In this document: positions 1 to 64,000 of the stretch, one piece after another
Layout: each line of letters opens with the position of its first letter
How positions within the stretch are numbered: the first letter of the stretch is position 1
Assembly (NCBI RefSeq): GCF_014200305.1
Contig: NZ_JACHBL010000001.1
Location: forward strand, 1,488,001 to 1,552,000
DNA: 64,000 nucleotides
Source of the DNA: Neomicrococcus lactis
Lineage (GTDB): Bacteria > Actinomycetota > Actinomycetes > Actinomycetales > Micrococcaceae
Direction: 5' to 3'
Notes under the pieces: model-generated
Databases searched by the model: none
What the model was told of the DNA's origin: nothing
Seen by the model: the letters and a program-made list of their open reading frames with translations, nothing else
Program-made: the position numbers and the translations under genes

Positions 1-1464
1 GGCGGCTTGGATGTTCGGGTTTTTCTTTTTGAGGACGACGACGATGCCAAGTTCGCACTCGCCGGAGACTCCGGGGTTCCCCTTGGCACTGGCTTAGCGA
101 AGTTCATCAACGAGGGCTACTCGGCGCGCGTTGCCGATGCCGAAGTGGAATCCCGCCGTGCTCTCGCGGGTCTTCAGGACACTGCGACGATCGTCTACAC
201 GTCAGGAACCACGGGACGCCCGAAGGGCTGCGAAATGACGCATGCCAACTTCTGCCTCATCGCTGTGAACCTCAAGATCACCATGTCTGAGGTTGTCCCG
301 CCGCACTCGCGACTCTTGATGTTCTTGCCGCTCGCCCACGTTCTCGCGCGCGCCGTGCAGCTCATCGCTTTGTACACGGGCACCAAGGTGGCGCACTCCT
401 CCCCTGCCACGTTGCTCCCGGACGTCGAGAGCTTCAAGCCAACCTTCGTGCTGGCCGTGCCTCGAATCTTCGAGAAGATCCTGTCCGGTGCTACGTCCAA
501 GGCCGAGGCTGGCGGAACGGGCAAGATCTTCCATCGTGCGCAAGCGGCAGCCATCGATACGTCCATCCGCAAGGACGCGAAACCTCGCGGTTCCAAGCGC
601 GCGTTCTCGGTTTTGAAGACCACATCTGTCATGACGCAGCACGCTCTATTCGAGAAGTTGGTCTACAAGAAGGTTCGCGGAGTCTTGGGCGGCCAGGTGG
701 ACTTCGCCGTCTCTGGCGCTTCCGAGCTCAACGCGACGGTGTCTCACTTCTTCCGCGGGGTCGGCGTTCCGGTGCTCGAAGGCTACGGTCTCACGGAGAC
801 CACGGCGCCTGCTGCGGTGAACATGCCGCAGGCGACACGCGTAGGCACTGTGGGATTGCCAATCGCGGGTACCACTATTCGTATTGCCGATAACGGCGAA
901 GTGCTCATCAAGGGCATTGGTGTCTTCGCTCGGTATCACAAGAACCCCGAAGCTACCGTTGAAGCGTTCGATGCAGACGGCTTCTTCAAGACCGGCGACT
1001 TGGGCTTCCTGGACGAGGATGGCTTCTTGACCATCACGGGACGCACCAAGGATCTGATTGTCACGGCCGGTGGAAAGAACATCTCACCGAGCCAGCTCGA
1101 AGAGACTGTGCGCGCTAGCCGCATCATTTCCCAAGTAGTGGTGGTTGGCGACAACCGTCCATTTGTCGGCGCGCTCGTCACCTTGGACGCGGACGAGCTC
1201 AAGGCATGGGGCGCAAGCCGCGGTTTGGGAGAGCTGACCGTCCACGACGCCATCAGCAACCAGCAGGTTAAGGACGAAGTTCAGTCCTTCATCGATCAAG
1301 CGAACGCCACCGTTTCTCAAGCAGAGTCCATCCGGAAGTTCATCATTCTGGAAGACGACTTCACTGAGGATTCCGGCCACCTGACGCCGTCCCTCAAGCT
1401 CAAGCGGCAGTCCGTCATGGACTCACACGCCGATGTCATAGAGGGTCTGTACAACAAGAAGTAG
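1..1464 (+). CDS. Long-chain fatty-acyl-CoA ligase (AMP-forming), 5' end cut by window edge
   Basis: Activates fatty acids to acyl-CoA through an acyl-adenylate in the cytoplasm. The frame is open from the first base, so the N-terminus lies outside the window. Visible ANL-superfamily motifs are the phosphate-binding loop YTSGTTGRPKG (fragment residues about 66-76), GYGLTETT (about 261-268) and the hinge and C-terminal block GDLGFLDEDG followed by TGRTKDLIVTAGGKN (from about 332). The catalytic lysine region near the C-terminus is present, so the visible part looks intact. It resembles actinobacterial FadD15-type ligases. A perfect palindrome just downstream ends the transcript. The exact chain-length preference cannot be read from sequence. 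Confidence 0.93.
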   Translation, partial: GGLDVRVFLFEDDDDAKFALAGDSGVPLGTGLAKFINEGYSARVADAEVESRRALAGLQDTATIVYTSGTTGRPKGCEMTHANFCLIAVNLKITMSEVVPPHSRLLMFLPLAHVLARAVQLIALYTGTKVAHSSPATLLPDVESFKPTFVLAVPRIFEKILSGATSKAEAGGTGKIFHRAQAAAIDTSIRKDAKPRGSKRAFSVLKTTSVMTQHALFEKLVYKKVRGVLGGQVDFAVSGASELNATVSHFFRGVGVPVLEGYGLTETTAPAAVNMPQATRVGTVGLPIAGTTIRIADNGEVLIKGIGVFARYHKNPEATVEAFDADGFFKTGDLGFLDEDGFLTITGRTKDLIVTAGGKNISPSQLEETVRASRIISQVVVVGDNRPFVGALVTLDADELKAWGASRGLGELTVHDAISNQQVKDEVQSFIDQANATVSQAESIRKFIILEDDFTEDSGHLTPSLKLKRQSVMDSHADVIEGLYNKK

Positions 1465-1476
1465 TAGCAAGAAACG

Positions 1477-1510
1477 AAGGTGGGCGCCGGATATATCCGG
1501 CGCCCACCTT
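1477..1510. terminator. Perfect 34-bp palindrome, bidirectional terminator
   Basis: Two 17-base arms (AAGGTGGGCGCCGGATA and its exact complement) meet with no mismatch between the convergent ligase and TIGR01906 genes. It would fold as a very stable GC-rich hairpin in transcripts from either strand. The T-run is short (TTGTTT) on the plus side. Confidence 0.8.
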
Positions 1511-1540
1511 GTTTGGTAGCTCTAGTTCTTGGTTCCTCTA

Positions 1541-2488
1541 TTACTCTGTCGCGTACCGCTCGGCCTTGAGCTGAGTGACCATGCGGTCATGCTCGCGACG
1601 GCGTCGCGAAGGCCACGTGGCGAGCAGCGTGATGAGGCACGTCAGCAGTACCAACGCACCGACGCCAATGCCTGCATCCACCCAGAACTGAGGCGGGTAC
1701 AAGCGAATCAAGGTGTCCGAGTAGTTGAACGTCCAGGTGCCGTCCTTGAAGAACAGCTGGTGCACGCCCGTGAAGAAAGCGTCCCAGTTCAAGATGGCCA
1801 CCGCCGCAAGTGCAATGATGCCCACGAGCGTGATGATGGAGCCGGCGAACAGTCCGCGCCGCACTCCCCCGGGTGCCACGGACTTGAGAGCAAACATCAC
1901 CAAGACGGCGATGATGAACAGCCCGAGACCACCGAAGAAGACGGGCAGTAGGACGTTCTTGACGTCCACCATGTGTGAGACTTCGGTGTTCAAGAACAGC
2001 GGGTTCAGATTGCTGTCCACGAGTCCGCCCAAGTACTCCTCGCCGGCCGAGTTGCTCAGGTAATCCACGCCGTAGTTGCCGTAGGTGAGTCGTTCTTCGT
2101 TCGTGAAGCCGAACTCGTCCGCGGGGAATCCAGGGCGGTTATAGATGGCCCAGGCGAACCACGGAGTGGCCACGGCACGCACCGCACCGATCAAGACGAG
2201 GGCTGGGAACAGCACCGCCAAAATCACTTGCAAGAACCGGGCGCCAACGCTTTTGGACGGGTCCCGGAGAATGACGTCATCGCTGCGCGCCATCAACGTG
2301 TTGGCGGAGGCTTGAGTGTCGCCGTCGAAATCTTCCTCACTGTTGTGGTGGGAAAGACTACGCGACTCTTGGTCTTCGGTGCCGTAATTCTTCGCCGCTT
2401 CTACTGGGTTCCAGCGAGTGGCTCCGAAGGAGTCCTCGCCGCGCGGAATGCGTTCAGTCTTGTTGGGTTCAAAAAGGTTTTCCGACAT
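1541..2488 (-). CDS. TIGR01906/DUF1461 family integral membrane protein
   Basis: About 315 residues with a hydrophilic, acidic N-terminal region of about 80 residues followed by four predicted membrane segments (about 84-106, 180-200, 212-233, 272-292). The block LFFKDGTWTFNYSDTLIRL followed by YPPQFW before the last helix is characteristic of the TIGR01906/DUF1461 family, whose function is unknown. I chose the ATG preceded by GGAG at 8 bases; an in-frame TTG directly before it would add only one residue. It is convergent with the acyl-CoA ligase and lies downstream of ahcY on the same strand, from which a small hairpin separates it. Confidence 0.8.
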   Translation of the reverse strand: MSENLFEPNKTERIPRGEDSFGATRWNPVEAAKNYGTEDQESRSLSHHNSEEDFDGDTQASANTLMARSDDVILRDPSKSVGARFLQVILAVLFPALVLIGAVRAVATPWFAWAIYNRPGFPADEFGFTNEERLTYGNYGVDYLSNSAGEEYLGGLVDSNLNPLFLNTEVSHMVDVKNVLLPVFFGGLGLFIIAVLVMFALKSVAPGGVRRGLFAGSIITLVGIIALAAVAILNWDAFFTGVHQLFFKDGTWTFNYSDTLIRLYPPQFWVDAGIGVGALVLLTCLITLLATWPSRRRREHDRMVTQLKAERYATE

Positions 2489-2519
2489 CAACTAACTCCA
2501 AATTTTCCGGCGACGAGGA

Positions 2520-2536
2520 GCGATCCTTGGGATCGC
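2520..2536 (-). terminator. Small hairpin downstream of ahcY
   Basis: GCGATCC, three-base loop, GGATCGC: a perfect 7-bp stem between ahcY and the TIGR01906 gene. No T-run follows on the minus strand, so it may be a weak terminator or an mRNA-stabilising end. Confidence 0.4.
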
Positions 2537-2566
2537 CAGCGTATCTATTCGCTCAGGTGATAGATC

Positions 2567-4054
2567 CTAGTAGCGGTACATGTCCGACTTGTAAGGCCCA
2601 GCAACGTCGACGCCGAGGTAGTTCGCCTGCTCCTTGGTGAGCTCGGTGAGCTTCACACCGAGAGCCTTCAAGTGCAAGCGGGCTACCTTCTCGTCCAAGA
2701 TCTTCGGCAAGACGTACACCTGGTTCTCGTATTCGAGACCGTTGCCGTCCACAGCTGGCTGGCCAGCCTTCGTGAAGAGCTCGATCTGAGCGATGGTCTG
2801 GTTCGCGAAGGAGTTGGACATCACGAAGCTCGGGTGGCCCGTGGCGTTGCCCAGGTTCAAGAGACGGCCTTCAGAGAGCACGATGATGGAGCGCTCAGAT
2901 TCCGTGCCAGCGTCGAAGACCCATTCGTGGACCTGCTGCTTGATTTCAACCTTCTTGACCCCCTCGATCTTGGCGAGGCCCGCCATGTCGAGTTCGTTGT
3001 CGAAGTGGCCCACGTTGCCCACGATCGCCTTGTTCTTCATCTTGAGCATGTCTTCAGCCATAATGATGTCCTTGCCACCGGTGGTGGTGACGAAAATGTC
3101 GCCTTCGCTGATGACGTCCTGAAGCGTGGCAACCTGGTAGCCGTCCATCGCCGCCTGAAGCGCGCAAATGGGGTCGATTTCCGTGACGATCACGCGAGCG
3201 CCCTGGCCGCGCAGCGCTTCGGCTGCACCCTTGCCCACGTCGCCGTAACCGCAAACCACAGCAACCTTGCCGCCGATAAGAACGTCGGTAGCGCGCATGA
3301 TGCCGTCAGGCAAGGAGTGACGGATACCGTACTTGTTGTCGAACTTGGACTTCGTCACGGAGTCGTTCACGTTGATGGCCGGGAAGAGCAAGCGGCCCTG
3401 TTCTGCCAACTGGTACAAGCGCAAGACGCCCGTGGTGGTTTCTTCCGTGACGCCCAAGATGCGCTCTGATAAGCGGGTCCACTTCTGTGGGTCCGTCGCA
3501 AGGGATTCGCGCAAACGATCCAAGATGACGCTGTATTCGTGGGAGTCATCGGCGGAGGTTGCCGGAACGGCTCCTGCAGCCTCGAATTCAACACCCTTGT
3601 GAACCAAGAGCGTGGCGTCTCCGCCGTCGTCAAGGATCATGTTCGGGCCAAGCTCAGGGTTTTCGGCAGCACCTGGCCACGTGAGGATCTGCTCTGCGGT
3701 CCACCAGTATTCTTCGAGGGTTTCGTTCTTCCAGGCGAAGACGGGGACACCCTGCGGATCCTCTGGGGTTCCCTTGCCGACGACGATGGCTGCCGCAGCC
3801 TCATCCTGCGTCGAGAAAATGTTGCACGAGGCCCAACGCACCTCAGCGCCCAGAGCCACCAGGGTCTCGATGAGCACGGCGGTCTGAACCGTCATGTGGA
3901 GGGAACCGGCGATGCGTGCGCCCTTGAGAGGCTGGGATTCGCCGAATTCTTCGCGCAAGGACATGAGTCCTGGCATCTCGTGCTCAGCAAGACGGATCTG
4001 GTGGCGGCCAGCCTCGTGAAGGTTGATGTCTTTGATCTTGTAATCGAAGCTCAT
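2567..4054 (-). CDS. ahcY: Adenosylhomocysteinase
   Basis: Hydrolyses S-adenosylhomocysteine to adenosine and homocysteine with bound NAD, removing the product inhibitor of methyltransferases. The 495-residue protein has the usual full length. Visible features are the substrate-binding DDGGDATLL (142-150), the [14 protein letters not shown] block (230-243), the NAD-binding GYGDVGKG (269-276), a GHFDNELD block, and the family's C-terminal KSDMYRY, which enters the neighbouring subunit's cofactor site. A Trm112-like gene ends four bases upstream, so the two are probably co-transcribed; that leaves no room for an SAH riboswitch directly upstream. Confidence 0.98.
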
Positions 4055-4058
4055 GGGG

Positions 4059-4301
4059 TTATGCGTCCTCTCCGGAAGTGTTGACTGCTGCGTCGTTTGA
4101 CTCTGAGGCGCCGTGGTTGGTGGGGCCTTGAGCAGGGATCAAACGCGGAATCGAGTTGATGATCGGGTATCGCGGGTAGGAACCATCTGGTCCCGGCACG
4201 GTAGCCACAAGTTCTTCGCCTTCCACACGCAACGCAGATTTCGTTACGGGGCAGCGCAAGACTGACAAGAGTTCAGGAGAGGGTAAAGCCATGCTGTCCA
4301 T
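4059..4301 (-). CDS. Trm112 family small protein
   Basis: A small protein of about 80 residues with the Trm112/UPF0434 signature near its start, [16 protein letters not shown], and a hydrophobic [10 protein letters not shown] stretch in the middle. In eukaryotes and archaea Trm112 activates methyltransferases; bacterial members are uncharacterised partners. The second zinc-binding cysteine typical of longer members is absent. Location immediately upstream of ahcY links it to methylation metabolism. Starts at 4301 (MDSMALPSP) or 4292 (MALPSP) are both possible; neither has a strong ribosome binding site. Confidence 0.75.
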
Positions 4302-4392
4302 TCTATGTGGCATAGACACGGTGCATTTGCGAGTGAGGTAACCCCGGGGCTTTGAGATGATGAGCCTTGGACGTGGTTAGTCCTGCCAGCGA

Positions 4393-4782
4393 TTACCCCT
4401 TCGGTGGCAAGATCCGCAAGTGACCACGACGTGGGCCATCAGCGGACGTGGGAGCAATAGGCTCTCCCGAGCCGGAACGCTCAAGCGCGCCCTCAGGGGA
4501 AAGTTCAGGTGCTTCCTTGGCTTCCTTAACGGCCGATGCCAACGCGTAGAGGTCGTTGTGGTCCATCGGCACTTCGGTGGAAGACCGGTCAATGTGGAGC
4601 ACGGACCATCCACGAGGAACGCTCATGCGGTTGGCGTGATCTTCACAGAGGTCGTAACAATGAGGCTCAGCGTGCTGAGCCAACGGACCCAATACCGCCG
4701 TGGAATCCGCGTAAACATACGTCAATGTCGCCACTGCTGGCGATTGACAACCTTGCCGCGAACACTGCCTAACCGATCTCAC
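4393..4782 (-). CDS. DUF3499 family protein
   Basis: 129 residues beginning MRSVRQCSRQGC, with spaced cysteine/histidine pairs (C7, C12, then HCYDLCEDH near 41-49) that look like a small metal-binding module, followed by RGWSVLHID and a disordered C-terminus. This is the actinobacteria-specific DUF3499 family (function unknown), normally found beside the zincin-like metallopeptidase and whiB2, as here. GTG start with AAGGTGG upstream. It is divergent from the 4833 gene, so both promoters lie in about 50 bases. Confidence 0.85.
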   Translation of the reverse strand: MRSVRQCSRQGCQSPAVATLTYVYADSTAVLGPLAQHAEPHCYDLCEDHANRMSVPRGWSVLHIDRSSTEVPMDHNDLYALASAVKEAKEAPELSPEGALERSGSGEPIAPTSADGPRRGHLRILPPKG

Positions 4783-4832
4783 GAAAATCCACCTTACCGT
4801 CAGTTCCTAAAGTTGAAGAGTAAGCTTTAGGT

Positions 4833-5324
4833 ATGTCCGCTCGTTTCTTGTTTCCTGAACCGGATTCGGGTTCAGCTTCTCGAGGACGCAGTTTTGAAAA
4901 CCGGCGTCGAAATCGTCACGGTCGCGGACTGCGCGGAGCACTCTTAGTTCAGTCGCTCCCCGGCAATCGCACTCGCGAAGAACGTTTTCAAGACCTCGTC
5001 TTCGAATCCGTCGAGGAAGCCCAGTCGCGCTTCACAAACGAACTCTCCGGAATGGTAACCAACATTGAGTTGGTCCCACCCATGGAAGGCATCATGCACG
5101 GTGCCGCGCTGGGTCGCGGAGTACCTGTAGGCCAGGCCTACGCCCGCACCCCGCGGAACCCACCCATCATCACGGTGTTCCGCCGTCCCGTCGAGGAGAT
5201 GTCAGATTCCTCCACGGATCTTCCAGACATTGTCAATGACGTGGTCGCAGAACTCGTCGGTGAACTCCTAGCGGTCTCTCCCGAAGAAGTTGATCCACAC
5301 TACGGCCGACCTCGTCGCCGCTAG
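4833..5324 (+). CDS. Zincin-like metallopeptidase family protein, degenerate active site
   Basis: 163 residues. The order FQDLVFESVEEAQSRF, then NIELVPP, then PPIITVFRRPVEEM is that of the actinobacterial DUF1025/zincin-like family (PF06262). Family members normally continue into a helix carrying HExxH. Here the equivalent helix reads IVNDVVAELVGELLAVSPEE, with Ala and Glu where the zinc-binding histidines should be. The fold is probably kept but zinc proteolysis should be lost. Neighbours are DUF3499 (divergent) and DUF5719 (convergent, 6 bases away). Family assignment rests on context and the N-terminal pattern. Confidence 0.75.
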   Translation: MSARFLFPEPDSGSASRGRSFENRRRNRHGRGLRGALLVQSLPGNRTREERFQDLVFESVEEAQSRFTNELSGMVTNIELVPPMEGIMHGAALGRGVPVGQAYARTPRNPPIITVFRRPVEEMSDSSTDLPDIVNDVVAELVGELLAVSPEEVDPHYGRPRRR

Positions 5325-5330
5325 TACTCG

Positions 5331-6971
5331 CTACGGCAAATTGACCGGAATTCCCTGAGCGGCGGTCGGGCTCGGCTGGATGGCAAAGGTAGTGATGCCC
5401 GTGGCGCCGGCAAAGCTCAAGCCGCCTCCATAGACCGCTCCACCGCTCGTATCCACAGTGAATGAGCGCACATCCCCCAAAGTCTTGGGGTCAAACATAT
5501 AGGCAGAATTGGCCGGGATCAACTGCTCAAGCGCCTTACCCAAGCGCCCCTTCGAGTCGATGCTTCGCAGCGAAACTGTAGCTGCGGCGTCGTCCGTGGA
5601 AAACAGAACATACGGCTTGCCGCCAGCCGGAAGAGTCACGAGCTGACGCTGGCTGAGCCGCTGCGCAGAAGACGTGTACGCCGCATCGTGGGGCTGGTCC
5701 GCGGCCTTGCCACGCACCGAACGAGCGCTTGCCACGACAGACCGATCAGACGTCAGCCGCACCGCGTAGGAACCCGCGGGCAACTCAGCGAGCGAAATCG
5801 CCGTGGTCCGTCCAGCCTTCAGCGTTTCCGGCAGTCTGATGTCGTGAGACTTTCCATCCGAGCCAATGGCCTTCGCCGTGACCTTCGCATCTACCGCACC
5901 AGGAACAGAAATCATGAGCTGACTAGCGGAACTCTGACCGTCGCTCCCCTTGCCGAGGCTCGTGGAATCAGCCTGCGGCTGCACCCACACGAAAGGGATC
6001 ACGCTCTTGGTGGCAGCGCGTGCGCCCGCCGAAATGTAGTCAATGCCCGCCGGGGTCAGTCCGCGCAGCGAGCTTTGCTGGATGCTCGCGCTGACGGCAC
6101 CGCCTTGCGATTGAACGCGCAAGGTGACGGCTGAATCGTCCGGGGCTACGCCGCCAAGGAGCGTCGTGTAGTGCTCGCCCGGAGCAATCACGAGCCGGTC
6201 CAAGGTACCAACGTTCGGCTCGTTATCCGTGGATCCATACGCGCGAACACTGACTGTGGCAGCAGAGGATGAAGGGTTAGAAATCGTCAAAATGGACGTG
6301 TTCTCAACGGCCGTTGAGGCGCCCACGAGCCACTGATCATGGCTCGGCGACATGCATGGAGCTGCCGAGAAACCGGCAAGGTCACCGTCTTCGCTCAGTG
6401 TGGTGCGCTGGCCGGAAATGAGCGCCGACTGCTTGCCGAGCGACTGCGCAGCGAGCTTCAAAAACGTCTTTTGGTCGTCGACCAGAACCTTGCCAACGAC
6501 GGTCGTAGCGCCGTCAGCACCGTTGGAGACCACCTGAGAGGCTTGCTCATCCGGAATGCGCTTGGTGAGTTCCTTGGCCGTAGCTTCCGAGTCATTCGAA
6601 GCCTGCTCTGTGAGCGGCGTAGCACTTACGCCCGGGATTCGCGCGCCAACGTCAGAGAGCACACTGGCCGTAATGCCCGTGGTCTGCTTGGTGGTGTCCG
6701 GAGTGAACTGTGAATCTGTACTGCCGCCACCATTGGCCAGCTGCGGAGTGGCGACGCACGAGAGCAATGTATCCGCAGCCGCAATTTCGGCCATGGGTGC
6801 GTCGAAGCTCGCGGGTTCGCCGGTCTGGTTAGTGGCTTGCTCAAGAACGTTCTTGAGCGCCGGCTCGGCAATAATCACACCGCCAGCAAGGCCCACCAAC
6901 AGTGCACCGCCAACAACAGGCTTCCACGAGAACGGCTTACGCTCGCGCTCCACGATGTCCTCATTCGACAT
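5331..6971 (-). CDS. DUF5719 family exported/membrane-anchored protein
   Basis: 546 residues. A short basic cytoplasmic N-terminus (MSNEDIVERERKPFSWK) leads into one membrane segment (about 20-37), followed by a large extracellular part made of repeated beta-rich units (for example GEHYTTLLGGVAPDDSAVTL, VRVQSQGGAVSASIQQSSLR). This is the DUF5719 family, regularly placed after the glycosyltransferase and whiB2 in Actinobacteria; function unknown, probably cell-envelope. The ATG at 6971 has AGAGGAGG seven bases upstream and overlaps the glycosyltransferase stop by 11 bases, so the two are translationally coupled. Upstream in-frame codons lie within the glycosyltransferase and are not needed. 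Confidence 0.85.
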   Translation of the reverse strand: MSNEDIVERERKPFSWKPVVGGALLVGLAGGVIIAEPALKNVLEQATNQTGEPASFDAPMAEIAAADTLLSCVATPQLANGGGSTDSQFTPDTTKQTTGITASVLSDVGARIPGVSATPLTEQASNDSEATAKELTKRIPDEQASQVVSNGADGATTVVGKVLVDDQKTFLKLAAQSLGKQSALISGQRTTLSEDGDLAGFSAAPCMSPSHDQWLVGASTAVENTSILTISNPSSSAATVSVRAYGSTDNEPNVGTLDRLVIAPGEHYTTLLGGVAPDDSAVTLRVQSQGGAVSASIQQSSLRGLTPAGIDYISAGARAATKSVIPFVWVQPQADSTSLGKGSDGQSSASQLMISVPGAVDAKVTAKAIGSDGKSHDIRLPETLKAGRTTAISLAELPAGSYAVRLTSDRSVVASARSVRGKAADQPHDAAYTSSAQRLSQRQLVTLPAGGKPYVLFSTDDAAATVSLRSIDSKGRLGKALEQLIPANSAYMFDPKTLGDVRSFTVDTSGGAVYGGGLSFAGATGITTFAIQPSPTAAQGIPVNLP

Positions 6972-9900
6972 GGGAAACCTCCTCTGCGGTAGTGGCAGTT
7001 TGCTCTTCAGCGTCAGTTCGGCGGACTGGCGTCTCTTTGCGGTAGCGCTGCGCTTCGCTGAGACGTGCGAGTTGGCGCTTCGGCAGCGGGATTGCAAGGA
7101 GCAGGATGACCAGCAGGATCAGCGCTCCGCCCACAAACACGGGCACGCGCCATGGAGACTCGTAGCGAATCTCGAGCGTTCCTGCCGTTTCGGGAAGCTG
7201 AAATGCTTGAGCCCAGGCTGGCACGCCCGGAACGTTGATGGCCCGTTCGAGCTGTTGACCGTTGAGGTGTGCCATCCAGCCGCTGTCGCGCTGCTGGGCA
7301 AGAACCACTACGCGGCCCGCATCGCCTTGTGGAAGTGCGAAGTTCTTGACCTTCGAAAAATTGGATGGGACGAACTGCGCAACGGAACCATCTGCGTTGA
7401 GGACGCGGACGTTCGCGGTGGATGCCGCCGGCTGCCCGGTAGCTTCCGTCACTCCGTCCAGCGGACCCACACGCCAGAGCCAACCGGCCGACGTATCGCC
7501 GACTTCAGCCAATCCAGGAATGCTGCGGATGCGGGACAAGAGCGGATCCGTGGGGTCCACGATTCCGTCTATCACCACGAACGAAACACCCATTCCGGCA
7601 AGCGTCGCTCGCACATCCGTGGAGTTGCCCGTGACGATGGATCCCACGACATTGCGAAGTTCAGAGTCCGCTGCGGATGCGTCCACGCGCTCGGGCGTCC
7701 ACAACGTGCCGCCGAGAGATGCCACGGAGCGAACTGCGGACACGGAGTCCAAAGTATCTCCAGCCTGATTCATGAGACGTGCCTGAAGGGCTGGCGACGC
7801 CTCCGATTTAGAGTCTGACGCACCCGTTTCAATCACCAAGGTGCGCTCTTCGAATTCGCCACGCCCGCGGTCAGCTGCCGTGGCCGGAAGGACAGAATCT
7901 CGTCCGGCAATCACGCGCTGACCTGCGCCGATGGCGTCCGCATCAGTCGTCGACGCCACACGCGGAACAATGAACCACGCACTCGAAGCCAGCACCGCGA
8001 GCGTCAACACTGCTGCCCCGGTGCGGCGTGCTGCCTGCGGCACGCCTGCGCGCATCGCAGAGATCGCGGCGGTCACCATCGCGAGCGTGAACACGGACAC
8101 GAGAGGACCCACATACGGTACGACGACGCTGCCCCGGTCGAGGGCGACCGTCACGAGCGTCGCTGCCCCGGAAGCCACGAGCGCAAGCACTCCGAACAGA
8201 CCTGCGTAGCGCGCAATCGCGCCCGTGACACCTGTGCGCAAGAAACCAATGAGCGCAATGAGCACGAGCGGCGCGCTAACCACGCAAACGGCGACCAGAA
8301 CCGACAGACCGAAGACGGACGCGTCCGTCGAAAACTCCACAGGGAATCCCAATAATTGCTGCCACAAGGGCGCAGGCGTGTAGGCCTGCGGCTGACCTGG
8401 CTCGAGCAAGAACGCCCGAACCGCCTGGGTCCACACGCTGTGCTCAGGGGTTCCATCGTTGGCGGCCGGGGTGGAAAGCCAACGCGACAAGCTCTGCACC
8501 AGAAGCGGAGCAAAAACCACAAGGCTTGCAAGCGGAGTCCACCACAAAGCGCGCACGCGCCGCGAGAATCCGGTTCGGCGGCGCGAGCTACGAACAAACG
8601 CCACCACCACGGCAGCAACCACTGCGGCAACAAAGATCATGAGGTTTGCGAAGACGCCCGTGATCGGGGAACCCACCGAAATCAGCGCGAGGGCAAGGGA
8701 CAACCCCGCACGGTGCGCTACCCGCGTGCCGTGCTGCGAATCGATAGGGCCGCCACCCTTGATGCCCAGTGCCGCAAGAAGAAGACCGGCTGCTACGGGC
8801 AACACGAGGTGAGCCAGCACGGCTCCAGGACGGCCAGTGGCGAGCGCCGTGAAAAGAGTTGGATGCACGGCCCACAACAGCGCACCAACAAAGCGCCAAC
8901 CGATGCGGCTCGTGACCGTGCGCAAGAACCAGTACGCGGACCAGGCCGCCAAGGTCATGGCGCCCAGATAGACAGTTACGCCCACCACGTTCGCGTGGTT
9001 TCCGCTGACGGCATTCGCGGCAAGAATCAGTGCATCGAAGGGATCGGTCGCTCCGGCAACGCCAAGGAACGTGTTTTGCCACCAACTCGTCGCGTTGTGC
9101 CACGTCTCAGCAAGCGACGTAGACAGCGGAACCAGCGAGCCACCCACGAGCGACGGAGCACCCAGGAGCTGGCGGAATCCCACGAGGGAAAGCACCAGCG
9201 TGAGCACGCTCAACGCCGTCAGCGCGGGAATGTTGGAAGGCTTTGCGGTTCCTTCGAGAGCTTCGAAATCGTCATGACCACCCGTGGCATGGGCAAGATC
9301 CGCGCTGCCGGCAATGCCGCCGCTGTGCGAGACACCGCCCGCTTGAGAAGCGGTGGGAATGGACACAGCCGCCACGCGAGCCGCGTGAAGATCACGATTG
9401 CGTCGGCGAATGTGCGCAACCTCGCGAGGATCGGCAAAAGCACGGCGCACCACGGAGCGTGGCACGGAGTTAGTCTTGGCGGCGAGGCGTCGCGCCTTGA
9501 AAAGTTTGAAAGGATGCCACAGCGGCGCAAAGGACGCACCTAGTTGGCCAGCGCCATAGGAAATGTCCTTGGCGAACACGCCAGAGAAGAAGCGGCCAAT
9601 GCCGCCGAAAATCACGGCCAACGCCACGAACGGCAACGCCAACGCAGGGGCATGCTTGAGGCGCAAATACGACGATGCACGGCGCTGAGCTGTGCGGTCC
9701 ACTCGAGACTTCACGCCGAGCGGTTCATGAATCATGCGTGCTTGTGGAACTACCACCACGCGGTGGCCCGCGGCGCGAGCGCGCCAGGCGAGGTCAATGT
9801 CGTCACCTACAAAAGGCAAGGACGGATCAAAGCCCTGCAATCGTCGCCAGACATCCAACCGTACCAAGGTGCCGGCCGAATTCACGGCAAAAACATCGGA

Positions 9901-10395
9901 GACCCGGTCATGCTGACCTTGGTCCTGCTCGTCGAGTTCGAGCATCGTGAGGCGCTCTCCATGACGCGTCACGGACAAGCCCACATCCAGCAAGGCGCGC
10001 TCGCGCCCGGCTTGAACCTGCTTACAACCGGCGATGACTACCGCCGGGGATCGCTCTACCGCGTCCAGCAGAACCGCAAGGGAATCTGGGGCTGGAGCTG
10101 CGTCGTCGTGGTGGATCCAGAGCCAATCCTGAATGTCCGCTTCCGGCTCGGGGAGGTGCTCGGAAGCCGCCGCCAGAGCCGTTCCGAAGCCGCCAGCGGG
10201 GGCTTCGAGGAACAGGGCCGTGGACGGCAAATGCTCGCGGAACAGCGCAGCCGTCTCATCAGTGGAGGCGGCATCTATAGCAATGAATTGGTCCGGAACA
10301 CGACTTTGGCCGCGCAGTGCGGCCAAAGTTTCCGGCAGATACGCTGCCCCGTTATGAGAAGCAATGACAGCGGTAATACGAACCCGGCTGTGAAT
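6961..10395 (-). CDS. Large family 2 glycosyltransferase with multi-spanning membrane domain
   Basis: About 1,144 residues if translated from the ATT that overlaps the whiB2 stop (TAATT). The N-terminal GT-A domain shows RITAVIASHNGAAYLPETLA, a metal-binding HHDD (97-98 for DD) and GDDIDLAWRA (197-206). It is followed by roughly a dozen hydrophobic segments and a C-terminal beta-rich region ending in a basic tail. Such proteins build envelope polysaccharide at the membrane. The first standard start is TTG at 10326, but using it removes the conserved first strand and HNG motif. No ATG/GTG/TTG exists between the upstream in-frame stop and 10326. It overlaps DUF5719 by 11 bases. Confidence 0.85.
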   Translation of the reverse strand: MHSRVRITAVIASHNGAAYLPETLAALRGQSRVPDQFIAIDAASTDETAALFREHLPSTALFLEAPAGGFGTALAAASEHLPEPEADIQDWLWIHHDDAAPAPDSLAVLLDAVERSPAVVIAGCKQVQAGRERALLDVGLSVTRHGERLTMLELDEQDQGQHDRVSDVFAVNSAGTLVRLDVWRRLQGFDPSLPFVGDDIDLAWRARAAGHRVVVVPQARMIHEPLGVKSRVDRTAQRRASSYLRLKHAPALALPFVALAVIFGGIGRFFSGVFAKDISYGAGQLGASFAPLWHPFKLFKARRLAAKTNSVPRSVVRRAFADPREVAHIRRRNRDLHAARVAAVSIPTASQAGGVSHSGGIAGSADLAHATGGHDDFEALEGTAKPSNIPALTALSVLTLVLSLVGFRQLLGAPSLVGGSLVPLSTSLAETWHNATSWWQNTFLGVAGATDPFDALILAANAVSGNHANVVGVTVYLGAMTLAAWSAYWFLRTVTSRIGWRFVGALLWAVHPTLFTALATGRPGAVLAHLVLPVAAGLLLAALGIKGGGPIDSQHGTRVAHRAGLSLALALISVGSPITGVFANLMIFVAAVVAAVVVAFVRSSRRRTGFSRRVRALWWTPLASLVVFAPLLVQSLSRWLSTPAANDGTPEHSVWTQAVRAFLLEPGQPQAYTPAPLWQQLLGFPVEFSTDASVFGLSVLVAVCVVSAPLVLIALIGFLRTGVTGAIARYAGLFGVLALVASGAATLVTVALDRGSVVVPYVGPLVSVFTLAMVTAAISAMRAGVPQAARRTGAAVLTLAVLASSAWFIVPRVASTTDADAIGAGQRVIAGRDSVLPATAADRGRGEFEERTLVIETGASDSKSEASPALQARLMNQAGDTLDSVSAVRSVASLGGTLWTPERVDASAADSELRNVVGSIVTGNSTDVRATLAGMGVSFVVIDGIVDPTDPLLSRIRSIPGLAEVGDTSAGWLWRVGPLDGVTEATGQPAASTANVRVLNADGSVAQFVPSNFSKVKNFALPQGDAGRVVVLAQQRDSGWMAHLNGQQLERAINVPGVPAWAQAFQLPETAGTLEIRYESPWRVPVFVGGALILLVILLLAIPLPKRQLARLSEAQRYRKETPVRRTDAEEQTATTAEEVSHVE

Positions 10396-11009
10396 TAGAC
10401 TGCTCGCTTCCGCAATCGGCGGCGCTCACGCTCGCTCATGCCACCCCAAATACCAAAACGCTCATCATTCTTCAGCGCGTATTCAAGGCACTCTTGGCGA
10501 ACCGTGCACTGCGCGCATACCTTCTTGGCGTCGCGAGTGGATCCGCCTTTCTCAGGGAAGAACGCCTCAGGATCAGTCTGAGCACACAGCGATTCAGACT
10601 GCCATGCGAGTTCGCCCTCGTCAGCTACGCCGAACAACGTCGGCATGCCAATCCAGGACTTCGCGGCAGCGTTCTTCTTTTCCCGACGCGCCTCACGGTC
10701 ACGGTTCGGTGAAACTTCGAGTGGTGCAACAGGTACCGGCGACTCCCCCGAGCGCTCTGGCAACAAGTTCACTACATCGCCCATTCCGCCCTGAATTGCG
10801 GATGGCGCGCCAGACTCATCGAGGTCATATTCCGCCAAAAGCGCGGTTGCTTGATCCTCGAGAGAAAGCTTGCTTTCTTCGTATCGCTTGGCTGCATCCG
10901 GATCTGCCGGGTCTACAAACCAATCGGAAGGAACCGCTCGGGTTCCCGTGCGCCATGGTGACGCGGTTGTTTCTTCAGTTTCTACATACAGGCGATCTGC
11001 TTGGCCCAT
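10395..11009 (-). CDS. whiB2: WhiB2-type iron-sulfur transcriptional regulator with long N-terminal extension
   Basis: The C-terminal half is a complete Wbl domain: cysteines 142, 165, 168 and 174 for the [4Fe-4S] cluster, the GIWGG turn (186-190) and a basic ERERRRLRKRAV tail that contacts DNA. The sequence LCAQTDPEAFFPEKGGSTRD matches the WhiB2/WhmD group, which controls septation and cell division. About 120 acidic, low-complexity residues precede the domain; an internal ATG at residue 122 (10646) would give the classical short form. The long start is favoured by AGGGGAAGGG eight bases upstream. Neighbours (glycosyltransferase, DUF5719) suggest an envelope/division role. Confidence 0.92.
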   Translation of the reverse strand: MGQADRLYVETEETTASPWRTGTRAVPSDWFVDPADPDAAKRYEESKLSLEDQATALLAEYDLDESGAPSAIQGGMGDVVNLLPERSGESPVPVAPLEVSPNRDREARREKKNAAAKSWIGMPTLFGVADEGELAWQSESLCAQTDPEAFFPEKGGSTRDAKKVCAQCTVRQECLEYALKNDERFGIWGGMSERERRRLRKRAV

Positions 11010-11336
11010 TGCTGCACCCTTCCCCTAGCTCGCTTGTGGAATCCGTTCATAATTACATCGGTGTAAGTCATACATCGTCAAGCCCGGCGGAGATTGTACG
11101 GAGCTACTTTCCGGTCGAGTTGGCGCAACACGCCGCTAACACCCGCGAAATTCCGGCGCGCCGCTTATAGGCTTTCAGGGTTTTCTCAGGTATGTCTCAA
11201 CCCTAGGTTGAAGCTTTTTTGGTTGAATGCTTCTCTAAATCTCTTTCAACTGCGCTAAATCCGTAGCGATTTCGCCGACAGCCCAGCTTCGAACCCAGCA
11301 ATTGCCCCGCGGCCGCTATAGGTCCAAGCTAGGTAC
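11010..11336. promoter_or_regulatory. Divergent intergenic region between whiB2 and TIGR03089 gene
   Basis: 327 bases without a credible gene. It must hold both promoters. I see a TACAAT-like -10 on the minus strand at 11093-11098 that could serve whiB2 with a leader of about 75 bases. At 11197-11211 a short inverted repeat (TCAACC, CTA, GGTTGA) is followed by a run of six T, and GTTGAA recurs at 11208 and 11222 and inverted at 11245. No riboswitch or known RNA was recognised. Confidence 0.4.
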
Positions 11337-12095
11337 ATGACCGCAAATCCAGAGACCTTCGCAGAGCACATCTTCGGCCGCCTCCGCCATCAGAACCACC
11401 CCGCACTCGTGTGGTACTCCGCCGACGGCGAGCGCATCGAGCTCTCTGGCCGCGTGGTGGATAACTGGGTAGCGAAGTCTGCCAACTTCTTGGTGGAGCA
11501 GTTTGACGCAGCCCCGGGCGAGACCGTTGGCGTGCAGGCGCCGCTGCATTGGAAGTCGCTGGCTTTTGCGTTCGCTGTGCTTCAGTCAGGCGCTACGTTG
11601 GCAGGTCCAGACCGCACCAACCTAGATGTGTTGTTCACCGACCGTCCCGAACTTGCCGACGAAATCAACCACCACGGCGAAACTCTTGTGGTGACCTTGC
11701 CGTCTCTAGCGTTCCAATACCCCGGCGATCTCGCGGTGCACCTCACGGATTACTCCGCTGAAGTGCGCGCATTTGCGGATTACTTTGCACCACAGCCGGT
11801 TCCCGCGGACGCTATCGCGATCGACGCGCTGTCCGGCCAGCTGACGTACGCAGCATTTATGGATGCAGTGACGGCGCGGATGACGGCTCTCCAGCACGAC
11901 GCCGCAGCCTCACCCGAGGTGCCACTCGTTGCGTTGATGAGGGCCGAGACTCTCGGGTCGACGCCCGATTATCGGACGGCCCTGGTGGACGCGGCGGCGG
12001 TATGGGTGTTGGGCGGAACCGTGGTGCTCGTGGGAGATGGCAAAGAAGTCACGGACCGCATTCGTTCTGACGAGCGGATTGTGATCGAGCTCTAG
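11337..12095 (+). CDS. TIGR03089 family protein
   Basis: 252 residues resembling the N-terminal part of acyl-adenylating enzymes (PALVWYSADGERIELSGRVV, then NWVAKSANFL) but lacking the AMP-binding core, which defines the actinobacterial TIGR03089 family of unknown function. The ending LGGTVVLVGDGKEVTDRIRS is also typical. The start has almost no ribosome binding site; a TATAGG box lies about 16 bases upstream, so a very short leader is possible. It is divergent from whiB2 and convergent with the GtrA gene. Confidence 0.85.
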   Translation: MTANPETFAEHIFGRLRHQNHPALVWYSADGERIELSGRVVDNWVAKSANFLVEQFDAAPGETVGVQAPLHWKSLAFAFAVLQSGATLAGPDRTNLDVLFTDRPELADEINHHGETLVVTLPSLAFQYPGDLAVHLTDYSAEVRAFADYFAPQPVPADAIAIDALSGQLTYAAFMDAVTARMTALQHDAAASPEVPLVALMRAETLGSTPDYRTALVDAAAVWVLGGTVVLVGDGKEVTDRIRSDERIVIEL

Positions 12096-12124
12096 AGCAC
12101 GGCGCTTGTCAGCGCTTCAGACAG

Positions 12125-12718
12125 TTAGTACCGGTCCGAAGAATCGTTGTACGGAAGGGCGTCGTCGTTTTCCGAGCGCAGGCCATGCGTTGACTTCACG
12201 TGGGAGGACGGCACCGTTGGAATGGCGCCGGTGAAGATCACTTCGCGGTCGTGAGCAAATTCTGGCTCGGCATCCAGCTCTTCGGTGAAGACCCAGAAGC
12301 GGTAGGCGAAGAAGCGGAAGATGGTGCCCAGGATCAGGCCCACCACGGAGCCGGCAATAAAGAGGCTGGTCTTGTCCGTGAGGCCAATCCAATACTTGGT
12401 CACCCACACACAGGCTGCGGCAATGCCGAGGCCAATGGCGTTCATGAGCAAGAACATGAGGGCTTCGCGAACCAAGTTCGCTTGGCGGCGGTGACGGAAA
12501 GTCCACCAGCGGTTGGCCATCCACGAGAAAATGGTGGCGACAATACCGGCGACAACTTTGGCCTTGACCTCAGAGTCATGCATCGGTCCAGCGAGTAGCC
12601 AGATAAAGATGCCGGAGTCAATGACGAAGGCGATTGCACCGACAACACCGAATTTCATGACTTCGCGCCACATCATGGACACGAGTCCCTTGGCGCGAAC
12701 AATTAGATCTTTCAGCAC
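12125..12718 (-). CDS. GtrA family membrane protein
   Basis: About 197 residues with four membrane segments, beginning MKFGVVGAIAFVIDSGIFIW (the classical GtrA opening) and containing FSWMANRWWTFRHRR and RFFAYRFWVF. GtrA-like proteins are thought to flip or help transfer lipid-linked sugars for envelope glycosylation. The hydrophilic C-terminus is about 45 residues. I used GTG at 12718, which has GGGAGG only two bases upstream; TTG at 12745 and an internal GTG are alternatives. In many Actinobacteria this gene is beside purK, as here (divergent). Confidence 0.9.
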   Translation of the reverse strand: MLKDLIVRAKGLVSMMWREVMKFGVVGAIAFVIDSGIFIWLLAGPMHDSEVKAKVVAGIVATIFSWMANRWWTFRHRRQANLVREALMFLLMNAIGLGIAAACVWVTKYWIGLTDKTSLFIAGSVVGLILGTIFRFFAYRFWVFTEELDAEPEFAHDREVIFTGAIPTVPSSHVKSTHGLRSENDDALPYNDSSDRY

Positions 12719-12845
12719 GACCTCCCAATGCCGTAGACGAGCCAATCGCTAATTGTAGGGCGCAGGGCTGAATGTTCCCCAAAAATGTGCCGTTCGGCAT
12801 GTTCGCAAGGTCTCACCTCATAGCCAGTCCTTGTAGTCTGGATGG

Positions 12846-13994
12846 GTGACTTTTCCCCTGATAGGCGTTGTTGGCGGCGGCCAGCTTGCGCGCATGATGC
12901 TGCCCGAGGCCAACCATCTTGGTTACCGTATTTCTGTATTGGCTGAAGGAACCGACGTTTCCACGGCTCTTGCAGCCCCTGAATCGCCTGTGGGTGACTA
13001 CAAGGATCTGGAGACGCTGCGCGCTTTTGCCGCAGGAAAAGCCGTGGTCACTTTTGATCACGAGCACGTTCCCACCGAGCACCTCCACGCTCTTCTTGCC
13101 GAAGGCGTGAACGTTCAGCCGGTGCCGGAAGCGCTCATTTATGCGCAGGACAAGCTCGAGATGCGTAAGAAGATCGAAGAGCTGGGCCTGCCGAATCCGC
13201 GCTGGCGCGAAGTGCATTCCGTTGAAGAGCTCTCCGCGTTCGGTCACGAGATCGGTTTCCCGGTCATCCTCAAGACCCCGCGCGGCGGTTATGACGGTAA
13301 GGGAGTGGCTTTCGTTAATAATGACGACGACGCCGCAGCCCTGTCCTCATGGTTCACCGGTTCCGCGTTGCTCGCCGAAGAGAAGGTCAACTTCACTCGC
13401 GAGCTTTCCGCTCTGGTGGCACGCCGTCCATCAGGTGATGCACGTGCGTGGCCAGTGGTTCACACCATTCAGGTTGATGGCGTGTGCGACGAAGTGATCG
13501 CCCCAGCTCAAGAGCTGCCAGAAGAGACTGTAGAGGCAGCTCAAGAAGCAGCACTGTCAATCGCTCACGCCTTAGGCGTCACCGGCGTCATGGCCGCCGA
13601 GTTGTTTGAGACTCCTGGCGTGGGTCCGGGCTTCATGATTAACGAGCTCGCGATGCGCCCTCACAACACCGGTCACTGGACACAAAACGGTTCGGTCACG
13701 AATCAGTTCGAGCAGCACCTACGTGCCGTCTTGGATTTGCCGCTGGGAACCACGGATGTGATTGCCCCCGTGAGCGTGATGAAGAACATTTTGGGCGGAT
13801 CTAACCCAAATCTGCATAATGCTCTGCCTGCTGCGCTAGATATCGATTCGGGCGCAAAAGTGCATCTTTATGGGAAGGGTGTTAAACCCGGGCGTAAGAT
13901 CGGGCATATTAATGTCATAGGCGGACGCGACGAGAACATCGAGCACGTCCGGGCGCGAGCGGCGGCCGTCGCTTCAGCACTGAGGGACGCTTAA
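12846..13994 (+). CDS. purK: 5-(carboxyamino)imidazole ribonucleotide synthase
   Basis: ATP-grasp enzyme that carboxylates AIR with bicarbonate in purine synthesis; its unstable product is the substrate of PurE, encoded next. The 382-residue protein has the N-terminal IGVVGGGQLARMM, the ATP-grasp segment VILKTPRGGYDGKGV (about 140-155) and the late block ELAMRPHNTGHWT. It is complete and of normal length. GTG start at 12846. One GCGGCGTCGT motif (minus orientation, 13327-13336) falls in codons for DDDAAA in a surface-like stretch. Confidence 0.97.
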   Translation: MTFPLIGVVGGGQLARMMLPEANHLGYRISVLAEGTDVSTALAAPESPVGDYKDLETLRAFAAGKAVVTFDHEHVPTEHLHALLAEGVNVQPVPEALIYAQDKLEMRKKIEELGLPNPRWREVHSVEELSAFGHEIGFPVILKTPRGGYDGKGVAFVNNDDDAAALSSWFTGSALLAEEKVNFTRELSALVARRPSGDARAWPVVHTIQVDGVCDEVIAPAQELPEETVEAAQEAALSIAHALGVTGVMAAELFETPGVGPGFMINELAMRPHNTGHWTQNGSVTNQFEQHLRAVLDLPLGTTDVIAPVSVMKNILGGSNPNLHNALPAALDIDSGAKVHLYGKGVKPGRKIGHINVIGGRDENIEHVRARAAAVASALRDA

Positions 13995-14057
13995 CCGGCT
14001 GACAAGGCCGTGTAGCTTCTAATCCCCACGAATCAACGATTACTGAGGTACTTCACT

Positions 14058-14621
14058 GTGAACCAGCACGCAGATATGACGAATGCTGACCCGAAGGGGC
14101 CAGACACTCCAGAAGAGCGCCCACTGGTTGGCATCGTGATGGGTTCAGACTCTGACTGGCCCACCATGAAACTCGCGGCTGAAGCCCTTGAAGAGTTCGG
14201 CATCCCGTTTGAGGCCAAAGTTGTTTCGGCGCACCGCATGCCCGAAGACATGATCGCTTACGGACGAGAAGCTCACGATCGTGGCCTCAAAGTCATCATC
14301 GCGGGCGCCGGCGGAGCCGCACACTTGCCGGGCATGCTCGCCTCCGTGACTCCGCTTCCGGTGGTGGGTGTTCCTGTTCCGTTGAAGTACCTCGACGGCA
14401 TGGATTCCCTGCTTTCGATCGTGCAGATGCCCGCAGGCGTTCCCGTTGCCACCGTTTCTATCGGTGGCGCACGCAATGCTGGCCTGTTGGCCGTCCGCAT
14501 GCTGTCCATTGGCGACAACGAACTCGCCGCTGATCTTCGCGCTCAGCTCTTGGACTTCGCTCAAGAACTGAGGAAAACCGCCATTCGAAAGGGCCAAGCC
14601 CTGCAGGAGGCGCGAGCGTGA
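14058..14621 (+). CDS. purE: N5-carboxyaminoimidazole ribonucleotide mutase
   Basis: Converts N5-CAIR to CAIR. Class I PurE motifs are all present: [13 protein letters not shown] (about 25-37), SAHRMPE (about 57-63) and [11 protein letters not shown] (about 83-93), then [14 protein letters not shown]. The 187-residue protein carries a hydrophilic N-terminal extension of about 20 residues relative to minimal PurE. It follows purK by 63 bases, and its stop overlaps the GTG of the LCP gene by four bases, so the two are translationally coupled. Confidence 0.97.
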
Positions 14622-16360
14622 CCTACAACGGCCCAGACGATTACAACAACGACTCCCAGCTCCCCGGTCACGAGGATCACCACTCCTCGCGCCGTGCACG
14701 CCGCGAGGCACGCTTGGCGGAGTCTCACGAGTCGCTGACCGAGGTCAGCCCACTTCGCAACCCGGAAGGCGCATCCGCTCGCACTCGCAGCGGCCGCGCC
14801 ATCATGCTTTTGTTGCTCACTATTTTTGTTCCAGGTGGCGCCCAGATTGTGGCGGGTAACCGCAAGATCGGTCGCTTCGCTCTGACCGTGACCCTGATCT
14901 GCTGGGCCGCCTTGCTGGTCATCCTCGCGTTGTTCTTGATTGACCGCGGCATCCTGTTTGAGTTCTTCGCCAACACCAAGGTGCAGTTCGTGCTGGCTAT
15001 TGTGTTGGCAGCGCTGGCCGTCGGCTGGCTCTTGCTGTTCGCCAACACGTTGTTCCTGATCAAACCCAAGTTGTTGGCTCCGGGCATGCTGGCGATCGTT
15101 TCTGTTATCGCCATCGTCGCGGTTCTCGCGACCTCCGGCCTTTTGGGGTACGGCTCCTACGTGGTCAATACCGGCCGCGACACCATCACGCAGGTCTTTG
15201 AAGAAGGTCCTGCCTTTGAGCCAGTGGATGGCCGCTACAACCTCTTAGTCCTCGGTGGCGACGCGGGCGAAAACCGCGTGAGCCTTCGTCCGGACTCCAC
15301 CTCTATTTGGAGCGTGGACGCCAAGACCGGTCAGATCGCCATCATTTCCATCCCGCGTAACTTCCAGAACACTCCATTCCCGGAGTCTTCACCCATGCAC
15401 AAGCTGTACCCCAACGGCTTCAACTGTGGTGACGAGTGCATCTTCAACGCCATCTACTCCAAGGTGGAAGAAAAGCACAAGGACCTTTACCCCGGCGTGG
15501 AAAACCCCGGCGCACAGGCCACCATGGAAGGTGTTGAAGGCATTACGGGCTTGAAGATTCAGGGCTACGTTGTGGTGGATATGGCCGGCTTCTCCGAGTT
15601 CATCAACGCTATGGGCGGCGTGGACATCAACAGCGGCGGCTGGGTACCTTGGCGCGGCCCTGTTCGCACCGATACCGCCGTCCGCACTCGCTGGTTTGAG
15701 CCTGGAACGCACCATTTCACGGGCGAGCAGGCTCTTTGGTACGCGCGTTCTCGCTACTTCACCTCTGACTACCACCGCATCCGTCGCCAGCAATGCATGC
15801 AGGATGCCATGGTCAAGCAGTTCAACCCACAGACCGTGATCACGCGCTTTGGCCAGATCATGAGCGCCGGAAAGCAGTTGGTCCAGACCAACATTCCGCA
15901 GTCTCAGCTTGGTAGCTTCGTGAACCTCGCAGATAAGTCTCGCGATTACGACGTCACTCGTTTGACCCTTGGCGCTCCGGACTTTGGAACTGCGGCGGAA
16001 CGCTTCTCTACCTATCCTGACTTTGACCAGATCAAGGCCCGCATTCCACAAGTGCTTGCGGAAGCCTCGGGAGGCAAAAAGAAGGAAACGGAAAGCGCGG
16101 CACCTACTAGCGCGGCGTCGTCGTCCTCCGCGAGTGGCTCCGCCAGCGCTTCCGCAGGCGCAAGCACAAGTGCAGCCGCCAGCGCTAGCGCCAGCTCTTC
16201 TAGCGACGATGAAGTCATTCAGGAAACTGAGACGGTTCCTACTACTCAGCCGGACGGCTCCCCCATCACGGAGGACTACTTGATCCAGCTCGAGGCGCAG
16301 GGCAACACGGGGCTGCTCGAACTCATTGCAAGCACCAACTCCAAGTGCTCGGCGGGATAA
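14618..16360 (+). CDS. LytR-CpsA-Psr (LCP) family cell-wall polymer ligase
   Basis: 580 residues. A basic cytoplasmic N-terminus precedes four hydrophobic segments (about 62-80, 86-108, 122-147, 154-178), then the extracellular LCP domain (about 205-470) with [21 protein letters not shown] and SIPRN, the residues that bind polyprenyl-pyrophosphate. LCP proteins attach teichoic-acid-like or other glycopolymers to peptidoglycan. Residues about 495-545 form a Ser/Ala-rich linker with low complexity. It is coupled to purE by a four-base overlap and to manA by a two-base gap, suggesting a link between sugar-nucleotide supply and wall glycopolymers. Confidence 0.93.
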
Positions 16361-16362
16361 CG

Positions 16363-17697
16363 ATGTATCGACTTCAAAATTCCGTGCGCAACTATGCGTG
16401 GGGGTCCGAAACGGCGCTCGCTGAGATCCTTCACACCACGCCTTCTGGCAAGCCAGAGGCGGAACTGTGGATTGGCGCTCATCCTGACGCGCCGTCCGTG
16501 GTGTTGAGTGAGGGTGCGCGCGCCGGACAGCCTTTGGATGCGGCCATTGAGGACGACGCCGAACGTATGCTTGGCAGCGCACGTGAGCAGTTCGGGCACT
16601 TGCCTTTCCTCATGAAATTGTTGTGCGCCGCGCAGCCGCTCTCCATTCAGGTACACCCCACGCAAGAGCAGGCTCAGGCCGGTTTTGCGCGAGAAGATGC
16701 GGCTGGCATCCCCCGCGATGCAGCGAACCGCAACTACAAGGACGCCAACCACAAGCCGGAGATGATCTTCGCGCTCACGCGTTTTGATGCGCTGTGTGGC
16801 TTTGCGCCTGTTCGCGAGACCGCCGAGCTGTTTGAAGCGTGGGCGACGTTCCTCGAGACTCAGCAAGCCCTGAGCCTCGACACCACCACCATTCCCATCC
16901 TCAACGCGGCTACCTCGCGCGATGAGATCGTCAATGCGGACCGTGCTGTTGACCAGGCGCGCTCGTTGGCCGGGCTGTTGGTGGGTTCTGACTCTGACGA
17001 GAACGCCCTTCAGGACACCTTTTCGCTGATCCTCAAGGGCGGCACGGGCGTGCGGGCTTTGGCCTCCACCGCTCCGCTGCTCGCTTCCGCCGGAGCCAAG
17101 CTGCCTGCTCGACTCGTGGAGCTTGCTGAAATCGCCAAGATTCACCCTGGTGATCCCGGGCTCGTGGTGTCGCTGTTGCTGAACCGCGTCAGCTTGATGC
17201 CCGGCGAGACCATTTACTTGCCTGCCGGAAACGTCCACGCGTATTTGCGCGGCACGGGCGTGGAAGTCATGGCGTCCTCTGACAACGTCCTGCGCGGCGG
17301 CCTGACGGCCAAGCACATCGACCTCAATGAGCTCGTCTCTACGGTGAACTTCAGCGTGGTGGACGTTCCGCATGTGGAAGCTCACCTCACGGATCTGGGC
17401 CAAGAGCTGTACCAGCCACCGTTTGACGAGTTCCAGCTGCAACGCATTGAGCTCTCCCCCACCGAGATGCCATCTGGCGGCGACGTGGTGCTGGCTCAGT
17501 CTGGCCCGGCCGTTGTCCTGGTGACGCGTGGATCGCTGCTCTTGCAGTCCCCTACCTCCACGTTGGAGCTGAAGGTCGGCGAATCGGCGTTCGTGCCGGC
17601 TGCCGAGTCTCCAGTGGTGATTCGCTCTGCAGGTCCCGAAGGCGGAACCGCCTTCGCTACAACGGTCTCCGAGGCGTCTCCGACCCCTCCACTCTGA
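16363..17697 (+). CDS. manA: Mannose-6-phosphate isomerase, class I
   Basis: Interconverts fructose-6-phosphate and mannose-6-phosphate for mannosylated envelope components. The 444-residue protein opens with YRLQNSVRNYAWGS, and carries the zinc site segments LSIQVHPT (about 87-94), NHKPEMIFAL (about 125-134) and PAGNVHAYLRGTGVEVMA in the cupin barrel. The ATG is preceded by GGCGGGAT and lies two bases after the LCP stop. Its stop codon is the beginning of a tandem 23-bp repeat array. Confidence 0.96.
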   Translation: MYRLQNSVRNYAWGSETALAEILHTTPSGKPEAELWIGAHPDAPSVVLSEGARAGQPLDAAIEDDAERMLGSAREQFGHLPFLMKLLCAAQPLSIQVHPTQEQAQAGFAREDAAGIPRDAANRNYKDANHKPEMIFALTRFDALCGFAPVRETAELFEAWATFLETQQALSLDTTTIPILNAATSRDEIVNADRAVDQARSLAGLLVGSDSDENALQDTFSLILKGGTGVRALASTAPLLASAGAKLPARLVELAEIAKIHPGDPGLVVSLLLNRVSLMPGETIYLPAGNVHAYLRGTGVEVMASSDNVLRGGLTAKHIDLNELVSTVNFSVVDVPHVEAHLTDLGQELYQPPFDEFQLQRIELSPTEMPSGGDVVLAQSGPAVVLVTRGSLLLQSPTSTLELKVGESAFVPAAESPVVIRSAGPEGGTAFATTVSEASPTPPL

Positions 17698-17787
17698 GGC
17701 CACATTTCGCTCCAATGCGAGACCACGTTTCGCCCCAATGCGAGACCACGTTTCCCTCCAGTGCGAGGCCACTTTGCGGCTAGAAAA
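17696..17787 (+). repeat. Tandem array of four 23-bp units, forward arm of palindromic repeat
   Basis: Units start at 17696, 17719, 17742 and 17765 with exact 23-base spacing and a GAGRCCAC(G)TTTCGC core; the first overlaps the manA stop codon. They are contiguous without spacers. The core is the same orientation class as the TGTGAG arm seen at 29076 and 53823. Confidence 0.85.
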
Positions 17788-17800
17788 CTCGATTTCCTAG
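17780..17800. repeat. Central imperfect palindrome of the 17.7-kb repeat
   Basis: CTAGAAAA, five-base centre, ATTTCCTAG: the two halves match as inverted repeats apart from one position. It separates the forward tandem units from the reverse ones, making the whole 17696-17884 block roughly symmetrical. Confidence 0.65.
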
Positions 17801-17804
17801 CTGC

Positions 17805-17884
17805 AAACGGTCCTCACATAGCCAGGTTTGTAGCGTTTTGGCCTCACATGGGTTGGGGCGCTGTAGCGTTTTGGCCTCACATTC
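17805..17884 (-). repeat. Three reverse-oriented repeat units (33-bp spacing)
   Basis: TGTAGCGTTTTGGCCTCACA occurs at 17829 and again at 17862; a diverged copy (GCAAACGGTCCTCACATAG) precedes them. Read on the minus strand each contains TGTGAGG(C/A)C and ends in CTACA, matching the arms of the repeats at 29.1 and 53.8 kb. Confidence 0.8.
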
Positions 17885-17934
17885 ACGTGGGAGAGCAGCC
17901 CTGCCGCCACATTCATCCGGCAAAGCAACGAAAA

Positions 17935-17975
17935 CGCCCGCCAACGTCTGGTCGATGACCTTCAGCTGCCGGGCG
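17935..17975 (-). terminator. Likely terminator of glpX
   Basis: CGCCCG at 17935-17940 pairs with CGGGCG at 17970-17975; on the minus strand the stem is followed by TTTTCG. The loop is long (29 bases), so efficiency is uncertain. Confidence 0.45.
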
Positions 17976-17996
17976 CCGTCGTACTGTAGTGAAAAC

Positions 17997-19019
17997 TTAG
18001 CGAGTGTAATGTTCCCACTTGTCGGAACGGTGCTCGGCCTCAACCATGCGAACGGTTCCGGACTTGGAGCGCATCACGAGGGACTGCGTCTTGATGCGAT
18101 CGTTGCCGTAGCGGACGCCGCGCAAGAGGTCACCGTCGGTGATGCCGGTCGCTGCGAAGTAGGCGTTGTCCGTCTTGACGAGGTCGCTCGTGGTGAGGAC
18201 CTTGGACAAGTCGTGTCCGGCGTCGATGGCCTTCTGCTTTTCAGCGTCATCGGTTGGCCACAGACGGCCCTGAATCACACCGCCGAGTGCCTTGATGGCG
18301 CACGCGGCAACGATGCCTTCTGGCGTTCCGCCGATGCCCATGAGCACGTCAACGCCCGTGTTTTCGCGGGTTGCGGCGATGGCACCAGCCACGTCGCCAT
18401 CCAAGATGTACTTCACGCGAGCGCCGGCTGCACGAATTTCGGCAACAAGGCTTTCGTGACGTGGACGGTCCAAAACGCAGACCGTGACCTGGGAAATCTT
18501 CTTGCCCTTCGCCTTCGCGATGAGGTGCAGGTTCTGCTTGACCGGCAAACGCAAGTCAACGAGCTCGGCAGCCTCTGGGCCGGTCACGAGCTTCTCCATG
18601 TAGAACACGGCGCTCGGGTCAAACATGGCGCCCTTTTCGGCCACAGCCAACACCGAGAGCGCGTTGTTGTAGCCCATAGCGGTCAAGCGGGTGCCATCGA
18701 TCGGGTCAACGGCGACATCAACTTCTGGGCCTTCGCCCGTGCCCACGCGCTCGCCATTGAAGAGCATAGGAGCTTCGTCTTTTTCGCCTTCGCCGATGAC
18801 TACAACGCCGTTGAAGTTCACAGAGGAGAGCATGGCGCGCATCGCGTCGACAGCAGCGCCGTCAGCAGTGTTCTTGTCTCCGAAGCCCACCCACGGGCTC
18901 GCAGCGATAGCCGCAGCCTCCGTTACGCGCACCAATTCGAGCGCAAGGTTACGGTCCGGTTCCGCGTCAGAGACGGAAAGTCGTGGGGAAAGGTGGGAAA
19001 AATCGTTCGTTTCAGTCAC
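17997..19019 (-). CDS. glpX: Class II fructose-1,6-bisphosphatase
   Basis: Gluconeogenic FBPase of the GlpX type, the usual form in Actinobacteria. The 340-residue protein shows [20 protein letters not shown], the metal-binding [26 protein letters not shown] and [10 protein letters not shown] chose GTG at 19019 because GAGGAAG lies four bases upstream and the resulting start ([14 protein letters not shown]) resembles other actinobacterial GlpX proteins; an ATG at 19046 would add nine residues without a ribosome site. Its 3' end faces the 17.7-kb repeat. Confidence 0.96.
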
Positions 19020-19231
19020 TGTCTTCCTCGACACATCGCTGGGCATCCGGTAGGACGTCTTTACCTTTCGATCATAGTCTGCCCCTCTTCATTCACTAAT
19101 TACGACGACGCCGCTTACGTCTCTTTGTCACGTTGGTTTTGCTGCTGCTGGCGTTCAGCAACGGAATTTCGTGCCATATTTCAGGGTGAGGCTCACTATT
19201 TTTGGGGTGGAGCTCATGGGTGCGAGAGAAT

Positions 19232-19873
19232 ATGAGAATGCCCGAAGAAAAGAACGTGGACACCTCTGTGTCTACGGAACCCGCCGTGTCTGTGGAAAAC
19301 GCCGCACCTGAAGAAGAGCCAAAGTATGTGGTGACGGCTTCTCAAGCCAAGCGTTTGAGCCAGTCGGTCAAGGGCATTTTGATTTCGTTGGCTTTGACGG
19401 TGGCCGTGGTAGTTCCTGTATTGCTGCTGAACCCGCCCAGCAATAAGAACGTCTACGAAAACCGCGTGGACGTTGGGCAGACCGCCCAACAAGTGGTTGA
19501 TGATCTCAACTTCAAGGCCGCTTCCCCCAAGCTTCCGGATGGCTGGTACGCGAACTTCGCGCGCTGGAACGGCGGCGGAACGGACGGTGTTTCCTTCTGG
19601 GAAGTCGGGTATGTGACGCCGACCGAAGGTTTCATTTGGATGCGTCAAACCAAGAACGCGAATCCCACATGGATTTCTCAAGTCACCAAGAACGCTCCGG
19701 TATCCGGGCAACGCACCGTTGGGTCCACGGTCTGGGAAATGCGAGAGACTGCGGATGAGACCACGTACGTTGCCAAGGACGTCAACGGCTACACATTCAT
19801 CTTGAGCGGACCTGCTTCGCTTGCAGACTTAGACACGTTTTCAGCCGCTGTGCAAGATAGTCTTGCACCATGA
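19232..19873 (+). CDS. DUF4245 family membrane protein
   Basis: About 213 residues: an acidic N-terminus, one membrane segment (ILISLALTVAVVVPVLLL, about 47-64) and an extracellular domain with LPDGWYANFARW, WEVGYVTPTEGFIWMRQ and the closing TFILSGPASLADLDTF. This is DUF4245, an actinobacterial family of unknown function. ATG at 19232 has GAGAGAA upstream; 19202 (TTG) is the longest possibility. The stop overlaps the carbonic anhydrase ATG by four bases (ATGA), so the two are co-translated. The promoter region contains a GCGGCGTCGT copy (19105-19114, minus). Confidence 0.85.
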   Translation: MRMPEEKNVDTSVSTEPAVSVENAAPEEEPKYVVTASQAKRLSQSVKGILISLALTVAVVVPVLLLNPPSNKNVYENRVDVGQTAQQVVDDLNFKAASPKLPDGWYANFARWNGGGTDGVSFWEVGYVTPTEGFIWMRQTKNANPTWISQVTKNAPVSGQRTVGSTVWEMRETADETTYVAKDVNGYTFILSGPASLADLDTFSAAVQDSLAP

Positions 19874-20493
19874 CAATTGAGGCTCGGCTCACCCCTGCTC
19901 AGGCATGGGAACGCCTTCGTGAAGGTAACCTTAGATTCATTGGTGGCACAAGCGATCACCCTAATCAGGACGCTAACCGTCGCGCGTCCCTCGTCCAAGA
20001 TCAACACCCGTTTGCGGTGATCTTTGGATGTTCGGACTCCCGGCTCGCGGCTGAAATCATCTTTGACGTTGGCCTTGGCGACGTCTTTGTTGTCCGCACG
20101 GCGGGGCACGTTATTGATGATGCCGTCCTGGGAACCCTCGAGTATTCCGTGTCCATTCTCAACATCCCCCTCATCATGGTCCTCGGGCATGACTCGTGTG
20201 GCGCCGTCACCGCGAGCGTGAATTCCTTCAACTCCGGCGAGATGCCTAACGGCTTTGTCCGCGACCTCGTGGAGCGCATTCTTCCCTCCGTCATTACGGC
20301 CAACCGCGTCGGCACCACGGACGTCAACGGTTGCGTAGTTGAACACGTCAAGCAGACCACCGAACGCATGGTGGACTCTTCCAAAATTGTCGCCGATGCC
20401 GTCGAGGAGGGCCGCACTGCCGTTATTGGTGTGACTTATCGCTTGGCTGAAGGCCGCGCAGAGCTTGTTTCCGGATTCGGAAACGTCGAATAA
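19870..20493 (+). CDS. Beta-class carbonic anhydrase
   Basis: Interconverts CO2 and bicarbonate. Zinc ligands are visible in CSDSR (C, D and R of the active site, about 54-58) and HDSCGA (His and Cys, about 107-112). The opening ARLTPAQAWERLREGNLRFI is typical of actinobacterial beta-CA. The 207-residue length is normal. It is translationally coupled to the DUF4245 gene. The bicarbonate product could feed PurK, but nothing here shows specific coupling. Confidence 0.95.
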   Translation: MTIEARLTPAQAWERLREGNLRFIGGTSDHPNQDANRRASLVQDQHPFAVIFGCSDSRLAAEIIFDVGLGDVFVVRTAGHVIDDAVLGTLEYSVSILNIPLIMVLGHDSCGAVTASVNSFNSGEMPNGFVRDLVERILPSVITANRVGTTDVNGCVVEHVKQTTERMVDSSKIVADAVEEGRTAVIGVTYRLAEGRAELVSGFGNVE

Positions 20494-20551
20494 CACACTC
20501 AGAATGTACAAGTAGTCGCACTGTCGATCACTGATCAAAAGGTAAGGAAAA

Positions 20552-21970
20552 ATGGCAGATTCAACTGAGTACCGCATCGAACATGACACGATGGGCGAGG
20601 TCCGCGTGCCGATTGACGCGCTATACCAGGCGCAGACGCAGCGCGCTGTAGAGAACTTCCCGATCTCCGGCAAGACCCTTGAGCGCAAGCACATCGAAGC
20701 ACTTGCTCAGGTCAAGAAGGCTGCAGCGACGGCAAACGCCGAGCTGGGCGTGCTCGATGGCGAGCTCGCAGAAGCAATCTCCGACGCAGCAGATCAGGTA
20801 GCCACGGGCGAATTTGATAAGCACTTCCCGATTGACGTGTTCCAGACCGGCTCCGGAACGTCTTCCAACATGAACACCAACGAGGTTGTTGCTAACCTCG
20901 CCAACCGCGCTCTCGAGGCTCGCGGTAGCGAAAAGCGCGTTCACCCGAACGACCACGTGAACGCTTCCCAGTCCTCCAACGACGTGTTCCCAACGTCCGT
21001 TCACGTTGCAGTGACCTCTGCGCTCATCAACGACCTCATCCCAGCACTTCAGTACTTGGATGCTTCGTTCACCCGCAAGTCCGAAGAGTTCAAGAACATC
21101 GTGAAGTCCGGCCGCACCCACTTGATGGATGCCACCCCAATCACCTTGGGCCAGGAATTTTCCGGCTACGCAGCACAGGTTCGTTACGGCGTAGAGCGCA
21201 TCGAAGCTTCGTTGCCACGTGTTGCTGAAGTTCCTCTCGGCGGCACCGCTGTTGGAACCGGCATCAACACGCCTGAAGGCTTCCCACAGCGTGTGATCGC
21301 TGTTCTCGCTGAGAACACCGGCTTGCCACTGACCGAGGCTCGCAACCACTTCGAGGCTCAGGCCAACCGCGATGGCTTGGTTGAAGCTTCCGGCCAGCTG
21401 CGCAATATTGCGTACTCGCTCATGAAGATCAACAACGATCTCCGCTGGATGGGCTCCGGTCCAAACACCGGTCTTGGCGAAATCGCGATCCCTGACTTGC
21501 AGCCAGGCTCCTCGATCATGCCGGGCAAGGTCAACCCTGTGATCTGTGAAGCAGCCATCATGGTGTGCGCTCAGGTCATCGGCAACGACACCACGGTTGC
21601 ACTTTCCTCCACCAACGGTGCTTTCGAGCTCAACGTGGGCATCCCGGTCATGGCTGCCAACTTGCTCGAGTCCATCCGCTTGCTCGCCAACACCTCCCGC
21701 GTGATGGCTGACAAGATGGTTGACGGCATCACCGCTAACGAGGAGCGCGCACGCTTCTTGGCTGAGGCTTCCCCATCCATCGTGACGCCTCTGAACAAGT
21801 ACATCGGCTACGAGAACGCTGCGAAGATCGCCAAGAAGGCTGTTGCTGAAGGCCTCACGGTCCGCGAAGCAACCGTTGCTTTGGGCTTCGTCGGCGAAGG
21901 CGAAGGAAAGGTCTCCGAGGCTGACTTGGACAAGGCCCTCGACGTCACGACGATGACCGGCAAATACTAA
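20552..21970 (+). CDS. fumC: Class II fumarate hydratase
   Basis: Interconverts fumarate and malate in the TCA cycle. The 472-residue protein opens with [14 protein letters not shown] and contains [13 protein letters not shown], the [16 protein letters not shown] block and the signature [11 protein letters not shown] with the mobile SS loop. A strong AAGGTAAGG ribosome site precedes the ATG. It is convergent with the Nudix gene four bases away, and a hairpin inside the Nudix 3' end may terminate it. Confidence 0.98.
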
Positions 21971-21973
21971 AAA

Positions 21974-22474
21974 CTAGATCACGAATTTGGGCGCTGGGCT
22001 TTTGTCCAGCGCCCATTCTATTGCCCGGCGATGTTTAGGGGGGCAATCTTCTGGCAGCGCATCTACTGCGCACCATTGCACGTTCAGGTTTTCGTCATCT
22101 GCCACGTGCGCTTCGCCCGAAACGTATTCAAGCCCAAAGATGATATCCAAGTACTGCGCTCGATCGCCGTTCGGATAAACCATCGGATCCGTGGTGGCGA
22201 TACCGGCCAGCCGCGTTACGCGCGCCTCGATACCCGTTTCTTCGAGCACCTCCCGCCTGCACCCTACGGCTGGTTCTTCTCCCGGCTCCAAAATTCCAGC
22301 CGGCAACGTCCATTTCCCGTTGTCTGCACGCTGCACCAACAGCACTTCTGGCACTTTACTCTCACCCGGATCATGGGCGCTCTCGCGAAGGACCACAGCC
22401 TTCACGCCAGGCAGCCACAAGGGATCCGTGCCAATCTTCTTGCGTAACTCCACTATGAACTCCGGAATGGGCAT
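21974..22474 (-). CDS. Nudix hydrolase
   Basis: 166 residues with an intact Nudix box: GILEPGEEPAVGC then RREVLEETGI (about 70-92), which gives the GX5EX7REUXEEXGU pattern. PAGILEPGEEP and VTRLAGIATTDPMVYPNGDRA are common in actinobacterial Nudix proteins that act on (d)NTPs or NADH-type substrates; the exact substrate is not inferable. ATG preceded by AAGGAG. It is convergent with fumC. Confidence 0.92.
   Translation of the reverse strand: MPIPEFIVELRKKIGTDPLWLPGVKAVVLRESAHDPGESKVPEVLLVQRADNGKWTLPAGILEPGEEPAVGCRREVLEETGIEARVTRLAGIATTDPMVYPNGDRAQYLDIIFGLEYVSGEAHVADDENLNVQWCAVDALPEDCPPKHRRAIEWALDKSPAPKFVI
21989..22014 (+). terminator. Hairpin in Nudix 3' end that may terminate fumC
   Basis: GGGCGCTGG, eight-base loop, CCAGCGCCC: a perfect 9-bp stem 19 bases after the fumC stop, lying inside the antisense Nudix reading frame. 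The following bases are only moderately T-rich. Confidence 0.45.
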
Positions 22475-22535
22475 TGCATCTCCTTCAGCTGGTAATTCCT
22501 GAACGCCAATCTACTAGGTCACGCCACTAGGCGAT

Positions 22536-23066
22536 TCAGCTACCAATAGCGAGCGCTATTAGAGCACCCAAAAGCATAAATGGACCGAATGCGATGGCGG
22601 TGGAACCGCGCATTTTCCCCACCACTATGCCGCCGAGGGCAAAGAGCGATCCCAGCAGAAACGCAAACAGCGTCCCCCATAGCACGTGCCACCAGGACAC
22701 AAACCCCAAGTACGCCCCCAAGATGGCCGCCAGCTTCACGTCGCCCATCCCCATTCCGGATCGTTGCACGAGGTGAAGGACTAAGTACCCCGCAAAGAGC
22801 ACGACGCCGCCTGCTACAGCCCCGATGGCCCGCTGCGGTTCGCCGTGGGCCAGTCCGGCGACGACCAACAAGACGAACGTCCAACGCATCCAGGGAAGCA
22901 CCAACTTGTTTGGCAAGAGGTGTGTCCGAGCATCAATCCACGCCAAGCGAGCGCCGAAAGAAACAAACGCCAAAACTGCGACGAACAGGGCCGCAAGCCC
23001 CGTCACGTCCCACCCATTCTGGACCGAGGTGATCCAGTCCCCCATAATTCCCAGCACGATCTTCAC
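22536..23066 (-). CDS. Prepilin peptidase (A24) catalytic domain protein
   Basis: 176 residues, almost entirely membrane-embedded (about six hydrophobic segments). The two catalytic aspartates of the GXGD protease family are visible: WIDARTHLLPN (first Asp about 43) and GMGMGDVKLA (second Asp about 108). The N-terminal methyltransferase domain of classical PilD is absent, as in many actinobacterial short forms that process Flp/tad pilins. No pilin genes are nearby. Confidence 0.88.
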   Translation of the reverse strand: MKIVLGIMGDWITSVQNGWDVTGLAALFVAVLAFVSFGARLAWIDARTHLLPNKLVLPWMRWTFVLLVVAGLAHGEPQRAIGAVAGGVVLFAGYLVLHLVQRSGMGMGDVKLAAILGAYLGFVSWWHVLWGTLFAFLLGSLFALGGIVVGKMRGSTAIAFGPFMLLGALIALAIGS

Positions 23067-23199
23067 GCTACCGTGAACTCATGGGCCAGCTCGAAGAAAA
23101 GACTCTGGCTGTGCATAAATTGAGCACAGCGTCCGCAGGGCTATCCGCTGTGGGTGAGGCTGCGGCGTCGTCCTTGAGAAATTGCCATCTCAAACGAAG

Positions 23200-23235
23200 G
23201 GCGTGAACCCTCCCGAGGTAGAAAGGGTTCACGCC
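23200..23235 (-). terminator. Terminator downstream of phoH
   Basis: GGCGTGAACCCT pairs perfectly with AGGGTTCACGCC across a 12-base loop, about 35 bases beyond the phoH stop. The 12-bp stem is strong; the T-tract (TTCGTTT) is imperfect. Confidence 0.7.
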
Positions 23236-23270
23236 ATTGGCTCGAATTGATCGTATCCGGGCCGGAGTTT

Positions 23271-24671
23271 CTAGATCTGCCCGTCCTCGAGAAGATCCGT
23301 CACGAGCGCGGCGATCGCTGAGCGCTCGGAGCGTGTCAGCGTGACGTGTCCGAAGAGCGGGTTGCCCTTGAGCGTTTCAACTACGGCGGCAATGCCGTCA
23401 TGGCGACCCACGCGGAGGTTATCGCGCTGGGCGACATCGTGAGTGAGGACGATCTTCGAGTTCTGGCCGATGCGGCTCATCACCGTCAAGAGTACGTTCT
23501 TCTCGAGGCTCTGGGCTTCGTCCACGATCACAAAGGAATCGTGGAGCGAACGGCCTCGAATGTGGGTCAGTGGCAAGACTTCGAGCATGCCACGGTCCAT
23601 GATTTCGTCCATGACGTTCGTCGACACGAGCGCGCCAAGCGTGTCATAGATGGCCTGGCCCCACGGGTTCATCTTCTCTTGCTCGGAGCCCGGGAGGTAG
23701 CCCAGTTCCTGACCGCCTACGGCGAAGAGCGGACGGAAGACCACTACCTTCTTGTGCTCGCGGCGTTCCATGACGGCCTCCAGTCCGGCGCACAGCGCGA
23801 GCGCCGATTTACCGGTACCGGCGCGGCCGCCGAGCGAGACGATGCCAACGTTTGGATCAGAGAGCAGGTCAATCGCCAAGCGCTGCTCAGCCGAACGGCC
23901 GTGGAGACCAAAGACTTCACGATCGCCGCGCACTAAGCGCGTCTGTCCGTCCTTACCCACGCGTCCAAGCGCAGAGCCGCGAGGCGAAGAGATGACGAGG
24001 CCCGTGTTGGTGGGCATGTCCTTGGCGTCGTCGAGCAGTACGGCTTCCCCGTCGTACAGCGCAACAACATCCTCTTCGCTTGCCATCACTTCGGCGACGC
24101 CGGTCCAGCCGGAATCGCGGACTAATTCATTACGGTACTCATCCGCCTGAAGGCCCATGGCAGAAGCCTTGACGCGCATCGGCAGATCCTTGGAGACCAC
24201 CGTGACGTCGCGTCCCTCGTCGGCGAAGTTCTTAGCTACGGCCAAGATGCGCGAATCGTTGTCCGTGCCACGGAACCCGACCGGCAAAACGTCTACCGAG
24301 ATGTGGTTAAGTTCGATGCGCAGCGAACCACCCTGAGTGCCGATCGGCAGGGGCTTGTCGAGACCTTCATGCTGGACGCGAAGATCATCAAGCAAACGCA
24401 GTGCGTTGCGGGCGAAATAGCCAACCTCGGGATCGTGGCGCTTCTTTTCGAGCTCCGAAATCACGACGATCGGGATGATGACTTCATGTTCTGCGAAGCG
24501 CAGTAGAGCTCGCGGATCCGCGATGAGCACGGAGGTGTCCAGAACGTAGGACTTCTCCCCCACGCTTTGCCTCTCTTGAGGAGCACCGGCTGCTCGCGGT
24601 AATGAACCAGAACTTTCGCGGAACTCTTCCTCCGCATGACCCAACAGTTCAGATTCGCTTACTACTGACAC
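23271..24671 (-). CDS. PIN domain-PhoH ATPase fusion (PhoH2-type)
   Basis: 466 residues. An N-terminal PIN ribonuclease domain (about 40-185; [22 protein letters not shown] and the DND triad region) is followed by a PhoH P-loop ATPase (P-loop GRAGTGKS about 282-289; FVIVDEAQS Walker B). PhoH2 proteins of this design unwind and cleave RNA in mycobacteria. GTG start with GGAGGGG seven bases upstream, directly preceded by a small hairpin (24683-24697). A candidate Pho-type direct repeat lies about 235 bases upstream. Confidence 0.94.
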
Positions 24672-25012
24672 GATTGCTCCCCTCCAGGGCGTTACCCTGT
24701 CCTATCGCTGAGGTAGGCGGAACGGCCGCAAAAGAGCCGTGTCCGGCCCCCTTGTCGATGAGAGAAGTCTCAACTGGTGGCCTTTCCGGTCAGACGGCCC
24801 GAATGCCGTCCGATGTGTCCTACGCTACGACTCCTGCGGCAAAATCCACGTCTCAGAAACGCCGTGTTTCGAGGTTCGTCATGTGAATTTTTTGTAACAC
24901 GAGAGTTCATCCAGAGTTCATTGACTGCGGGCGCTGAGTGGGGTTAGATGGCCGCCGTCGTACTGGAAAATTGCACTGAAAGGGCACCGCAAGAATAAAG
25001 TAAAACGCCTAG
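24672..25012. promoter_or_regulatory. Intergenic region between cis-prenyltransferase and phoH
   Basis: 341 bases with no credible gene. It contains a hairpin (CAGGG, TAACG, CCCTG on the minus strand, 24683-24697) next to the phoH ribosome site, a TAGCGT-like -10 on the minus strand at 24826-24831, and an 11-base-spaced direct repeat AGAGTTCAT at 24902 and 24913. I see no strong terminator for the upstream gene. Confidence 0.45.
24905..24926 (+). promoter_or_regulatory. Possible Pho-box-like direct repeat
   Basis: GTTCATCCAGA and GTTCATTGACT are two adjacent 11-base units sharing GTTCAT. Actinobacterial PhoP/RegX3 sites are built of 11-base direct repeats with a GTTCA core, and the next gene on the minus strand is phoH. 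The orientation (repeat reads toward the other direction) and distance of about 235 bases make this tentative. Confidence 0.35.
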
Positions 25013-25774
25013 TCAGAAGCCGAAACGGCGCTGTCGATCCGCGTAATCACGCAAGGCCCGCAAGAAGTCCACGCGCCGGAAATCCGGCCACAGCGCCTCG
25101 CAAAAATAGAACTCAGAGTACGCGCTTTGCCAAGTCAAGAAGCCGGACAATCGCTGCTCGCCAGAGGTGCGAATGAGCAGGTCAGGATCGGGTTGACCCT
25201 TCGTGTAAAGGTGACGGGAAATGGCGTCGGCATCCATAAGTTCAGCCGCTTGCTCGAGAGTTTTGCCAGCTTCGGAAGCTTCCAGCATGTACTCGCGCAC
25301 GGCGTCCACGATTTCGCGCCGGCCGCCGTAGCCAATGGCCACATTGACGTGCACGCCGTCGCAATCCTTGGTCTCTTGAGCCAGCCGATCGAGCTTCTCG
25401 CTCAAGGCAGGAGGCAAGAATTCCTTCGCACCCACGGGCTGAATGCGCACTCGTTTGGATTCGCCCAAACGGTCCACGGTGTTGCCGATGATCCCCATGA
25501 GCTGTTCGAGCTCTGCGGAGGAACGGTTCAAGTTGTCCGTGGACAGCATGTAGAGCGTGACCACTTTGATGCCGAGCTCTTCGCACCAGCCAATGAATTC
25601 CACGATTTTGTCTGCGCCAGCCTGATGCCCATGCGCCGTGGGCGCCCCGGCGAGTTTGGCCCAGCGACGATTTCCGTCCACCAAAACGCCAACGTGGTGT
25701 GGAAGCTTGCCCGTGGTGAGACCGCGCGCGAGCGACTTCTCATAGAAATGATAGAGAACATCAGGAACGCGCAT
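25013..25774 (-). CDS. uppS: Isoprenyl transferase (cis-prenyltransferase)
   Basis: Condenses isopentenyl units in cis to make (poly)prenyl diphosphates, the lipid carriers of wall synthesis. The 253-residue protein has the diphosphate-binding VGVLVDGNRRWAK (about 28-40), GWCEELGIKVVTLYMLSTDN, and the RTSGEQRLSGFLTWQSAYSE block with the IPP-binding arginines. Actinobacteria often encode two such enzymes (long- and short-chain); length alone does not tell which this is. Upstream of the ATG there is no strong ribosome site. Confidence 0.95.
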   Translation of the reverse strand: MRVPDVLYHFYEKSLARGLTTGKLPHHVGVLVDGNRRWAKLAGAPTAHGHQAGADKIVEFIGWCEELGIKVVTLYMLSTDNLNRSSAELEQLMGIIGNTVDRLGESKRVRIQPVGAKEFLPPALSEKLDRLAQETKDCDGVHVNVAIGYGGRREIVDAVREYMLEASEAGKTLEQAAELMDADAISRHLYTKGQPDPDLLIRTSGEQRLSGFLTWQSAYSEFYFCEALWPDFRRVDFLRALRDYADRQRRFGF

Positions 25775-25915
25775 CGTGAGCTTTCACAGGTCCTAAAGGT
25801 GAGGCGACATAAGAACTTCGTGTGACTTCGAGATTACCGGAACATCACAGTTTTTCCTTGCTTACCTGCGAGCTTCCCGATAGTTGGTACTGGGAGTATC
25901 GAGTAGACTGAGGGC

Positions 25916-26593
25916 ATGAACGCCACCTCCAGCATCGCTCGCGAAATTGATGAGCTCAAGCCAAAACTTCGCGGCTGGATTCACCTCGGCATGGCCCCCA
26001 TAGCACTGACCGCGGGCATCATCTTGGTGATACTCGCACCTACTCCGATGGGCAAGCTCGTCACGGCCGTCTACGCGGTCACGGGATTGTTGCTGTTTTC
26101 CGTCTCGGCGATTTATCACCGCGGCACCTGGTCCCCCAAGGTCCGGATGTTGCTGAAACGTCTCGATCACACCAACATCATGTTGGTGATCGCCGGCTCT
26201 TACACGCCGCTGGCATGGGCACTTCTTCCACAACAGAAGGCCACGTGGCTCTTGGCCGCGATCTGGACCGGCGCTATTTTGGGCGTCGCTTTCCGCGTCC
26301 TCTGGACCAACGCACCTCGCTGGCTCTATGTCCCGATTTACATCGTTTTGGGCCTCGCGGCACTGCTGTTCATCGGCGATTTCTGGGCGGTCAACATCCC
26401 GGCCACCATCCTGCTGTGCATCGGCGGCGCGCTCTACATCATCGGCGCGGTCATCTATGCGCTCAAACGCCCCAACCCATCACCGCGCTGGTTCGGTTTC
26501 CACGAGATCTTCCACGTCTTCACGGTGGGCGGTTTCGTGTGCCACTTCATCGCGATCGCCCTCGCGATCCTCGGCACCAACATCCACGGCTAG
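25916..26593 (+). CDS. Hemolysin III/YqfA (PAQR-type) membrane protein
   Basis: 225 residues, seven membrane segments. Conserved family residues are SAIYHRGTW (about 64-72), LDHTNIMLVIAGSYTP (about 81-96) and the C-terminal HEIFHVFTVGGFVCHF, whose histidines form the zinc site of the CREST hydrolase superfamily. Despite the name, haemolytic activity is not expected; function in bacteria is uncertain. It is divergent from uppS and convergent with the 88-residue gene. Confidence 0.92.
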   Translation: MNATSSIAREIDELKPKLRGWIHLGMAPIALTAGIILVILAPTPMGKLVTAVYAVTGLLLFSVSAIYHRGTWSPKVRMLLKRLDHTNIMLVIAGSYTPLAWALLPQQKATWLLAAIWTGAILGVAFRVLWTNAPRWLYVPIYIVLGLAALLFIGDFWAVNIPATILLCIGGALYIIGAVIYALKRPNPSPRWFGFHEIFHVFTVGGFVCHFIAIALAILGTNIHG

Positions 26594-26599
26594 TGCAAC

Positions 26600-26866
26600 C
26601 TACTCCTCATCTGGGCCGCGCACTATCTCGTTGTTGACGAGCCTGCCCTCGGCAATCTGCCGCGCAATCTCTTCGTCAGCCTTGCGTAGATCCTCTTCCG
26701 AAAGTACAAACGGCGGAAACACCAACTCGTTCGGATCCCTCTCACAGATTTCCTCATAGGTCAGGCCGTAGAGTCGCCCTTCAGCGTCCACCCATCCCAG
26801 ACTTTTCAGATGTTCGTAGCTGTTCTTCATTCGGCCCCACGTAGCGCTCGAAGAAAAAGTTGTCAT
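26600..26866 (-). CDS. 88-residue hypothetical protein coupled to YyaL
   Basis: I do not recognise this family. The protein starts MTTFSSSATWGRMKNSYEHL and contains LGWVDAEGRLYGLTYEEICERD, PFVLSEEDLRKADEEIARQI: an acidic, probably helical, soluble protein without cysteines or membrane segments. Its ATG overlaps the yyaL stop by four bases (ATGA) and has a GGGGG ribosome site within the yyaL 3' end, so it is translated with YyaL. The much longer frame running upstream through yyaL is a shadow and was not used. Confidence 0.7.
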   Translation of the reverse strand: MTTFSSSATWGRMKNSYEHLKSLGWVDAEGRLYGLTYEEICERDPNELVFPPFVLSEEDLRKADEEIARQIAEGRLVNNEIVRGPDEE

Positions 26867-29001
26867 CGTTCCCCCAATTTTTGTAGTTGTGTGGTGAGCT
26901 CCTGCACCGTTATCAGAGGTGCCATGCACGAATAGTTTTGGCAGATGTATATTCTCACGTCTCCCGCCGGGCCCGCCGCATACTCGCCACGGGTAGCGTC
27001 GGTGGACGGCGTCGGGGTAATAACTGCTCCGGCCAGGAGCGCGACACGACGCGCAGCACGGCGTTCCCCTTCGGAACCGCCCGCAATATGAATTTCCCGC
27101 ACCGTTCCTCCGCGGGTTTTCCAGCGCGCGGCGAGAGCCATTCCGGCAGATCCCGGCGCGCGAGCCGCCACGAAGTCCGTGTGATTGAGTAGGTGCGCCA
27201 ATGTCGCTTCGTCTGCGGGGCGCGCCCGCTGTGCGAGGGCAAGGGCCAACAGGGCCGTTCCGGACGGTGTTGCGTCCTCCAGAATGACGACGCCGCTGCT
27301 CCCGTTCCGCGCATTGAGAACGGCCTGGTCTGCGGTTGCGTGAGGATCCTGAGTGGAATCCCGCACGAGCGTTGTGCCCTGATTGGTGGACACGAACTTT
27401 TCGAGACTTGCGTCCAGGATTTCGTTCGCCTTTTCCGTCCACGAGTGGTCATTCGTGACTGCAGCCACGGCTTGGAGACCGAGCGCGAGTCCCGCGTAAT
27501 CCTCGAGTAGTCCCTCACGAGCGTTATCCGTGGCGCCGTTGTAGGAGACTCTCAAGACTGTGAGTTCCTGGTTGTTCGTGTCCTTCGCGATGTGGGTTTT
27601 CCAGAGGAAGGTGGCCGCGTTGATCGCAAGGGTTCGTGCGAGCTCGGCATGCTCTGTGTTTTCGCCGTCGAGGAGGTCCGAGGTCTCGGCGAGGGATCGA
27701 ACCATCAGTCCATTCCAGCTCGCCACGACTTTGTCATCCCTAGATGGTTGTGGCCGCTTGGCGCGGTTTTGCTCAAGAACTGGGCGGGCTTGATCCCACG
27801 CCGACCAATCTTGATCCTCCGGTACTCGCGAGAAGGCGAGGGTGAGTTCCTCGTTGTCCGGGGTGTCCGCGAACGTCATGCTTCCGCGTTGCGGCGCGTG
27901 AACGCTGCCGCCCACGAGGAGCGTCTTGAGTGCGCCGTTGAAGTCCGTCAGGTGCTCCAGTTCGGCGCGCGTCCACACATATGTGGCGCCCTCGTGGTGC
28001 TCTCCGTTTTCAAGGACCGTGTCCGCATCTAGAGACGAAGCAAAGGCACCCTCAGGAGTCAGTAGCTCATCGACGAGCCACCTGACCATCAACTGAGCGG
28101 TGCGCTTGAAGAGTTCGCGGTCTGCAGGGTCCGATGCGAGATGGCTCGCGTGGGCGTAGTGGCGAAGGAGCTGTGCGTTGTCATAGAGCATCTTCTCGAA
28201 GTGCGGAACCAACCACTGCTCGTCCACGCAATAGCGCGCGAAGCCGCCTGCCACATGGTCGTGGAGGCCGGAGAGCGCCATGACGCGCAGGGTTCGGTCG
28301 AGTAGCGTGCGATCCCCCTCGACCGTCGAGCCCAGCGCCGTCAAGAATTCCAAGGCTGAGTGCGGTGGGAACTTTGGAGCTTCGCCAAAGCCGCCTGTTC
28401 TTGCTTCCTGACGAGTCAGCACATTCAGGGCCAAGTGCATGGTCTTGTCTGCGTCAGTCGAGTCTTCGGTTACGCGGTTGCTCAGTTGGGCCTCGGCGTC
28501 ATTGACTTGTTCAAGTCGCTGAGCGAGCTGCCCCGCGAACTGTTCCACGCCCTCTCGATTCGTGACCCAGGTGTCGTGAACACCTTGGATGAGCTGGCGG
28601 AACGAGGGCAAACCCTGGCGAGGTTCGGGTGGGAAATACGTTCCTGCATGGAACGCGCGGCCATCGGGCATCAAGAACACGCTCATGGGCCAGCCGCCTT
28701 GGCCAGTTAACAGTTGGGTGGCGGCCATGTACACGGAGTCCACGTCAGGTCGTTCTTCACGATCCACCTTGATGGACACGAAGTTCTGGTTCAAGAACTC
28801 GGCGATCGCAGGATCATCAAAGGTCTCGTGCGCCATGACGTGGCACCAGTGGCACGCCGCATAGCCCACGGACAAGAAGATGGGCACGTCCCGTCGCTCG
28901 GCCTCCTCGAAGGCATCATCACCAAAAACCTGCCAATGAACGGGCTGATGCGCATGCTGCCGGAGGTAAGAACTCGCGGCACCGCCAAGCTGATTGGACA
29001 T
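26863..29001 (-). CDS. YyaL/DUF255 thioredoxin-domain protein
   Basis: 712 residues. The N-terminal thioredoxin-like domain has CHWCHVMAHETFDDPAIA (about 45-62), KVDREERPDVDSVYM and GGWPMSVFLMPDGR, followed by a long six-hairpin-glycosidase-like helical region (LLDRTLRVMALSGLHDHVAGG; VPHFEKMLYDNAQL). This is the conserved YyaL/SSP411 family; cellular role unknown, proposed redox function. The ATG at 29001 is fixed by GAGGAG eight bases upstream; that ribosome site lies inside a 22-bp repeat unit. A GCGGCGTCGT copy (27287-27296, minus) lies in the gene. Confidence 0.94.
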   Translation of the reverse strand: MSNQLGGAASSYLRQHAHQPVHWQVFGDDAFEEAERRDVPIFLSVGYAACHWCHVMAHETFDDPAIAEFLNQNFVSIKVDREERPDVDSVYMAATQLLTGQGGWPMSVFLMPDGRAFHAGTYFPPEPRQGLPSFRQLIQGVHDTWVTNREGVEQFAGQLAQRLEQVNDAEAQLSNRVTEDSTDADKTMHLALNVLTRQEARTGGFGEAPKFPPHSALEFLTALGSTVEGDRTLLDRTLRVMALSGLHDHVAGGFARYCVDEQWLVPHFEKMLYDNAQLLRHYAHASHLASDPADRELFKRTAQLMVRWLVDELLTPEGAFASSLDADTVLENGEHHEGATYVWTRAELEHLTDFNGALKTLLVGGSVHAPQRGSMTFADTPDNEELTLAFSRVPEDQDWSAWDQARPVLEQNRAKRPQPSRDDKVVASWNGLMVRSLAETSDLLDGENTEHAELARTLAINAATFLWKTHIAKDTNNQELTVLRVSYNGATDNAREGLLEDYAGLALGLQAVAAVTNDHSWTEKANEILDASLEKFVSTNQGTTLVRDSTQDPHATADQAVLNARNGSSGVVILEDATPSGTALLALALAQRARPADEATLAHLLNHTDFVAARAPGSAGMALAARWKTRGGTVREIHIAGGSEGERRAARRVALLAGAVITPTPSTDATRGEYAAGPAGDVRIYICQNYSCMAPLITVQELTTQLQKLGER

Positions 29002-29006
29002 CCAAT

Positions 29007-29050
29007 ACTCCTCACACCGGCTTTCTGTGCTCCTCACACCGGCTTTCAGC
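29007..29050 (-). repeat. Two 22-bp direct repeats at the yyaL 5' end
   Basis: CTCCTCACACCGGCTTTC occurs twice with 22-base spacing. On the minus strand each unit carries GGTGTGAGGAG, so the copy nearest the gene supplies the yyaL ribosome binding site. The TGTGAGG core relates it to the palindromic repeat family. Confidence 0.7.
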
Positions 29051-29075
29051 CTACTTCGCCCCACAGAACCCTCCA

Positions 29076-29096
29076 TGTGAGAACACTTCACTACAA
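29076..29096 (+). repeat. Forward arm of palindromic repeat at 29.1 kb
   Basis: A 21-base arm beginning TGTGAGAACACTTCACTAC that differs at two positions from the arm at 53823-53843. A 14-base AT-rich centre follows, then the reverse tandem units. Confidence 0.75.
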
Positions 29097-29110
29097 GAAA
29101 ATCGAAAAAA

Positions 29111-29240
29111 GTTGTAGAGAAATGGCCTCGCATGGGGCGGGTTGTAGAGAAATGGCCTCACATGGGGTGGGTTGTAGAGAAATGGCCTCACATGGGGACG
29201 GTTGCAGAGAAGTGTCCTCACCTCTAGGGGGGTTCAGAGT
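29111..29240 (-). repeat. Four tandem 30-bp reverse repeat units
   Basis: Units start at 29111, 29141, 29171 and 29201, each GTTGTAGAGAAATGGCCTCA with the tail CATGGGG(N)3G; the fourth is diverged (GTGTCC for ATGGCC) and a fragment follows. The first three are nearly identical. Spacing is exactly 30 bases and no spacer separates them, so this is not a CRISPR. On the minus strand each reads TGTGAGGCCATTTCTCTACA. Confidence 0.88.
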
Positions 29241-29254
29241 GAAGAGAGACGAAA

Positions 29255-29284
29255 ATGGCCCCGCACCGAGAGGTGCGAGGCCAT
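29255..29284 (-). terminator. Terminator downstream of the 29.3-kb membrane protein gene
   Basis: ATGGCC-C-CGCACC, GAGA loop, GGTGCG-A-GGCCAT: a 12-bp stem with one internal mismatch, followed on the minus strand by TTTTCG. Confidence 0.75.
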
Positions 29285-29313
29285 CATTCAGGGCTTGCAA
29301 GCCACCAGAGGCG

Positions 29314-29700
29314 TTAGCCCCGGAGGTTTTTGTTCGTGCCGTCCGTTGCTTCGGGTCCATCGGCAGAATCGTCCGCGCCATCAGCCACAGGGCCCGCGGA
29401 GCCGGGACGCGCCTGACCGGAGCCGGTAGCGGGACGCGAGGCTTCGTCGTCGTACAAGCCAGACTCAGCGCGCTCACGCTCACCGCGCTCGACGAGCTCA
29501 CGTTGGCGCGTGGTTGCCTCCGCCTCGTACCGCACGCGACGGATGCGGCGGGTCATGTCCTTGAGCAAGAAGATCACGCAAATCACCATGAAAGCGGTAA
29601 AGATGAAGCCCAAGAAACCCGGGCCGATCTCGCGAGCCTGGTCCTCAGTAGGAGCGGCCGGATAAGTACTACTTGCGTACACGTTGAGGAGGAAATTCAC
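29314..29700 (-). CDS. Small single-pass membrane protein beside mca
   Basis: 128 residues: a short extracellular start (MNFLLNVYASSTYPAAPTED), one membrane segment (PGFLGFIFTAFMVICVIFLL, about 27-46), a basic stop-transfer MTRRIRRVRYEAEATTRQRE and a disordered Gly/Ala/Asp-rich tail. Similar small proteins often sit next to mca in Actinobacteria, but I know no function. GTG start. It follows mca by 99 bases on the same strand and ends in a good terminator. Confidence 0.78.
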   Translation of the reverse strand: MNFLLNVYASSTYPAAPTEDQAREIGPGFLGFIFTAFMVICVIFLLKDMTRRIRRVRYEAEATTRQRELVERGERERAESGLYDDEASRPATGSGQARPGSAGPVADGADDSADGPEATDGTNKNLRG

Positions 29701-29799
29701 AGTTCAGCTTTCTGGAGTGGACCCGCGCGGGTCAGAACTTTCAGTCTAACGAAGATCTAGCTCTCTCAGCGATCTTGCAGGGAACTAGATTCGCTGGAA

Positions 29800-30714
29800 C
29801 TAGCGCAGTCCGGCGAAGAGATCGGACTCGGGGAAGGACGTCTCCACCGTGGACTCGATGAGCGTGTAATCCTCAAACGGATATACCTCTTTTTCGAGCT
29901 CGCGCGGGACGGCGAAGAAGAAGCCTTGCGGATCAATCTGCGTGTGGTGGGACAGCAACGCTTGGTCACGGAGGCCAAAGTATTCGCTCGCATAAATACG
30001 GGACGTATTCTTGTGGCGCTGTGCGCGCACCATCCAGCTATCCGGATCCCCTTCGGCTGCCTCGAGACGCCATGTGTACGGCGATTCCAGACCGCGCTCC
30101 ACCATCGCTTCATGCAGCGAAGTGAATCGCTCCGTATTCATGGAGTTGTCATAGTAGACCTTGGGAATTTGCCATGCTTCGCCGAGTTCGGGGTGGTACT
30201 CAGGGTCAGCGGCGGCCTTGAAGGCGAAGACCGAAATCACGTGCGTGTGGATGTGGTCCGGGTGTGGGTAACCGCCGAACTCGTTGTACGTGGTCATGAC
30301 GTGCGGACGGAATTCGCGAATGACCTTGACCAGCGGGACGGCCGCGATCTCTACGGGGATCGTGGCGAAAGCCCCGAATGGAAGCGGCGGAAGCGGGTCG
30401 CCCTCGGGCAAACCGGAATCCACGTAGCCCAGCCAGGTCTGCTTGATGCCGAGCGTCTGGGCTGCATTGGCCATTTCTTGGTGGCGAAGACCTGCCAAGT
30501 CGCGGTGTGCGTGAGCCACTTCGTCGGCGTCCTTGTTGAGGATGTCACCACGTTCGCCGCCCGTGCAGCTCACCACGAGAACTTCAGCGCCGGCAGCAAT
30601 GTACGCCGCGCTCGTTGCAGCACCCTTCGAGGACTCGTCATCCGGGTGTGCGTGAACCGCCATCAACCGGAAGCCGGTGGAGTCAGGTAACGCGGTCACT
30701 GCTGATTGGTCCAC
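29800..30714 (-). CDS. mca: Mycothiol S-conjugate amidase
   Basis: Cleaves mycothiol S-conjugates to mercapturic acids for export, detoxifying electrophiles. The 304-residue LmbE-fold zinc enzyme shows MAVHAHPDDESSKG (His-Asp zinc ligands about 18-21), SCTGGERGDILN and HPDHIHTHV (second zinc site). These distinguish it from MshB only in part, but the length and C-terminal QIDPQGFFFAVP fit Mca. GTG at 30714 has AAGGAG eight bases upstream; the longer frame to 30786 lacks this. Its presence implies a mycothiol-producing organism. Confidence 0.95.
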   Translation of the reverse strand: MDQSAVTALPDSTGFRLMAVHAHPDDESSKGAATSAAYIAAGAEVLVVSCTGGERGDILNKDADEVAHAHRDLAGLRHQEMANAAQTLGIKQTWLGYVDSGLPEGDPLPPLPFGAFATIPVEIAAVPLVKVIREFRPHVMTTYNEFGGYPHPDHIHTHVISVFAFKAAADPEYHPELGEAWQIPKVYYDNSMNTERFTSLHEAMVERGLESPYTWRLEAAEGDPDSWMVRAQRHKNTSRIYASEYFGLRDQALLSHHTQIDPQGFFFAVPRELEKEVYPFEDYTLIESTVETSFPESDLFAGLR

Positions 30715-30744
30715 GAGGTGGTCTCCTTGAGTAGAGTAGTAGGG

Positions 30745-31245
30745 ATGAATCCCCAGACCCACGCTCCAGACGCGCATGGGGCACAAGACTCTAGTTTAAC
30801 TAATCGTTACGGCACTCCGAAGCAACCGCTCTCGCGACGCCTCAAGACGACACTTGTTGTAGCCGGACTTTTGCTTGCCGTGCTTGCCGCCCTTTGGCTG
30901 TCGATTGCCAATACGGATAAGTTCACGTCCAAAGACATCGCGTTCAATATACAGTCGCCCGAGTTGGTGACAGTCACTTTTGACCTGACACGCAATGTCA
31001 ATGACACGGTGGAATGCTCCGCGCAAGTGCTCAGTGAGCAAAAGGCGATTGTGGGCTGGAAATCCGTCACTTTCGGGCCTGAGGAATCCAGTTCCATTAC
31101 CACGACGCCGCAGCCCGGCTCCGAATCAATCTCCACTGTTGCGCGTACTGGTGACTCCATCACGCAGCGCGCTATGGTCAACGTGCGGTCAAGTTACCAG
31201 GGCGTAAGCGGCGGAGTTTCAACGTGCTGGGTACTGGATAAATAG
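30745..31245 (+). CDS. DUF4307 family membrane protein
   Basis: 166 residues: a disordered N-terminus containing LTNRYGT (the DUF4307 opening), one membrane segment (LVVAGLLLAVLAALWLSI, about 37-54) and an extracellular beta-rich domain with VTVTFDLTRNVNDTVECSAQ and two cysteines. Function unknown. It is divergent from mca, its usual partner in Actinobacteria. ATG at 30745 follows TAGGG closely; a TAGAGT box at 30732 suggests a very short leader. Confidence 0.82.
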   Translation: MNPQTHAPDAHGAQDSSLTNRYGTPKQPLSRRLKTTLVVAGLLLAVLAALWLSIANTDKFTSKDIAFNIQSPELVTVTFDLTRNVNDTVECSAQVLSEQKAIVGWKSVTFGPEESSSITTTPQPGSESISTVARTGDSITQRAMVNVRSSYQGVSGGVSTCWVLDK

Positions 31246-31509
31246 CGGCAAAATTTCCGCCACGACCTTGACGAATATCACTTCCTAACTAGGTATCTGG
31301 CGAGTTCTTCGGTAGAATTACTTGATTACATGAGTTGCGCCCCGTCCATGCGCGGCTTTGAACCAGCAGGAATTTATGTCTGGTACAAGGTCTAGCTGAC
31401 GGGGTCTTTGCTTGCATCATTGGAATTACGCAATATCGAATATTTGACGCACCGATGGTGCTCACATGCCGAGCACGCCTCCGCTCGGACCAACACCAAG
31501 GAGAACCAG

Positions 31510-32007
31510 TTGTCCACCACGCAGCATGAACCAGTCATCTGGCTGACGCAAGAAGCATTCGACCGGCTTTCGGCCGAGCTCGAGCACCTGCAAGGTCCGG
31601 GACGCCAGGAAATCGTTGACCGTATTGAGCAGGCCCGCTCGGAGGGTGACCTCAAGGAAAACGGTGGCTACCACGCCGCTAAGGAAGAACAGGGCAAGGC
31701 TGAGGCACGCATTTCTCACCTGAAGCACGTCCTCGAGACCGCCCACGTTGGCGAAGCTCCAGCTGATGACGGAGTAGTTGAGCCAGGCATGTTGGTTGTT
31801 GCTAAGATTGCCGGCCGCGAGACCACGTTCCTCTTCGGTAGCCGCGAAATCGCGAGCGAAGGTTCTGACCTCGAAGTCTTCTCTGAGAAGTCCCCTATTG
31901 GCGCAGCCGTTCACGGCAAGAAGGCCGGCGACAAGCTGTCCTACACCGCGCCTAACGGCAAGGACATCGCGGTAGAGATCCTTTCCGCGAAGCCTTACCA
32001 GGCCTAA
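31510..32007 (+). CDS. greA: Transcription elongation factor GreA
   Basis: Stimulates the RNA-cleavage activity of stalled RNA polymerase. The 165-residue protein has the N-terminal coiled coil with WLTQEAFDRLSAELEHL and the tip acidic residues in ARSEGDLKENGGYHAAKEEQ (about 48-67), then the C-terminal FKBP-like domain ending ISEKSPIGAAVHGKKAGD-type sequence. The TTG at 31510 is chosen for AAGGAG six bases upstream. A strong terminator follows at 32030. Upstream 31246-31509 holds no gene; TAGAAT at about 31312 could be its -10. Confidence 0.96.
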   Translation: MSTTQHEPVIWLTQEAFDRLSAELEHLQGPGRQEIVDRIEQARSEGDLKENGGYHAAKEEQGKAEARISHLKHVLETAHVGEAPADDGVVEPGMLVVAKIAGRETTFLFGSREIASEGSDLEVFSEKSPIGAAVHGKKAGDKLSYTAPNGKDIAVEILSAKPYQA

Positions 32008-32029
32008 TCGTTTGAACTAAAGCCACATG

Positions 32030-32078
32030 AAAGCCCGGGACCACCCTCGCAGATTTGCGGGAAGGACCCGGGCTTTTT
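32030..32078 (+). terminator. Rho-independent terminator of greA
   Basis: AAAGCCCGGG pairs with CCCGGGCTTT, with an inner CCCTCGCAGATTTGCGGG fold and a T5 run. The A/T flanks also let it act on ilvA transcripts from the other strand. Confidence 0.88.
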
Positions 32079-32119
32079 GCTGTGTAGTTGTCGCTTGGCT
32101 TTTACACTCAGACTCTCGC

Positions 32120-33454
32120 CTAGTGGCGGACCTGCGGCTGGAATCCTTCAGCACGCAGTGCTTGCAGCACGAACTCTGAGTGTTCGCGGCCCTTGGTTTC
32201 CATGTCGATCGTGATGGCAACATCACCCATGGCAAGCGAACCGCCCACACGCGTGTGGTCCACACGGGTCACGTTGGCGTCCGATTCAGAGATGATGCGG
32301 GAGATCGTGGCGAGCTCGCCCGGGCGGTCTTCCAGCATGATGTGCACGGTGAGGTAGCGGCCGGCTGCCTGAAGACCGTGCTGGATAACCTTGAGCATGA
32401 GCAGGGGGTCCACGTTTCCGCCGGAGAGCACCACGGCAACATTCTTGGGATTCAGTCCCATTTCCGCCAGCAAGCCTTCTTGCACGGCGGCAACTCCCAC
32501 GGCACCAGCAGGTTCCACCACAAGCTTCGAACGTTCCAGTAAGAACACCAAAGCTCGAGCCAAAGCGTCTTCAGACACCGTCACCACGTCATCCACAAGC
32601 TCGCGAATGATCTGGAACGGCAACTGTCCCGGACGTCCCACGGCGATGCCGTCGGCGATGGTCGAAACCTTTTCAAGAGGCACCAAAGCATCGGCGGCCA
32701 ATGACGGAGGGTAGGCAGCAGCATTCTCTGCCTGCACGCCGATTACGCGGATGTCGCGGCCCAGCTGAGCAGCCTTAGACTTGATCGCCACGGCCACGCC
32801 GGCCAGCAGTCCGCCGCCGCCCACGCCCATCAACACGGTGTCCACTTCTGGGTACTGCTCAAGAAGTTCCAGACCGATGGTGCCCTGACCAGCGATGATG
32901 TCTTCGTGGTCGAACGGGTGCACAAAGACCGCGCCGGTTGCATCAGCGAAACGCTTCGCTTCAGCCAAGGATTCGTCCACGTTGTTGCCGTGGAGGATGA
33001 CTTCTGCGCCGTGATCACGCGTTGCGGAAAGCTTCGGCAGTGCCACGCCCATCGGCATGTAGATACGGGCCTTGATGCCCAAGCGGCTAGCGGCCTGCGC
33101 CACGCCCTGTGCGTGATTACCGGCCGATGCCGCCACCACGCCACGCTTCTTCTCTTCCTCGGTCAACCGCGCCATACGCACGTACGCACCGCGGACCTTG
33201 AAGGATCCAGCACGCTGCAGGTTCTCGCACTTGAATTCGACCTCGGCGCCAATCTGCCGGGACAGCGCACGCGAGTGCTCCATCGGGGTGCGAACGGCAA
33301 CGTCTTTTAACAACTCGGCCGCCGCCTCAATATCGGCAAGCTTTACGGGCAGCCCGTCCAAAATTTCCTGAAGGCTGCGGGTCGCGGTGCCTTCAGAGGA
33401 CGACGCCGCCGCTAGAGCAGTTGCCGAAGTTGCGGGGGTGGTGGGTTGAGACAT
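32120..33454 (-). CDS. ilvA: Threonine ammonia-lyase with ACT domain
   Basis: PLP enzyme converting threonine to 2-oxobutyrate, the first step toward isoleucine. The 444-residue protein has the PLP lysine in RAGSFKVRGAYVRMA (about 81-95), the SAGNHAQGVA substrate/phosphate loop, GVGGGGLLAG, and one C-terminal ACT domain (about 365-440, MLEDRPGELATISRIISE). The single ACT domain matches the shorter actinobacterial/TdcB-like form rather than E. coli IlvA with its two regulatory lobes. The first 35 residues are a Ser/Ala-rich extension containing a GCGGCGTCGT copy. Confidence 0.95.
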   Translation of the reverse strand: MSQPTTPATSATALAAASSSEGTATRSLQEILDGLPVKLADIEAAAELLKDVAVRTPMEHSRALSRQIGAEVEFKCENLQRAGSFKVRGAYVRMARLTEEEKKRGVVAASAGNHAQGVAQAASRLGIKARIYMPMGVALPKLSATRDHGAEVILHGNNVDESLAEAKRFADATGAVFVHPFDHEDIIAGQGTIGLELLEQYPEVDTVLMGVGGGGLLAGVAVAIKSKAAQLGRDIRVIGVQAENAAAYPPSLAADALVPLEKVSTIADGIAVGRPGQLPFQIIRELVDDVVTVSEDALARALVFLLERSKLVVEPAGAVGVAAVQEGLLAEMGLNPKNVAVVLSGGNVDPLLMLKVIQHGLQAAGRYLTVHIMLEDRPGELATISRIISESDANVTRVDHTRVGGSLAMGDVAITIDMETKGREHSEFVLQALRAEGFQPQVRH

Positions 33455-33513
33455 GGAGTTGATCCTTTAGAAACAGAACAGGTTGTGGTTGGTGATGGAT
33501 GGGTGGACAGATT

Positions 33514-34434
33514 TTAAAGGCTGGAGCGAATTCCCCAGGTGCCGGTCAGTGATGCGCCGGGTTCGAGCCAGTGGAGGTTCGTTCCCGAATTGAATGCGTC
33601 AGCCGGTGCGGTCATGGGTTCAACGGCTACGGCAAGCTCGCGGTCCCGGTAGTTTTCCGTGATAAAAACGTGGGCGATCAGGAACACCGGTTCTTGCCAC
33701 AGCTCAACGCTGCGGCCATCCGGCGCGCTCAAGATGTGGTGGAAGTTGCCGTCTTCTGCCGCCTCAAGATCGGTCAGCGCAACGTCCACGCGGACATCCT
33801 TGAGCAAGGTTCCCGAGCGGAAATCAGTCTCACCGCGCACGGGCACGAGAGCCACGGGGATGAGGCTCTCATCCGCAACAAAGGCCTGGCGAGCGTTGAG
33901 GGTCAAGGTGAGCTGCGCCGTCGTCATATCCCCGATGCGGAGGTAAGGGTGGGCACCCAGCGCGGCTGGTGCATTCTCCGATGACAAGTTCGTGAGTTGC
34001 TGGGTGACGCTCAAGTGCCCATCCGCAGCCAACGTATAGGTCGTCGTATGCCGCATGCGGAACGGGAAGCCGTGCTGTGGATAGATCTCGGCAGCGAGAG
34101 TTACGGAGGCATCTGTGTGTGAAACCGGAGCGTAGCCGGTATTCCGCAACAAGCCATGGGACGCGTGGCCCCGGGAGGGCTCGGTGATGTCCAGCTGCTG
34201 TTCCTTGCCGTTGAGCACCCATTTTCCCGCGCGGACACGGTTGCCCCACGGGGCCATGAGGATGCCGGAGCCGGACGGCGGAAGTTCGTTGGCGCTGAAG
34301 GGTTCCACGAGGTCAACGCCGTCGCGCTGGTATAGGCGCAGGGCGGCTGCGAGCGCGCAGACGGTCGCTGTGGCGCCGCCGTTATTGATGGTGAACTGTT
34401 CGCCCATCACGGGGCTAGCTGTGTTAGTGCTCAT
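33514..34434 (-). CDS. Aldose 1-epimerase family protein
   Basis: 306 residues with the galactose mutarotase fold. GSGILMAPWGNRVRAGKW (about 55-72), HASHGLLRN (active-site His about 90) and LGAHPYLRIG (second His) are visible, followed by a late Glu region WLEPGASLTGTWGI. It interconverts anomers of a hexose. The ATG at 34434 has AAGGGTTGGG just upstream and excludes 20 spurious residues. It lies behind the terminator of the Bax-inhibitor gene. Confidence 0.92.
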   Translation of the reverse strand: MSTNTASPVMGEQFTINNGGATATVCALAAALRLYQRDGVDLVEPFSANELPPSGSGILMAPWGNRVRAGKWVLNGKEQQLDITEPSRGHASHGLLRNTGYAPVSHTDASVTLAAEIYPQHGFPFRMRHTTTYTLAADGHLSVTQQLTNLSSENAPAALGAHPYLRIGDMTTAQLTLTLNARQAFVADESLIPVALVPVRGETDFRSGTLLKDVRVDVALTDLEAAEDGNFHHILSAPDGRSVELWQEPVFLIAHVFITENYRDRELAVAVEPMTAPADAFNSGTNLHWLEPGASLTGTWGIRSSL

Positions 34435-34492
34435 CCCAACCCTTCTCTCACTATCAACGGTATGCCTTGTACGGCGCTGGTGTACGCACAGC

Positions 34493-34534
34493 AAGACGCC
34501 CGTCTCACTTACTGAGAAGTGAGACGGGCGTCTT
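34493..34534 (-). terminator. Terminator of the Bax-inhibitor gene
   Basis: AAGACGCCCGTCTCACTT and its exact complement form an 18-bp perfect stem with a 6-base loop; A/T flanks on both sides make it bidirectional. It separates the 34553 gene from the epimerase. Confidence 0.88.
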
Positions 34535-34552
34535 TAGAGCTAAATAAGGTGA

Positions 34553-35374
34553 CTAGTCGTCGCCGCGCAAGATCGCGAGGATGCGCAGGATTTCGACGTA
34601 CAGCCACACCATGGTGACCGTGAGGCCGAAGGCGCAACGCCATGCGAACTTTTCAGGGGCGCCGTGTGCAACGGCTTCCTGGATTTGGGTGAAGTCCAGC
34701 ACCAGCGAGTAGGTGGCCAAGAGGACAGCCAAAGCGCCGATAGCCAAACCGATCCAGCCGGAGCGGAGACCGAACATGCCGTCAACTGCACCAGTCAACA
34801 TGAGCACGAGGTTCAAGAGGCTGAAGACCAAGTAGCCGATCATGGCAATCATGAACATCTTGGTCATGCGTGGGGTGGCGCGGTACTTACCGGAGCGGTA
34901 GAGCACCAAGGTCACAGCGAAAACGGAGAACGTTGCGAGGACCGCCTGCATGACGATACCCGGGTACATGGTCTCGAAGACGCCAGAGATGCCACCGAGG
35001 AAGATGCCTTCAGCAGCTGCGTAAAGCGCCACGAGCACTGGCGAAACTTCGCGCTTGAAGGAGTTCACCAAACCCAAGACCAAGCCGATGATTACCGCTG
35101 GCAACATGAGAGCTGGCAACTGCCAACCAACTGCGGCACCAATAATGACCAAGGCGAAGCAGATGAGCGTCTTGGCAACAACGTCATTGATGGTCATGCG
35201 TCCGGTCTGCAGTGGTCCTGCTGCAGGCTGGTTGTACATGTCCTGCAACTGCTGTGCAGACATTTGGTTCTGCTGAACGGTCTGCTGAGCTGCAGCCGTG
35301 CCAAAGCCAACGGTTCCGCCGCGCGCGTCGCTTTGGAAAGTTTTGGAATTAAATAGTGGGTTTCCGCCCGCCAT
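34553..35374 (-). CDS. Bax inhibitor-1/YccA family membrane protein
   Basis: 273 residues, seven membrane segments after a 60-residue Gln-rich cytoplasmic start (QQTVQQNQMSAQQLQDMYNQ). The segment EGIFLGGISGVFETMYPGIV and late TQIQEAVAHGAPEKFAWRCA with the acidic pore residues identify the YetJ/BI-1-like group (DUF4870-free). Bacterial YetJ is a pH-dependent calcium channel; the role here is unproven. ATG at 35374 has AAAGGA eight bases upstream; an ATG at 35389 would add five residues. Confidence 0.92.
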   Translation of the reverse strand: MAGGNPLFNSKTFQSDARGGTVGFGTAAAQQTVQQNQMSAQQLQDMYNQPAAGPLQTGRMTINDVVAKTLICFALVIIGAAVGWQLPALMLPAVIIGLVLGLVNSFKREVSPVLVALYAAAEGIFLGGISGVFETMYPGIVMQAVLATFSVFAVTLVLYRSGKYRATPRMTKMFMIAMIGYLVFSLLNLVLMLTGAVDGMFGLRSGWIGLAIGALAVLLATYSLVLDFTQIQEAVAHGAPEKFAWRCAFGLTVTMVWLYVEILRILAILRGDD

Positions 35375-35514
35375 GGTGATTCCTTTCATAGATATCCTCC
35401 CTAGAGTTTATCTACATTGACGAGCTGTAGACATGATTCTTGAGGATGATTCGCCATCAGAGTATTTCCCTTACTCACGCCGTAAGGCAATCACTGCCGC
35501 GGCCGGTTCTTGTG

Positions 35515-35527
35515 TTAGATTAGATGC
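35515..35527 (+). promoter_or_regulatory. Likely -10 element of a leaderless CDF transcript
   Basis: TTAGAT at 35515-35520 lies seven bases before the ATG at 35528, with no ribosome binding site between. That spacing places transcription start on or next to the start codon. Confidence 0.45.
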
Positions 35528-36472
35528 ATGGGCGTTGGACATTCTCACGGATCAGGCGGGCATAGCCACGGCCCAGCGGCTGGTGCTCCGGCAGGCCACG
35601 TGGGTGGCAAGTATCGCCGTCGTCTTGCCGTGAGCTTTGCGCTCATTGCCGTGTTCTTCGTGGTGGAGTTGGTCTTCGGCCTACTCTCCGGTTCTCTCTC
35701 GCTACTCTCAGATGCTGGCCACATGGCTGCTGACGTCGTCGCACTCGGCGCCGCGCTCGCCGCAACCAAGATCGCCGCCAAGTCCGATCGCTCCGGCCAC
35801 CGCACCTTCGGCTCCTACCGCGCTGAGATTTTCGCAAGCGGCCTCGCCGTCCTGCTCATGCTGGGCGTCTCGATTTACATCATGGTGGAAGCGGTGGGGC
35901 GCATCGGCGCAGATCCTCAAATCCAGACCGGCCCCATGATCATCGTGGGCGCGCTGGGCCTGGTCATCAATCTGATCGTGATGTTCTTGCTGCGCAGTGG
36001 CGCGAGCGAAAGTATCAACGTCAAAGGCGCCTACCTCGAGGTGGTCGCCGATACGGCTGGTTCCGTTGGCGTGATCGCGGCCGGATTGCTCATCACGTGG
36101 ACGGGCAGTCCGTGGTGGGACACCATCGTGGCTGTAGCCATTGGCCTCTTCGTCATGGTCCGAGCCGTCATGCTGGGGCGCCAGGTGCTCTCCATCCTGA
36201 GCCAGCACGCTCCCCCGGGCCTCGACGTGGAGCAGGTCTACGAGGAGCTCCGCAAGGTCCCCGGCGTCGCCGACGTCCACGACCTCCACGTCTGGGTGCT
36301 GACCTCCGGCATGAACGTGGCGACCGCGCACATCGTGGCGCGCAACGTCACTGATCACTCTGCCATTCTGAATGCCGCGCAAGCGCTCCTCCGCGACGAT
36401 TTCGGCATCGAGCACGCGACGCTCCAGGTGGAGCAAGCGGCTTCCCACGAGTGCCATGAGGCCACGTGGTGA
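35528..36472 (+). CDS. Cation diffusion facilitator (zinc/cobalt/cadmium efflux)
   Basis: 314 residues. A His-rich start (MGVGHSHGSGGHSHG) leads into six membrane segments. HMAADVVALG-type site: LSLLSDAGHMAADVV (about 60-74) supplies the His/Asp of the transport site in helix II and YLEVVADTAGSVGV in helix V the second pair. A cytoplasmic C-terminal domain (DVHDLHVWVLTSG) follows and ends in HECHEATW. It is a proton-coupled exporter of divalent cations of the CzcD/ZitB type. The gene appears leaderless. Confidence 0.94.
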   Translation: MGVGHSHGSGGHSHGPAAGAPAGHVGGKYRRRLAVSFALIAVFFVVELVFGLLSGSLSLLSDAGHMAADVVALGAALAATKIAAKSDRSGHRTFGSYRAEIFASGLAVLLMLGVSIYIMVEAVGRIGADPQIQTGPMIIVGALGLVINLIVMFLLRSGASESINVKGAYLEVVADTAGSVGVIAAGLLITWTGSPWWDTIVAVAIGLFVMVRAVMLGRQVLSILSQHAPPGLDVEQVYEELRKVPGVADVHDLHVWVLTSGMNVATAHIVARNVTDHSAILNAAQALLRDDFGIEHATLQVEQAASHECHEATW

Positions 36473-36498
36473 GCGTTTACTTCCAAATTACGACGTTG

Positions 36499-36996
36499 CT
36501 AGCTCTCTTTTCGCTCCGCAATCCATTCCTGAATGGTCCCGACAATCGCGGGGTCGTCCGGGACGGTTTGCGGTGAGAAGCGCTTGATTCGACCATCCGG
36601 GTTGACCAGGAACTTCTCAAAGTTCCAGGTAATCCGGCCCGAGTTGCCCTTCTGATCCGGCGTCTCTTTCAGCACCTTGTAGATAGGGTGCGCATTCCGG
36701 CCGTTGAGCTTGACCTTCTCCGTCATCGGGAACGTGACGCCCCAGGTGGTGGAGCAATACTCGGAGATGGCCTCTTCTTTAGAGAGCTCTTGCAAGAACT
36801 GGTTACTCGGGAACCCCAGCACCGTGAAGCCTTGGTCTCCGTACGTTTTCTGCAATTCCTCGAGCGCTGCGTACTGAGGCGTGAGCCCGCATCGCGAGGC
36901 AACATTCACCACCAGTGCGATTTTCCCCTCTGACAATTCGCCGAACGTAGTTTCTTCACCTTTGATGGTCGTGATCTCGAGATCTTTGAGTTCCAT
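36499..36996 (-). CDS. Glutathione peroxidase-like thiol peroxidase
   Basis: 165 residues of thioredoxin-fold GPx. NVASRCGLTPQY (peroxidatic Cys about 37), LGFPSNQF (resolving region, Gln) and the WNFEKFLV tetrad Trp/Asn are all present, so it should reduce hydroperoxides using thioredoxin or mycoredoxin (a mycothiol producer lacks glutathione). The ATG at 36996 gives the standard start MELKDLEI; a GTG at 37065 would add 23 unusual residues. It is convergent with the CDF gene and borders the accessory island. Confidence 0.93.
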   Translation of the reverse strand: MELKDLEITTIKGEETTFGELSEGKIALVVNVASRCGLTPQYAALEELQKTYGDQGFTVLGFPSNQFLQELSKEEAISEYCSTTWGVTFPMTEKVKLNGRNAHPIYKVLKETPDQKGNSGRITWNFEKFLVNPDGRIKRFSPQTVPDDPAIVGTIQEWIAERKES

Positions 36997-37126
36997 ACCT
37001 CTAGTCTTGATCTCGCCGGCGGTTTCGAGAAGCGGTGTCCGCTTAGAGCATTTTGTCCCAATCACTCAGTTGGACCGATTTTACATCGGTTAGCCACTAA
37101 TATGCGGACCCTAAGAGAAAGATCGG

Positions 37127-37996
37127 ATGGGCAACTATGCTTGCCGTGTGAGTCAAAAGTCATGGTCGAACAAACAGCTCAAGAGGCTTGGTAACGCCAT
37201 CCGCAACAACGAAGAGCCGTCGGCGGATCTTCCTGACTACGACGAAGTCATGATGTTTTACAACGATGTAGCACTGAAGACTCAAAGTCGGTTGCAAAAT
37301 CTTGATTGGGAGCCACTGCTTGGAGCTAGACCCATCGAAATAACGTCGAGATCAAAAACCCTCGATACCCTTCGACAAAAACTTCAGCGCAAGGCGACTT
37401 TGCAACTGCCGAGCGTCCAAGACATCGCAGGAGTCCGATTTGAAGCAGAAATGACCCTCGACGAGCAAGACATCGTGACGAGAGCTATCGCAGGGATGTT
37501 CGATCACGATACCAAGGAATGTTCCAAGGACCTTCGGGAAAAACCCCAGAGTGGCTACCGGGCGTTGCACCTCAGGTTAGACCTTGAATGCCGTGTTGAA
37601 GTGCAGGTCAGAACTCACCTTCAGGGAAAGTGCGCAAACATGTACGAAGCCGCGGCCGACCTATACGGACGCGACATTCGGTACGACTCGATTCCCGAGG
37701 ATAGGTCAGCAGGCGACGAGGTCAGGGATCTACATGGAATTTCGGAACGGATTGCAGTCATTGAAAACGCCCGAAACCGTCAAACCCGTTCGGAAATATC
37801 AATGAATGATTTCATCAGCCGACATCCGGAGGCGCAAAACTATGAATCTATCCAATCAGCGCAAAAGATTGCCGCCGAACTTAGCTTGAAAATTGCAGAG
37901 ATGGAGGAAGAGATCCTTTACGCGTGCGATAGGCTAAAGAATCAGTTCAATCATCGTCAACGCGAGAAGCAGGAGGGACAATGTCAGGATTCCTAA
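37127..37996 (+). CDS. Single-domain RelA/SpoT-type nucleotide pyrophosphokinase (candidate toxSAS toxin)
   Basis: 289 residues. The synthetase motifs are clear: ITSRSK (72-77, ATP-binding Arg/Lys), QDIAGVR (98-104), GYRALHL (143-149, guanine-stacking Tyr) and EVQVRT (158-163, catalytic Glu). No HD hydrolase, TGS or ACT domain exists, so it is a small alarmone synthetase-like enzyme that should transfer pyrophosphate from ATP to a nucleotide or tRNA end. Residues 200-289 are helical and charged. The base composition is AT-richer than the flanks (48% and 43% in two 60-base lines). It overlaps a 75-residue gene by 16 bases. GTG at 37148 is an alternative start. A housekeeping Rel would be about 750 residues. 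Confidence 0.88.
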   Translation: MGNYACRVSQKSWSNKQLKRLGNAIRNNEEPSADLPDYDEVMMFYNDVALKTQSRLQNLDWEPLLGARPIEITSRSKTLDTLRQKLQRKATLQLPSVQDIAGVRFEAEMTLDEQDIVTRAIAGMFDHDTKECSKDLREKPQSGYRALHLRLDLECRVEVQVRTHLQGKCANMYEAAADLYGRDIRYDSIPEDRSAGDEVRDLHGISERIAVIENARNRQTRSEISMNDFISRHPEAQNYESIQSAQKIAAELSLKIAEMEEEILYACDRLKNQFNHRQREKQEGQCQDS

Positions 37997-38208
37997 TTCA
38001 ATACGACCGCAAGACGGGCCGTACAATTTTCAGCGAATACAAGGGAGTGGATGGTCCTCGTCTTGCGTTGGCCCAACGTCTGAAGCTGGAAAAGAACCGA
38101 CGTAATTCAAGTATTGAAATCGTGTCTTTGAATAGCGACTCGCTTGAAACGATCAAGAAGACTCATTCGAGGTACTTCATGGTTGAAGCCCAGGCAGAGT
38201 CTGCCTGA
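37981..38208 (+). CDS. 75-residue unknown partner of the alarmone synthetase (candidate antitoxin)
   Basis: I do not recognise a named domain. The protein begins SGFLIQYDRKTGRTIFSEY and ends with IEIVSLNSDSLETIKKTHS, RYF; predicted order is strand-strand-helix-strand-helix with a basic middle (LALAQRLKLEKNRR). It starts inside the end of the synthetase gene with AGGAGGG at 37971-37977, so the pair is translationally coupled. Composition is still lower in G+C (38% in the line I counted). The position and size fit an antitoxin or regulator, by analogy to toxSAS pairs; this is inference. Confidence 0.75.
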   Translation: MSGFLIQYDRKTGRTIFSEYKGVDGPRLALAQRLKLEKNRRNSSIEIVSLNSDSLETIKKTHSRYFMVEAQAESA

Positions 38209-38230
38209 CTAATTGGCCCACCTGGGCTTC
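38185..38230. terminator. Hairpins between the alarmone synthetase pair and hsdR
   Basis: GAAGCCCAGG (38185-38194) pairs with CCTGGGCTTC (38221-38230). Overlapping it is a perfect palindrome, CAGGCAGA-G-TCTGCCTG (38191-38207), that contains the last codons of the 75-residue gene. The convergent hsdR ends at 38283. The alternatives compete for the same arm, which may simply be a bidirectional terminator. Confidence 0.6.
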
Positions 38231-38282
38231 GCGTTTCATTCGGTCTATCTTCCGATTACGGTTCGCGCTAGCATTATTGCGC

Positions 38283-41200
38283 TCAGTGACCCCGCGCTCC
38301 ACTCAACCCAAAGAACCGGTCAAAGAAGTCCCCCAGACGGGACACCACGCTCTTCTTTTTCTCGCCGAGTCCGCCTTGCGGCACGAATCGCGAGACAGGT
38401 TTCATCACTTGAGTGATGGCCGTGCCGGTGGTTCGCAGTTCACCGTCGCGGAAGGCCCGCTCCACGAAGGATCGGGTCTCTTCCTCCTTGAGATTCTCCT
38501 CATCGATGATGAGTTGCAGTTCCTTTTCGCGTTTGTCTTCAACGAATGACTGCCACACGATGTCAATAGGGCCGGCGACGGTGACGGAGTCCACGAAGGC
38601 TTCAATGAGGTCCTTCTTGTTTCGTAGTGAAGGGCTGCCGTCGATGGCACGGGAAATCTCCGCTCGCACTTCCTTGTCTTCCCCGTCACTGTGCCCGGCA
38701 CGGTACTTCTCCACGAGCAGCAGGATGTAGTCAACATTGATTTCTACTTGCTTGATGAGTTCGATCTCGAAGACCACGTCATCGTTGATGGCTTCCTTCT
38801 CACCATCCTGCTTGCCACGGAAGTCGCTGTAGAAGTCCAAGTACAGGCTGCGGTAGTCCTGCACTTGGCGATCACTCATGAGTTCTTTGCCGTTGAACTC
38901 GTCAAAGGACGTCAGGATGTTGAGTACGCGCAGGATCTCACCGAAGAGTTTGATGAAGTCCTTTTGCGCGGTTTCGCCGATGATCGGCGTTCCCAGCGGG
39001 TACAGGGTGAGCAGCTCTTGCGCCTTCGCTTGGTAGCTTTCGTAGTACTCGCTGAAAGGTTTCATGAGTACGACGCCGCCTGCTTGCTCGTTGCCGTACC
39101 TTTCGAGAGCTTCGTTGGTGGCGTCCTCCAAATTCCTAAAGCACACGATGTTGCCGTAGGTCTTGACGGAGTTCAGGATGCGATTGGTGCGCGAGAACGC
39201 CTGAATGAGGCCATGCATGCGCAAGTTCTTGTCCACAAACAAGGTGTTGAGCGTGGTGGCGTCGAATCCGGTGAGGAACATGTTGACCACAATGACCATG
39301 TCCAACTCACGGTTCTTCATGCGCTGGGAGAGGTCTTTGTAGTAGTTCTGGAAGCTGTCAGAGGACGTGTCGTAGCTGGTGCCGAAGATCTGGTTGTAGT
39401 CGGCAATAGCGTTGGCGAGGAACGTGCGGTCGTCCCCAGACATGCCATTGGTGTCAAAGGCTTCTTCGTCAAGGGTGCTGGCATCGTCGTCGTCCTCGTT
39501 AACCCCGTAAGAGTAGATCAACCCAATCTTGAGGCGCTCGTCCGGGCGCAAATCCTTTTGAGCGCGCTGGAAGTGAGCGTAGTACGCGCGAGCCGCGGGG
39601 ATGGATGCGGTAGCGAAAATCGCGTTGAAGCCGCGCGAGCGTTTACGCACACGGATGGCTTCAGCTGCATTGCGGATGCGCGTGGACTCGGGGACGTTCG
39701 CGATGATCGAGTGTTCGTAGCTGGAGGAACGCTTGGTTTTTTGGTCGAAGTGTTCCAGCGTGTAGTCGACGATCTCGGAGATACGTTGAGGCGCCAGCAG
39801 CGCGCTTTCGGTATCAATTGCGGAGACCTGTTTGTCCTCGATGTACCCGGATTTGATGGTGTTGATGTAGTCGATCCGGAACGGCAGAACGTTCTTGTCC
39901 ACGATCGCGTTGACGATCGTGTACGTGTGCAGCAAGTCGCCGAAGACCTGTTCCGTGGTGGAGAACTTGGGATTCTTGGCTACCACGTTGCTATCTGAGA
40001 AAATCGGCGTTCCGGTAAATCCAAACAGGTTGTAGTTCTTAAACGCCTTCGTAATGTCTCGGTGCATGTCACCGAACTGGGAGCGATGGCACTCATCGAA
40101 GATGATCACCACGTGCTCGTTGGTGATGGTGTGACCCTTGTTGGTCTTGATGAAGTTGGAGAGCTTCTGGATGGTGGTGATGATGATTTGCGCGCTCGGA
40201 TCTTCGAGCTGACGCTTCAACACGGCCGTTGACGCATTGGAGTTTGCCGAGCCTTTCTCGAAGCGGTCGTACTCGCGCATGGTCTGGTAGTCCAGATCCT
40301 TGCGATCCACCACAAAGAGCACCTTCTTGACGCTCGGAATCTTCTTCGCCAGCTGGGCGGTCTTGAAGCTCGTGAGCGTCTTGCCGGAGCCCGTGGTGTG
40401 CCAAATGTAGCCGCCAGCTTTGATAGTGCCGAGCTGCTTGTAGTTGGTCGAGATTTCGATGCGCTTGAGAATGCGTTCTGTGGCGACAATCTGGTACGGA
40501 CGCATGACCATGAGCGTCCGGTCCACCGTCAGCACGCAGTACTTGGTGAGGATGTTCAGCAGGGTGTGCTTGGCGAAGAACGTCTTGGTGAATGACGTCA
40601 GATCCTGAATCGGCTTGTTCTTGGCGTCAGCCCACCAGGACGTGAACTCAAAGGAGTTGGATGACTTCTTAGTCTTAGCCTGGTTCTTTTCCTCTTTGAG
40701 GTGTTGATTCCGGGTGGTGTTGGAGTAGTACTTGGTGAGTGTTCCGTTGGAGATCACAAAAAGCTGCACGTACTCAAAGAGTCCGGATCCTGCCCAAAAG
40801 CTGTCCCGCTGGTAGCGGTTGATCTGATTGAAGGCCTCGCGAATGTCCACGCCGCGACGCTTGAGCTCAATATGAACCATCGGCAGACCATTGACCAAAA
40901 TGGTCACGTCATACCGGTTGGCATAACGTGCTCCGCCTTCTCCCTGTTCGAGTTCGTACTGGTTAATGACCTGCAGGAAGTTGTTGTGAATATTGTTCTT
41001 GTCGATCAGCGCAATGTTCTTCGTTGAACCATCTTCGCGCTGAAGGTTCAGAACATGATTCTCCTGGATCCGAACAGTCTTTTCCTCGATACCGTCATTC
41101 TGGCCGGCGATCTGGTTCCCGAAAAAGCCTTTCCATTCGGAATCCGTGAACTCAACGCGGTTGAGCTTCTCAAGTTGCGTCCGCAGATTGTCGACTAGCT

Positions 41201-41387
41201 GCGACTCCGAGGTAATCGGCAAGTACTCGTACGCCTGAGACTGCAATAGCTTGATGAGCTCCCGCTCAAGAGCAGACTCCGATTGATACGCAGTCTCCGT
41301 ACGCTCATCCGGAATGAACTCCGCAACCACCGTGCTCTCATCAGACACCGCAATAGGCGCAATGCCTGAAACGCGAATCTCACTCAT
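38283..41387 (-). CDS. hsdR: Type I restriction endonuclease subunit R
   Basis: 1,034 residues, complete, of the EcoR124-like (type IC) group. N-terminal PD-(D/E)XK nuclease: D160 in RYDVTILVNG, then VHIELKRR with E174 and K176. SF2 translocase: HTTGSGKT (330-337), DECHRSQFGD (431-440) and GFTGTPIF (456-463). A helical C-terminal region binds the methyltransferase core. It cleaves unmodified DNA after ATP-driven translocation. The start overlaps the hsdS stop by four bases (ATGA). A GCGGCGTCGT copy lies at 39070-39079. All catalytic motifs look intact. Confidence 0.97.
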   Translation of the reverse strand: MSEIRVSGIAPIAVSDESTVVAEFIPDERTETAYQSESALERELIKLLQSQAYEYLPITSESQLVDNLRTQLEKLNRVEFTDSEWKGFFGNQIAGQNDGIEEKTVRIQENHVLNLQREDGSTKNIALIDKNNIHNNFLQVINQYELEQGEGGARYANRYDVTILVNGLPMVHIELKRRGVDIREAFNQINRYQRDSFWAGSGLFEYVQLFVISNGTLTKYYSNTTRNQHLKEEKNQAKTKKSSNSFEFTSWWADAKNKPIQDLTSFTKTFFAKHTLLNILTKYCVLTVDRTLMVMRPYQIVATERILKRIEISTNYKQLGTIKAGGYIWHTTGSGKTLTSFKTAQLAKKIPSVKKVLFVVDRKDLDYQTMREYDRFEKGSANSNASTAVLKRQLEDPSAQIIITTIQKLSNFIKTNKGHTITNEHVVIIFDECHRSQFGDMHRDITKAFKNYNLFGFTGTPIFSDSNVVAKNPKFSTTEQVFGDLLHTYTIVNAIVDKNVLPFRIDYINTIKSGYIEDKQVSAIDTESALLAPQRISEIVDYTLEHFDQKTKRSSSYEHSIIANVPESTRIRNAAEAIRVRKRSRGFNAIFATASIPAARAYYAHFQRAQKDLRPDERLKIGLIYSYGVNEDDDDASTLDEEAFDTNGMSGDDRTFLANAIADYNQIFGTSYDTSSDSFQNYYKDLSQRMKNRELDMVIVVNMFLTGFDATTLNTLFVDKNLRMHGLIQAFSRTNRILNSVKTYGNIVCFRNLEDATNEALERYGNEQAGGVVLMKPFSEYYESYQAKAQELLTLYPLGTPIIGETAQKDFIKLFGEILRVLNILTSFDEFNGKELMSDRQVQDYRSLYLDFYSDFRGKQDGEKEAINDDVVFEIELIKQVEINVDYILLLVEKYRAGHSDGEDKEVRAEISRAIDGSPSLRNKKDLIEAFVDSVTVAGPIDIVWQSFVEDKREKELQLIIDEENLKEEETRSFVERAFRDGELRTTGTAITQVMKPVSRFVPQGGLGEKKKSVVSRLGDFFDRFFGLSGARGH

Positions 41388-42535
41388 GCCGCGAGTTCCT
41401 TGAAGGTCAACAGCTTGTCGCGGTAGTACTCGTACTGTTTTCTTCGGGCACCTATTTCAGCGGGGAGACCGTTACTCATGCTCTCCGTTAACGATTCAAA
41501 GGAGTCAAGAATCCTGCCTATTCTGGACTGCTCTTCAAAGCTAGGAATGGAAATCTCAAGTTGATTTAGCGTACCTACAGCAAGCCCCGGCTGAGCGGAC
41601 TTCGACGCATACCGATTCAAATCCATGAAGGTAAGAAGGTGGTAGCTCCAAGAAAGGTCAATACCGGAACCTGGCGTTACTACAACTGCATGTTCCGTGG
41701 CGTAGAAGGAGCCAGAAGATCGCTTTACGTTTCCGCAAAGGGCGCCTTGCCTTCCGATAAGCACATGGTCACCCTCGTGATTGCCTTCGGCTACAAATCC
41801 TCTGAGGCCTCCCCCACCGAAACACGGGATGGTATGCGTCTCATCCGCATTCGGGAGTATCTCTGAAGCAGAAATGAACTTTCCCGCTTTCAGGTCAAGA
41901 ACATCTCCAATGCGAGCACGCGTTAGCTCGTCAAAATCTGTGCTCAAGAGTTCTTTGCGATAAGCAGAAAATTGGCGGCGTCGAGCCTCCAGCTCCGCAT
42001 CCAGCTCCGCCTCCAGCTGAGTAAACTGGTCCAATATTCGCACGATTTCCTGCTGCACTTCGAGAGGCGGGACTGGGACCTTAATCTTTTCCAATTCGGA
42101 GCTGGTGATACTACGAACAATGGTTCCGTTTCCCACAATGGACATGGTGGTGAAGAAATAAGTTAGGAAATACGGATCAAGATCTGGCTGAAGCACCAGC
42201 CCTCTAATGTCCTGATTAATGGCCACAGGTTTAGCGACAACCCGCATCGCACCGGGTGACATCTTAATCGCTACAACCACACTGCCCGGCTGAATCACGT
42301 GGGAAGAACTGTTTTGCAGACCAACCGGAGTAATTGATTGACGAGTGTATGCCAGTTTCAAGTTACTGGACGTTATGTCACCGACCGACGCCCAAGGGAT
42401 TTCTCCGTTCCAAAACTCAGGAGAGGCTTTCGAAGGTGTACCGCCGCCAGTATTGCTGAGAATGCAGTCGCCCAAGCTTTTGAAAGGAACTCCATTCGGG
42501 CAAAGAGATTCAATCAGTTCGTCGATCGGGCTCAC
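41384..42535 (-). CDS. hsdS: Type I restriction-modification specificity subunit
   Basis: 383 residues with two target-recognition domains. Each ends in a conserved helical spacer: VPPLEVQQEIVRILDQFTQL (first, about 155-175) and SFEEQSRIGRILDSFESL (second, about 330-350), each followed by a RRKQ(F/Y)xxYR(K/D)(E/K)LL element. The two half-sites define a bipartite recognition sequence that cannot be read directly. GTG start overlaps the hsdM stop by four bases. Visible AT-rich stretches in the recognition domains are common for exchanged specificity genes. Confidence 0.95.
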   Translation of the reverse strand: MSPIDELIESLCPNGVPFKSLGDCILSNTGGGTPSKASPEFWNGEIPWASVGDITSSNLKLAYTRQSITPVGLQNSSSHVIQPGSVVVAIKMSPGAMRVVAKPVAINQDIRGLVLQPDLDPYFLTYFFTTMSIVGNGTIVRSITSSELEKIKVPVPPLEVQQEIVRILDQFTQLEAELDAELEARRRQFSAYRKELLSTDFDELTRARIGDVLDLKAGKFISASEILPNADETHTIPCFGGGGLRGFVAEGNHEGDHVLIGRQGALCGNVKRSSGSFYATEHAVVVTPGSGIDLSWSYHLLTFMDLNRYASKSAQPGLAVGTLNQLEISIPSFEEQSRIGRILDSFESLTESMSNGLPAEIGARRKQYEYYRDKLLTFKELAA

Positions 42536-44133
42536 TTCGCACCCTCCAGGTCAGCAACGATGGCGTCGATGGATACGCGGAGTTCTTGCTGGCGCGCAAC
42601 GATGCGTGCGATCTCGGCATTGAGCGCGGTCATGTCGACTTCTTCGCGCTCGTCCTTCTTCTCTACATATGAGGACACAGCAATGTTGTAGTCGTTCGCT
42701 TCAATGTCCTCGTTCGAGACAAGCTTCGCAACATGCTCCACATCGGTTCGCGTAGCGAGTGTATTGACGATGTGGTCCTGATTGTCCGGGAGCAGCTTGT
42801 TCTTGTTGCCCACACGCTTGAACTCGGCAGAAGCGTCCAAGAAGAGTACCGAGTTGTCCTTCTTCGACTTCTTCAACACAATGATGCAGGTGCCGATAGT
42901 TGTTCCGAAGAAGAGATCGGCCGGTAGCTGGATGACGGCATCGACGTAGTTGTTGTCGACCAAGTACTTGCGGATCTTCCGCTCGGCGCCGCCACGGTAG
43001 AGCACACCGGGGAACTCGACGATGGCAGCCGTGCCATCAACGGCGAGCCAACTCAGAATGTGCATAGTGAACGCGAGGTCCGCTTTGGACTTCGGCGCTA
43101 GGACACCAGCCGGCGAAAAGCGCGGATCGTTGATCAGAACCGGGTTGGCGTCGCCGTCCCACTTGATGGAATACGGCGGATTGGAGACGATCGCCTCAAA
43201 GGGTTCGTCATCCCAGTGGAACGGATCCAGCAGAGTGTCGCCGTGGGCGATGCTGAACTTTTCAAATCCAACATCATGCAAAAACATGTTGATGCGAGCC
43301 AAGCTGTAAGTAGTCAGGTTGATCTCTTGACCGAAGAAACCACCCACGTTTTCTGGGCCCAGGACCTTGGCGAACTTCAGCAACAGAGAACCAGAACCGG
43401 CGGCAGGATCATAGACCTTATTGACGCTGGTCTTGCCATGCACAGTGATGCGCGCGAGAACTTCGGAGACTTCTTGAGGCGTGTAGTACTCGCCTCCCGA
43501 TTTGCCAGCTTGAGATGCGTACATCTGCATGAGGTACTCATAGGCATCACCGAAGAGGTCAATAGAGTTGTCGCCAAACTTGCCCAGCGGCAGATCCCCG
43601 ATGGCATCCAAGAGCTTCACGAGCTTTTCGTTGCGCTTGGCCACGGTGTTGCCGAGCTTCGAGCTGTTCACGTCGAGGTCGTCGAACAAGCCCTTGATGT
43701 CGGCTTCGCTGTCTGTGCCGATGGCAGAGCCTTCAATGTTCCTGAAGACGCGTTCGAGCGTCTCGTTCAGGTTTTCGTCCTGAGCAGCTACCAGCCTCAC
43801 ATTCTGGAACAGCTCCGACGGAAGAATGTAGAAACCCTTATCCTCCACCACCTGTTCGCGCGCGAATTCCGCATTGTCATCTGACAGAAGGGTGTAATCG
43901 AAAGCCGAATCTCCGGCGTCGTGCTCTCCCTTATTGATGTAAGCCGTGAGATTCTCCGAAATAAATCGGTAGAACAAGATCCCCAAAACGTACGTCTTGA
44001 AGTCCCAGCCATCCACTGAACCGCGAAGGTCATTGGCTATGCGCCAGATGGTCTTGTGAACTTCAGCGCGCTGCGCTTCAGAGGTATTAGGGGTCACGAC
44101 GTTGTCTCCAAAAAGTGTGGTGAAGTCTTTCAC
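42532..44133 (-). CDS. hsdM: Type I restriction-modification DNA methyltransferase subunit
   Basis: 533 residues. A helical HsdM N-terminal domain (VHKTIWRIANDLRGSVDGWD, about 25-44) precedes the N6-adenine methyltransferase core with the AdoMet loop DPAAGSG (242-248) and catalytic NPPY (318-321). It methylates host sites and forms the core of the restriction complex. First gene of hsdM-hsdS-hsdR. The GTG start lacks a ribosome site; a TATATA-containing palindrome sits five bases upstream, so the transcript may be leaderless. Confidence 0.97.
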   Translation of the reverse strand: MKDFTTLFGDNVVTPNTSEAQRAEVHKTIWRIANDLRGSVDGWDFKTYVLGILFYRFISENLTAYINKGEHDAGDSAFDYTLLSDDNAEFAREQVVEDKGFYILPSELFQNVRLVAAQDENLNETLERVFRNIEGSAIGTDSEADIKGLFDDLDVNSSKLGNTVAKRNEKLVKLLDAIGDLPLGKFGDNSIDLFGDAYEYLMQMYASQAGKSGGEYYTPQEVSEVLARITVHGKTSVNKVYDPAAGSGSLLLKFAKVLGPENVGGFFGQEINLTTYSLARINMFLHDVGFEKFSIAHGDTLLDPFHWDDEPFEAIVSNPPYSIKWDGDANPVLINDPRFSPAGVLAPKSKADLAFTMHILSWLAVDGTAAIVEFPGVLYRGGAERKIRKYLVDNNYVDAVIQLPADLFFGTTIGTCIIVLKKSKKDNSVLFLDASAEFKRVGNKNKLLPDNQDHIVNTLATRTDVEHVAKLVSNEDIEANDYNIAVSSYVEKKDEREEVDMTALNAEIARIVARQQELRVSIDAIVADLEGAK

Positions 44134-44137
44134 GTAA

Positions 44138-44151
44138 CTCTATATATAGAG
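44138..44151. promoter_or_regulatory. 14-bp palindrome at the hsdM promoter/start
   Basis: CTCTATATATAGAG is a perfect palindrome five bases upstream of the hsdM GTG. Its TATATA can act as the -10 of a leaderless hsdM transcript, and its symmetry fits a dimeric repressor site that would tie RM expression to promoter occupancy. No controller (C-protein) gene is visible nearby. Confidence 0.5.
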
Positions 44152-44405
44152 ATATGACATCTAGAACGGACGCACCGCCGAAAATTTCACGTAACAAAAC
44201 TCCCGCATGACAACACGGAACAAGACCAAAACGATCAGAAGTATTGTGTGTGCTATCACGAGCTCTATTGTGTATCCATCATCAGTAATGGTGTTGTGCG
44301 TCGAGCCTTTTTCAGATCGCCGCACTCGACTCCCTCTTACATCCCTCTAGGCGCCTTCAGTCTCATCACTCGCGTCAAAGGGACCTTCGAAAGGACGTGC
44401 ACTTC

Positions 44406-45908
44406 GTGATCCCTTCAGATTCTTCACGAGAGTCCGCCTACAACCGGCCGGTGTCACCCGAAACCACAGCTGGTGTAGTAGTTCCAGCAGCCGGGCACAA
44501 GAAACTTAAGCCCCGACACGTCACCATGATTACCCTCGGTGGCATCATCGGCGCCAGCCTCTTTGTAGGCTCCGGCAACGTCATCCGTGCAGTTGGACCC
44601 GCAGCAATCTTGTCCTACCTCATTGGTGGACTTCTTGTTTTCCTCGCCATGCGCATGCTTGGCGAAATGGCTGCAGCTCGCCCCGCCATTGGTTCCTTCA
44701 TGGAATACGCACGCGTGGGCCTCGGCAACTGGGCCGCATACCTCGTGGGCTGGCTCTACTGGTACTTCTGGGTAGGCGTTCTTGCCTACGAAGCTGTTCT
44801 TGGCGGCGAAACCATGCACGCCTGGTTCACCTTCTTGCCAGCATGGGCTTGGTCGCTCATCCTCATCCTCATCTTCATCGGCACCAACGCAGTCTCCGTG
44901 CGTACCTTCGGTGAAGTGGAATTCTGGCTCGCCAGCATCAAGGTCATCGCCATTGTGGTGTTCTTGGTTGCAGGTACACTTTTCGCTTTGGGACTGTGGC
45001 CCAACTCGACTATTTCAGTCTCCAACCTCTGGAGCCACGGTGGCTTTGCACCGAATGGCTACACCGCGGCGTTCACAGGCGTTGCTTTGGTGATCTTCTC
45101 CTACTTCGGTACGGAAATCGCCGTTATGGCAGCCGCTGAGTCTGAGAACCCAGCAAAGGGTATCCGCCAGGCTTCCACCACGATCATCTGGCGTATTCTG
45201 CTCTTCTTCGTGGGCGCCATCTTGGTGATCAACATGGTGATCCCTTGGGACGAACTGCCTAAGCCAACGGACGTGACCAATGCTCCGTTCACCTTGGTGT
45301 TCTCCTTGCTTGGTTTGCCTGGTGCTGCAGTGATCATGCAGTTGGTCATCTTCACTGCTGTGATCTCCGTATTGAACTCTGGCCTGTACTCGGCTTCGCG
45401 TATGTTCGCAGCTCTTGCAGATCAGGGCTTCGCCCCGAAGATCATCTCCAAGCGTTCCAAGAATGGTGTGCCAATCTTCGCGTTGCTTGCGTCCACGATC
45501 GGTGCTGTTATTGCAACTATCGTGAACTTCGCAGCTCCAGAGTCTGGCGTCTTCGACTTCATCATGAACTCGGCCGGCCTTGTTGCGCTCTTCGTCTACG
45601 TATTCATTGCGTTGACCCAGATGCGCATTCGCCAAAAGATGACCAAGGAAGAGGTCGCAAACCTCAAGCTCAAGGTGTGGTTGCACCCTTGGTTGAATAT
45701 CGTTCTCTTTGCTGCGATTGCTTTCGTCTTGGTCGTCATGCTGAGCTCCGAGTCCGGCCGCACCCAGGTGTGGACGAGCCTCATCGCTACCGTCGTCTTG
45801 GTGCTGTTCTGGCCTTTGGTTCGCAAGAACTTGGCTAAGCGCAAGCCTCACCAGACTCCTGAGATGTTGGCCGGCGAGCGCGCCGGAGAAAACATCGCCG
45901 AGCACTAA
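44406..45908 (+). CDS. Amino acid permease (APC superfamily, AAT/GABA type)
   Basis: About 500 residues with twelve membrane segments. HVTMITLGGIIGASLFVGSG (about 39-58) is the substrate-binding unwound helix 1 of APC transporters, followed by RMLGEMAAARPAIGSFMEYA and YFGTEIAVMAAAESENPAKG typical of the AAT family (GABA, aromatic or branched amino acids with proton symport). The substrate is not determinable. I prefer GTG 44406, ten bases after AAGGA; GTG 44397 is too close to it. A strong terminator follows. The 270 bases upstream carry no gene. Confidence 0.93.
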   Translation: MIPSDSSRESAYNRPVSPETTAGVVVPAAGHKKLKPRHVTMITLGGIIGASLFVGSGNVIRAVGPAAILSYLIGGLLVFLAMRMLGEMAAARPAIGSFMEYARVGLGNWAAYLVGWLYWYFWVGVLAYEAVLGGETMHAWFTFLPAWAWSLILILIFIGTNAVSVRTFGEVEFWLASIKVIAIVVFLVAGTLFALGLWPNSTISVSNLWSHGGFAPNGYTAAFTGVALVIFSYFGTEIAVMAAAESENPAKGIRQASTTIIWRILLFFVGAILVINMVIPWDELPKPTDVTNAPFTLVFSLLGLPGAAVIMQLVIFTAVISVLNSGLYSASRMFAALADQGFAPKIISKRSKNGVPIFALLASTIGAVIATIVNFAAPESGVFDFIMNSAGLVALFVYVFIALTQMRIRQKMTKEEVANLKLKVWLHPWLNIVLFAAIAFVLVVMLSSESGRTQVWTSLIATVVLVLFWPLVRKNLAKRKPHQTPEMLAGERAGENIAEH

Positions 45909-45953
45909 TCAGTATCTGGCTCGATCTTCGTGTTGAGTCCATAGCAACAAGTA

Positions 45954-45996
45954 GTTAGCCCCGAACCAGTAGGTCTGCTTCGGGGCTAACGCTTTT
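45954..45996 (+). terminator. Rho-independent terminator of the permease
   Basis: GTTAGCCCCGAA pairs perfectly with TTCGGGGCTAAC across a 13-base loop and is followed by GCTTTT. Confidence 0.87.
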
Positions 45997-46103
45997 AACA
46001 CTGGTAATCAGGTCGCATCCGTCACCTGCGCACTTGAGGTGAGCTGCGGCGTCGTACCACGAATTCTGACGTCAATAGCGACCATCTCAACCCGAATAAG
46101 TTG

Positions 46104-46136
46104 GCCTCATTTGACGTCAATCTTGCTGAATGAGGC
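46104..46136 (-). terminator. Hairpin downstream of the IclR gene containing TGACGTCA
   Basis: GCCTCATT and AATGAGGC form an 8-bp stem; the 17-base loop begins with TGACGTCAAT. The same TGACGTCAAT occurs 44 bases earlier (46068-46077). Position fits a terminator of the minus-strand IclR gene. Confidence 0.5.
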
Positions 46137-46153
46137 TTGTTTCCAACCGCTAG

Positions 46154-46936
46154 CTAGAACGCCGAACGCTCGCCGCGCAGGCTCTTGGAGAGCTCATGCG
46201 CGTGGTGCATCAGCATGCGCCCCAACTCGGGGCGCCGCTCGGGTGAGAACCGTGACTCAACGCCGGTGAGGCTCAACGCCCAAGCAGGCTGGCCCGCGGC
46301 GTCGAAGACGGCCGCGCCCATCCCCCAACTGCCTTTGACAATCAGCCCGGGGTTCTCGGACCAACCGCGCTCGCGGGTCTCGGCGATGCGGCGGCGCAAT
46401 GGTTCGGTGGCGTGGTCTTCGCCATGGTTCGCCGTGAGATCCCTGCTCTCGAGATAGCGCTCGATCGCGCTTTCGGACAGGAAAGACAGGATCGCCAGCC
46501 CGGCCGAAGCAACACCCAGAGGGAAACGCTTGCCCTCATAGAGCACGAACGAGCGGATGGGGAAGGCTCCGTCTTGCCGCACCAAGCAGACCGTTTCGTC
46601 GCCGCGGCGAACTGACAAGAACGCACTCTCGCCCGTGGCTTCTGCGAGCGCAGCCACGTGAGGTCGGGCGATGTCCGTGATGTCGTAGCGTTCGGCGGCA
46701 ACGGTCCCCATCAAGTACATTTCAGGGCCCAGCATCCAGAGGCCAGACGTGTTCTCGTGATCGCAGAATCCTTCGGCAGTCAGCGCAGCGAGGAGCCGGT
46801 GCACGGTGGGACGCGCAAGCCCGGTAGCCCGTGCAACATCGGCCGTGGAGACGCCTCGCGGCATCGCGGTGCTCACGGCTCGCAACACCGCGGCCATGCG
46901 GCCCACCACTTGTGCGCCGGGAAACGAAGAATTCAT
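46154..46936 (-). CDS. IclR family transcriptional regulator
   Basis: 260 residues. The N-terminal winged helix shows VLRAVSTAMPRGVSTADVAR and ATGLARPTVHRLLAALTAEG (recognition helix about 38-55), followed by the IclR effector domain (ALAEATGESAFLSVRRGDET; SFVLYEGKRFPLGVASAGLA). It is divergent from the CoA-transferase/thiolase operon and probably controls it, as PcaR/IclR-type proteins do for 3-oxoacid catabolism. ATG at 46936 has no ribosome site but a CATAAT box six bases upstream, consistent with leaderless translation. Confidence 0.93.
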   Translation of the reverse strand: MNSSFPGAQVVGRMAAVLRAVSTAMPRGVSTADVARATGLARPTVHRLLAALTAEGFCDHENTSGLWMLGPEMYLMGTVAAERYDITDIARPHVAALAEATGESAFLSVRRGDETVCLVRQDGAFPIRSFVLYEGKRFPLGVASAGLAILSFLSESAIERYLESRDLTANHGEDHATEPLRRRIAETRERGWSENPGLIVKGSWGMGAAVFDAAGQPAWALSLTGVESRFSPERRPELGRMLMHHAHELSKSLRGERSAF

Positions 46937-46942
46937 GTTCAC

Positions 46943-46948
46943 ATTATG
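46943..46948 (-). promoter_or_regulatory. Likely -10 of leaderless iclR-type transcript
   Basis: CATAAT on the minus strand ends six bases before the ATG, placing transcription start near the first codon. No good -35 is visible 17 bases upstream. Confidence 0.4.
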
Positions 46949-46994
46949 GACACCTTTGCGCCTCATAGCCACCACTCGAACGGTTAGGGCCGAT

Positions 46995-47037
46995 TCAAGC
47001 AAATCTCTTGACCGGAAACGCGCCAAATCTGTAGCGT
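46995..47037 (+). promoter_or_regulatory. Promoter and candidate IclR operator of the CoA-transferase operon
   Basis: TTGACC at 47008-47013 and TAGCGT at 47032-47037 form a -35/-10 pair 18 bases apart, upstream of the 47088 start. An inverted repeat TCAAG, seven bases, CTTGA (46995-47011) overlaps the -35, where a repressor or activator from the divergent gene could bind. Confidence 0.4.
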
Positions 47038-47087
47038 CTTTGTCAGTACGTGATGAAATCCACATCGTGGACTACTCAAGGAGAATC

Positions 47088-47792
47088 ATGGCAACCAAAG
47101 TAGTGGCCGACGCCGAGGAGGCGCTGGCCTCACAAGTGCGTGACGGCATGATCATCGCCGTGGGCGGCTTCGGTCTGAGCGGTATCCCCAACCGCTTGAT
47201 CGCCGCCCTGCGCGATTCCGGTGCAAAGGACCTCACCATCGTTTCGAACAACATGGGCGTGGACGGCAAGGGCCTCGGCATCCTGCTGGAGAACAACCAG
47301 GTATCCAAGGTGCTGGCCTCCTACGTCGGCGAGAACAAGCTCTTCGCCCAGCAGTTCCTCAACAACGAACTCGAAGTGGAGTTCGTTCCTCAGGGCACTC
47401 TTGCAGAGCGACTTCGCGCAGGCGGCGCCGGCATCCCCGCTTTCTACACGCCGACGGGCGTGGGCACTCCGGTGGCCGAGGGCAAGCCAATGATGAACTT
47501 TGATGGCCGCGATGCCATCTTGGAGCGCGGCATCGTCGCCGACATCTCCTTGGTGCGCGCGTATGAAGCGGACCCCGAGGGCAACCTGCGCTACCGCATG
47601 ACTTCACGGAACTTCAACCCGCTGGTTGCCACGGCAGGACGCATCACTTTCGCCGAGGCGGAAATCATTCACGATGAATACCTCGATCCATCATGCATCG
47701 ACACCCCAGGCATCTTCGTCCAGCACGTCGTTGAAACTGACGGCGTCAAAGATATTGAACAGCGGACCGTGCGCGTCCGCGAGGAGGCATAG
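47088..47792 (+). CDS. scoA: 3-oxoacid CoA-transferase subunit A
   Basis: 234 residues. The family signature is present: [19 protein letters not shown] (about 20-38) with the CoA-binding glycine-rich loop, [15 protein letters not shown] and [11 protein letters not shown]. With subunit B it moves CoA from succinyl-CoA to acetoacetate or another 3-oxoacid. ATG preceded by AAGGAGAATC. First gene of an A-B-thiolase operon; subunit B follows five bases later. The substrate could be acetoacetate or 3-oxoadipate; no other pca gene is in the window. Confidence 0.95.
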
Positions 47793-47797
47793 CCATC

Positions 47798-48448
47798 ATG
47801 TGGACACGCGATGAAATGGCGGCCATAGCCGCAAGCGAACTCGAGGACGGTCAGTACGTCAACCTCGGGATCGGCATCCCCACCTTGGTGGCGAACAACC
47901 TTCCCGAAGGCGTCAAGGTCACCCTGCAGTCTGAGAATGGCTTGTTGGGCATGGGACCGTTCCCGTACGAAGGCGAAGAGGACGCTGACCTCATCAACGC
48001 TGGAAAGCAGACCGTCACGGTCTTGCCCGGTGGCAGCTTCTTTGACTCCGCCACCTCCTTTGGCATGATCCGTGGCGGCCACGTGGCCACGGCAATCCTT
48101 GGCGCCTTGCAGGTTGCAGCTAACGGCGACCTCGCCAACTGGACCATCCCCGGAAAGCTCGTCAAGGGCATGGGCGGCGCGATGGACTTGGTCGCTGGCA
48201 CCCCGCGCGTCATCGTCATCACTGAGCACGTTGCTAAGGATGGCTCGCCTAAGATCGTCGAGAAGTGCAACCTCCCGTTGACCGGTGTGGGCGTGGTGGA
48301 TCGCATCATCACGGACCGTGCCGTCTTCGACGTCGTAAATTCCGCCCTCGTATTGCGCGCCATGGCACCCGGCGAAACCGTCGAGTCCCTCACCGAGGTC
48401 ACTGGCGCCCCGTTCACCGTTGAACTTCAGGAAGAAGTAGCAAAATGA
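47798..48448 (+). CDS. scoB: 3-oxoacid CoA-transferase subunit B
   Basis: 216 residues carrying the catalytic glutamate in [14 protein letters not shown] (Glu about 48) and [19 protein letters not shown], which define the B subunit of SCOT/PcaJ-type transferases. The glutamate forms the covalent CoA thioester. The stop overlaps the thiolase ATG by four bases (ATGA), so all three proteins are made in step and the CoA-ester product passes directly to the thiolase. Confidence 0.96.
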
Positions 48449-49614
48449 CCACCCTTATCGCAGGCTACGCCCGCACCCCGTTCGCCCGCTTCAACGGCGT
48501 CTTCGCTGACGTCAAGGGAACAGAACTCGGCGCTCACGCCGCCAAGGCAGCACTCGAGCGCGCAGGCGTCCCAGCTGAAGAAGTCCAGCGCGTCTTCGCC
48601 GGCCAGGTGCTCCAGGGCGGCGCCGGCCAGAACCCGGCACGCCAGTCCTCGGTGGGCGCAGGCATCAGCTTTAACGTCCCAGCCATGACGCTCAACGCTG
48701 TGTGCCTCTCCGGCACCGAGGCCGTGGTGGCAGGCGCCCGCATGATCGACGCTGGCGAGGTAGACGTCGTCGTGGCGATCGGCCAGGAATCCATGTCCCT
48801 CGCGCCTCACGTACAGCGCGCCCGCGCTGGCACCAAGTACGGCGCCATCGAAATGCTGGATACCCTCGAATACGACGGCCTCACGGACGCCTTCGAGTCC
48901 CGCTCCATGGGTTCCTCCACCGAGGACGGCAACTCGGATCTGGGCATCGAACGAGCTGCCCAGGACGAATTCTCCGCACGCTCACACCAGCTGGCCGCCG
49001 CGTCCAAGGATTTCCACGCGGGCGAGATCGCGCCGTTCACCATTAGCTCCCGTCGCGGGGACACTGTGATTTCTGAGGACGACGGCGTCCGCGCGGACAC
49101 CACCGTCGAGACCTTGGCCAAGTTGCGCCCGGCTTTCGCGAAAGACGGAACCATCACTGCAGGCAACGCTTCCCAGATCACTGACGGAGCAGCCGCCCTG
49201 GTCTTGGTAAGCCCGCAGGCCGCTGAACGCTTGGGCCTCACGCCAATCGCCGAGATCGTTTCCCACGCTCTCGTGGCCGGTCCGGACGTTCGCCTGCATG
49301 ATCAGCCAGCCAACGCCATCCTTGCCGCGTTGGAAGGAACGGGGCTGACGCCAGCAGACCTGAAGGTTGTGGAGATCAACGAAGCCTTCGCTGCCGTGGG
49401 CCTGCGTTCCACGGAAAAGCTTGGCATCGACGGAAACATCGTGAACCCTAAGGGCGGCGCCATCGCCCTGGGCCACCCGATCGGCGCATCCGGCGCCCGC
49501 ATCATCGGAACGCTGGCTCGCCAGCTCGCCGAACAGGGCGCAGGCTCTGTTGGCGCCACCGGCATTTGCGGTGGCGGCGGTCAGGGCAGCTCCGTCATTC
49601 TGCGAGCGCTCTAA
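48445..49614 (+). CDS. Acetyl-CoA C-acyltransferase (thiolase)
   Basis: 389 residues. Nucleophilic Cys in [20 protein letters not shown] (about 90), the NEAFA motif, [11 protein letters not shown] (His) and the C-terminal Cys in [11 protein letters not shown] are all present. It splits a 3-oxoacyl-CoA into acetyl-CoA and a shorter acyl-CoA (two acetyl-CoA from acetoacetyl-CoA). Context with a 3-oxoacid CoA-transferase and IclR regulator indicates ketone-body/acetoacetate or 3-oxoadipate catabolism. Confidence 0.95.
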
Positions 49615-49631
49615 CGAAACACCGCACTGGA

Positions 49632-50502
49632 TTAGCGGGGTTGGCCCACCATTTTTCCTCGGGCCAGCCCCCCTTCCATGCGTCTATGCGCCTCTTGGAT
49701 GCCCGCAAAGTCATAGACGGAGTCCACGGGAACTTGAGCTTTGCCAGCGGCGACGTCGTCCAAGAAGCCTTGCAGTACGTCAGCGGGCAGATCGCTCGCT
49801 TCACCCGAATACGCGGTCAAGCGCACGCCGCGCGGCAAGTAATCAATCGGGTAGAAATCCTTCACCGTCCACTCGTTGGACAGCATCCCGGTAAAGCACG
49901 CCACCCCGTGCACTCGCACGGACTTCAAGGTGTCCTGCAACGTCGGCGTGCCCGCGAGCTCTAGCGCGCAATCCACCCCGCTGGGAAAGTGCTCGCGCAC
50001 ACGAGGCGCGACTTCGGCGTCGTCCTCAATCACAAAATCAACCCCAATGTCCCGCAGCGCGTCCGCCTCCGCGGGATTGCGCGTGGTGGACACGACCGTG
50101 AGGCCGTGGCGCTTGGCGAGGATCGAGGCGGCCATGCCCACGGAGGACGTGCCGCCGCGGATCAGGATCCACTGGCCCGGCTGCATATCTAGGCCCACTG
50201 TGAGGGAACCGTACGCCGTCTGAAGCATCTCAGGAACAGCACCAAGCGTGGCCCAGTTCAAACGTTCCGGATGGATCGAGGTCAACTACGCCCGTGGCCT
50301 CGATGCCGAGCACGCGCGGGAACGTGACGGCGTCGCCCGCGAATCCCAGCCGCGTATGCAGCTCGGACCGGTTCAGCCCGAAAGCCTTCACCTGGATACG
50401 GACCCAGCCCGGTTGCGGTTCGGGGAGGGGAATTTCTTGGAGTCGTAGATTCGTCACGGGGCCGGGCGTATCCAGTACGACGGCGCGCATCTTTTGATTC
50501 AC
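49632..50502 (-). pseudogene. Zinc-type alcohol dehydrogenase/quinone oxidoreductase, broken by an out-of-frame internal deletion
   Basis: The first piece (50502 to about 50244) encodes a normal MDR N-terminus, MRAVVLDTPGPVTNLRLQEI ... FPRVLGIEATGVVDLDPSG, TFE. The second piece (from about 50250 down to 49632), in another frame, encodes WATLGAVPEMLQTAYGSLTV, the cofactor region LIRGGTSSVGMAASILAKRH and the normal end. Between them the usual catalytic-domain segment of roughly 40-50 residues is missing and the frame changes. In frame the first piece ends with LGHAWCCS and a stop. The enzyme cannot be made intact. It is convergent with the thiolase gene. Confidence 0.8.
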
Positions 50503-50638
50503 GTTAGCCTCTTCGGTTATAGGATTTTCGAATCGGTGGAATGGGATTCGCCATGCTTCTGTTCAAGAAAGTAGTATCAGGAGGCATACAGCGTACCGGC
50601 CGGGCGATACCGTGGCCGAGGACGGGAGGAGTCCGCGA

Positions 50639-51451
50639 GTGATTCACTTCGAAGACGTGTCAAAGTCTTACCCTGGATCGGCTCCGGCCGTGCAAGGGTT
50701 CTCGCTCGAGGTTCCATCCCATCAGACGGTGGTGTTGGTAGGTTCTTCTGGCTCCGGCAAAACCACCCTGTTACGCATGGTGAACCGAATGGTGGATCCC
50801 ACCGGCGGCCGCGTCCTCATTGATGATCAAGACGTCCGCGATGTTGATCCGGTGCTGCTGCGCCGTTCTATCGGCTACGTGCTGCAAAACGGCGGCTTGC
50901 TCCCCCACCGGACGGTCTTAGACAACATCGCCACCGTTCCCATGCTGAACGGCACGCCGCGCTCTCAGGCCCGGACTGATGCTCTCGGTTTGCTGGAACG
51001 TGTGGGCCTGTCTTCAACCCTTGCCAAGCGCTATCCCGCCGAGCTCTCCGGCGGTCAGCAACAGCGCGTTGGCGTTGCGCGTGCCCTGGCCGCGGACCCC
51101 AACATCTTGCTCATGGATGAGCCTTTTGGCGCCGTTGACCCGATTGTGCGCCGCGAACTCCAAGAGGAACTGCTGCGCTTGCAAGCGGACCTTGGCAAGA
51201 CCATCCTTTTCGTTACTCACGACATTGACGAAGCCTTCCTCTTGGGCGATCAAGTGGTGGTCCTGCGTGAGCACGGCCGCATTGCCCAGCAAGGCACTCC
51301 TGAAGAGATTCTGGCTCAGCCTGCAGATGACTTCGTGAAGAACTTCATCGGCGCCAATCAAGCACAGCGCACTCTGAGCATCAAGCATGTGGCCGGTCAG
51401 GACATCGCGGTGGATGGCAACGGCAAGCCCGTGGGAGTTTTCCGCCCATGA
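50639..51451 (+). CDS. Osmoprotectant/quaternary-amine ABC transporter, ATP-binding protein
   Basis: 270 residues. Walker A GSSGSGKT (35-42), signature LSGGQQQRVGVARAL (from about 136), Walker B LLMDEPFGAVD (from about 156) and the switch His in FVTHDIDEAF are complete; EPFGAVDPIVR is typical of OpuC/ProV-type ATPases. It drives uptake of glycine betaine, choline or similar compounds. GTG at 50639 has GGGAGGAG eight bases upstream. Start of a four-gene operon. Upstream, CGAATC (50529) and GATTCG (50545) form an inverted repeat that could be an operator. Confidence 0.94.
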   Translation: MIHFEDVSKSYPGSAPAVQGFSLEVPSHQTVVLVGSSGSGKTTLLRMVNRMVDPTGGRVLIDDQDVRDVDPVLLRRSIGYVLQNGGLLPHRTVLDNIATVPMLNGTPRSQARTDALGLLERVGLSSTLAKRYPAELSGGQQQRVGVARALAADPNILLMDEPFGAVDPIVRRELQEELLRLQADLGKTILFVTHDIDEAFLLGDQVVVLREHGRIAQQGTPEEILAQPADDFVKNFIGANQAQRTLSIKHVAGQDIAVDGNGKPVGVFRP

Positions 51452-52119
51452 ACTGGCTGAGCCTGAACTGGGAGCAAGTGGTGGAGCTGTCTCGCGAACA
51501 CCTCTTGCTCACGATTCCCGCCGTGCTCATTAGCGTTTTGGTGGCCGTCCCAATTGGCCGCTTGGCATACCGCCGGCCTCGGTTGGGCGGTCCGGTGCTG
51601 GTCGCCGCGAGCTTGCTCTATGCGATTCCGGCGCTGCCGTTGCTCATCATCATTCCCGCGCTGCTCGGCACTCCCCTGCGTTCCGCGGCCACCATGATCG
51701 TCGCGTTAAGTCTCTACGGCGTGGCTCTGTTGGTCCGCACGGTTGCGGATGCTTTCGCGGCTGTGGACCCGAGCGCCAAGGCCGCCGCGCTCGCGATCGG
51801 CTACTCGCCCCGCAGGGTCTTCTGGACCGTGGAACTGCCCCTGGCATTCCCCGTAATGCTGTCCGGCATTCGCGTGGTCACGGTGTCCACGATCGGCCTC
51901 GTGACCATCGGCGCGCTTATCGGCGTCCAGAGCCTCGGCACGCTGCTGACGGACGGTTTCCAGCGTGGCATCACTGCCGAGGTGGCGACAGGAGTTATTA
52001 CGACGGCGTTGCTCGCCATACTGCTCGACGCCATCTTGCTAGTAGTTGGCCGGGCGTTCACGCCGTGGACCCGCTCCCGCAAGGCTGGCAAACAAACTGT
52101 AGCGGCGGCGTCGTCATGA
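51448..52119 (+). CDS. Osmoprotectant ABC transporter permease 1
   Basis: 223 residues, five to six membrane segments, beginning LNWEQVVELSREHLLLTIPA. The MetI-type coupling loop AVDPSAKAAALAIGYSPRRV followed by FWTVELPLAFPVM (about 108-140) contacts the ATPase. The ATG overlaps the ATPase stop by four bases. The last codons (AAASS) contain a GCGGCGTCGT copy running into the next gene's start. Confidence 0.93.
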   Translation: MNWLSLNWEQVVELSREHLLLTIPAVLISVLVAVPIGRLAYRRPRLGGPVLVAASLLYAIPALPLLIIIPALLGTPLRSAATMIVALSLYGVALLVRTVADAFAAVDPSAKAAALAIGYSPRRVFWTVELPLAFPVMLSGIRVVTVSTIGLVTIGALIGVQSLGTLLTDGFQRGITAEVATGVITTALLAILLDAILLVVGRAFTPWTRSRKAGKQTVAAASS

Positions 52120-52790
52120 ATCTTTTAGCCGAAACCGTCACCTGGCTCAGCGACCCGGCCCACTGGACCGGATCCAGCGGTGTGCCCACGCGGCTGCTGC
52201 AGCATGTGCTGGTCACGTTTGTATCCGTGGCGATTGCCGCCCTCATTGCGTTGCCCGCCGGTGTTCTGATTGGGCACACGCGGCGCGGGGCCGGGTTCGT
52301 GGGTGCTCTCACAGGAGCTGCGCGCGCCATCCCGACGCTCGGTCTGCTCACGTTGTTTGGACTGGCTCTGGGCATTGGATTGCAGGCGCCCGTGCTCGCG
52401 CTGATCATCCTCGCGATCCCGTCGCTCTTGGCGGGCGCATACGCGGGTGTGCAATCTGTGGACGTCAACACGGTGGCCGCTGCTCGCGCTATTGGCATGA
52501 GCCCGGCTCAAGTAATTTTCAAAGTGGAGCTGCCGCTCGCCATGCCCGTCTTGATTGGAGGGCTACGCGCTGCGACGCTTCAAGTGGTGGCGACTGCGAC
52601 TCTTGCCGCGTACACGTCAGATACCGGTCTGGGACGCTATTTGTTCGCGGGACTGAAGTCGCGCGATTATCCGCAGATGCTCGCCGGATCTGTGCTGGTA
52701 GTGGCGCTTGCGATTGTTCTTGAACTCATTCTTTCCGCCGTCCAACGCCGGGCAGCCGCTCACGCTGCCCCTCACCAACTTGCCGCATGA
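52116..52790 (+). CDS. Osmoprotectant ABC transporter permease 2
   Basis: 224 residues, related in sequence and topology to permease 1. LIGHTRRGAGFVGALTGAAR, AIPTLGLLTLFGLALGIG and the coupling loop AARAIGMSPAQVIFKVELPL are typical OpuCB/OpuCD features. The ATG overlaps the preceding stop by four bases (ATGA), and the gene ends 24 bases before the binding-protein ATG. Two different permeases form a heterodimer in this transporter class. Confidence 0.93.
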   Translation: MNLLAETVTWLSDPAHWTGSSGVPTRLLQHVLVTFVSVAIAALIALPAGVLIGHTRRGAGFVGALTGAARAIPTLGLLTLFGLALGIGLQAPVLALIILAIPSLLAGAYAGVQSVDVNTVAAARAIGMSPAQVIFKVELPLAMPVLIGGLRAATLQVVATATLAAYTSDTGLGRYLFAGLKSRDYPQMLAGSVLVVALAIVLELILSAVQRRAAAHAAPHQLAA

Positions 52791-52813
52791 ACTCGTCATT
52801 GAAAGGACTCATC

Positions 52814-53764
52814 ATGTCTAACTCTATTTCTCGTAGAACGCTTACTGCTGGCCTGGGAGGCGTGGCTCTCGCGGGCATGTTTGGCCTCGCCGCATGCGGA
52901 AACTCTGACCCGCTTTCCAACGGTTCCAGCACGTCAGCTTCCGCTGCGAGTGGTAGCGCCGCAGCGGGCAAGAAGATTGTGGTGGGATCTCAGGACTACT
53001 ACTCCAACGAGATCATTGCTGAGATCTACTCGCAGGCGCTCGAGACCGCGGGATACACCGTGGATCGTCAGCTGCGCATCGGTCAGCGCGAGGCGTACTT
53101 GCCGGAAATCGAAGCCGGCAAGATTGACCTGTTCCCCGAATACTCGGGACCGCTTTTGCAGTTCTGGCAGGCTGACACCAAGGCGCGCCTGAGCGAGGAC
53201 GTCTACGCGGCGCTGTCCAAGGCTGTGCCGTCCGGATTGCGCGTACTCGATCAGTCCGAAGCAACCGATCAGGACTCCTACGTAGTCACCAAGGCGTTTG
53301 CAGACAAGTGGAAGATCTCCACCATCGAGGACCTCGCGAAGGTCACCACCAAGCTCACGCTGGGCGGCAACTCCGAAGGTGAAAGCCGTCCGAACGGCCC
53401 TAAGGGACTCAAGAGCACGTACGGCATTGACGTAGCATTCACGCCCATTGAAGACGGTGGCGGACCTTTGACGGTCAAGGCGCTCAAGGATGATGACATC
53501 CAGCTCGCCATCATCTACACCGCGGATCCATCCATCACGGAAAACGACCTCGTCTCCCTCACGGATACCAAGGGGCTTTTCTTGGCTTCGCATGTGGTGC
53601 CGCTGGCCAGCAAGAACGTGGACGAGGCAGCCGCCGCGGTCATCAACAAGATCAGCAAGGCCATGACGCCGGAGGACCTCATTGCTCTGAACACGCGCAG
53701 CGTGAAGGAAGAGTTGCCTGCGGCGACCATCGCCAAGGATTGGCTAGCTGAAAAGAAGATCTAG
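52814..53764 (+). CDS. Osmoprotectant ABC transporter substrate-binding lipoprotein
   Basis: 316 residues. The N-terminus SISRRTLTAGLGGVALAGMF ends in a lipobox LAAC (Cys about 29), so it is a lipoprotein; the twin arginine suggests possible Tat export. A Ser/Ala linker precedes the OpuAC/ProX domain (KKIVVGSQDYYSNEIIAEIY ... YLPEIEAGKIDLFPEYSG, IEDGGGPLTVKALKDDDIQL). It captures the solute for the two permeases. GAAAGGA lies before the ATG at 52814. A 21-bp inverted repeat follows the gene and may end the operon. Confidence 0.94.
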   Translation: MSNSISRRTLTAGLGGVALAGMFGLAACGNSDPLSNGSSTSASAASGSAAAGKKIVVGSQDYYSNEIIAEIYSQALETAGYTVDRQLRIGQREAYLPEIEAGKIDLFPEYSGPLLQFWQADTKARLSEDVYAALSKAVPSGLRVLDQSEATDQDSYVVTKAFADKWKISTIEDLAKVTTKLTLGGNSEGESRPNGPKGLKSTYGIDVAFTPIEDGGGPLTVKALKDDDIQLAIIYTADPSITENDLVSLTDTKGLFLASHVVPLASKNVDEAAAAVINKISKAMTPEDLIALNTRSVKEELPAATIAKDWLAEKKI

Positions 53765-53822
53765 CGCTCTCACGTGCTCTCCCGTGTTCGCCGATGTGTT
53801 TCAGCGATATGCTTCAGCCACG

Positions 53823-53879
53823 TGTGAGAACACTTTGCTACAACTTTTACCGGAAACCTTGTAGCAAAGTGTTCTCACA
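53823..53879. repeat. Minimal palindromic repeat: 21-bp perfect inverted repeat
   Basis: The arm begins TGTGAGAACACTTTGCTAC and is repeated exactly as its complement across a 15-base loop (53844-53858). It lies between the binding-protein gene and the tRNA and could terminate transcription from both. The arms match those at 29076 (two differences) and, more loosely, the units at 17.7 and 29.1 kb. Confidence 0.9.
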
Positions 53880-53951
53880 TAGGTGGACAAAGCGGTCAGA
53901 TTAATCAGCTGGTGCCGAATGATGCTTGGCACTGTTTTTGGGCATAAAAAG

Positions 53952-54024
53952 TGCCCCCACTGGGACTCGAACCCAGACTGAATCGATTTTAAGTCGATTG
54001 CCTCTGCCATTGGGCTATGGGGGC
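53952..54024 (-). tRNA. 73-nt tRNA with UAA anticodon (leucine by codon), class I shape
   Basis: Folds on the minus strand as a cloverleaf: acceptor GCCCCCA/TGGGGGC, D-arm GCC/GGC, anticodon stem ATCGA/TCGAT with loop CTTAAAA (UAA anticodon), five-base variable loop TCAGT and T-arm CTGGG-TTCGAGT-CCCAG. The discriminator is A and CCA is not encoded. A UAA anticodon decodes UUA (Leu), but leucine tRNAs normally carry a long variable arm, absent here. A T-rich stretch follows immediately. Confidence 0.85.
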
Positions 54025-54078
54025 GGTGCGCTGAGCTGAACATAAGTCGAGCGCGGTTACCAGCTTAAAGCACAAAGC

Positions 54079-54118
54079 GTGGTGTCCCGAATTCCAAGTC
54101 AGAATTCATGGACACCAC
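54079..54118 (-). terminator. Long hairpin downstream of ndh
   Basis: GTGGTGTCC-C-GAATTC, seven-base loop, GAATTC-AT-GGACACCAC. On the plus strand the hairpin is followed by CCTTTG and on the minus strand by GCTTTG; it separates the tRNA from ndh. Confidence 0.6.
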
Positions 54119-54134
54119 CCTTTGCTCATCCGGT

Positions 54135-54153
54135 CACAGACTCAGGGTCTGTG
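54135..54153 (-). terminator. Second hairpin next to the ndh stop
   Basis: CACAGAC, five-base loop, GTCTGTG: a perfect 7-bp stem 11 bases past the ndh stop. Confidence 0.5.
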
Positions 54154-54163
54154 CGCCAGATAA

Positions 54164-55546
54164 TTACTTCTTTGGCGAAGCTGCTTCAACGAAAGCGGCA
54201 CGTGGGTCTTCCATGTTCTCGAGCTGTGCGATGTCACGCTGCAAGAACAATGAACCCAACCAGCCGCCGGCCACGCGGAGCTTGCGCTCGACGGTTGGCA
54301 TTGCCATACCGTGGTAGCCGCGGTGTGCCAACCATGCGAGGGGGCCCTTGAGTCCGATAGTGCCTACAACAGGGAGACCCTTGATGTTTGCAACACCCTT
54401 CCAAGAACCGAAGCCTGCAACAGCACCGAGGGACTCATGCTTGTAGTCCTCAACGGTGCCAACGCCGTAGCGGGTTGCGTAGAGGTTCTTGACGAGGCGT
54501 TTGGCCTGGCGAATAGCGTGCTGAGCGTTAGGAACGCACATGCCACCTACACCATTGCCGGTGAGGTCGGGAACAGCGGCGTTGTCGCCAGCGGCCCATG
54601 CGCCTTCGATTGGTCCTTCGTCACCCGTAATGCGCAAGTCAGCGCCGGCGCGGATACGGCCACGCTCTTCGATTGGGAAGTCGGAGTTGCGGACCATGGG
54701 GTTGGCCTGAACGCCAGCGGTCCACACGAGGGTGTCCGTCTCAAATTCGTCCGCTGGAGTCTTATCCGGCATGTTGATGAGCTTGAGCTTGCCGTCCGTT
54801 GCGTCCGCGAGGGAGGTGTTCAAGAGCACCTCGATGCCGCGGGAACGCAAGTGCTCAACAACCCACTGGGCCTGCTCTTCGGTGACCTCAGGCATGATGC
54901 GTCCCATGGCTTCGACGAGCACAAAGCGGATCTCGCTCTGCTTGACGCGGGAATTCTGCTTGACGGCTTCGCGAACCATGTCTTCGAGCTCTGCGATGGC
55001 TTCGATGCCGGCAAAGCCGCCACCAACAACCACGAAGGTCAAAGCGCGAGCGCGCGCTGCTGGGTCAGTCATGAGGGAGCCAGCTTCAACGCGGTCCAGA
55101 ACGGAGTCGCGAATCGCCACAGCTTCTTCGATGGTCTTGAGGCCAATACCGGCTTCAGCAAGACCTGGAATTGGGAACGTGCGGGTTACAGCGCCAGCTG
55201 CCATCACAACGTCGCGGTAAGGAATCTCGAAAGATTCGCCCGACTCAGGCTGCACCGTAGCAACGCGGCGAGCGTGGTCAACATTAATGACCTTGCCGTT
55301 GATGAGTTCGGTGTCCTTGAGGTGACGACGGTGAGAAACCACCGCGTGGCGAGCCTCAATCTGGCCGCCTGCAACCTCAGGAAGGAATGGCTGGTAGGTC
55401 ATGTAAGGGTTCGGGTCAACGAGGGTCACAATGCCGCCGTGAACCTTGACCTTCTTTTGGAGACCAAGGGCAACATACAGGCCGACGTAACCGCCGCCAA
55501 CAACGAGAATACGAGGGCGCTCTGAAAGCTCAACAGAAGTAGGCAT
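54164..55546 (-). CDS. ndh: Type II NADH dehydrogenase (NDH-2)
   Basis: Transfers electrons from NADH to menaquinone without proton pumping, at the membrane surface. 460 residues with two dinucleotide folds: ILVVGGGYVGLYVALGL (about 13-29, FAD) and TFVVVGGGFAGIEAIAEL (about 170-187, NAD), plus AAGDNAAVPDLTGNG and a C-terminal amphipathic region for membrane attachment. Motifs are complete. It is transcribed alone; two hairpins follow. This is the main NADH oxidase of many Actinobacteria. Confidence 0.96.
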   Translation of the reverse strand: MPTSVELSERPRILVVGGGYVGLYVALGLQKKVKVHGGIVTLVDPNPYMTYQPFLPEVAGGQIEARHAVVSHRRHLKDTELINGKVINVDHARRVATVQPESGESFEIPYRDVVMAAGAVTRTFPIPGLAEAGIGLKTIEEAVAIRDSVLDRVEAGSLMTDPAARARALTFVVVGGGFAGIEAIAELEDMVREAVKQNSRVKQSEIRFVLVEAMGRIMPEVTEEQAQWVVEHLRSRGIEVLLNTSLADATDGKLKLINMPDKTPADEFETDTLVWTAGVQANPMVRNSDFPIEERGRIRAGADLRITGDEGPIEGAWAAGDNAAVPDLTGNGVGGMCVPNAQHAIRQAKRLVKNLYATRYGVGTVEDYKHESLGAVAGFGSWKGVANIKGLPVVGTIGLKGPLAWLAHRGYHGMAMPTVERKLRVAGGWLGSLFLQRDIAQLENMEDPRAAFVEAASPKK

Positions 55547-55615
55547 ATTCCCATACTACCCACGAATGCAAACTTTGTGAAAACGTTCACGAAGTCTCAG
55601 TTCGGAGCGCTGCGG

Positions 55616-56980
55616 TTAGGAATTCTTGCGGCGTTGCACAAAAAGTACGACGGCGGCCGCCCCGGTCCCGAGGATGAGCAGTCCCGCTCCCATCACCAAG
55701 AGCGCAGGAAGGTTGGTTCCCGTGCTCGGGGCCACCGGTTTAGGTGCTGCGTGCGTCGAGGGGAGATCGGTTTCCGTGGCCGACGGCGCCGCTGCGCTCT
55801 GCGTAGGAGCAGCTGCCCGGCGGTGCACGCGAATCCACTCCGCGAGCGTGTCGGCCGGGTCGGGCTCCCAAGCCGGAAGATTCGCGGTGAGCGCCGCATT
55901 GGCATCTATGAGGCCGAAACCGTATTGGTTATCGAAGCCCTTGGGACCCAAGTCTTTTGCCGTGGCTTCAATGCGGTGACGCACTTGAGCCGCAGAAAGT
56001 TCTGGATATTTGGCACGCACGAGCGCCGCGACACCCGCCACGATCGGTGCGGCACCTGACGTGCCGGACCACTCCGCATAACCACCGCCTGGAATGCCAC
56101 CCACCAGATCAACCGCAGGAGCAGCAACACCAATGGAAATGCCTTGAGTTGAAGAGTCCCAACTGGCCTTGTTTTTGCGGTCTACACCGGCCACCACGAG
56201 CACGCCCGGAATGGTTGCTGGAGCGCCCACCTGGAGCATTCCACCAGAACGGTTACCGGCGGCAGCCACTACCAGCACATCTTTTTGTTCGGCATAAAGG
56301 AACGCCTCGTCCCAAGATTCCGGCCAGTCCTGTCGCGTGGAGCCCAAGGAAATGTTGATGACTTTCGCTCCGTGATCAACGCTCCACTTCACCGCGTCAG
56401 CGACTTGTGAGTCCACGTCCCGCATTCCAGCGGGCTCTTCGCCCATCATCAAGGACACCGAGAGCAACTTGGCTTCAGGAGCCACGCCAATCAGGCCAGC
56501 GTCTCCTGGACCTTCTTCAGGAAGCGGGACATCGGAGGCGTTGCCGTTGTTGTCCTGCTCGGCGCGGATCCTGCCGATTTCTTCGAGGTTATTGCCGCGT
56601 CCCGCCAACATGGTGGCCACGAGCGTCCCGTGCTCTGGCAAAGAGCCCAAGGGCTTGGAGCCGTCTTTAGCTCCCACGAGGGAAGAATCATGGCCGCCCA
56701 CCACTGCGCCTTTGAGGTCCTGATGGGTGGTATCAACGCCGGAGTCAATGACGGCGACCGTCATTCCAGCTCCGCGCGTGACCTTCCACGCTTGCTCGAT
56801 GCCATTTTCCTTGAGCCAGAATTCGCCCTCACGGATTTCGTCCGCGCTGGCCATTGGCGCAAATACCATGCCACCAACTATGGCGGTAGCCAACCCGGCA
56901 CCCAGAAAAGCGGTCGCTCGGGAACGCAAGCTGCGTCGTCGTACTGGCGAATGTCCTGCTGAAGAAAAATTTAGAGTCAT
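55616..56980 (-). CDS. Membrane-anchored subtilisin-like serine protease (S8, mycosin-like)
   Basis: 454 residues. Signal peptide ending near ASADE (residue 47), catalytic Asp79 (VAVIDSGVD), His117 (PEHGTLVATMLAG), oxyanion Asn244 (AAAGN) and Ser309 (SGTSGAAPIVAG), then a Pro/Ala linker, an LPAL-type membrane anchor (about 425-447) and RRKNS. The layout resembles mycosins (MycP) but no type VII secretion gene is nearby. Its ATG overlaps the ppx stop by four bases, tying it to the ppx-DUF501 operon. It should act outside the cell. Confidence 0.92.
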   Translation of the reverse strand: MTLNFSSAGHSPVRRRSLRSRATAFLGAGLATAIVGGMVFAPMASADEIREGEFWLKENGIEQAWKVTRGAGMTVAVIDSGVDTTHQDLKGAVVGGHDSSLVGAKDGSKPLGSLPEHGTLVATMLAGRGNNLEEIGRIRAEQDNNGNASDVPLPEEGPGDAGLIGVAPEAKLLSVSLMMGEEPAGMRDVDSQVADAVKWSVDHGAKVINISLGSTRQDWPESWDEAFLYAEQKDVLVVAAAGNRSGGMLQVGAPATIPGVLVVAGVDRKNKASWDSSTQGISIGVAAPAVDLVGGIPGGGYAEWSGTSGAAPIVAGVAALVRAKYPELSAAQVRHRIEATAKDLGPKGFDNQYGFGLIDANAALTANLPAWEPDPADTLAEWIRVHRRAAAPTQSAAAPSATETDLPSTHAAPKPVAPSTGTNLPALLVMGAGLLILGTGAAAVVLFVQRRKNS

Positions 56981-57948
56981 AAAGTCACACGGGCTGCAAG
57001 TGAAAGAGCGATTCCGTCGAGGATATCGTGTTCGCTTGCAGACGCCGTGTCGACGCGGCCGTTGGAGGCCTCGCGCACACGCATCAAAATTTCTTGCCAG
57101 ATCAGCGCGCCAGCACCAATGACGTCCACACGGCCCGGATGCATAAAGCCCAGCTCAGCGCGGCGATCGCGGGTCATGGTGAGCAGCGACTGGGTAGCCG
57201 CGGCGTACTGATCCATGGTCAGCTCGGCGCCGTCGATGCGCGCGGATTCATAGGTCTCAAGGCCCAGACTGTGCGCCGTGATGGTGGTGACGGAGCCCGC
57301 CACACCAATGATCTTGGTGACTTCGTGGAACGGGATGACCTCTTCCACGGACTTCAAGATCGCGCGAATTTCGGCGCGAGCAGCGGTGATGTCAGCGACG
57401 CGTGGCGGATCCGTGCGCAAGTAGCGCTCGGTGAATCGCACGCAGCCCATGTTCACGGAAATGGCCTTGTCAACGCCGTTTCGCGAACCAATCACGAACT
57501 CAGTAGAGCCGCCGCCAAGGTCAATCACGAGCACCTTGTCATTCTCAGCAACGTCCACGGAGCTTAGCGCTCCCGCGAAGCTCAGCGCAGCCTCGTCTTC
57601 ACCGGAAATGACCTCCGGCGGCACGCCCAAGCGCGAGTGAATTCCTGCGGTCAGCAGGTCCTTGTTGGAGGCATCGCGAGTAGCTGACGTGGCCACAAAG
57701 CGAATGCCTTCCGCGCCGTGGCGGCGAATAATGTCCGCGTACTCGTCCGCTGCTTCAAAGGTGCGGCGCAAAGCCTCTTGCGAGAACGCCTTGTTCTCAT
57801 CCACACCTTCGCCCAAGCGGACAATGCGCATTTCGCGCACTACGTCATTCAAGTAAGTAGTGGATCCCAGCGGAGAGCCCATGGAAATGACATCGGCGAT
57901 GAGAAGACGGATGGAGTTCGTGCCGCAATCGATTGCTGCAACGCGCAT
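56977..57948 (-). CDS. ppx: Exopolyphosphatase/pppGpp phosphatase (Ppx/GppA)
   Basis: 323 residues of the ASKHA fold: RVAAIDCGTNSIRLLIADV (about 2-20, phosphate loop), VVREMRIVRLGEGVD, LVIDLGGGSTEFVIG (about 138-152) and GVAGSVTTITAHSLG. It hydrolyses polyphosphate and possibly (p)ppGpp. The ATG at 57948 forms TAATG with the DUF501 stop; the longer frame upstream is a shadow of DUF501. Order divIC-DUF501-ppx is conserved in Actinobacteria. Confidence 0.95.
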   Translation of the reverse strand: MRVAAIDCGTNSIRLLIADVISMGSPLGSTTYLNDVVREMRIVRLGEGVDENKAFSQEALRRTFEAADEYADIIRRHGAEGIRFVATSATRDASNKDLLTAGIHSRLGVPPEVISGEDEAALSFAGALSSVDVAENDKVLVIDLGGGSTEFVIGSRNGVDKAISVNMGCVRFTERYLRTDPPRVADITAARAEIRAILKSVEEVIPFHEVTKIIGVAGSVTTITAHSLGLETYESARIDGAELTMDQYAAATQSLLTMTRDRRAELGFMHPGRVDVIGAGALIWQEILMRVREASNGRVDTASASEHDILDGIALSLAARVTL

Positions 57949-58646
57949 TACTGCTCTCCCCCGTTGCTCTCCTCGGTGCTTTCTTCGGATGCCGTGAGGG
58001 ACTCTTCCGCCTTCAAACGGCGCAAGCGCTTCTTCTCTTCCGCGTCTGCGAGCTCTTGTGTCTTCACGTGGCGACTCAAATCCTTGTTCGGCAGAGGCGC
58101 CTCGTGATCCCACGCGCCTTCGCACGTGCAGACTTCGCGCGTCCACCACTCGGCGATGCCGTCGATGGCTTCGTCACCCAAAGGGTTCACGCCAGGACCG
58201 GCGGACAGCGAGTGACCCACCAAAACGTGCAAGCACTTCACACGCTCAGGCATGCCGCCCGCGCTGATCCCGTTGATTTCGGGAACTTCGCCAACGCCGC
58301 TGAGTTCACCGATGCGGTTGCGTTCAGCTAGGTAGTGCTCGTGAGCGGCACGGTATTGCTGCGCCAGCTCGGCGTCTGCAGTGAGGCGCTCGTTCATCTC
58401 GTTCATGAGGCCACCGGCTTCTAGGCGCGAGACAGCGCTCGTGAGCGTGGGGTGTGTCAGGTAGAACGTGGTGGGGAATGGAATACCGGAGGACAACCGC
58501 GGGGCCGTCGTGGCCACCAGCGGGTTGCCGCACACGCAGCGTGCGCCCACCTCCACAATGTCTCGAGCAGGGCGGCCTAATTGGCGCGCAATCGTGTCAA
58601 GATCTTGTTGGCTAGGCGTCTTTGAGACGTTGGATTCCGTAACCAC
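57948..58646 (-). CDS. DUF501 family protein
   Basis: 232 residues. Conserved blocks are QLGRPARDIVEVGARCVCG (cysteines about 37 and 39), PFPTTFYLTHPTLTSAVSRL and ERVKCLHVLVGHSLSAGPGV, then WWTREVCTCEGAWD. The Cys/His pairs suggest a metal site. DUF501 is always between the divIC-like and ppx genes; function unknown. The C-terminus is a charged, probably disordered tail (LRRLKAEESLTASEESTEES). Confidence 0.9.
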   Translation of the reverse strand: MVTESNVSKTPSQQDLDTIARQLGRPARDIVEVGARCVCGNPLVATTAPRLSSGIPFPTTFYLTHPTLTSAVSRLEAGGLMNEMNERLTADAELAQQYRAAHEHYLAERNRIGELSGVGEVPEINGISAGGMPERVKCLHVLVGHSLSAGPGVNPLGDEAIDGIAEWWTREVCTCEGAWDHEAPLPNKDLSRHVKTQELADAEEKKRLRRLKAEESLTASEESTEESNGGEQ

Positions 58647-58735
58647 GCAACTCCTTCAATACAGGCAAGCGAACACGCTTGCTGGCTTTGCCTGGCGAAG
58701 GAATCAGTCAATACGCCGTGAGCGAGGCTGACTAC

Positions 58736-59605
58736 TTAGTCTGTAGCGGCACGCTTAACGGTGTCCCACAAGGCGTCAGCCCACGGCAAATCTGTGCGAA
58801 CTTCATTGGGTGATTGGTTTTCCGGGACGTTAGCGTCTTCCCCCGTTGCCCCAATGACCATGTACTTCCGTTCGCCGGGCATTACCAAGTTTATCCGGTC
58901 TCGCGCTTGTTGCTTGATGTATTCCGGATCACTCCAGCGCGCGACCTCTTGCTTGAGTTGCTCTTGTTCAACAGTTTTTTCAGCAATGGACTCGCGCAAC
59001 GCCTGAATTTCGGCACGTTGTTTGATGAAGGTGCCAACGGTCGGGAACAAGAATGCAAGCAGCGCTAGACCCACCACGGCCCACACAATGAGCTTGCCGG
59101 AAAACGTTCTCGCCGGTACCGGGTGGCCCGAGACTTCCTGCTTCTTGGCGGCCTTTACATCCCGGATTTCCTTGGAATGATCGGAAATTTTGGGGGCCTT
59201 CAGCGCGCCAGAAAGCTGAGCACGCGTGTGCGCCCGGCGGTGTTCTTTCGAGACCGGCTTCTTTGCCACATTGGTTTTGCGCTGAGCGCTTGCGGGCCCC
59301 TTGGCTTCAGTTTTCTTAGAGGACGACGACGACGCCGCACCTCCCACAGTCCGCGAAGCGTTGCCTGTGTGCTGATTTCCTGCAACGCGAGGAATCTCAC
59401 TTGTTTCGGCGTCACTTTCTGGAACAGAGCGAGACTTATTCGGTTTGGAAGGAGGTGTTTTCGTTGCTTTAGCCGAAACAACGGGGATCGCGTCTGTGGT
59501 CAGCTCAGGCTCTGCGCCGCTTGGGCGCGTGGCCTGATGTTCTTGCTGCCCGGCGTGAGTGGAGCCCAAATGGGTACGCGGCTTATTGGGCTTGCGGCTG
59601 GCCAT
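58736..59605 (-). CDS. divIC: Septum formation initiator (DivIC/FtsB-like)
   Basis: 289 residues: a long basic, disordered cytoplasmic region (about 1-165, Ser/Lys/Pro-rich), one membrane segment (KLIVWAVVGLALLAFLFPTV, about 170-189), a coiled coil (RAEIQALRESIAEKTVEQEQ, about 196-222) and WSDPEYIKQQARDRINLVMPG, which together define the divisome FtsB/DivIC family. It links FtsQ and FtsL at midcell. GGAAGGAG precedes the ATG. A GCGGCGTCGT copy encodes part of the Ser run in the disordered part. Cytoplasmic extensions of this length are common in Actinobacteria. Confidence 0.92.
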   Translation of the reverse strand: MASRKPNKPRTHLGSTHAGQQEHQATRPSGAEPELTTDAIPVVSAKATKTPPSKPNKSRSVPESDAETSEIPRVAGNQHTGNASRTVGGAASSSSSKKTEAKGPASAQRKTNVAKKPVSKEHRRAHTRAQLSGALKAPKISDHSKEIRDVKAAKKQEVSGHPVPARTFSGKLIVWAVVGLALLAFLFPTVGTFIKQRAEIQALRESIAEKTVEQEQLKQEVARWSDPEYIKQQARDRINLVMPGERKYMVIGATGEDANVPENQSPNEVRTDLPWADALWDTVKRAATD

Positions 59606-59670
59606 AAAGACTCCTTCCGAGCGAGTGCGGGACTGGGTGTTGGCGGATCATCCGTGGATCACCAAAAGTT

Positions 59671-59700
59671 GAGGGGAACCACCCGTAGGTAGCTCCCCTC
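59671..59700 (-). terminator. Terminator of eno
   Basis: GAGGGGA pairs with TCCCCTC, with an inner ACC/GGT, about 28 bases beyond the enolase stop. Confidence 0.6.
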
Positions 59701-59727
59701 AGAGGTTACTAGCGAAAGGCTATAAAC

Positions 59728-61011
<1,284 letters not shown>

Positions 61012-61169
61012 TTAACTCCTTTGTAGCGGCAATCAGGCCAGCGGCCAGTGATGCCTGTTGAGTGCCGTTTATCAGACTAGCGCGGCGAAACTTCCAGCGA
61101 TAAACCAAGAGACTCTATTTCAGTAATTTTCCTGTCACCTAACTTTCGTCTGGACTTGCCAGAGCAGCG

Positions 61170-61838
61170 CTAAATACTGTTTTTCCAGTTTTTCACTGCG
61201 CGGCGCAGTGCTCGCTCTGAATCGATTCCGGCCTCATGGGCCTTACGGACCAGAGTCAACATGTGTGCGCCGAAAGATTCTTCTGTCCACTCGACGGCTG
61301 ACTCACGTGGAGACCTTTCAACGGAGGGAGCAGGGAAAGGTACTTTCTCGCCAGTGCCCGCCTCCCAGCGGGCAGCCCGGTCAATCGCCTTTTCGGCATA
61401 CATGAGGGCTGGTAGAGACTCCGGCAAACCTGCGAAGGGGTGTTTGCGCTCCGGCATTTCAGCGCGTTTGGCGGCGTCCCACTTCTCAATGACTTCTTCG
61501 TCGGTCTTCGGGAAGGAATCTTGGAGGGTGCCGTCTGGCCGGTAAATATGAACGTTCCGGCGGATCATTTTGTCCGCGAGGGCGCCGGCAACATCGTCAA
61601 ACGTGAAAGATCCACGTTCTGCAGCGATGGCCGAATGCAACACGATCTGCCACAGCAAATCTCCGAGTTCGCCCTTCAGCTCGGTGTCGCCTTGTTCTTC
61701 CTCAATGGTCTCTACAAGTTCGTAGGACTCTTCAATGAGGTACTCGACGAGTTGCGCGTGCGTGAGGGCTTTCGTCCACACGCAGTGCTCGCGCAACTCG
61801 CCGATAATCGTCAGAAGACGATCCACCTTATGACTCAA
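61170..61838 (-). CDS. MazG family nucleotide pyrophosphohydrolase
   Basis: 222 residues. One full MazG domain is visible: LVEYLIEESYELVETIEEEQ, then LKGELGDLLWQIVLHSAIA (the EExxE and ExxD metal ligands, about 34-72) and FPKTDEEVIEKWDAAKRAE, followed by a weaker C-terminal helical region. It hydrolyses NTPs to NMPs and is proposed to limit damaged nucleotides or (p)ppGpp effects. It starts three bases after the adenosine deaminase stop, so the two nucleotide enzymes are co-transcribed. Confidence 0.92.
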   Translation of the reverse strand: MSHKVDRLLTIIGELREHCVWTKALTHAQLVEYLIEESYELVETIEEEQGDTELKGELGDLLWQIVLHSAIAAERGSFTFDDVAGALADKMIRRNVHIYRPDGTLQDSFPKTDEEVIEKWDAAKRAEMPERKHPFAGLPESLPALMYAEKAIDRAARWEAGTGEKVPFPAPSVERSPRESAVEWTEESFGAHMLTLVRKAHEAGIDSERALRRAVKNWKNSI

Positions 61839-61841
61839 TGA

Positions 61842-63116
61842 CTACTTAGATTCCTTGTCATCTTCGTCGTCGTCTTCGTCATCGAAGTCGTCGTCGAAGT
61901 CGTCATCTTCGTCTTCGTCGTCATCCCAGTCTTCATCTTCTTCGTCATCTTCGTCCCATTCCTCGTCATCCTCGAGCTCTTCGTAAGCTTCGTTGATGTA
62001 CTCGACGAGCGCTTCGCGCTCTTCAAGTGGTAGGAACGCAGCTTCAGCGGCGTTGAGGGTGAGTTCAAGGAGATCGTCGAGGTCGTAGTCGAATGCCTCC
62101 ACCAAGAGCTCGAACTCGTCAGAGATCGTAGTGCCGCTCATCAGACGGTTGTCCGGGGAGATCGTCACGTTGAAGCCCGTTTGGTACAAGAGATCAATCG
62201 GATGCGTCTCGATACCGTCACCGAACTGGGCTACAGCACCAGTCTGAAGGTTGGAGGAAGGGCAGATTTCCAGGGCAATGCCGCGATCGCGGACCCACTC
62301 GGAAAGCGTTCCCAGAGTCACCAGGCCGGTGTTCTCGTCAGCCACTTCGCCGTCGTCGTCCGTGCCGCCGAACTCCACCGTGATGTCCTCAGCGATGCGC
62401 ACGCCGTGGCCCAAGCGCAAAGCGCGGCCCACGAGGAGAGCTTCCTTGATGGATTCCAGTCCTGCAGCCTCACCGGCGTGAACCGTGGTGGGGAAGAAGT
62501 TCTCGGCCAACAGGTCAAAAGCTTCTTTGTGACGGGATGGCAAGAAGCCATCTTCGGCGCCAGCAATGTCGAAGCCGCAAACGCCGGCATCGCGGTACTG
62601 AAGAGCCAACTTGGCAACCTCAACACCGTTGTCAGCGTGACGCATAGCGGTGATGATCTGACCCACCTGAATACGTGCGCCGGCGTCGAGAACGGAATCT
62701 ACGCCTTCGTCGATACCCTGCTGAACAGCCTCGATAGCGTCTGCCATCGTCAAGCCGTTCTTGGTGTGCTGCTCTGGAGCCCAACGCACTTCGCCGTAGA
62801 TCACACCATCTTCAGCGAGGTCTTCAACGAATTCGCGAGCAACGCGGACTAGTCCTTCTTTGGTCTGCATGACAGCAATGGTGTGGTCAAAAGTTTCTAG
62901 GTAGCGCTCAAGCGAACCGGAATCTGCAGACTCCAGGAACCACTCTTCGAGTTCTTCTGCAGTGTTTGCCGGGAGCTCGTGTCCAATTTCCTTCGCCAGA
63001 TCAATGATGGTCTGCGGGCGCAGTCCACCATCCAAGTGATCGTGGAGGGAAACTTTGGGGAGGTCGCGGAAGTCGAAATCGGGGGAATAGGCCGTGAGAA
63101 TCGTTTCATCAGTCAC
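61842..63116 (-). CDS. add: Adenosine deaminase with long acidic C-terminal tail
   Basis: 424 residues. The TIM-barrel motifs are complete: KVSLHDHLDGGLRP (zinc His, about 21-34), TTVHAGEAAG (about 218-227), RLGHGVRIAED and LEICPSSNLQTGA, SPDNRLMSGTT (zinc Asp). It converts adenosine to inosine and can recycle the adenosine released by AhcY. The last 44 residues are almost all Asp and Glu with a few Trp/Phe, encoded by GA(C/T)GA(A/G) repeats. A tail of this kind is unusual for the family. MazG follows. Confidence 0.95.
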   Translation of the reverse strand: MTDETILTAYSPDFDFRDLPKVSLHDHLDGGLRPQTIIDLAKEIGHELPANTAEELEEWFLESADSGSLERYLETFDHTIAVMQTKEGLVRVAREFVEDLAEDGVIYGEVRWAPEQHTKNGLTMADAIEAVQQGIDEGVDSVLDAGARIQVGQIITAMRHADNGVEVAKLALQYRDAGVCGFDIAGAEDGFLPSRHKEAFDLLAENFFPTTVHAGEAAGLESIKEALLVGRALRLGHGVRIAEDITVEFGGTDDDGEVADENTGLVTLGTLSEWVRDRGIALEICPSSNLQTGAVAQFGDGIETHPIDLLYQTGFNVTISPDNRLMSGTTISDEFELLVEAFDYDLDDLLELTLNAAEAAFLPLEEREALVEYINEAYEELEDDEEWDEDDEEDEDWDDDEDEDDDFDDDFDDEDDDEDDKESK

Positions 63117-63183
63117 GGTTTCAGCCTAGTGCGTTCTCGGCCGACTTGATACCAACCAGCGAAGAAGTGTCAGCGTTTTCTGA

Positions 63184-63888
63184 CTACGTTTCCAGCCGAG
63201 GTCGAGGACCGGAGGTTCCGTCCCCATCAGCTTCCGCAGGTTTTTCATGCCGGAGCACCTCGACGCCGGACACATCCTTCTCAATATTCCGGCCCAAACG
63301 GGTCAAAATGAAGTTCATCACCCGGTCCAGAAGATAGCCCAAAATGATGGCCACCAAGATGGAAATGACGATCCCTAGCAACTTGTTCTGGTGCATCCAA
63401 TGACCGGCAACTGCCCCCACGGCACTCGAATATGTAGCCCAGGTCAGGCATCCAAAAGCGTCCAAGAGGGAAAAACGCTTCAGCGGAAAGTGCGTTGCTC
63501 CCGCCGTAAAGTTCACCGCTACGCGGCCCACCGGAATATAGCGCGCGGTGAAGAGCAATAGCGCCCCACGACGCATGAGCTCATGGTGTGCGAAGTGAAA
63601 CGCTTTTTGGGCGCGAGGAGTGCGCATCCACTTCCAGCGTTCGGTACCCACCGCGCGGCCCATGCGGTACGCCACTTGGTCGCCGCAAAAAGCTCCGGCA
63701 GCTCCCACGAGCACCAACACCACAATGTTCGGCGTTCCCGACGTCACGGCCACCGAGGCCAACGCAACGATCAGGGATTCGCTGGGTACAACGGGAAAGA
63801 AGCCGTCAATGAAGCAAAACACAAAAAGTGCAGGCAACACCCACCAAACGGATGATGCCATGATGATGGCTTCATTGACGGCTTCCAT
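63184..63888 (-). CDS. DedA family membrane protein
   Basis: 234 residues, about five hydrophobic segments. ALFVFCFIDGFFPVVPSESL (about 20-39), GAAGAFCGDQVAYRMGRAVG and FTARYIPVGRVAVNFTAGAT are the DedA/VTT signature, including the conserved arginines and membrane-embedded acidic residues. DedA proteins help recycle undecaprenyl-phosphate across the membrane. The C-terminus is charged (LRHEKPAEADGDGT). The next 112 bases to the window end hold no gene. Confidence 0.93.
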   Translation of the reverse strand: MEAVNEAIIMASSVWWVLPALFVFCFIDGFFPVVPSESLIVALASVAVTSGTPNIVVLVLVGAAGAFCGDQVAYRMGRAVGTERWKWMRTPRAQKAFHFAHHELMRRGALLLFTARYIPVGRVAVNFTAGATHFPLKRFSLLDAFGCLTWATYSSAVGAVAGHWMHQNKLLGIVISILVAIILGYLLDRVMNFILTRLGRNIEKDVSGVEVLRHEKPAEADGDGTSGPRPRLET

Positions 63889-64000
63889 AAGCCCCTACAA
63901 TCCTGAGATGAGCTAGCTCGAAACTAGCGAGAAATTCTGTCCAAGATTAGTGCGGTTGGCTGATAATTTCCTGATGCCTCGATCGCGAAGCTGCCCTCCA

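Follow-up and report, generated by a model that had tools for sequence, protein, structure and literature searches.

Several same-direction transposase-binding sites of ~20 bp, with TG...CA edges, are found at the ends of Tn7, Mu, and members of the IS21 family. When palindromes are scattered through a genome, they are commonly classed as REPs, with RAYT transposases or RNA hairpins as the usual explanation. According to PMC3733652, REP, BIME, and REPIN elements associated with RAYT are GTAG- and CGTC-tagged palindromes, and inverted REP dimers with conserved spacers are known. IS elements are described as inserting at the REP axis (PMC1525189), and the hot spots of IS30 are nearly palindromic (PMC9333248).

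The window analysed here, a stretch of 64,000 nucleotides of Neomicrococcus lactis, contains three loci of one repeat family (17762-17881, 29076-29222, and 53823-53879; Table 1), all of them intergenic, as the initial annotation had reported. At up to three mismatches, the focal arm has three matches in the window and none in 100 shuffles, and the arm at 29076 differs from it at exactly two positions. The focal array at 53823-53879 is a perfect inverted repeat as described, with two arms that are exact reverse complements (21/21) and 15 bases between them. It is situated between the 3' end of a MetQ/OsmF-like gene and a convergent tRNA-Leu(TAA). This tRNA is the sole match in the window to Rfam at the gathering score, and the arrays match no RNA family described there. 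Elsewhere in the window, a GTC/TCG-rich low-complexity tandem stretch is found within a coding region (61857-61967).

Table 1. Coordinates of the three arrays in the window and of the genes next to the focal array
Feature	Positions	Strand	Remark
Focal array, arm, A type	53823-53843	+	TGTGAGAACACTTTGCTACAA
Focal array, 15-bp centre between the inverted arms	53844-53858	.	CTTTTACCGGAAACC
Focal array, inverted arm, A type	53859-53879	-	TTGTAGCAAAGTGTTCTCACA; identical to the first arm
Upstream gene, MetQ/OsmF-like ABC substrate-binding lipoprotein	52787-53764	+	Name based on sequence character, no family scan
tRNA-Leu(TAA)	53951-54024	-	Converges on the focal array
Array 2, A arm	29076-29096	+	
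Array 2, 15-bp centre	29097-29111	.	GAAAATCGAAAAAAG
Array 2, B-side arm	29112-29132	-	
Array 2, three outer arms	29142-29222	-	Starts at 29142, 29172, and 29202; 30-bp period
Array 1, central pair	17762-17818	-	B arm 17762-17782 on +; A arm 17798-17818 on -
Array 1, two outer arms, A side	17828-17881	-	Starts at 17828 and 17861
Array 1, degenerate 23-bp tandem arm copies, B side	17696-17761	+	

Anatomy and genomic distribution of the arrays

Each array contains exactly one face-to-face pair of arms with starts 36 bp apart, a spacing kept in 35/35 intact centres. The core spans 57 bp and consists of two 21-bp half-sites and an A/T-flanked 15-bp centre. This centre is polar, its polarity goes with the orientation of the arms, and its consensus or frequent forms are near GGAAACTCGAAAAAG. 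The view that the minimal unit is a perfect inverted repeat is not supported by comparison across the family, as the normal unit comprises two unlike half-sites facing each other, A (TGTGAGAACRCTTTGCGACRA) and B (TGCGCGGCCANTTTGCTACAA), and the inner arms of most copies agree at merely 11-19 of 21 positions. With its perfect A/A pair and zero outer arms, the focal copy is exceptional. Because the orthologous congener array combines an A-like arm with a B-like arm and an outer arm, the perfect palindrome of the focal copy is probably a secondary correction.

A third arm type, O (TGTGAGGCCACTTCTCTACAA), is preceded by C-rich sequence. Outer arms face inward in direct orientation and number 0-4 per array; most arrays carry some, and 22 of the 33 tabulated arrays have them on the A side. 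Their number changes, with three outer arms at the 29076 locus versus one in the orthologous array of the congener. After hand correction of two mis-chained arrays, outer-arm spacings are exclusively 30-33, 42-43, or 52-53 bp, corresponding to three, four, and five helical turns, a post hoc argument for helical phasing with about five independent spacings outside the 30-33 bp class. Intergenic tandem repeats lie beside arrays at L034:2145-2290 (about six copies of CTGCAGTTACAAAACACTAGG) and L163:1710-1860 (alternating TTCCGGTACTCAGGA / TTCCGATACCCACGAG units).

The density of loci in the window had led to the prediction of further copies throughout the genome, and this was borne out. A degenerate arm pattern yielded 35 matches in the 2.70-Mb genome versus 1 with the reversed control (0-1 matches across reversed-pattern controls), and a sequence-only model of the 63-bp centre recovered 14 centres in N. 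lactis and 19 in the one congener compared. Two further congener arrays (L207, L208) were found solely via the outer-arm model. The N. lactis genome thus contains 14 intact arrays and that of the congener 21, and an additional array split by an insertion sequence brings the congener total to 22. The family is therefore genome-wide in both genomes of the genus, with about 14-22 arrays per genome, and copy numbers are in the tens, not the hundreds. Strong arm matches are all located in 36-bp arrays or in the IS-split array, save one lone arm (L209). Outside the genus, the centre model had no match in any of 146 relatives or of 394 further genomes from the class, a representative array had none among plasmid and phage records, and two arm patterns had none in viral contigs. 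Among the genomes compared, the element is restricted to one genus. For the IS elements on the second contigs, matches are to records of Glutamicibacter and Arthrobacter.

The congener also carries another family of intergenic repeats (L152, L157, L159, L208, L209), with the forms GCAACNNNNGCTAC / GTAGCNNNNGTTGC, often adjoining GGGCCCAGCGTCGTCGTACTGG. It has 17 copies in 131 kb of congener loci that are biased towards arrays, versus 1 in 151 kb of N. lactis.

Location and turnover

The arrays are intergenic and nearly always downstream of a gene. Convergent gene pairs flank 17 of the 35 intact arrays, whereas 11 of the window's 50 junctions are convergent (p about 0.01); genes were called by a simple codon model and hand-corrected at the 178-181 kb locus. 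At least 33 of the 35 are at convergent or co-directional junctions, and divergent junctions hold at most two. Replichore polarity was rejected, as the A-to-B orientation is mixed along the chromosome.

The initial annotation had proposed comparing the presence of copies between close strains; a comparison of the two species shows that they differ in occupancy. Both have an array at six junctions. A full array is missing in the congener at the hexosaminidase/methyltransferase, pdxS/GNAT, gshA/idh, and phoU/gpm junctions and at manA/glpX, where a remnant arm is found (gene names at compared junctions are from sequence character, not family scans), and for eight or more congener arrays, neither the centre model nor the outer-arm model found an array at the corresponding place in N. 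lactis. Where an orthologous junction lacks the array, its flanking DNA has diverged too far for an insertion footprint to be read, and neither a target-site duplication nor a clean empty site was seen. Two N. lactis arrays at 180222 and 181147, only 925 bp apart, have centres identical at 55 of 57 positions and are alike through the outer arm, with a likeness that ends sharply at TGTGAG and CTCACA. This pair fits copying as a unit, or gene conversion.

In the congener orthologue of the array at 2416064, an insert of about 2.65 kb follows base 9 of the 15-bp centre. The insert contains a transposase gene of IS30-family character and nested IS3-type genes and has CGA at both junctions. The split array documents a natural IS30-type target. 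It is the one array insertion seen, and none of the other IS30-like copies in the genus are located in arrays.

At 178.8-181.5 kb (L031:2833-5470), three arrays lie between and on either side of a DUF559-like gene and a lipoprotein gene; the two outer neighbours of this region nearly abut in the congener (L182). The DUF559-like gene was rejected as a partner of the arrays, as its relatives in both genomes are not beside arrays. A region with TauE and NADPH-dependent reductase genes (L037, L187) has 95-99% identity between the species, versus about 70-90% at most other compared loci, which points to a probable recent transfer. Finally, a stretch between phoU and gpm (L163:1615-1705, L186:1009-1096) has 72% identity between the species within intergenic DNA that has otherwise diverged; it is a candidate structured RNA.

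Sequence constraint and competing explanations

The 35 centres contain 496 substitutions from the consensus over 1995 positions, but zero indels, at a mean pairwise identity of 65%. Model searches could miss copies with indels, but the 36-bp spacing also holds in the two arrays contributed by the outer-arm model, which is independent of the centre. A common ancestor alone would give the shared spacing, though not the absence of indels. Constraint is also evident in five orthologous pairs, where changes affect 9 of 95 conserved positions, defined on the other 25 arrays, versus 50 of 190 other positions (p about 0.001).

Arm-arm pairing is 75.2% observed versus 73.6% in shuffled sequences, values as high as those observed occur in 11-41 of 500 shuffles, and covariation is marginal. 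Fold z-scores are near -9 for some centres, including the focal copy, and near 0 for several, with at least eight centres at shuffle level. Pairing within single arms does not exceed shuffles overall, is weak in the A and B arms, and lacks covariation support, while O arms are able to form a 6-bp hairpin. An RNA stem as the conserved feature is not supported, as arm-arm pairing is barely above shuffles and many centres fold like shuffles, and neither is the single-arm hairpin as the unit, given its missing covariation support. With pairing close to shuffles, many centres folding no better than shuffles, and separate hairpin-plus-T terminators adjoining 9 of the 19 tested arrays, what is conserved seems to be recognition as DNA and not pairing as RNA.

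These results bear directly on the terminator-like character that had been proposed for the repeats. As terminators or 3'-end hairpins between convergent genes, the pairs would fold in the transcript and stop RNA polymerase or protect the 3' end. The preference for convergent junctions and near absence from divergent ones agree with such a role, as do the very stable folds of copies such as the focal one and the flanks CCNCCCCA/TGGGGTGGG, which lengthen the stem in several copies. Yet the sequence after the stem has no T-run, the two halves are systematically unlike, eight or more centres fold at shuffle level, arm-arm covariation is marginal, many orthologous junctions have no array, and separate terminators are often at hand. 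We consider this role rather improbable. Still less likely in our judgement is a REP or REPIN, in which each arm would be a tagged miniature stem-loop moved by a RAYT (Y1 transposase) and the inverted pair a REP dimer. The intergenic placement, mostly at convergent or unidirectional junctions, matches that reported for REPs in PMC3733652; inverted dimers with conserved spacers and IS targeting of the axis match REPs as well (PMC3733652, PMC1525189). The complement of arm positions 16-19 is GTAG or GTCG in most arms (conserved C16-K-A-C19), and O arms can fold a hairpin, but no supported stem-loop is found beside the tag, and the in-arm hairpin is weak in A and B arms. The suggested search for a RAYT, extended from the window to the genomes, found 0 Y1_Tnp in either genome of the genus, whereas the identical search was positive in E. 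coli and other controls, and a RAYT/Y1 transposase was rejected as the mobiliser. Moreover, the accessible parts of the REP literature describe no heterodimer that is fixed at 36 bp and accompanied by phased direct arms. The label REP-like therefore holds for the dispersed intergenic occurrence, the differing occupancy, and the use as an IS target, but not for the RAYT or the hairpin.

A miniature transposon whose autonomous element was lost, with O arms plus A as one end, B as the other, and a 15-bp stuffer between them, is an unlikely origin. The arms start with TG and end with CA outward, the copied pair is sharp-edged at the arm termini, occupancy is polymorphic, and the multiple same-direction 20-bp sites resemble the ends of Tn7, Mu, or IS21, a likeness that may serve as a lead. 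Against it, the outer arm number of 0-4 leaves the tip unfixed, no target duplication was seen, and no autonomous copy or arm-flanked gene was found among the strong arm matches in either genome. Integron attC, Xer/dif, and serine-integrase att sites were set aside on anatomy (odd 15-bp centre, no core boxes, convergent gene ends).

A putative composite binding site and its relation to known systems

In our best reading, the element behaves like a REP, although it has not been demonstrated to be one, and termination is not its primary role. The chances are about even that this non-coding DNA element, dispersed and restricted to one genus, works as a composite site for protein binding. The protein, most likely of transposase/recombinase or nucleoid-architectural type, would contact the A/B pair in the form of an asymmetric dimer, and additional subunits may occupy the O arms cooperatively along one face of the helix. 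The element would be gained, lost, and copied as a unit, and it may persist mostly at gene 3' ends, where it would be harmless, while its centre would also serve an IS30-family insertion sequence as a landing site. Several points weigh against this reading: common descent could account for the shared spacing, though not for the missing indels; neither a target-site duplication nor a clean empty site was seen; the helical phasing is a post hoc argument; and the pair at 180222 and 181147 could result from gene conversion. More speculatively, and with low probability, the arrays may belong to an undescribed chromosomal nucleoprotein system of one actinobacterial genus, in which a dedicated putative protein binds asymmetric 57-bp cores, together with accessory sites in helical phase, at roughly 15-20 places scattered between genes, either moving the sites or organising the chromosome through them. 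Both of the usual explanations for dispersed palindromes, RAYT transposases and RNA hairpins, fail the tests run here, and still spacing and contact positions are constrained. The binding protein, once found, would reveal a new route of spread for small intergenic elements or a lineage-specific chromosome protein.

Like Rho-independent terminators, the arrays are palindromes at gene 3' ends, but they differ by the absent T-run, the unclear stem covariation, and the separate terminators often present. The ends of Tn7, Mu, and IS21 likewise have several same-direction ~20-bp sites per side and TG...CA edges, whereas in the arrays the arms enclose no transposase gene, the tip is not fixed, and no target duplication was seen. 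The IS30 target hot spots and REP-axis insertions are mirrored by the IS30-family transposase gene exactly at the axis of one array, with the difference that a single array was hit and other IS30-like copies of the genus are elsewhere. In behaviour, the arrays resemble REP, BIME, and REPIN elements, which are also short dispersed intergenic repeats with inverted dimers and clusters, convergent or co-directional sites, species or genus restriction, and IS targeting. In contrast to these, the arrays have no RAYT in the genus, unlike 21-bp half-sites at exactly 36 bp instead of the 20-40-bp REP stem-loop, direct outer arms at helical spacings, and tens rather than hundreds of copies. The arrays may thus represent a new variant of dispersed intergenic repeat, with a putative composite DNA-binding site as the conserved property.
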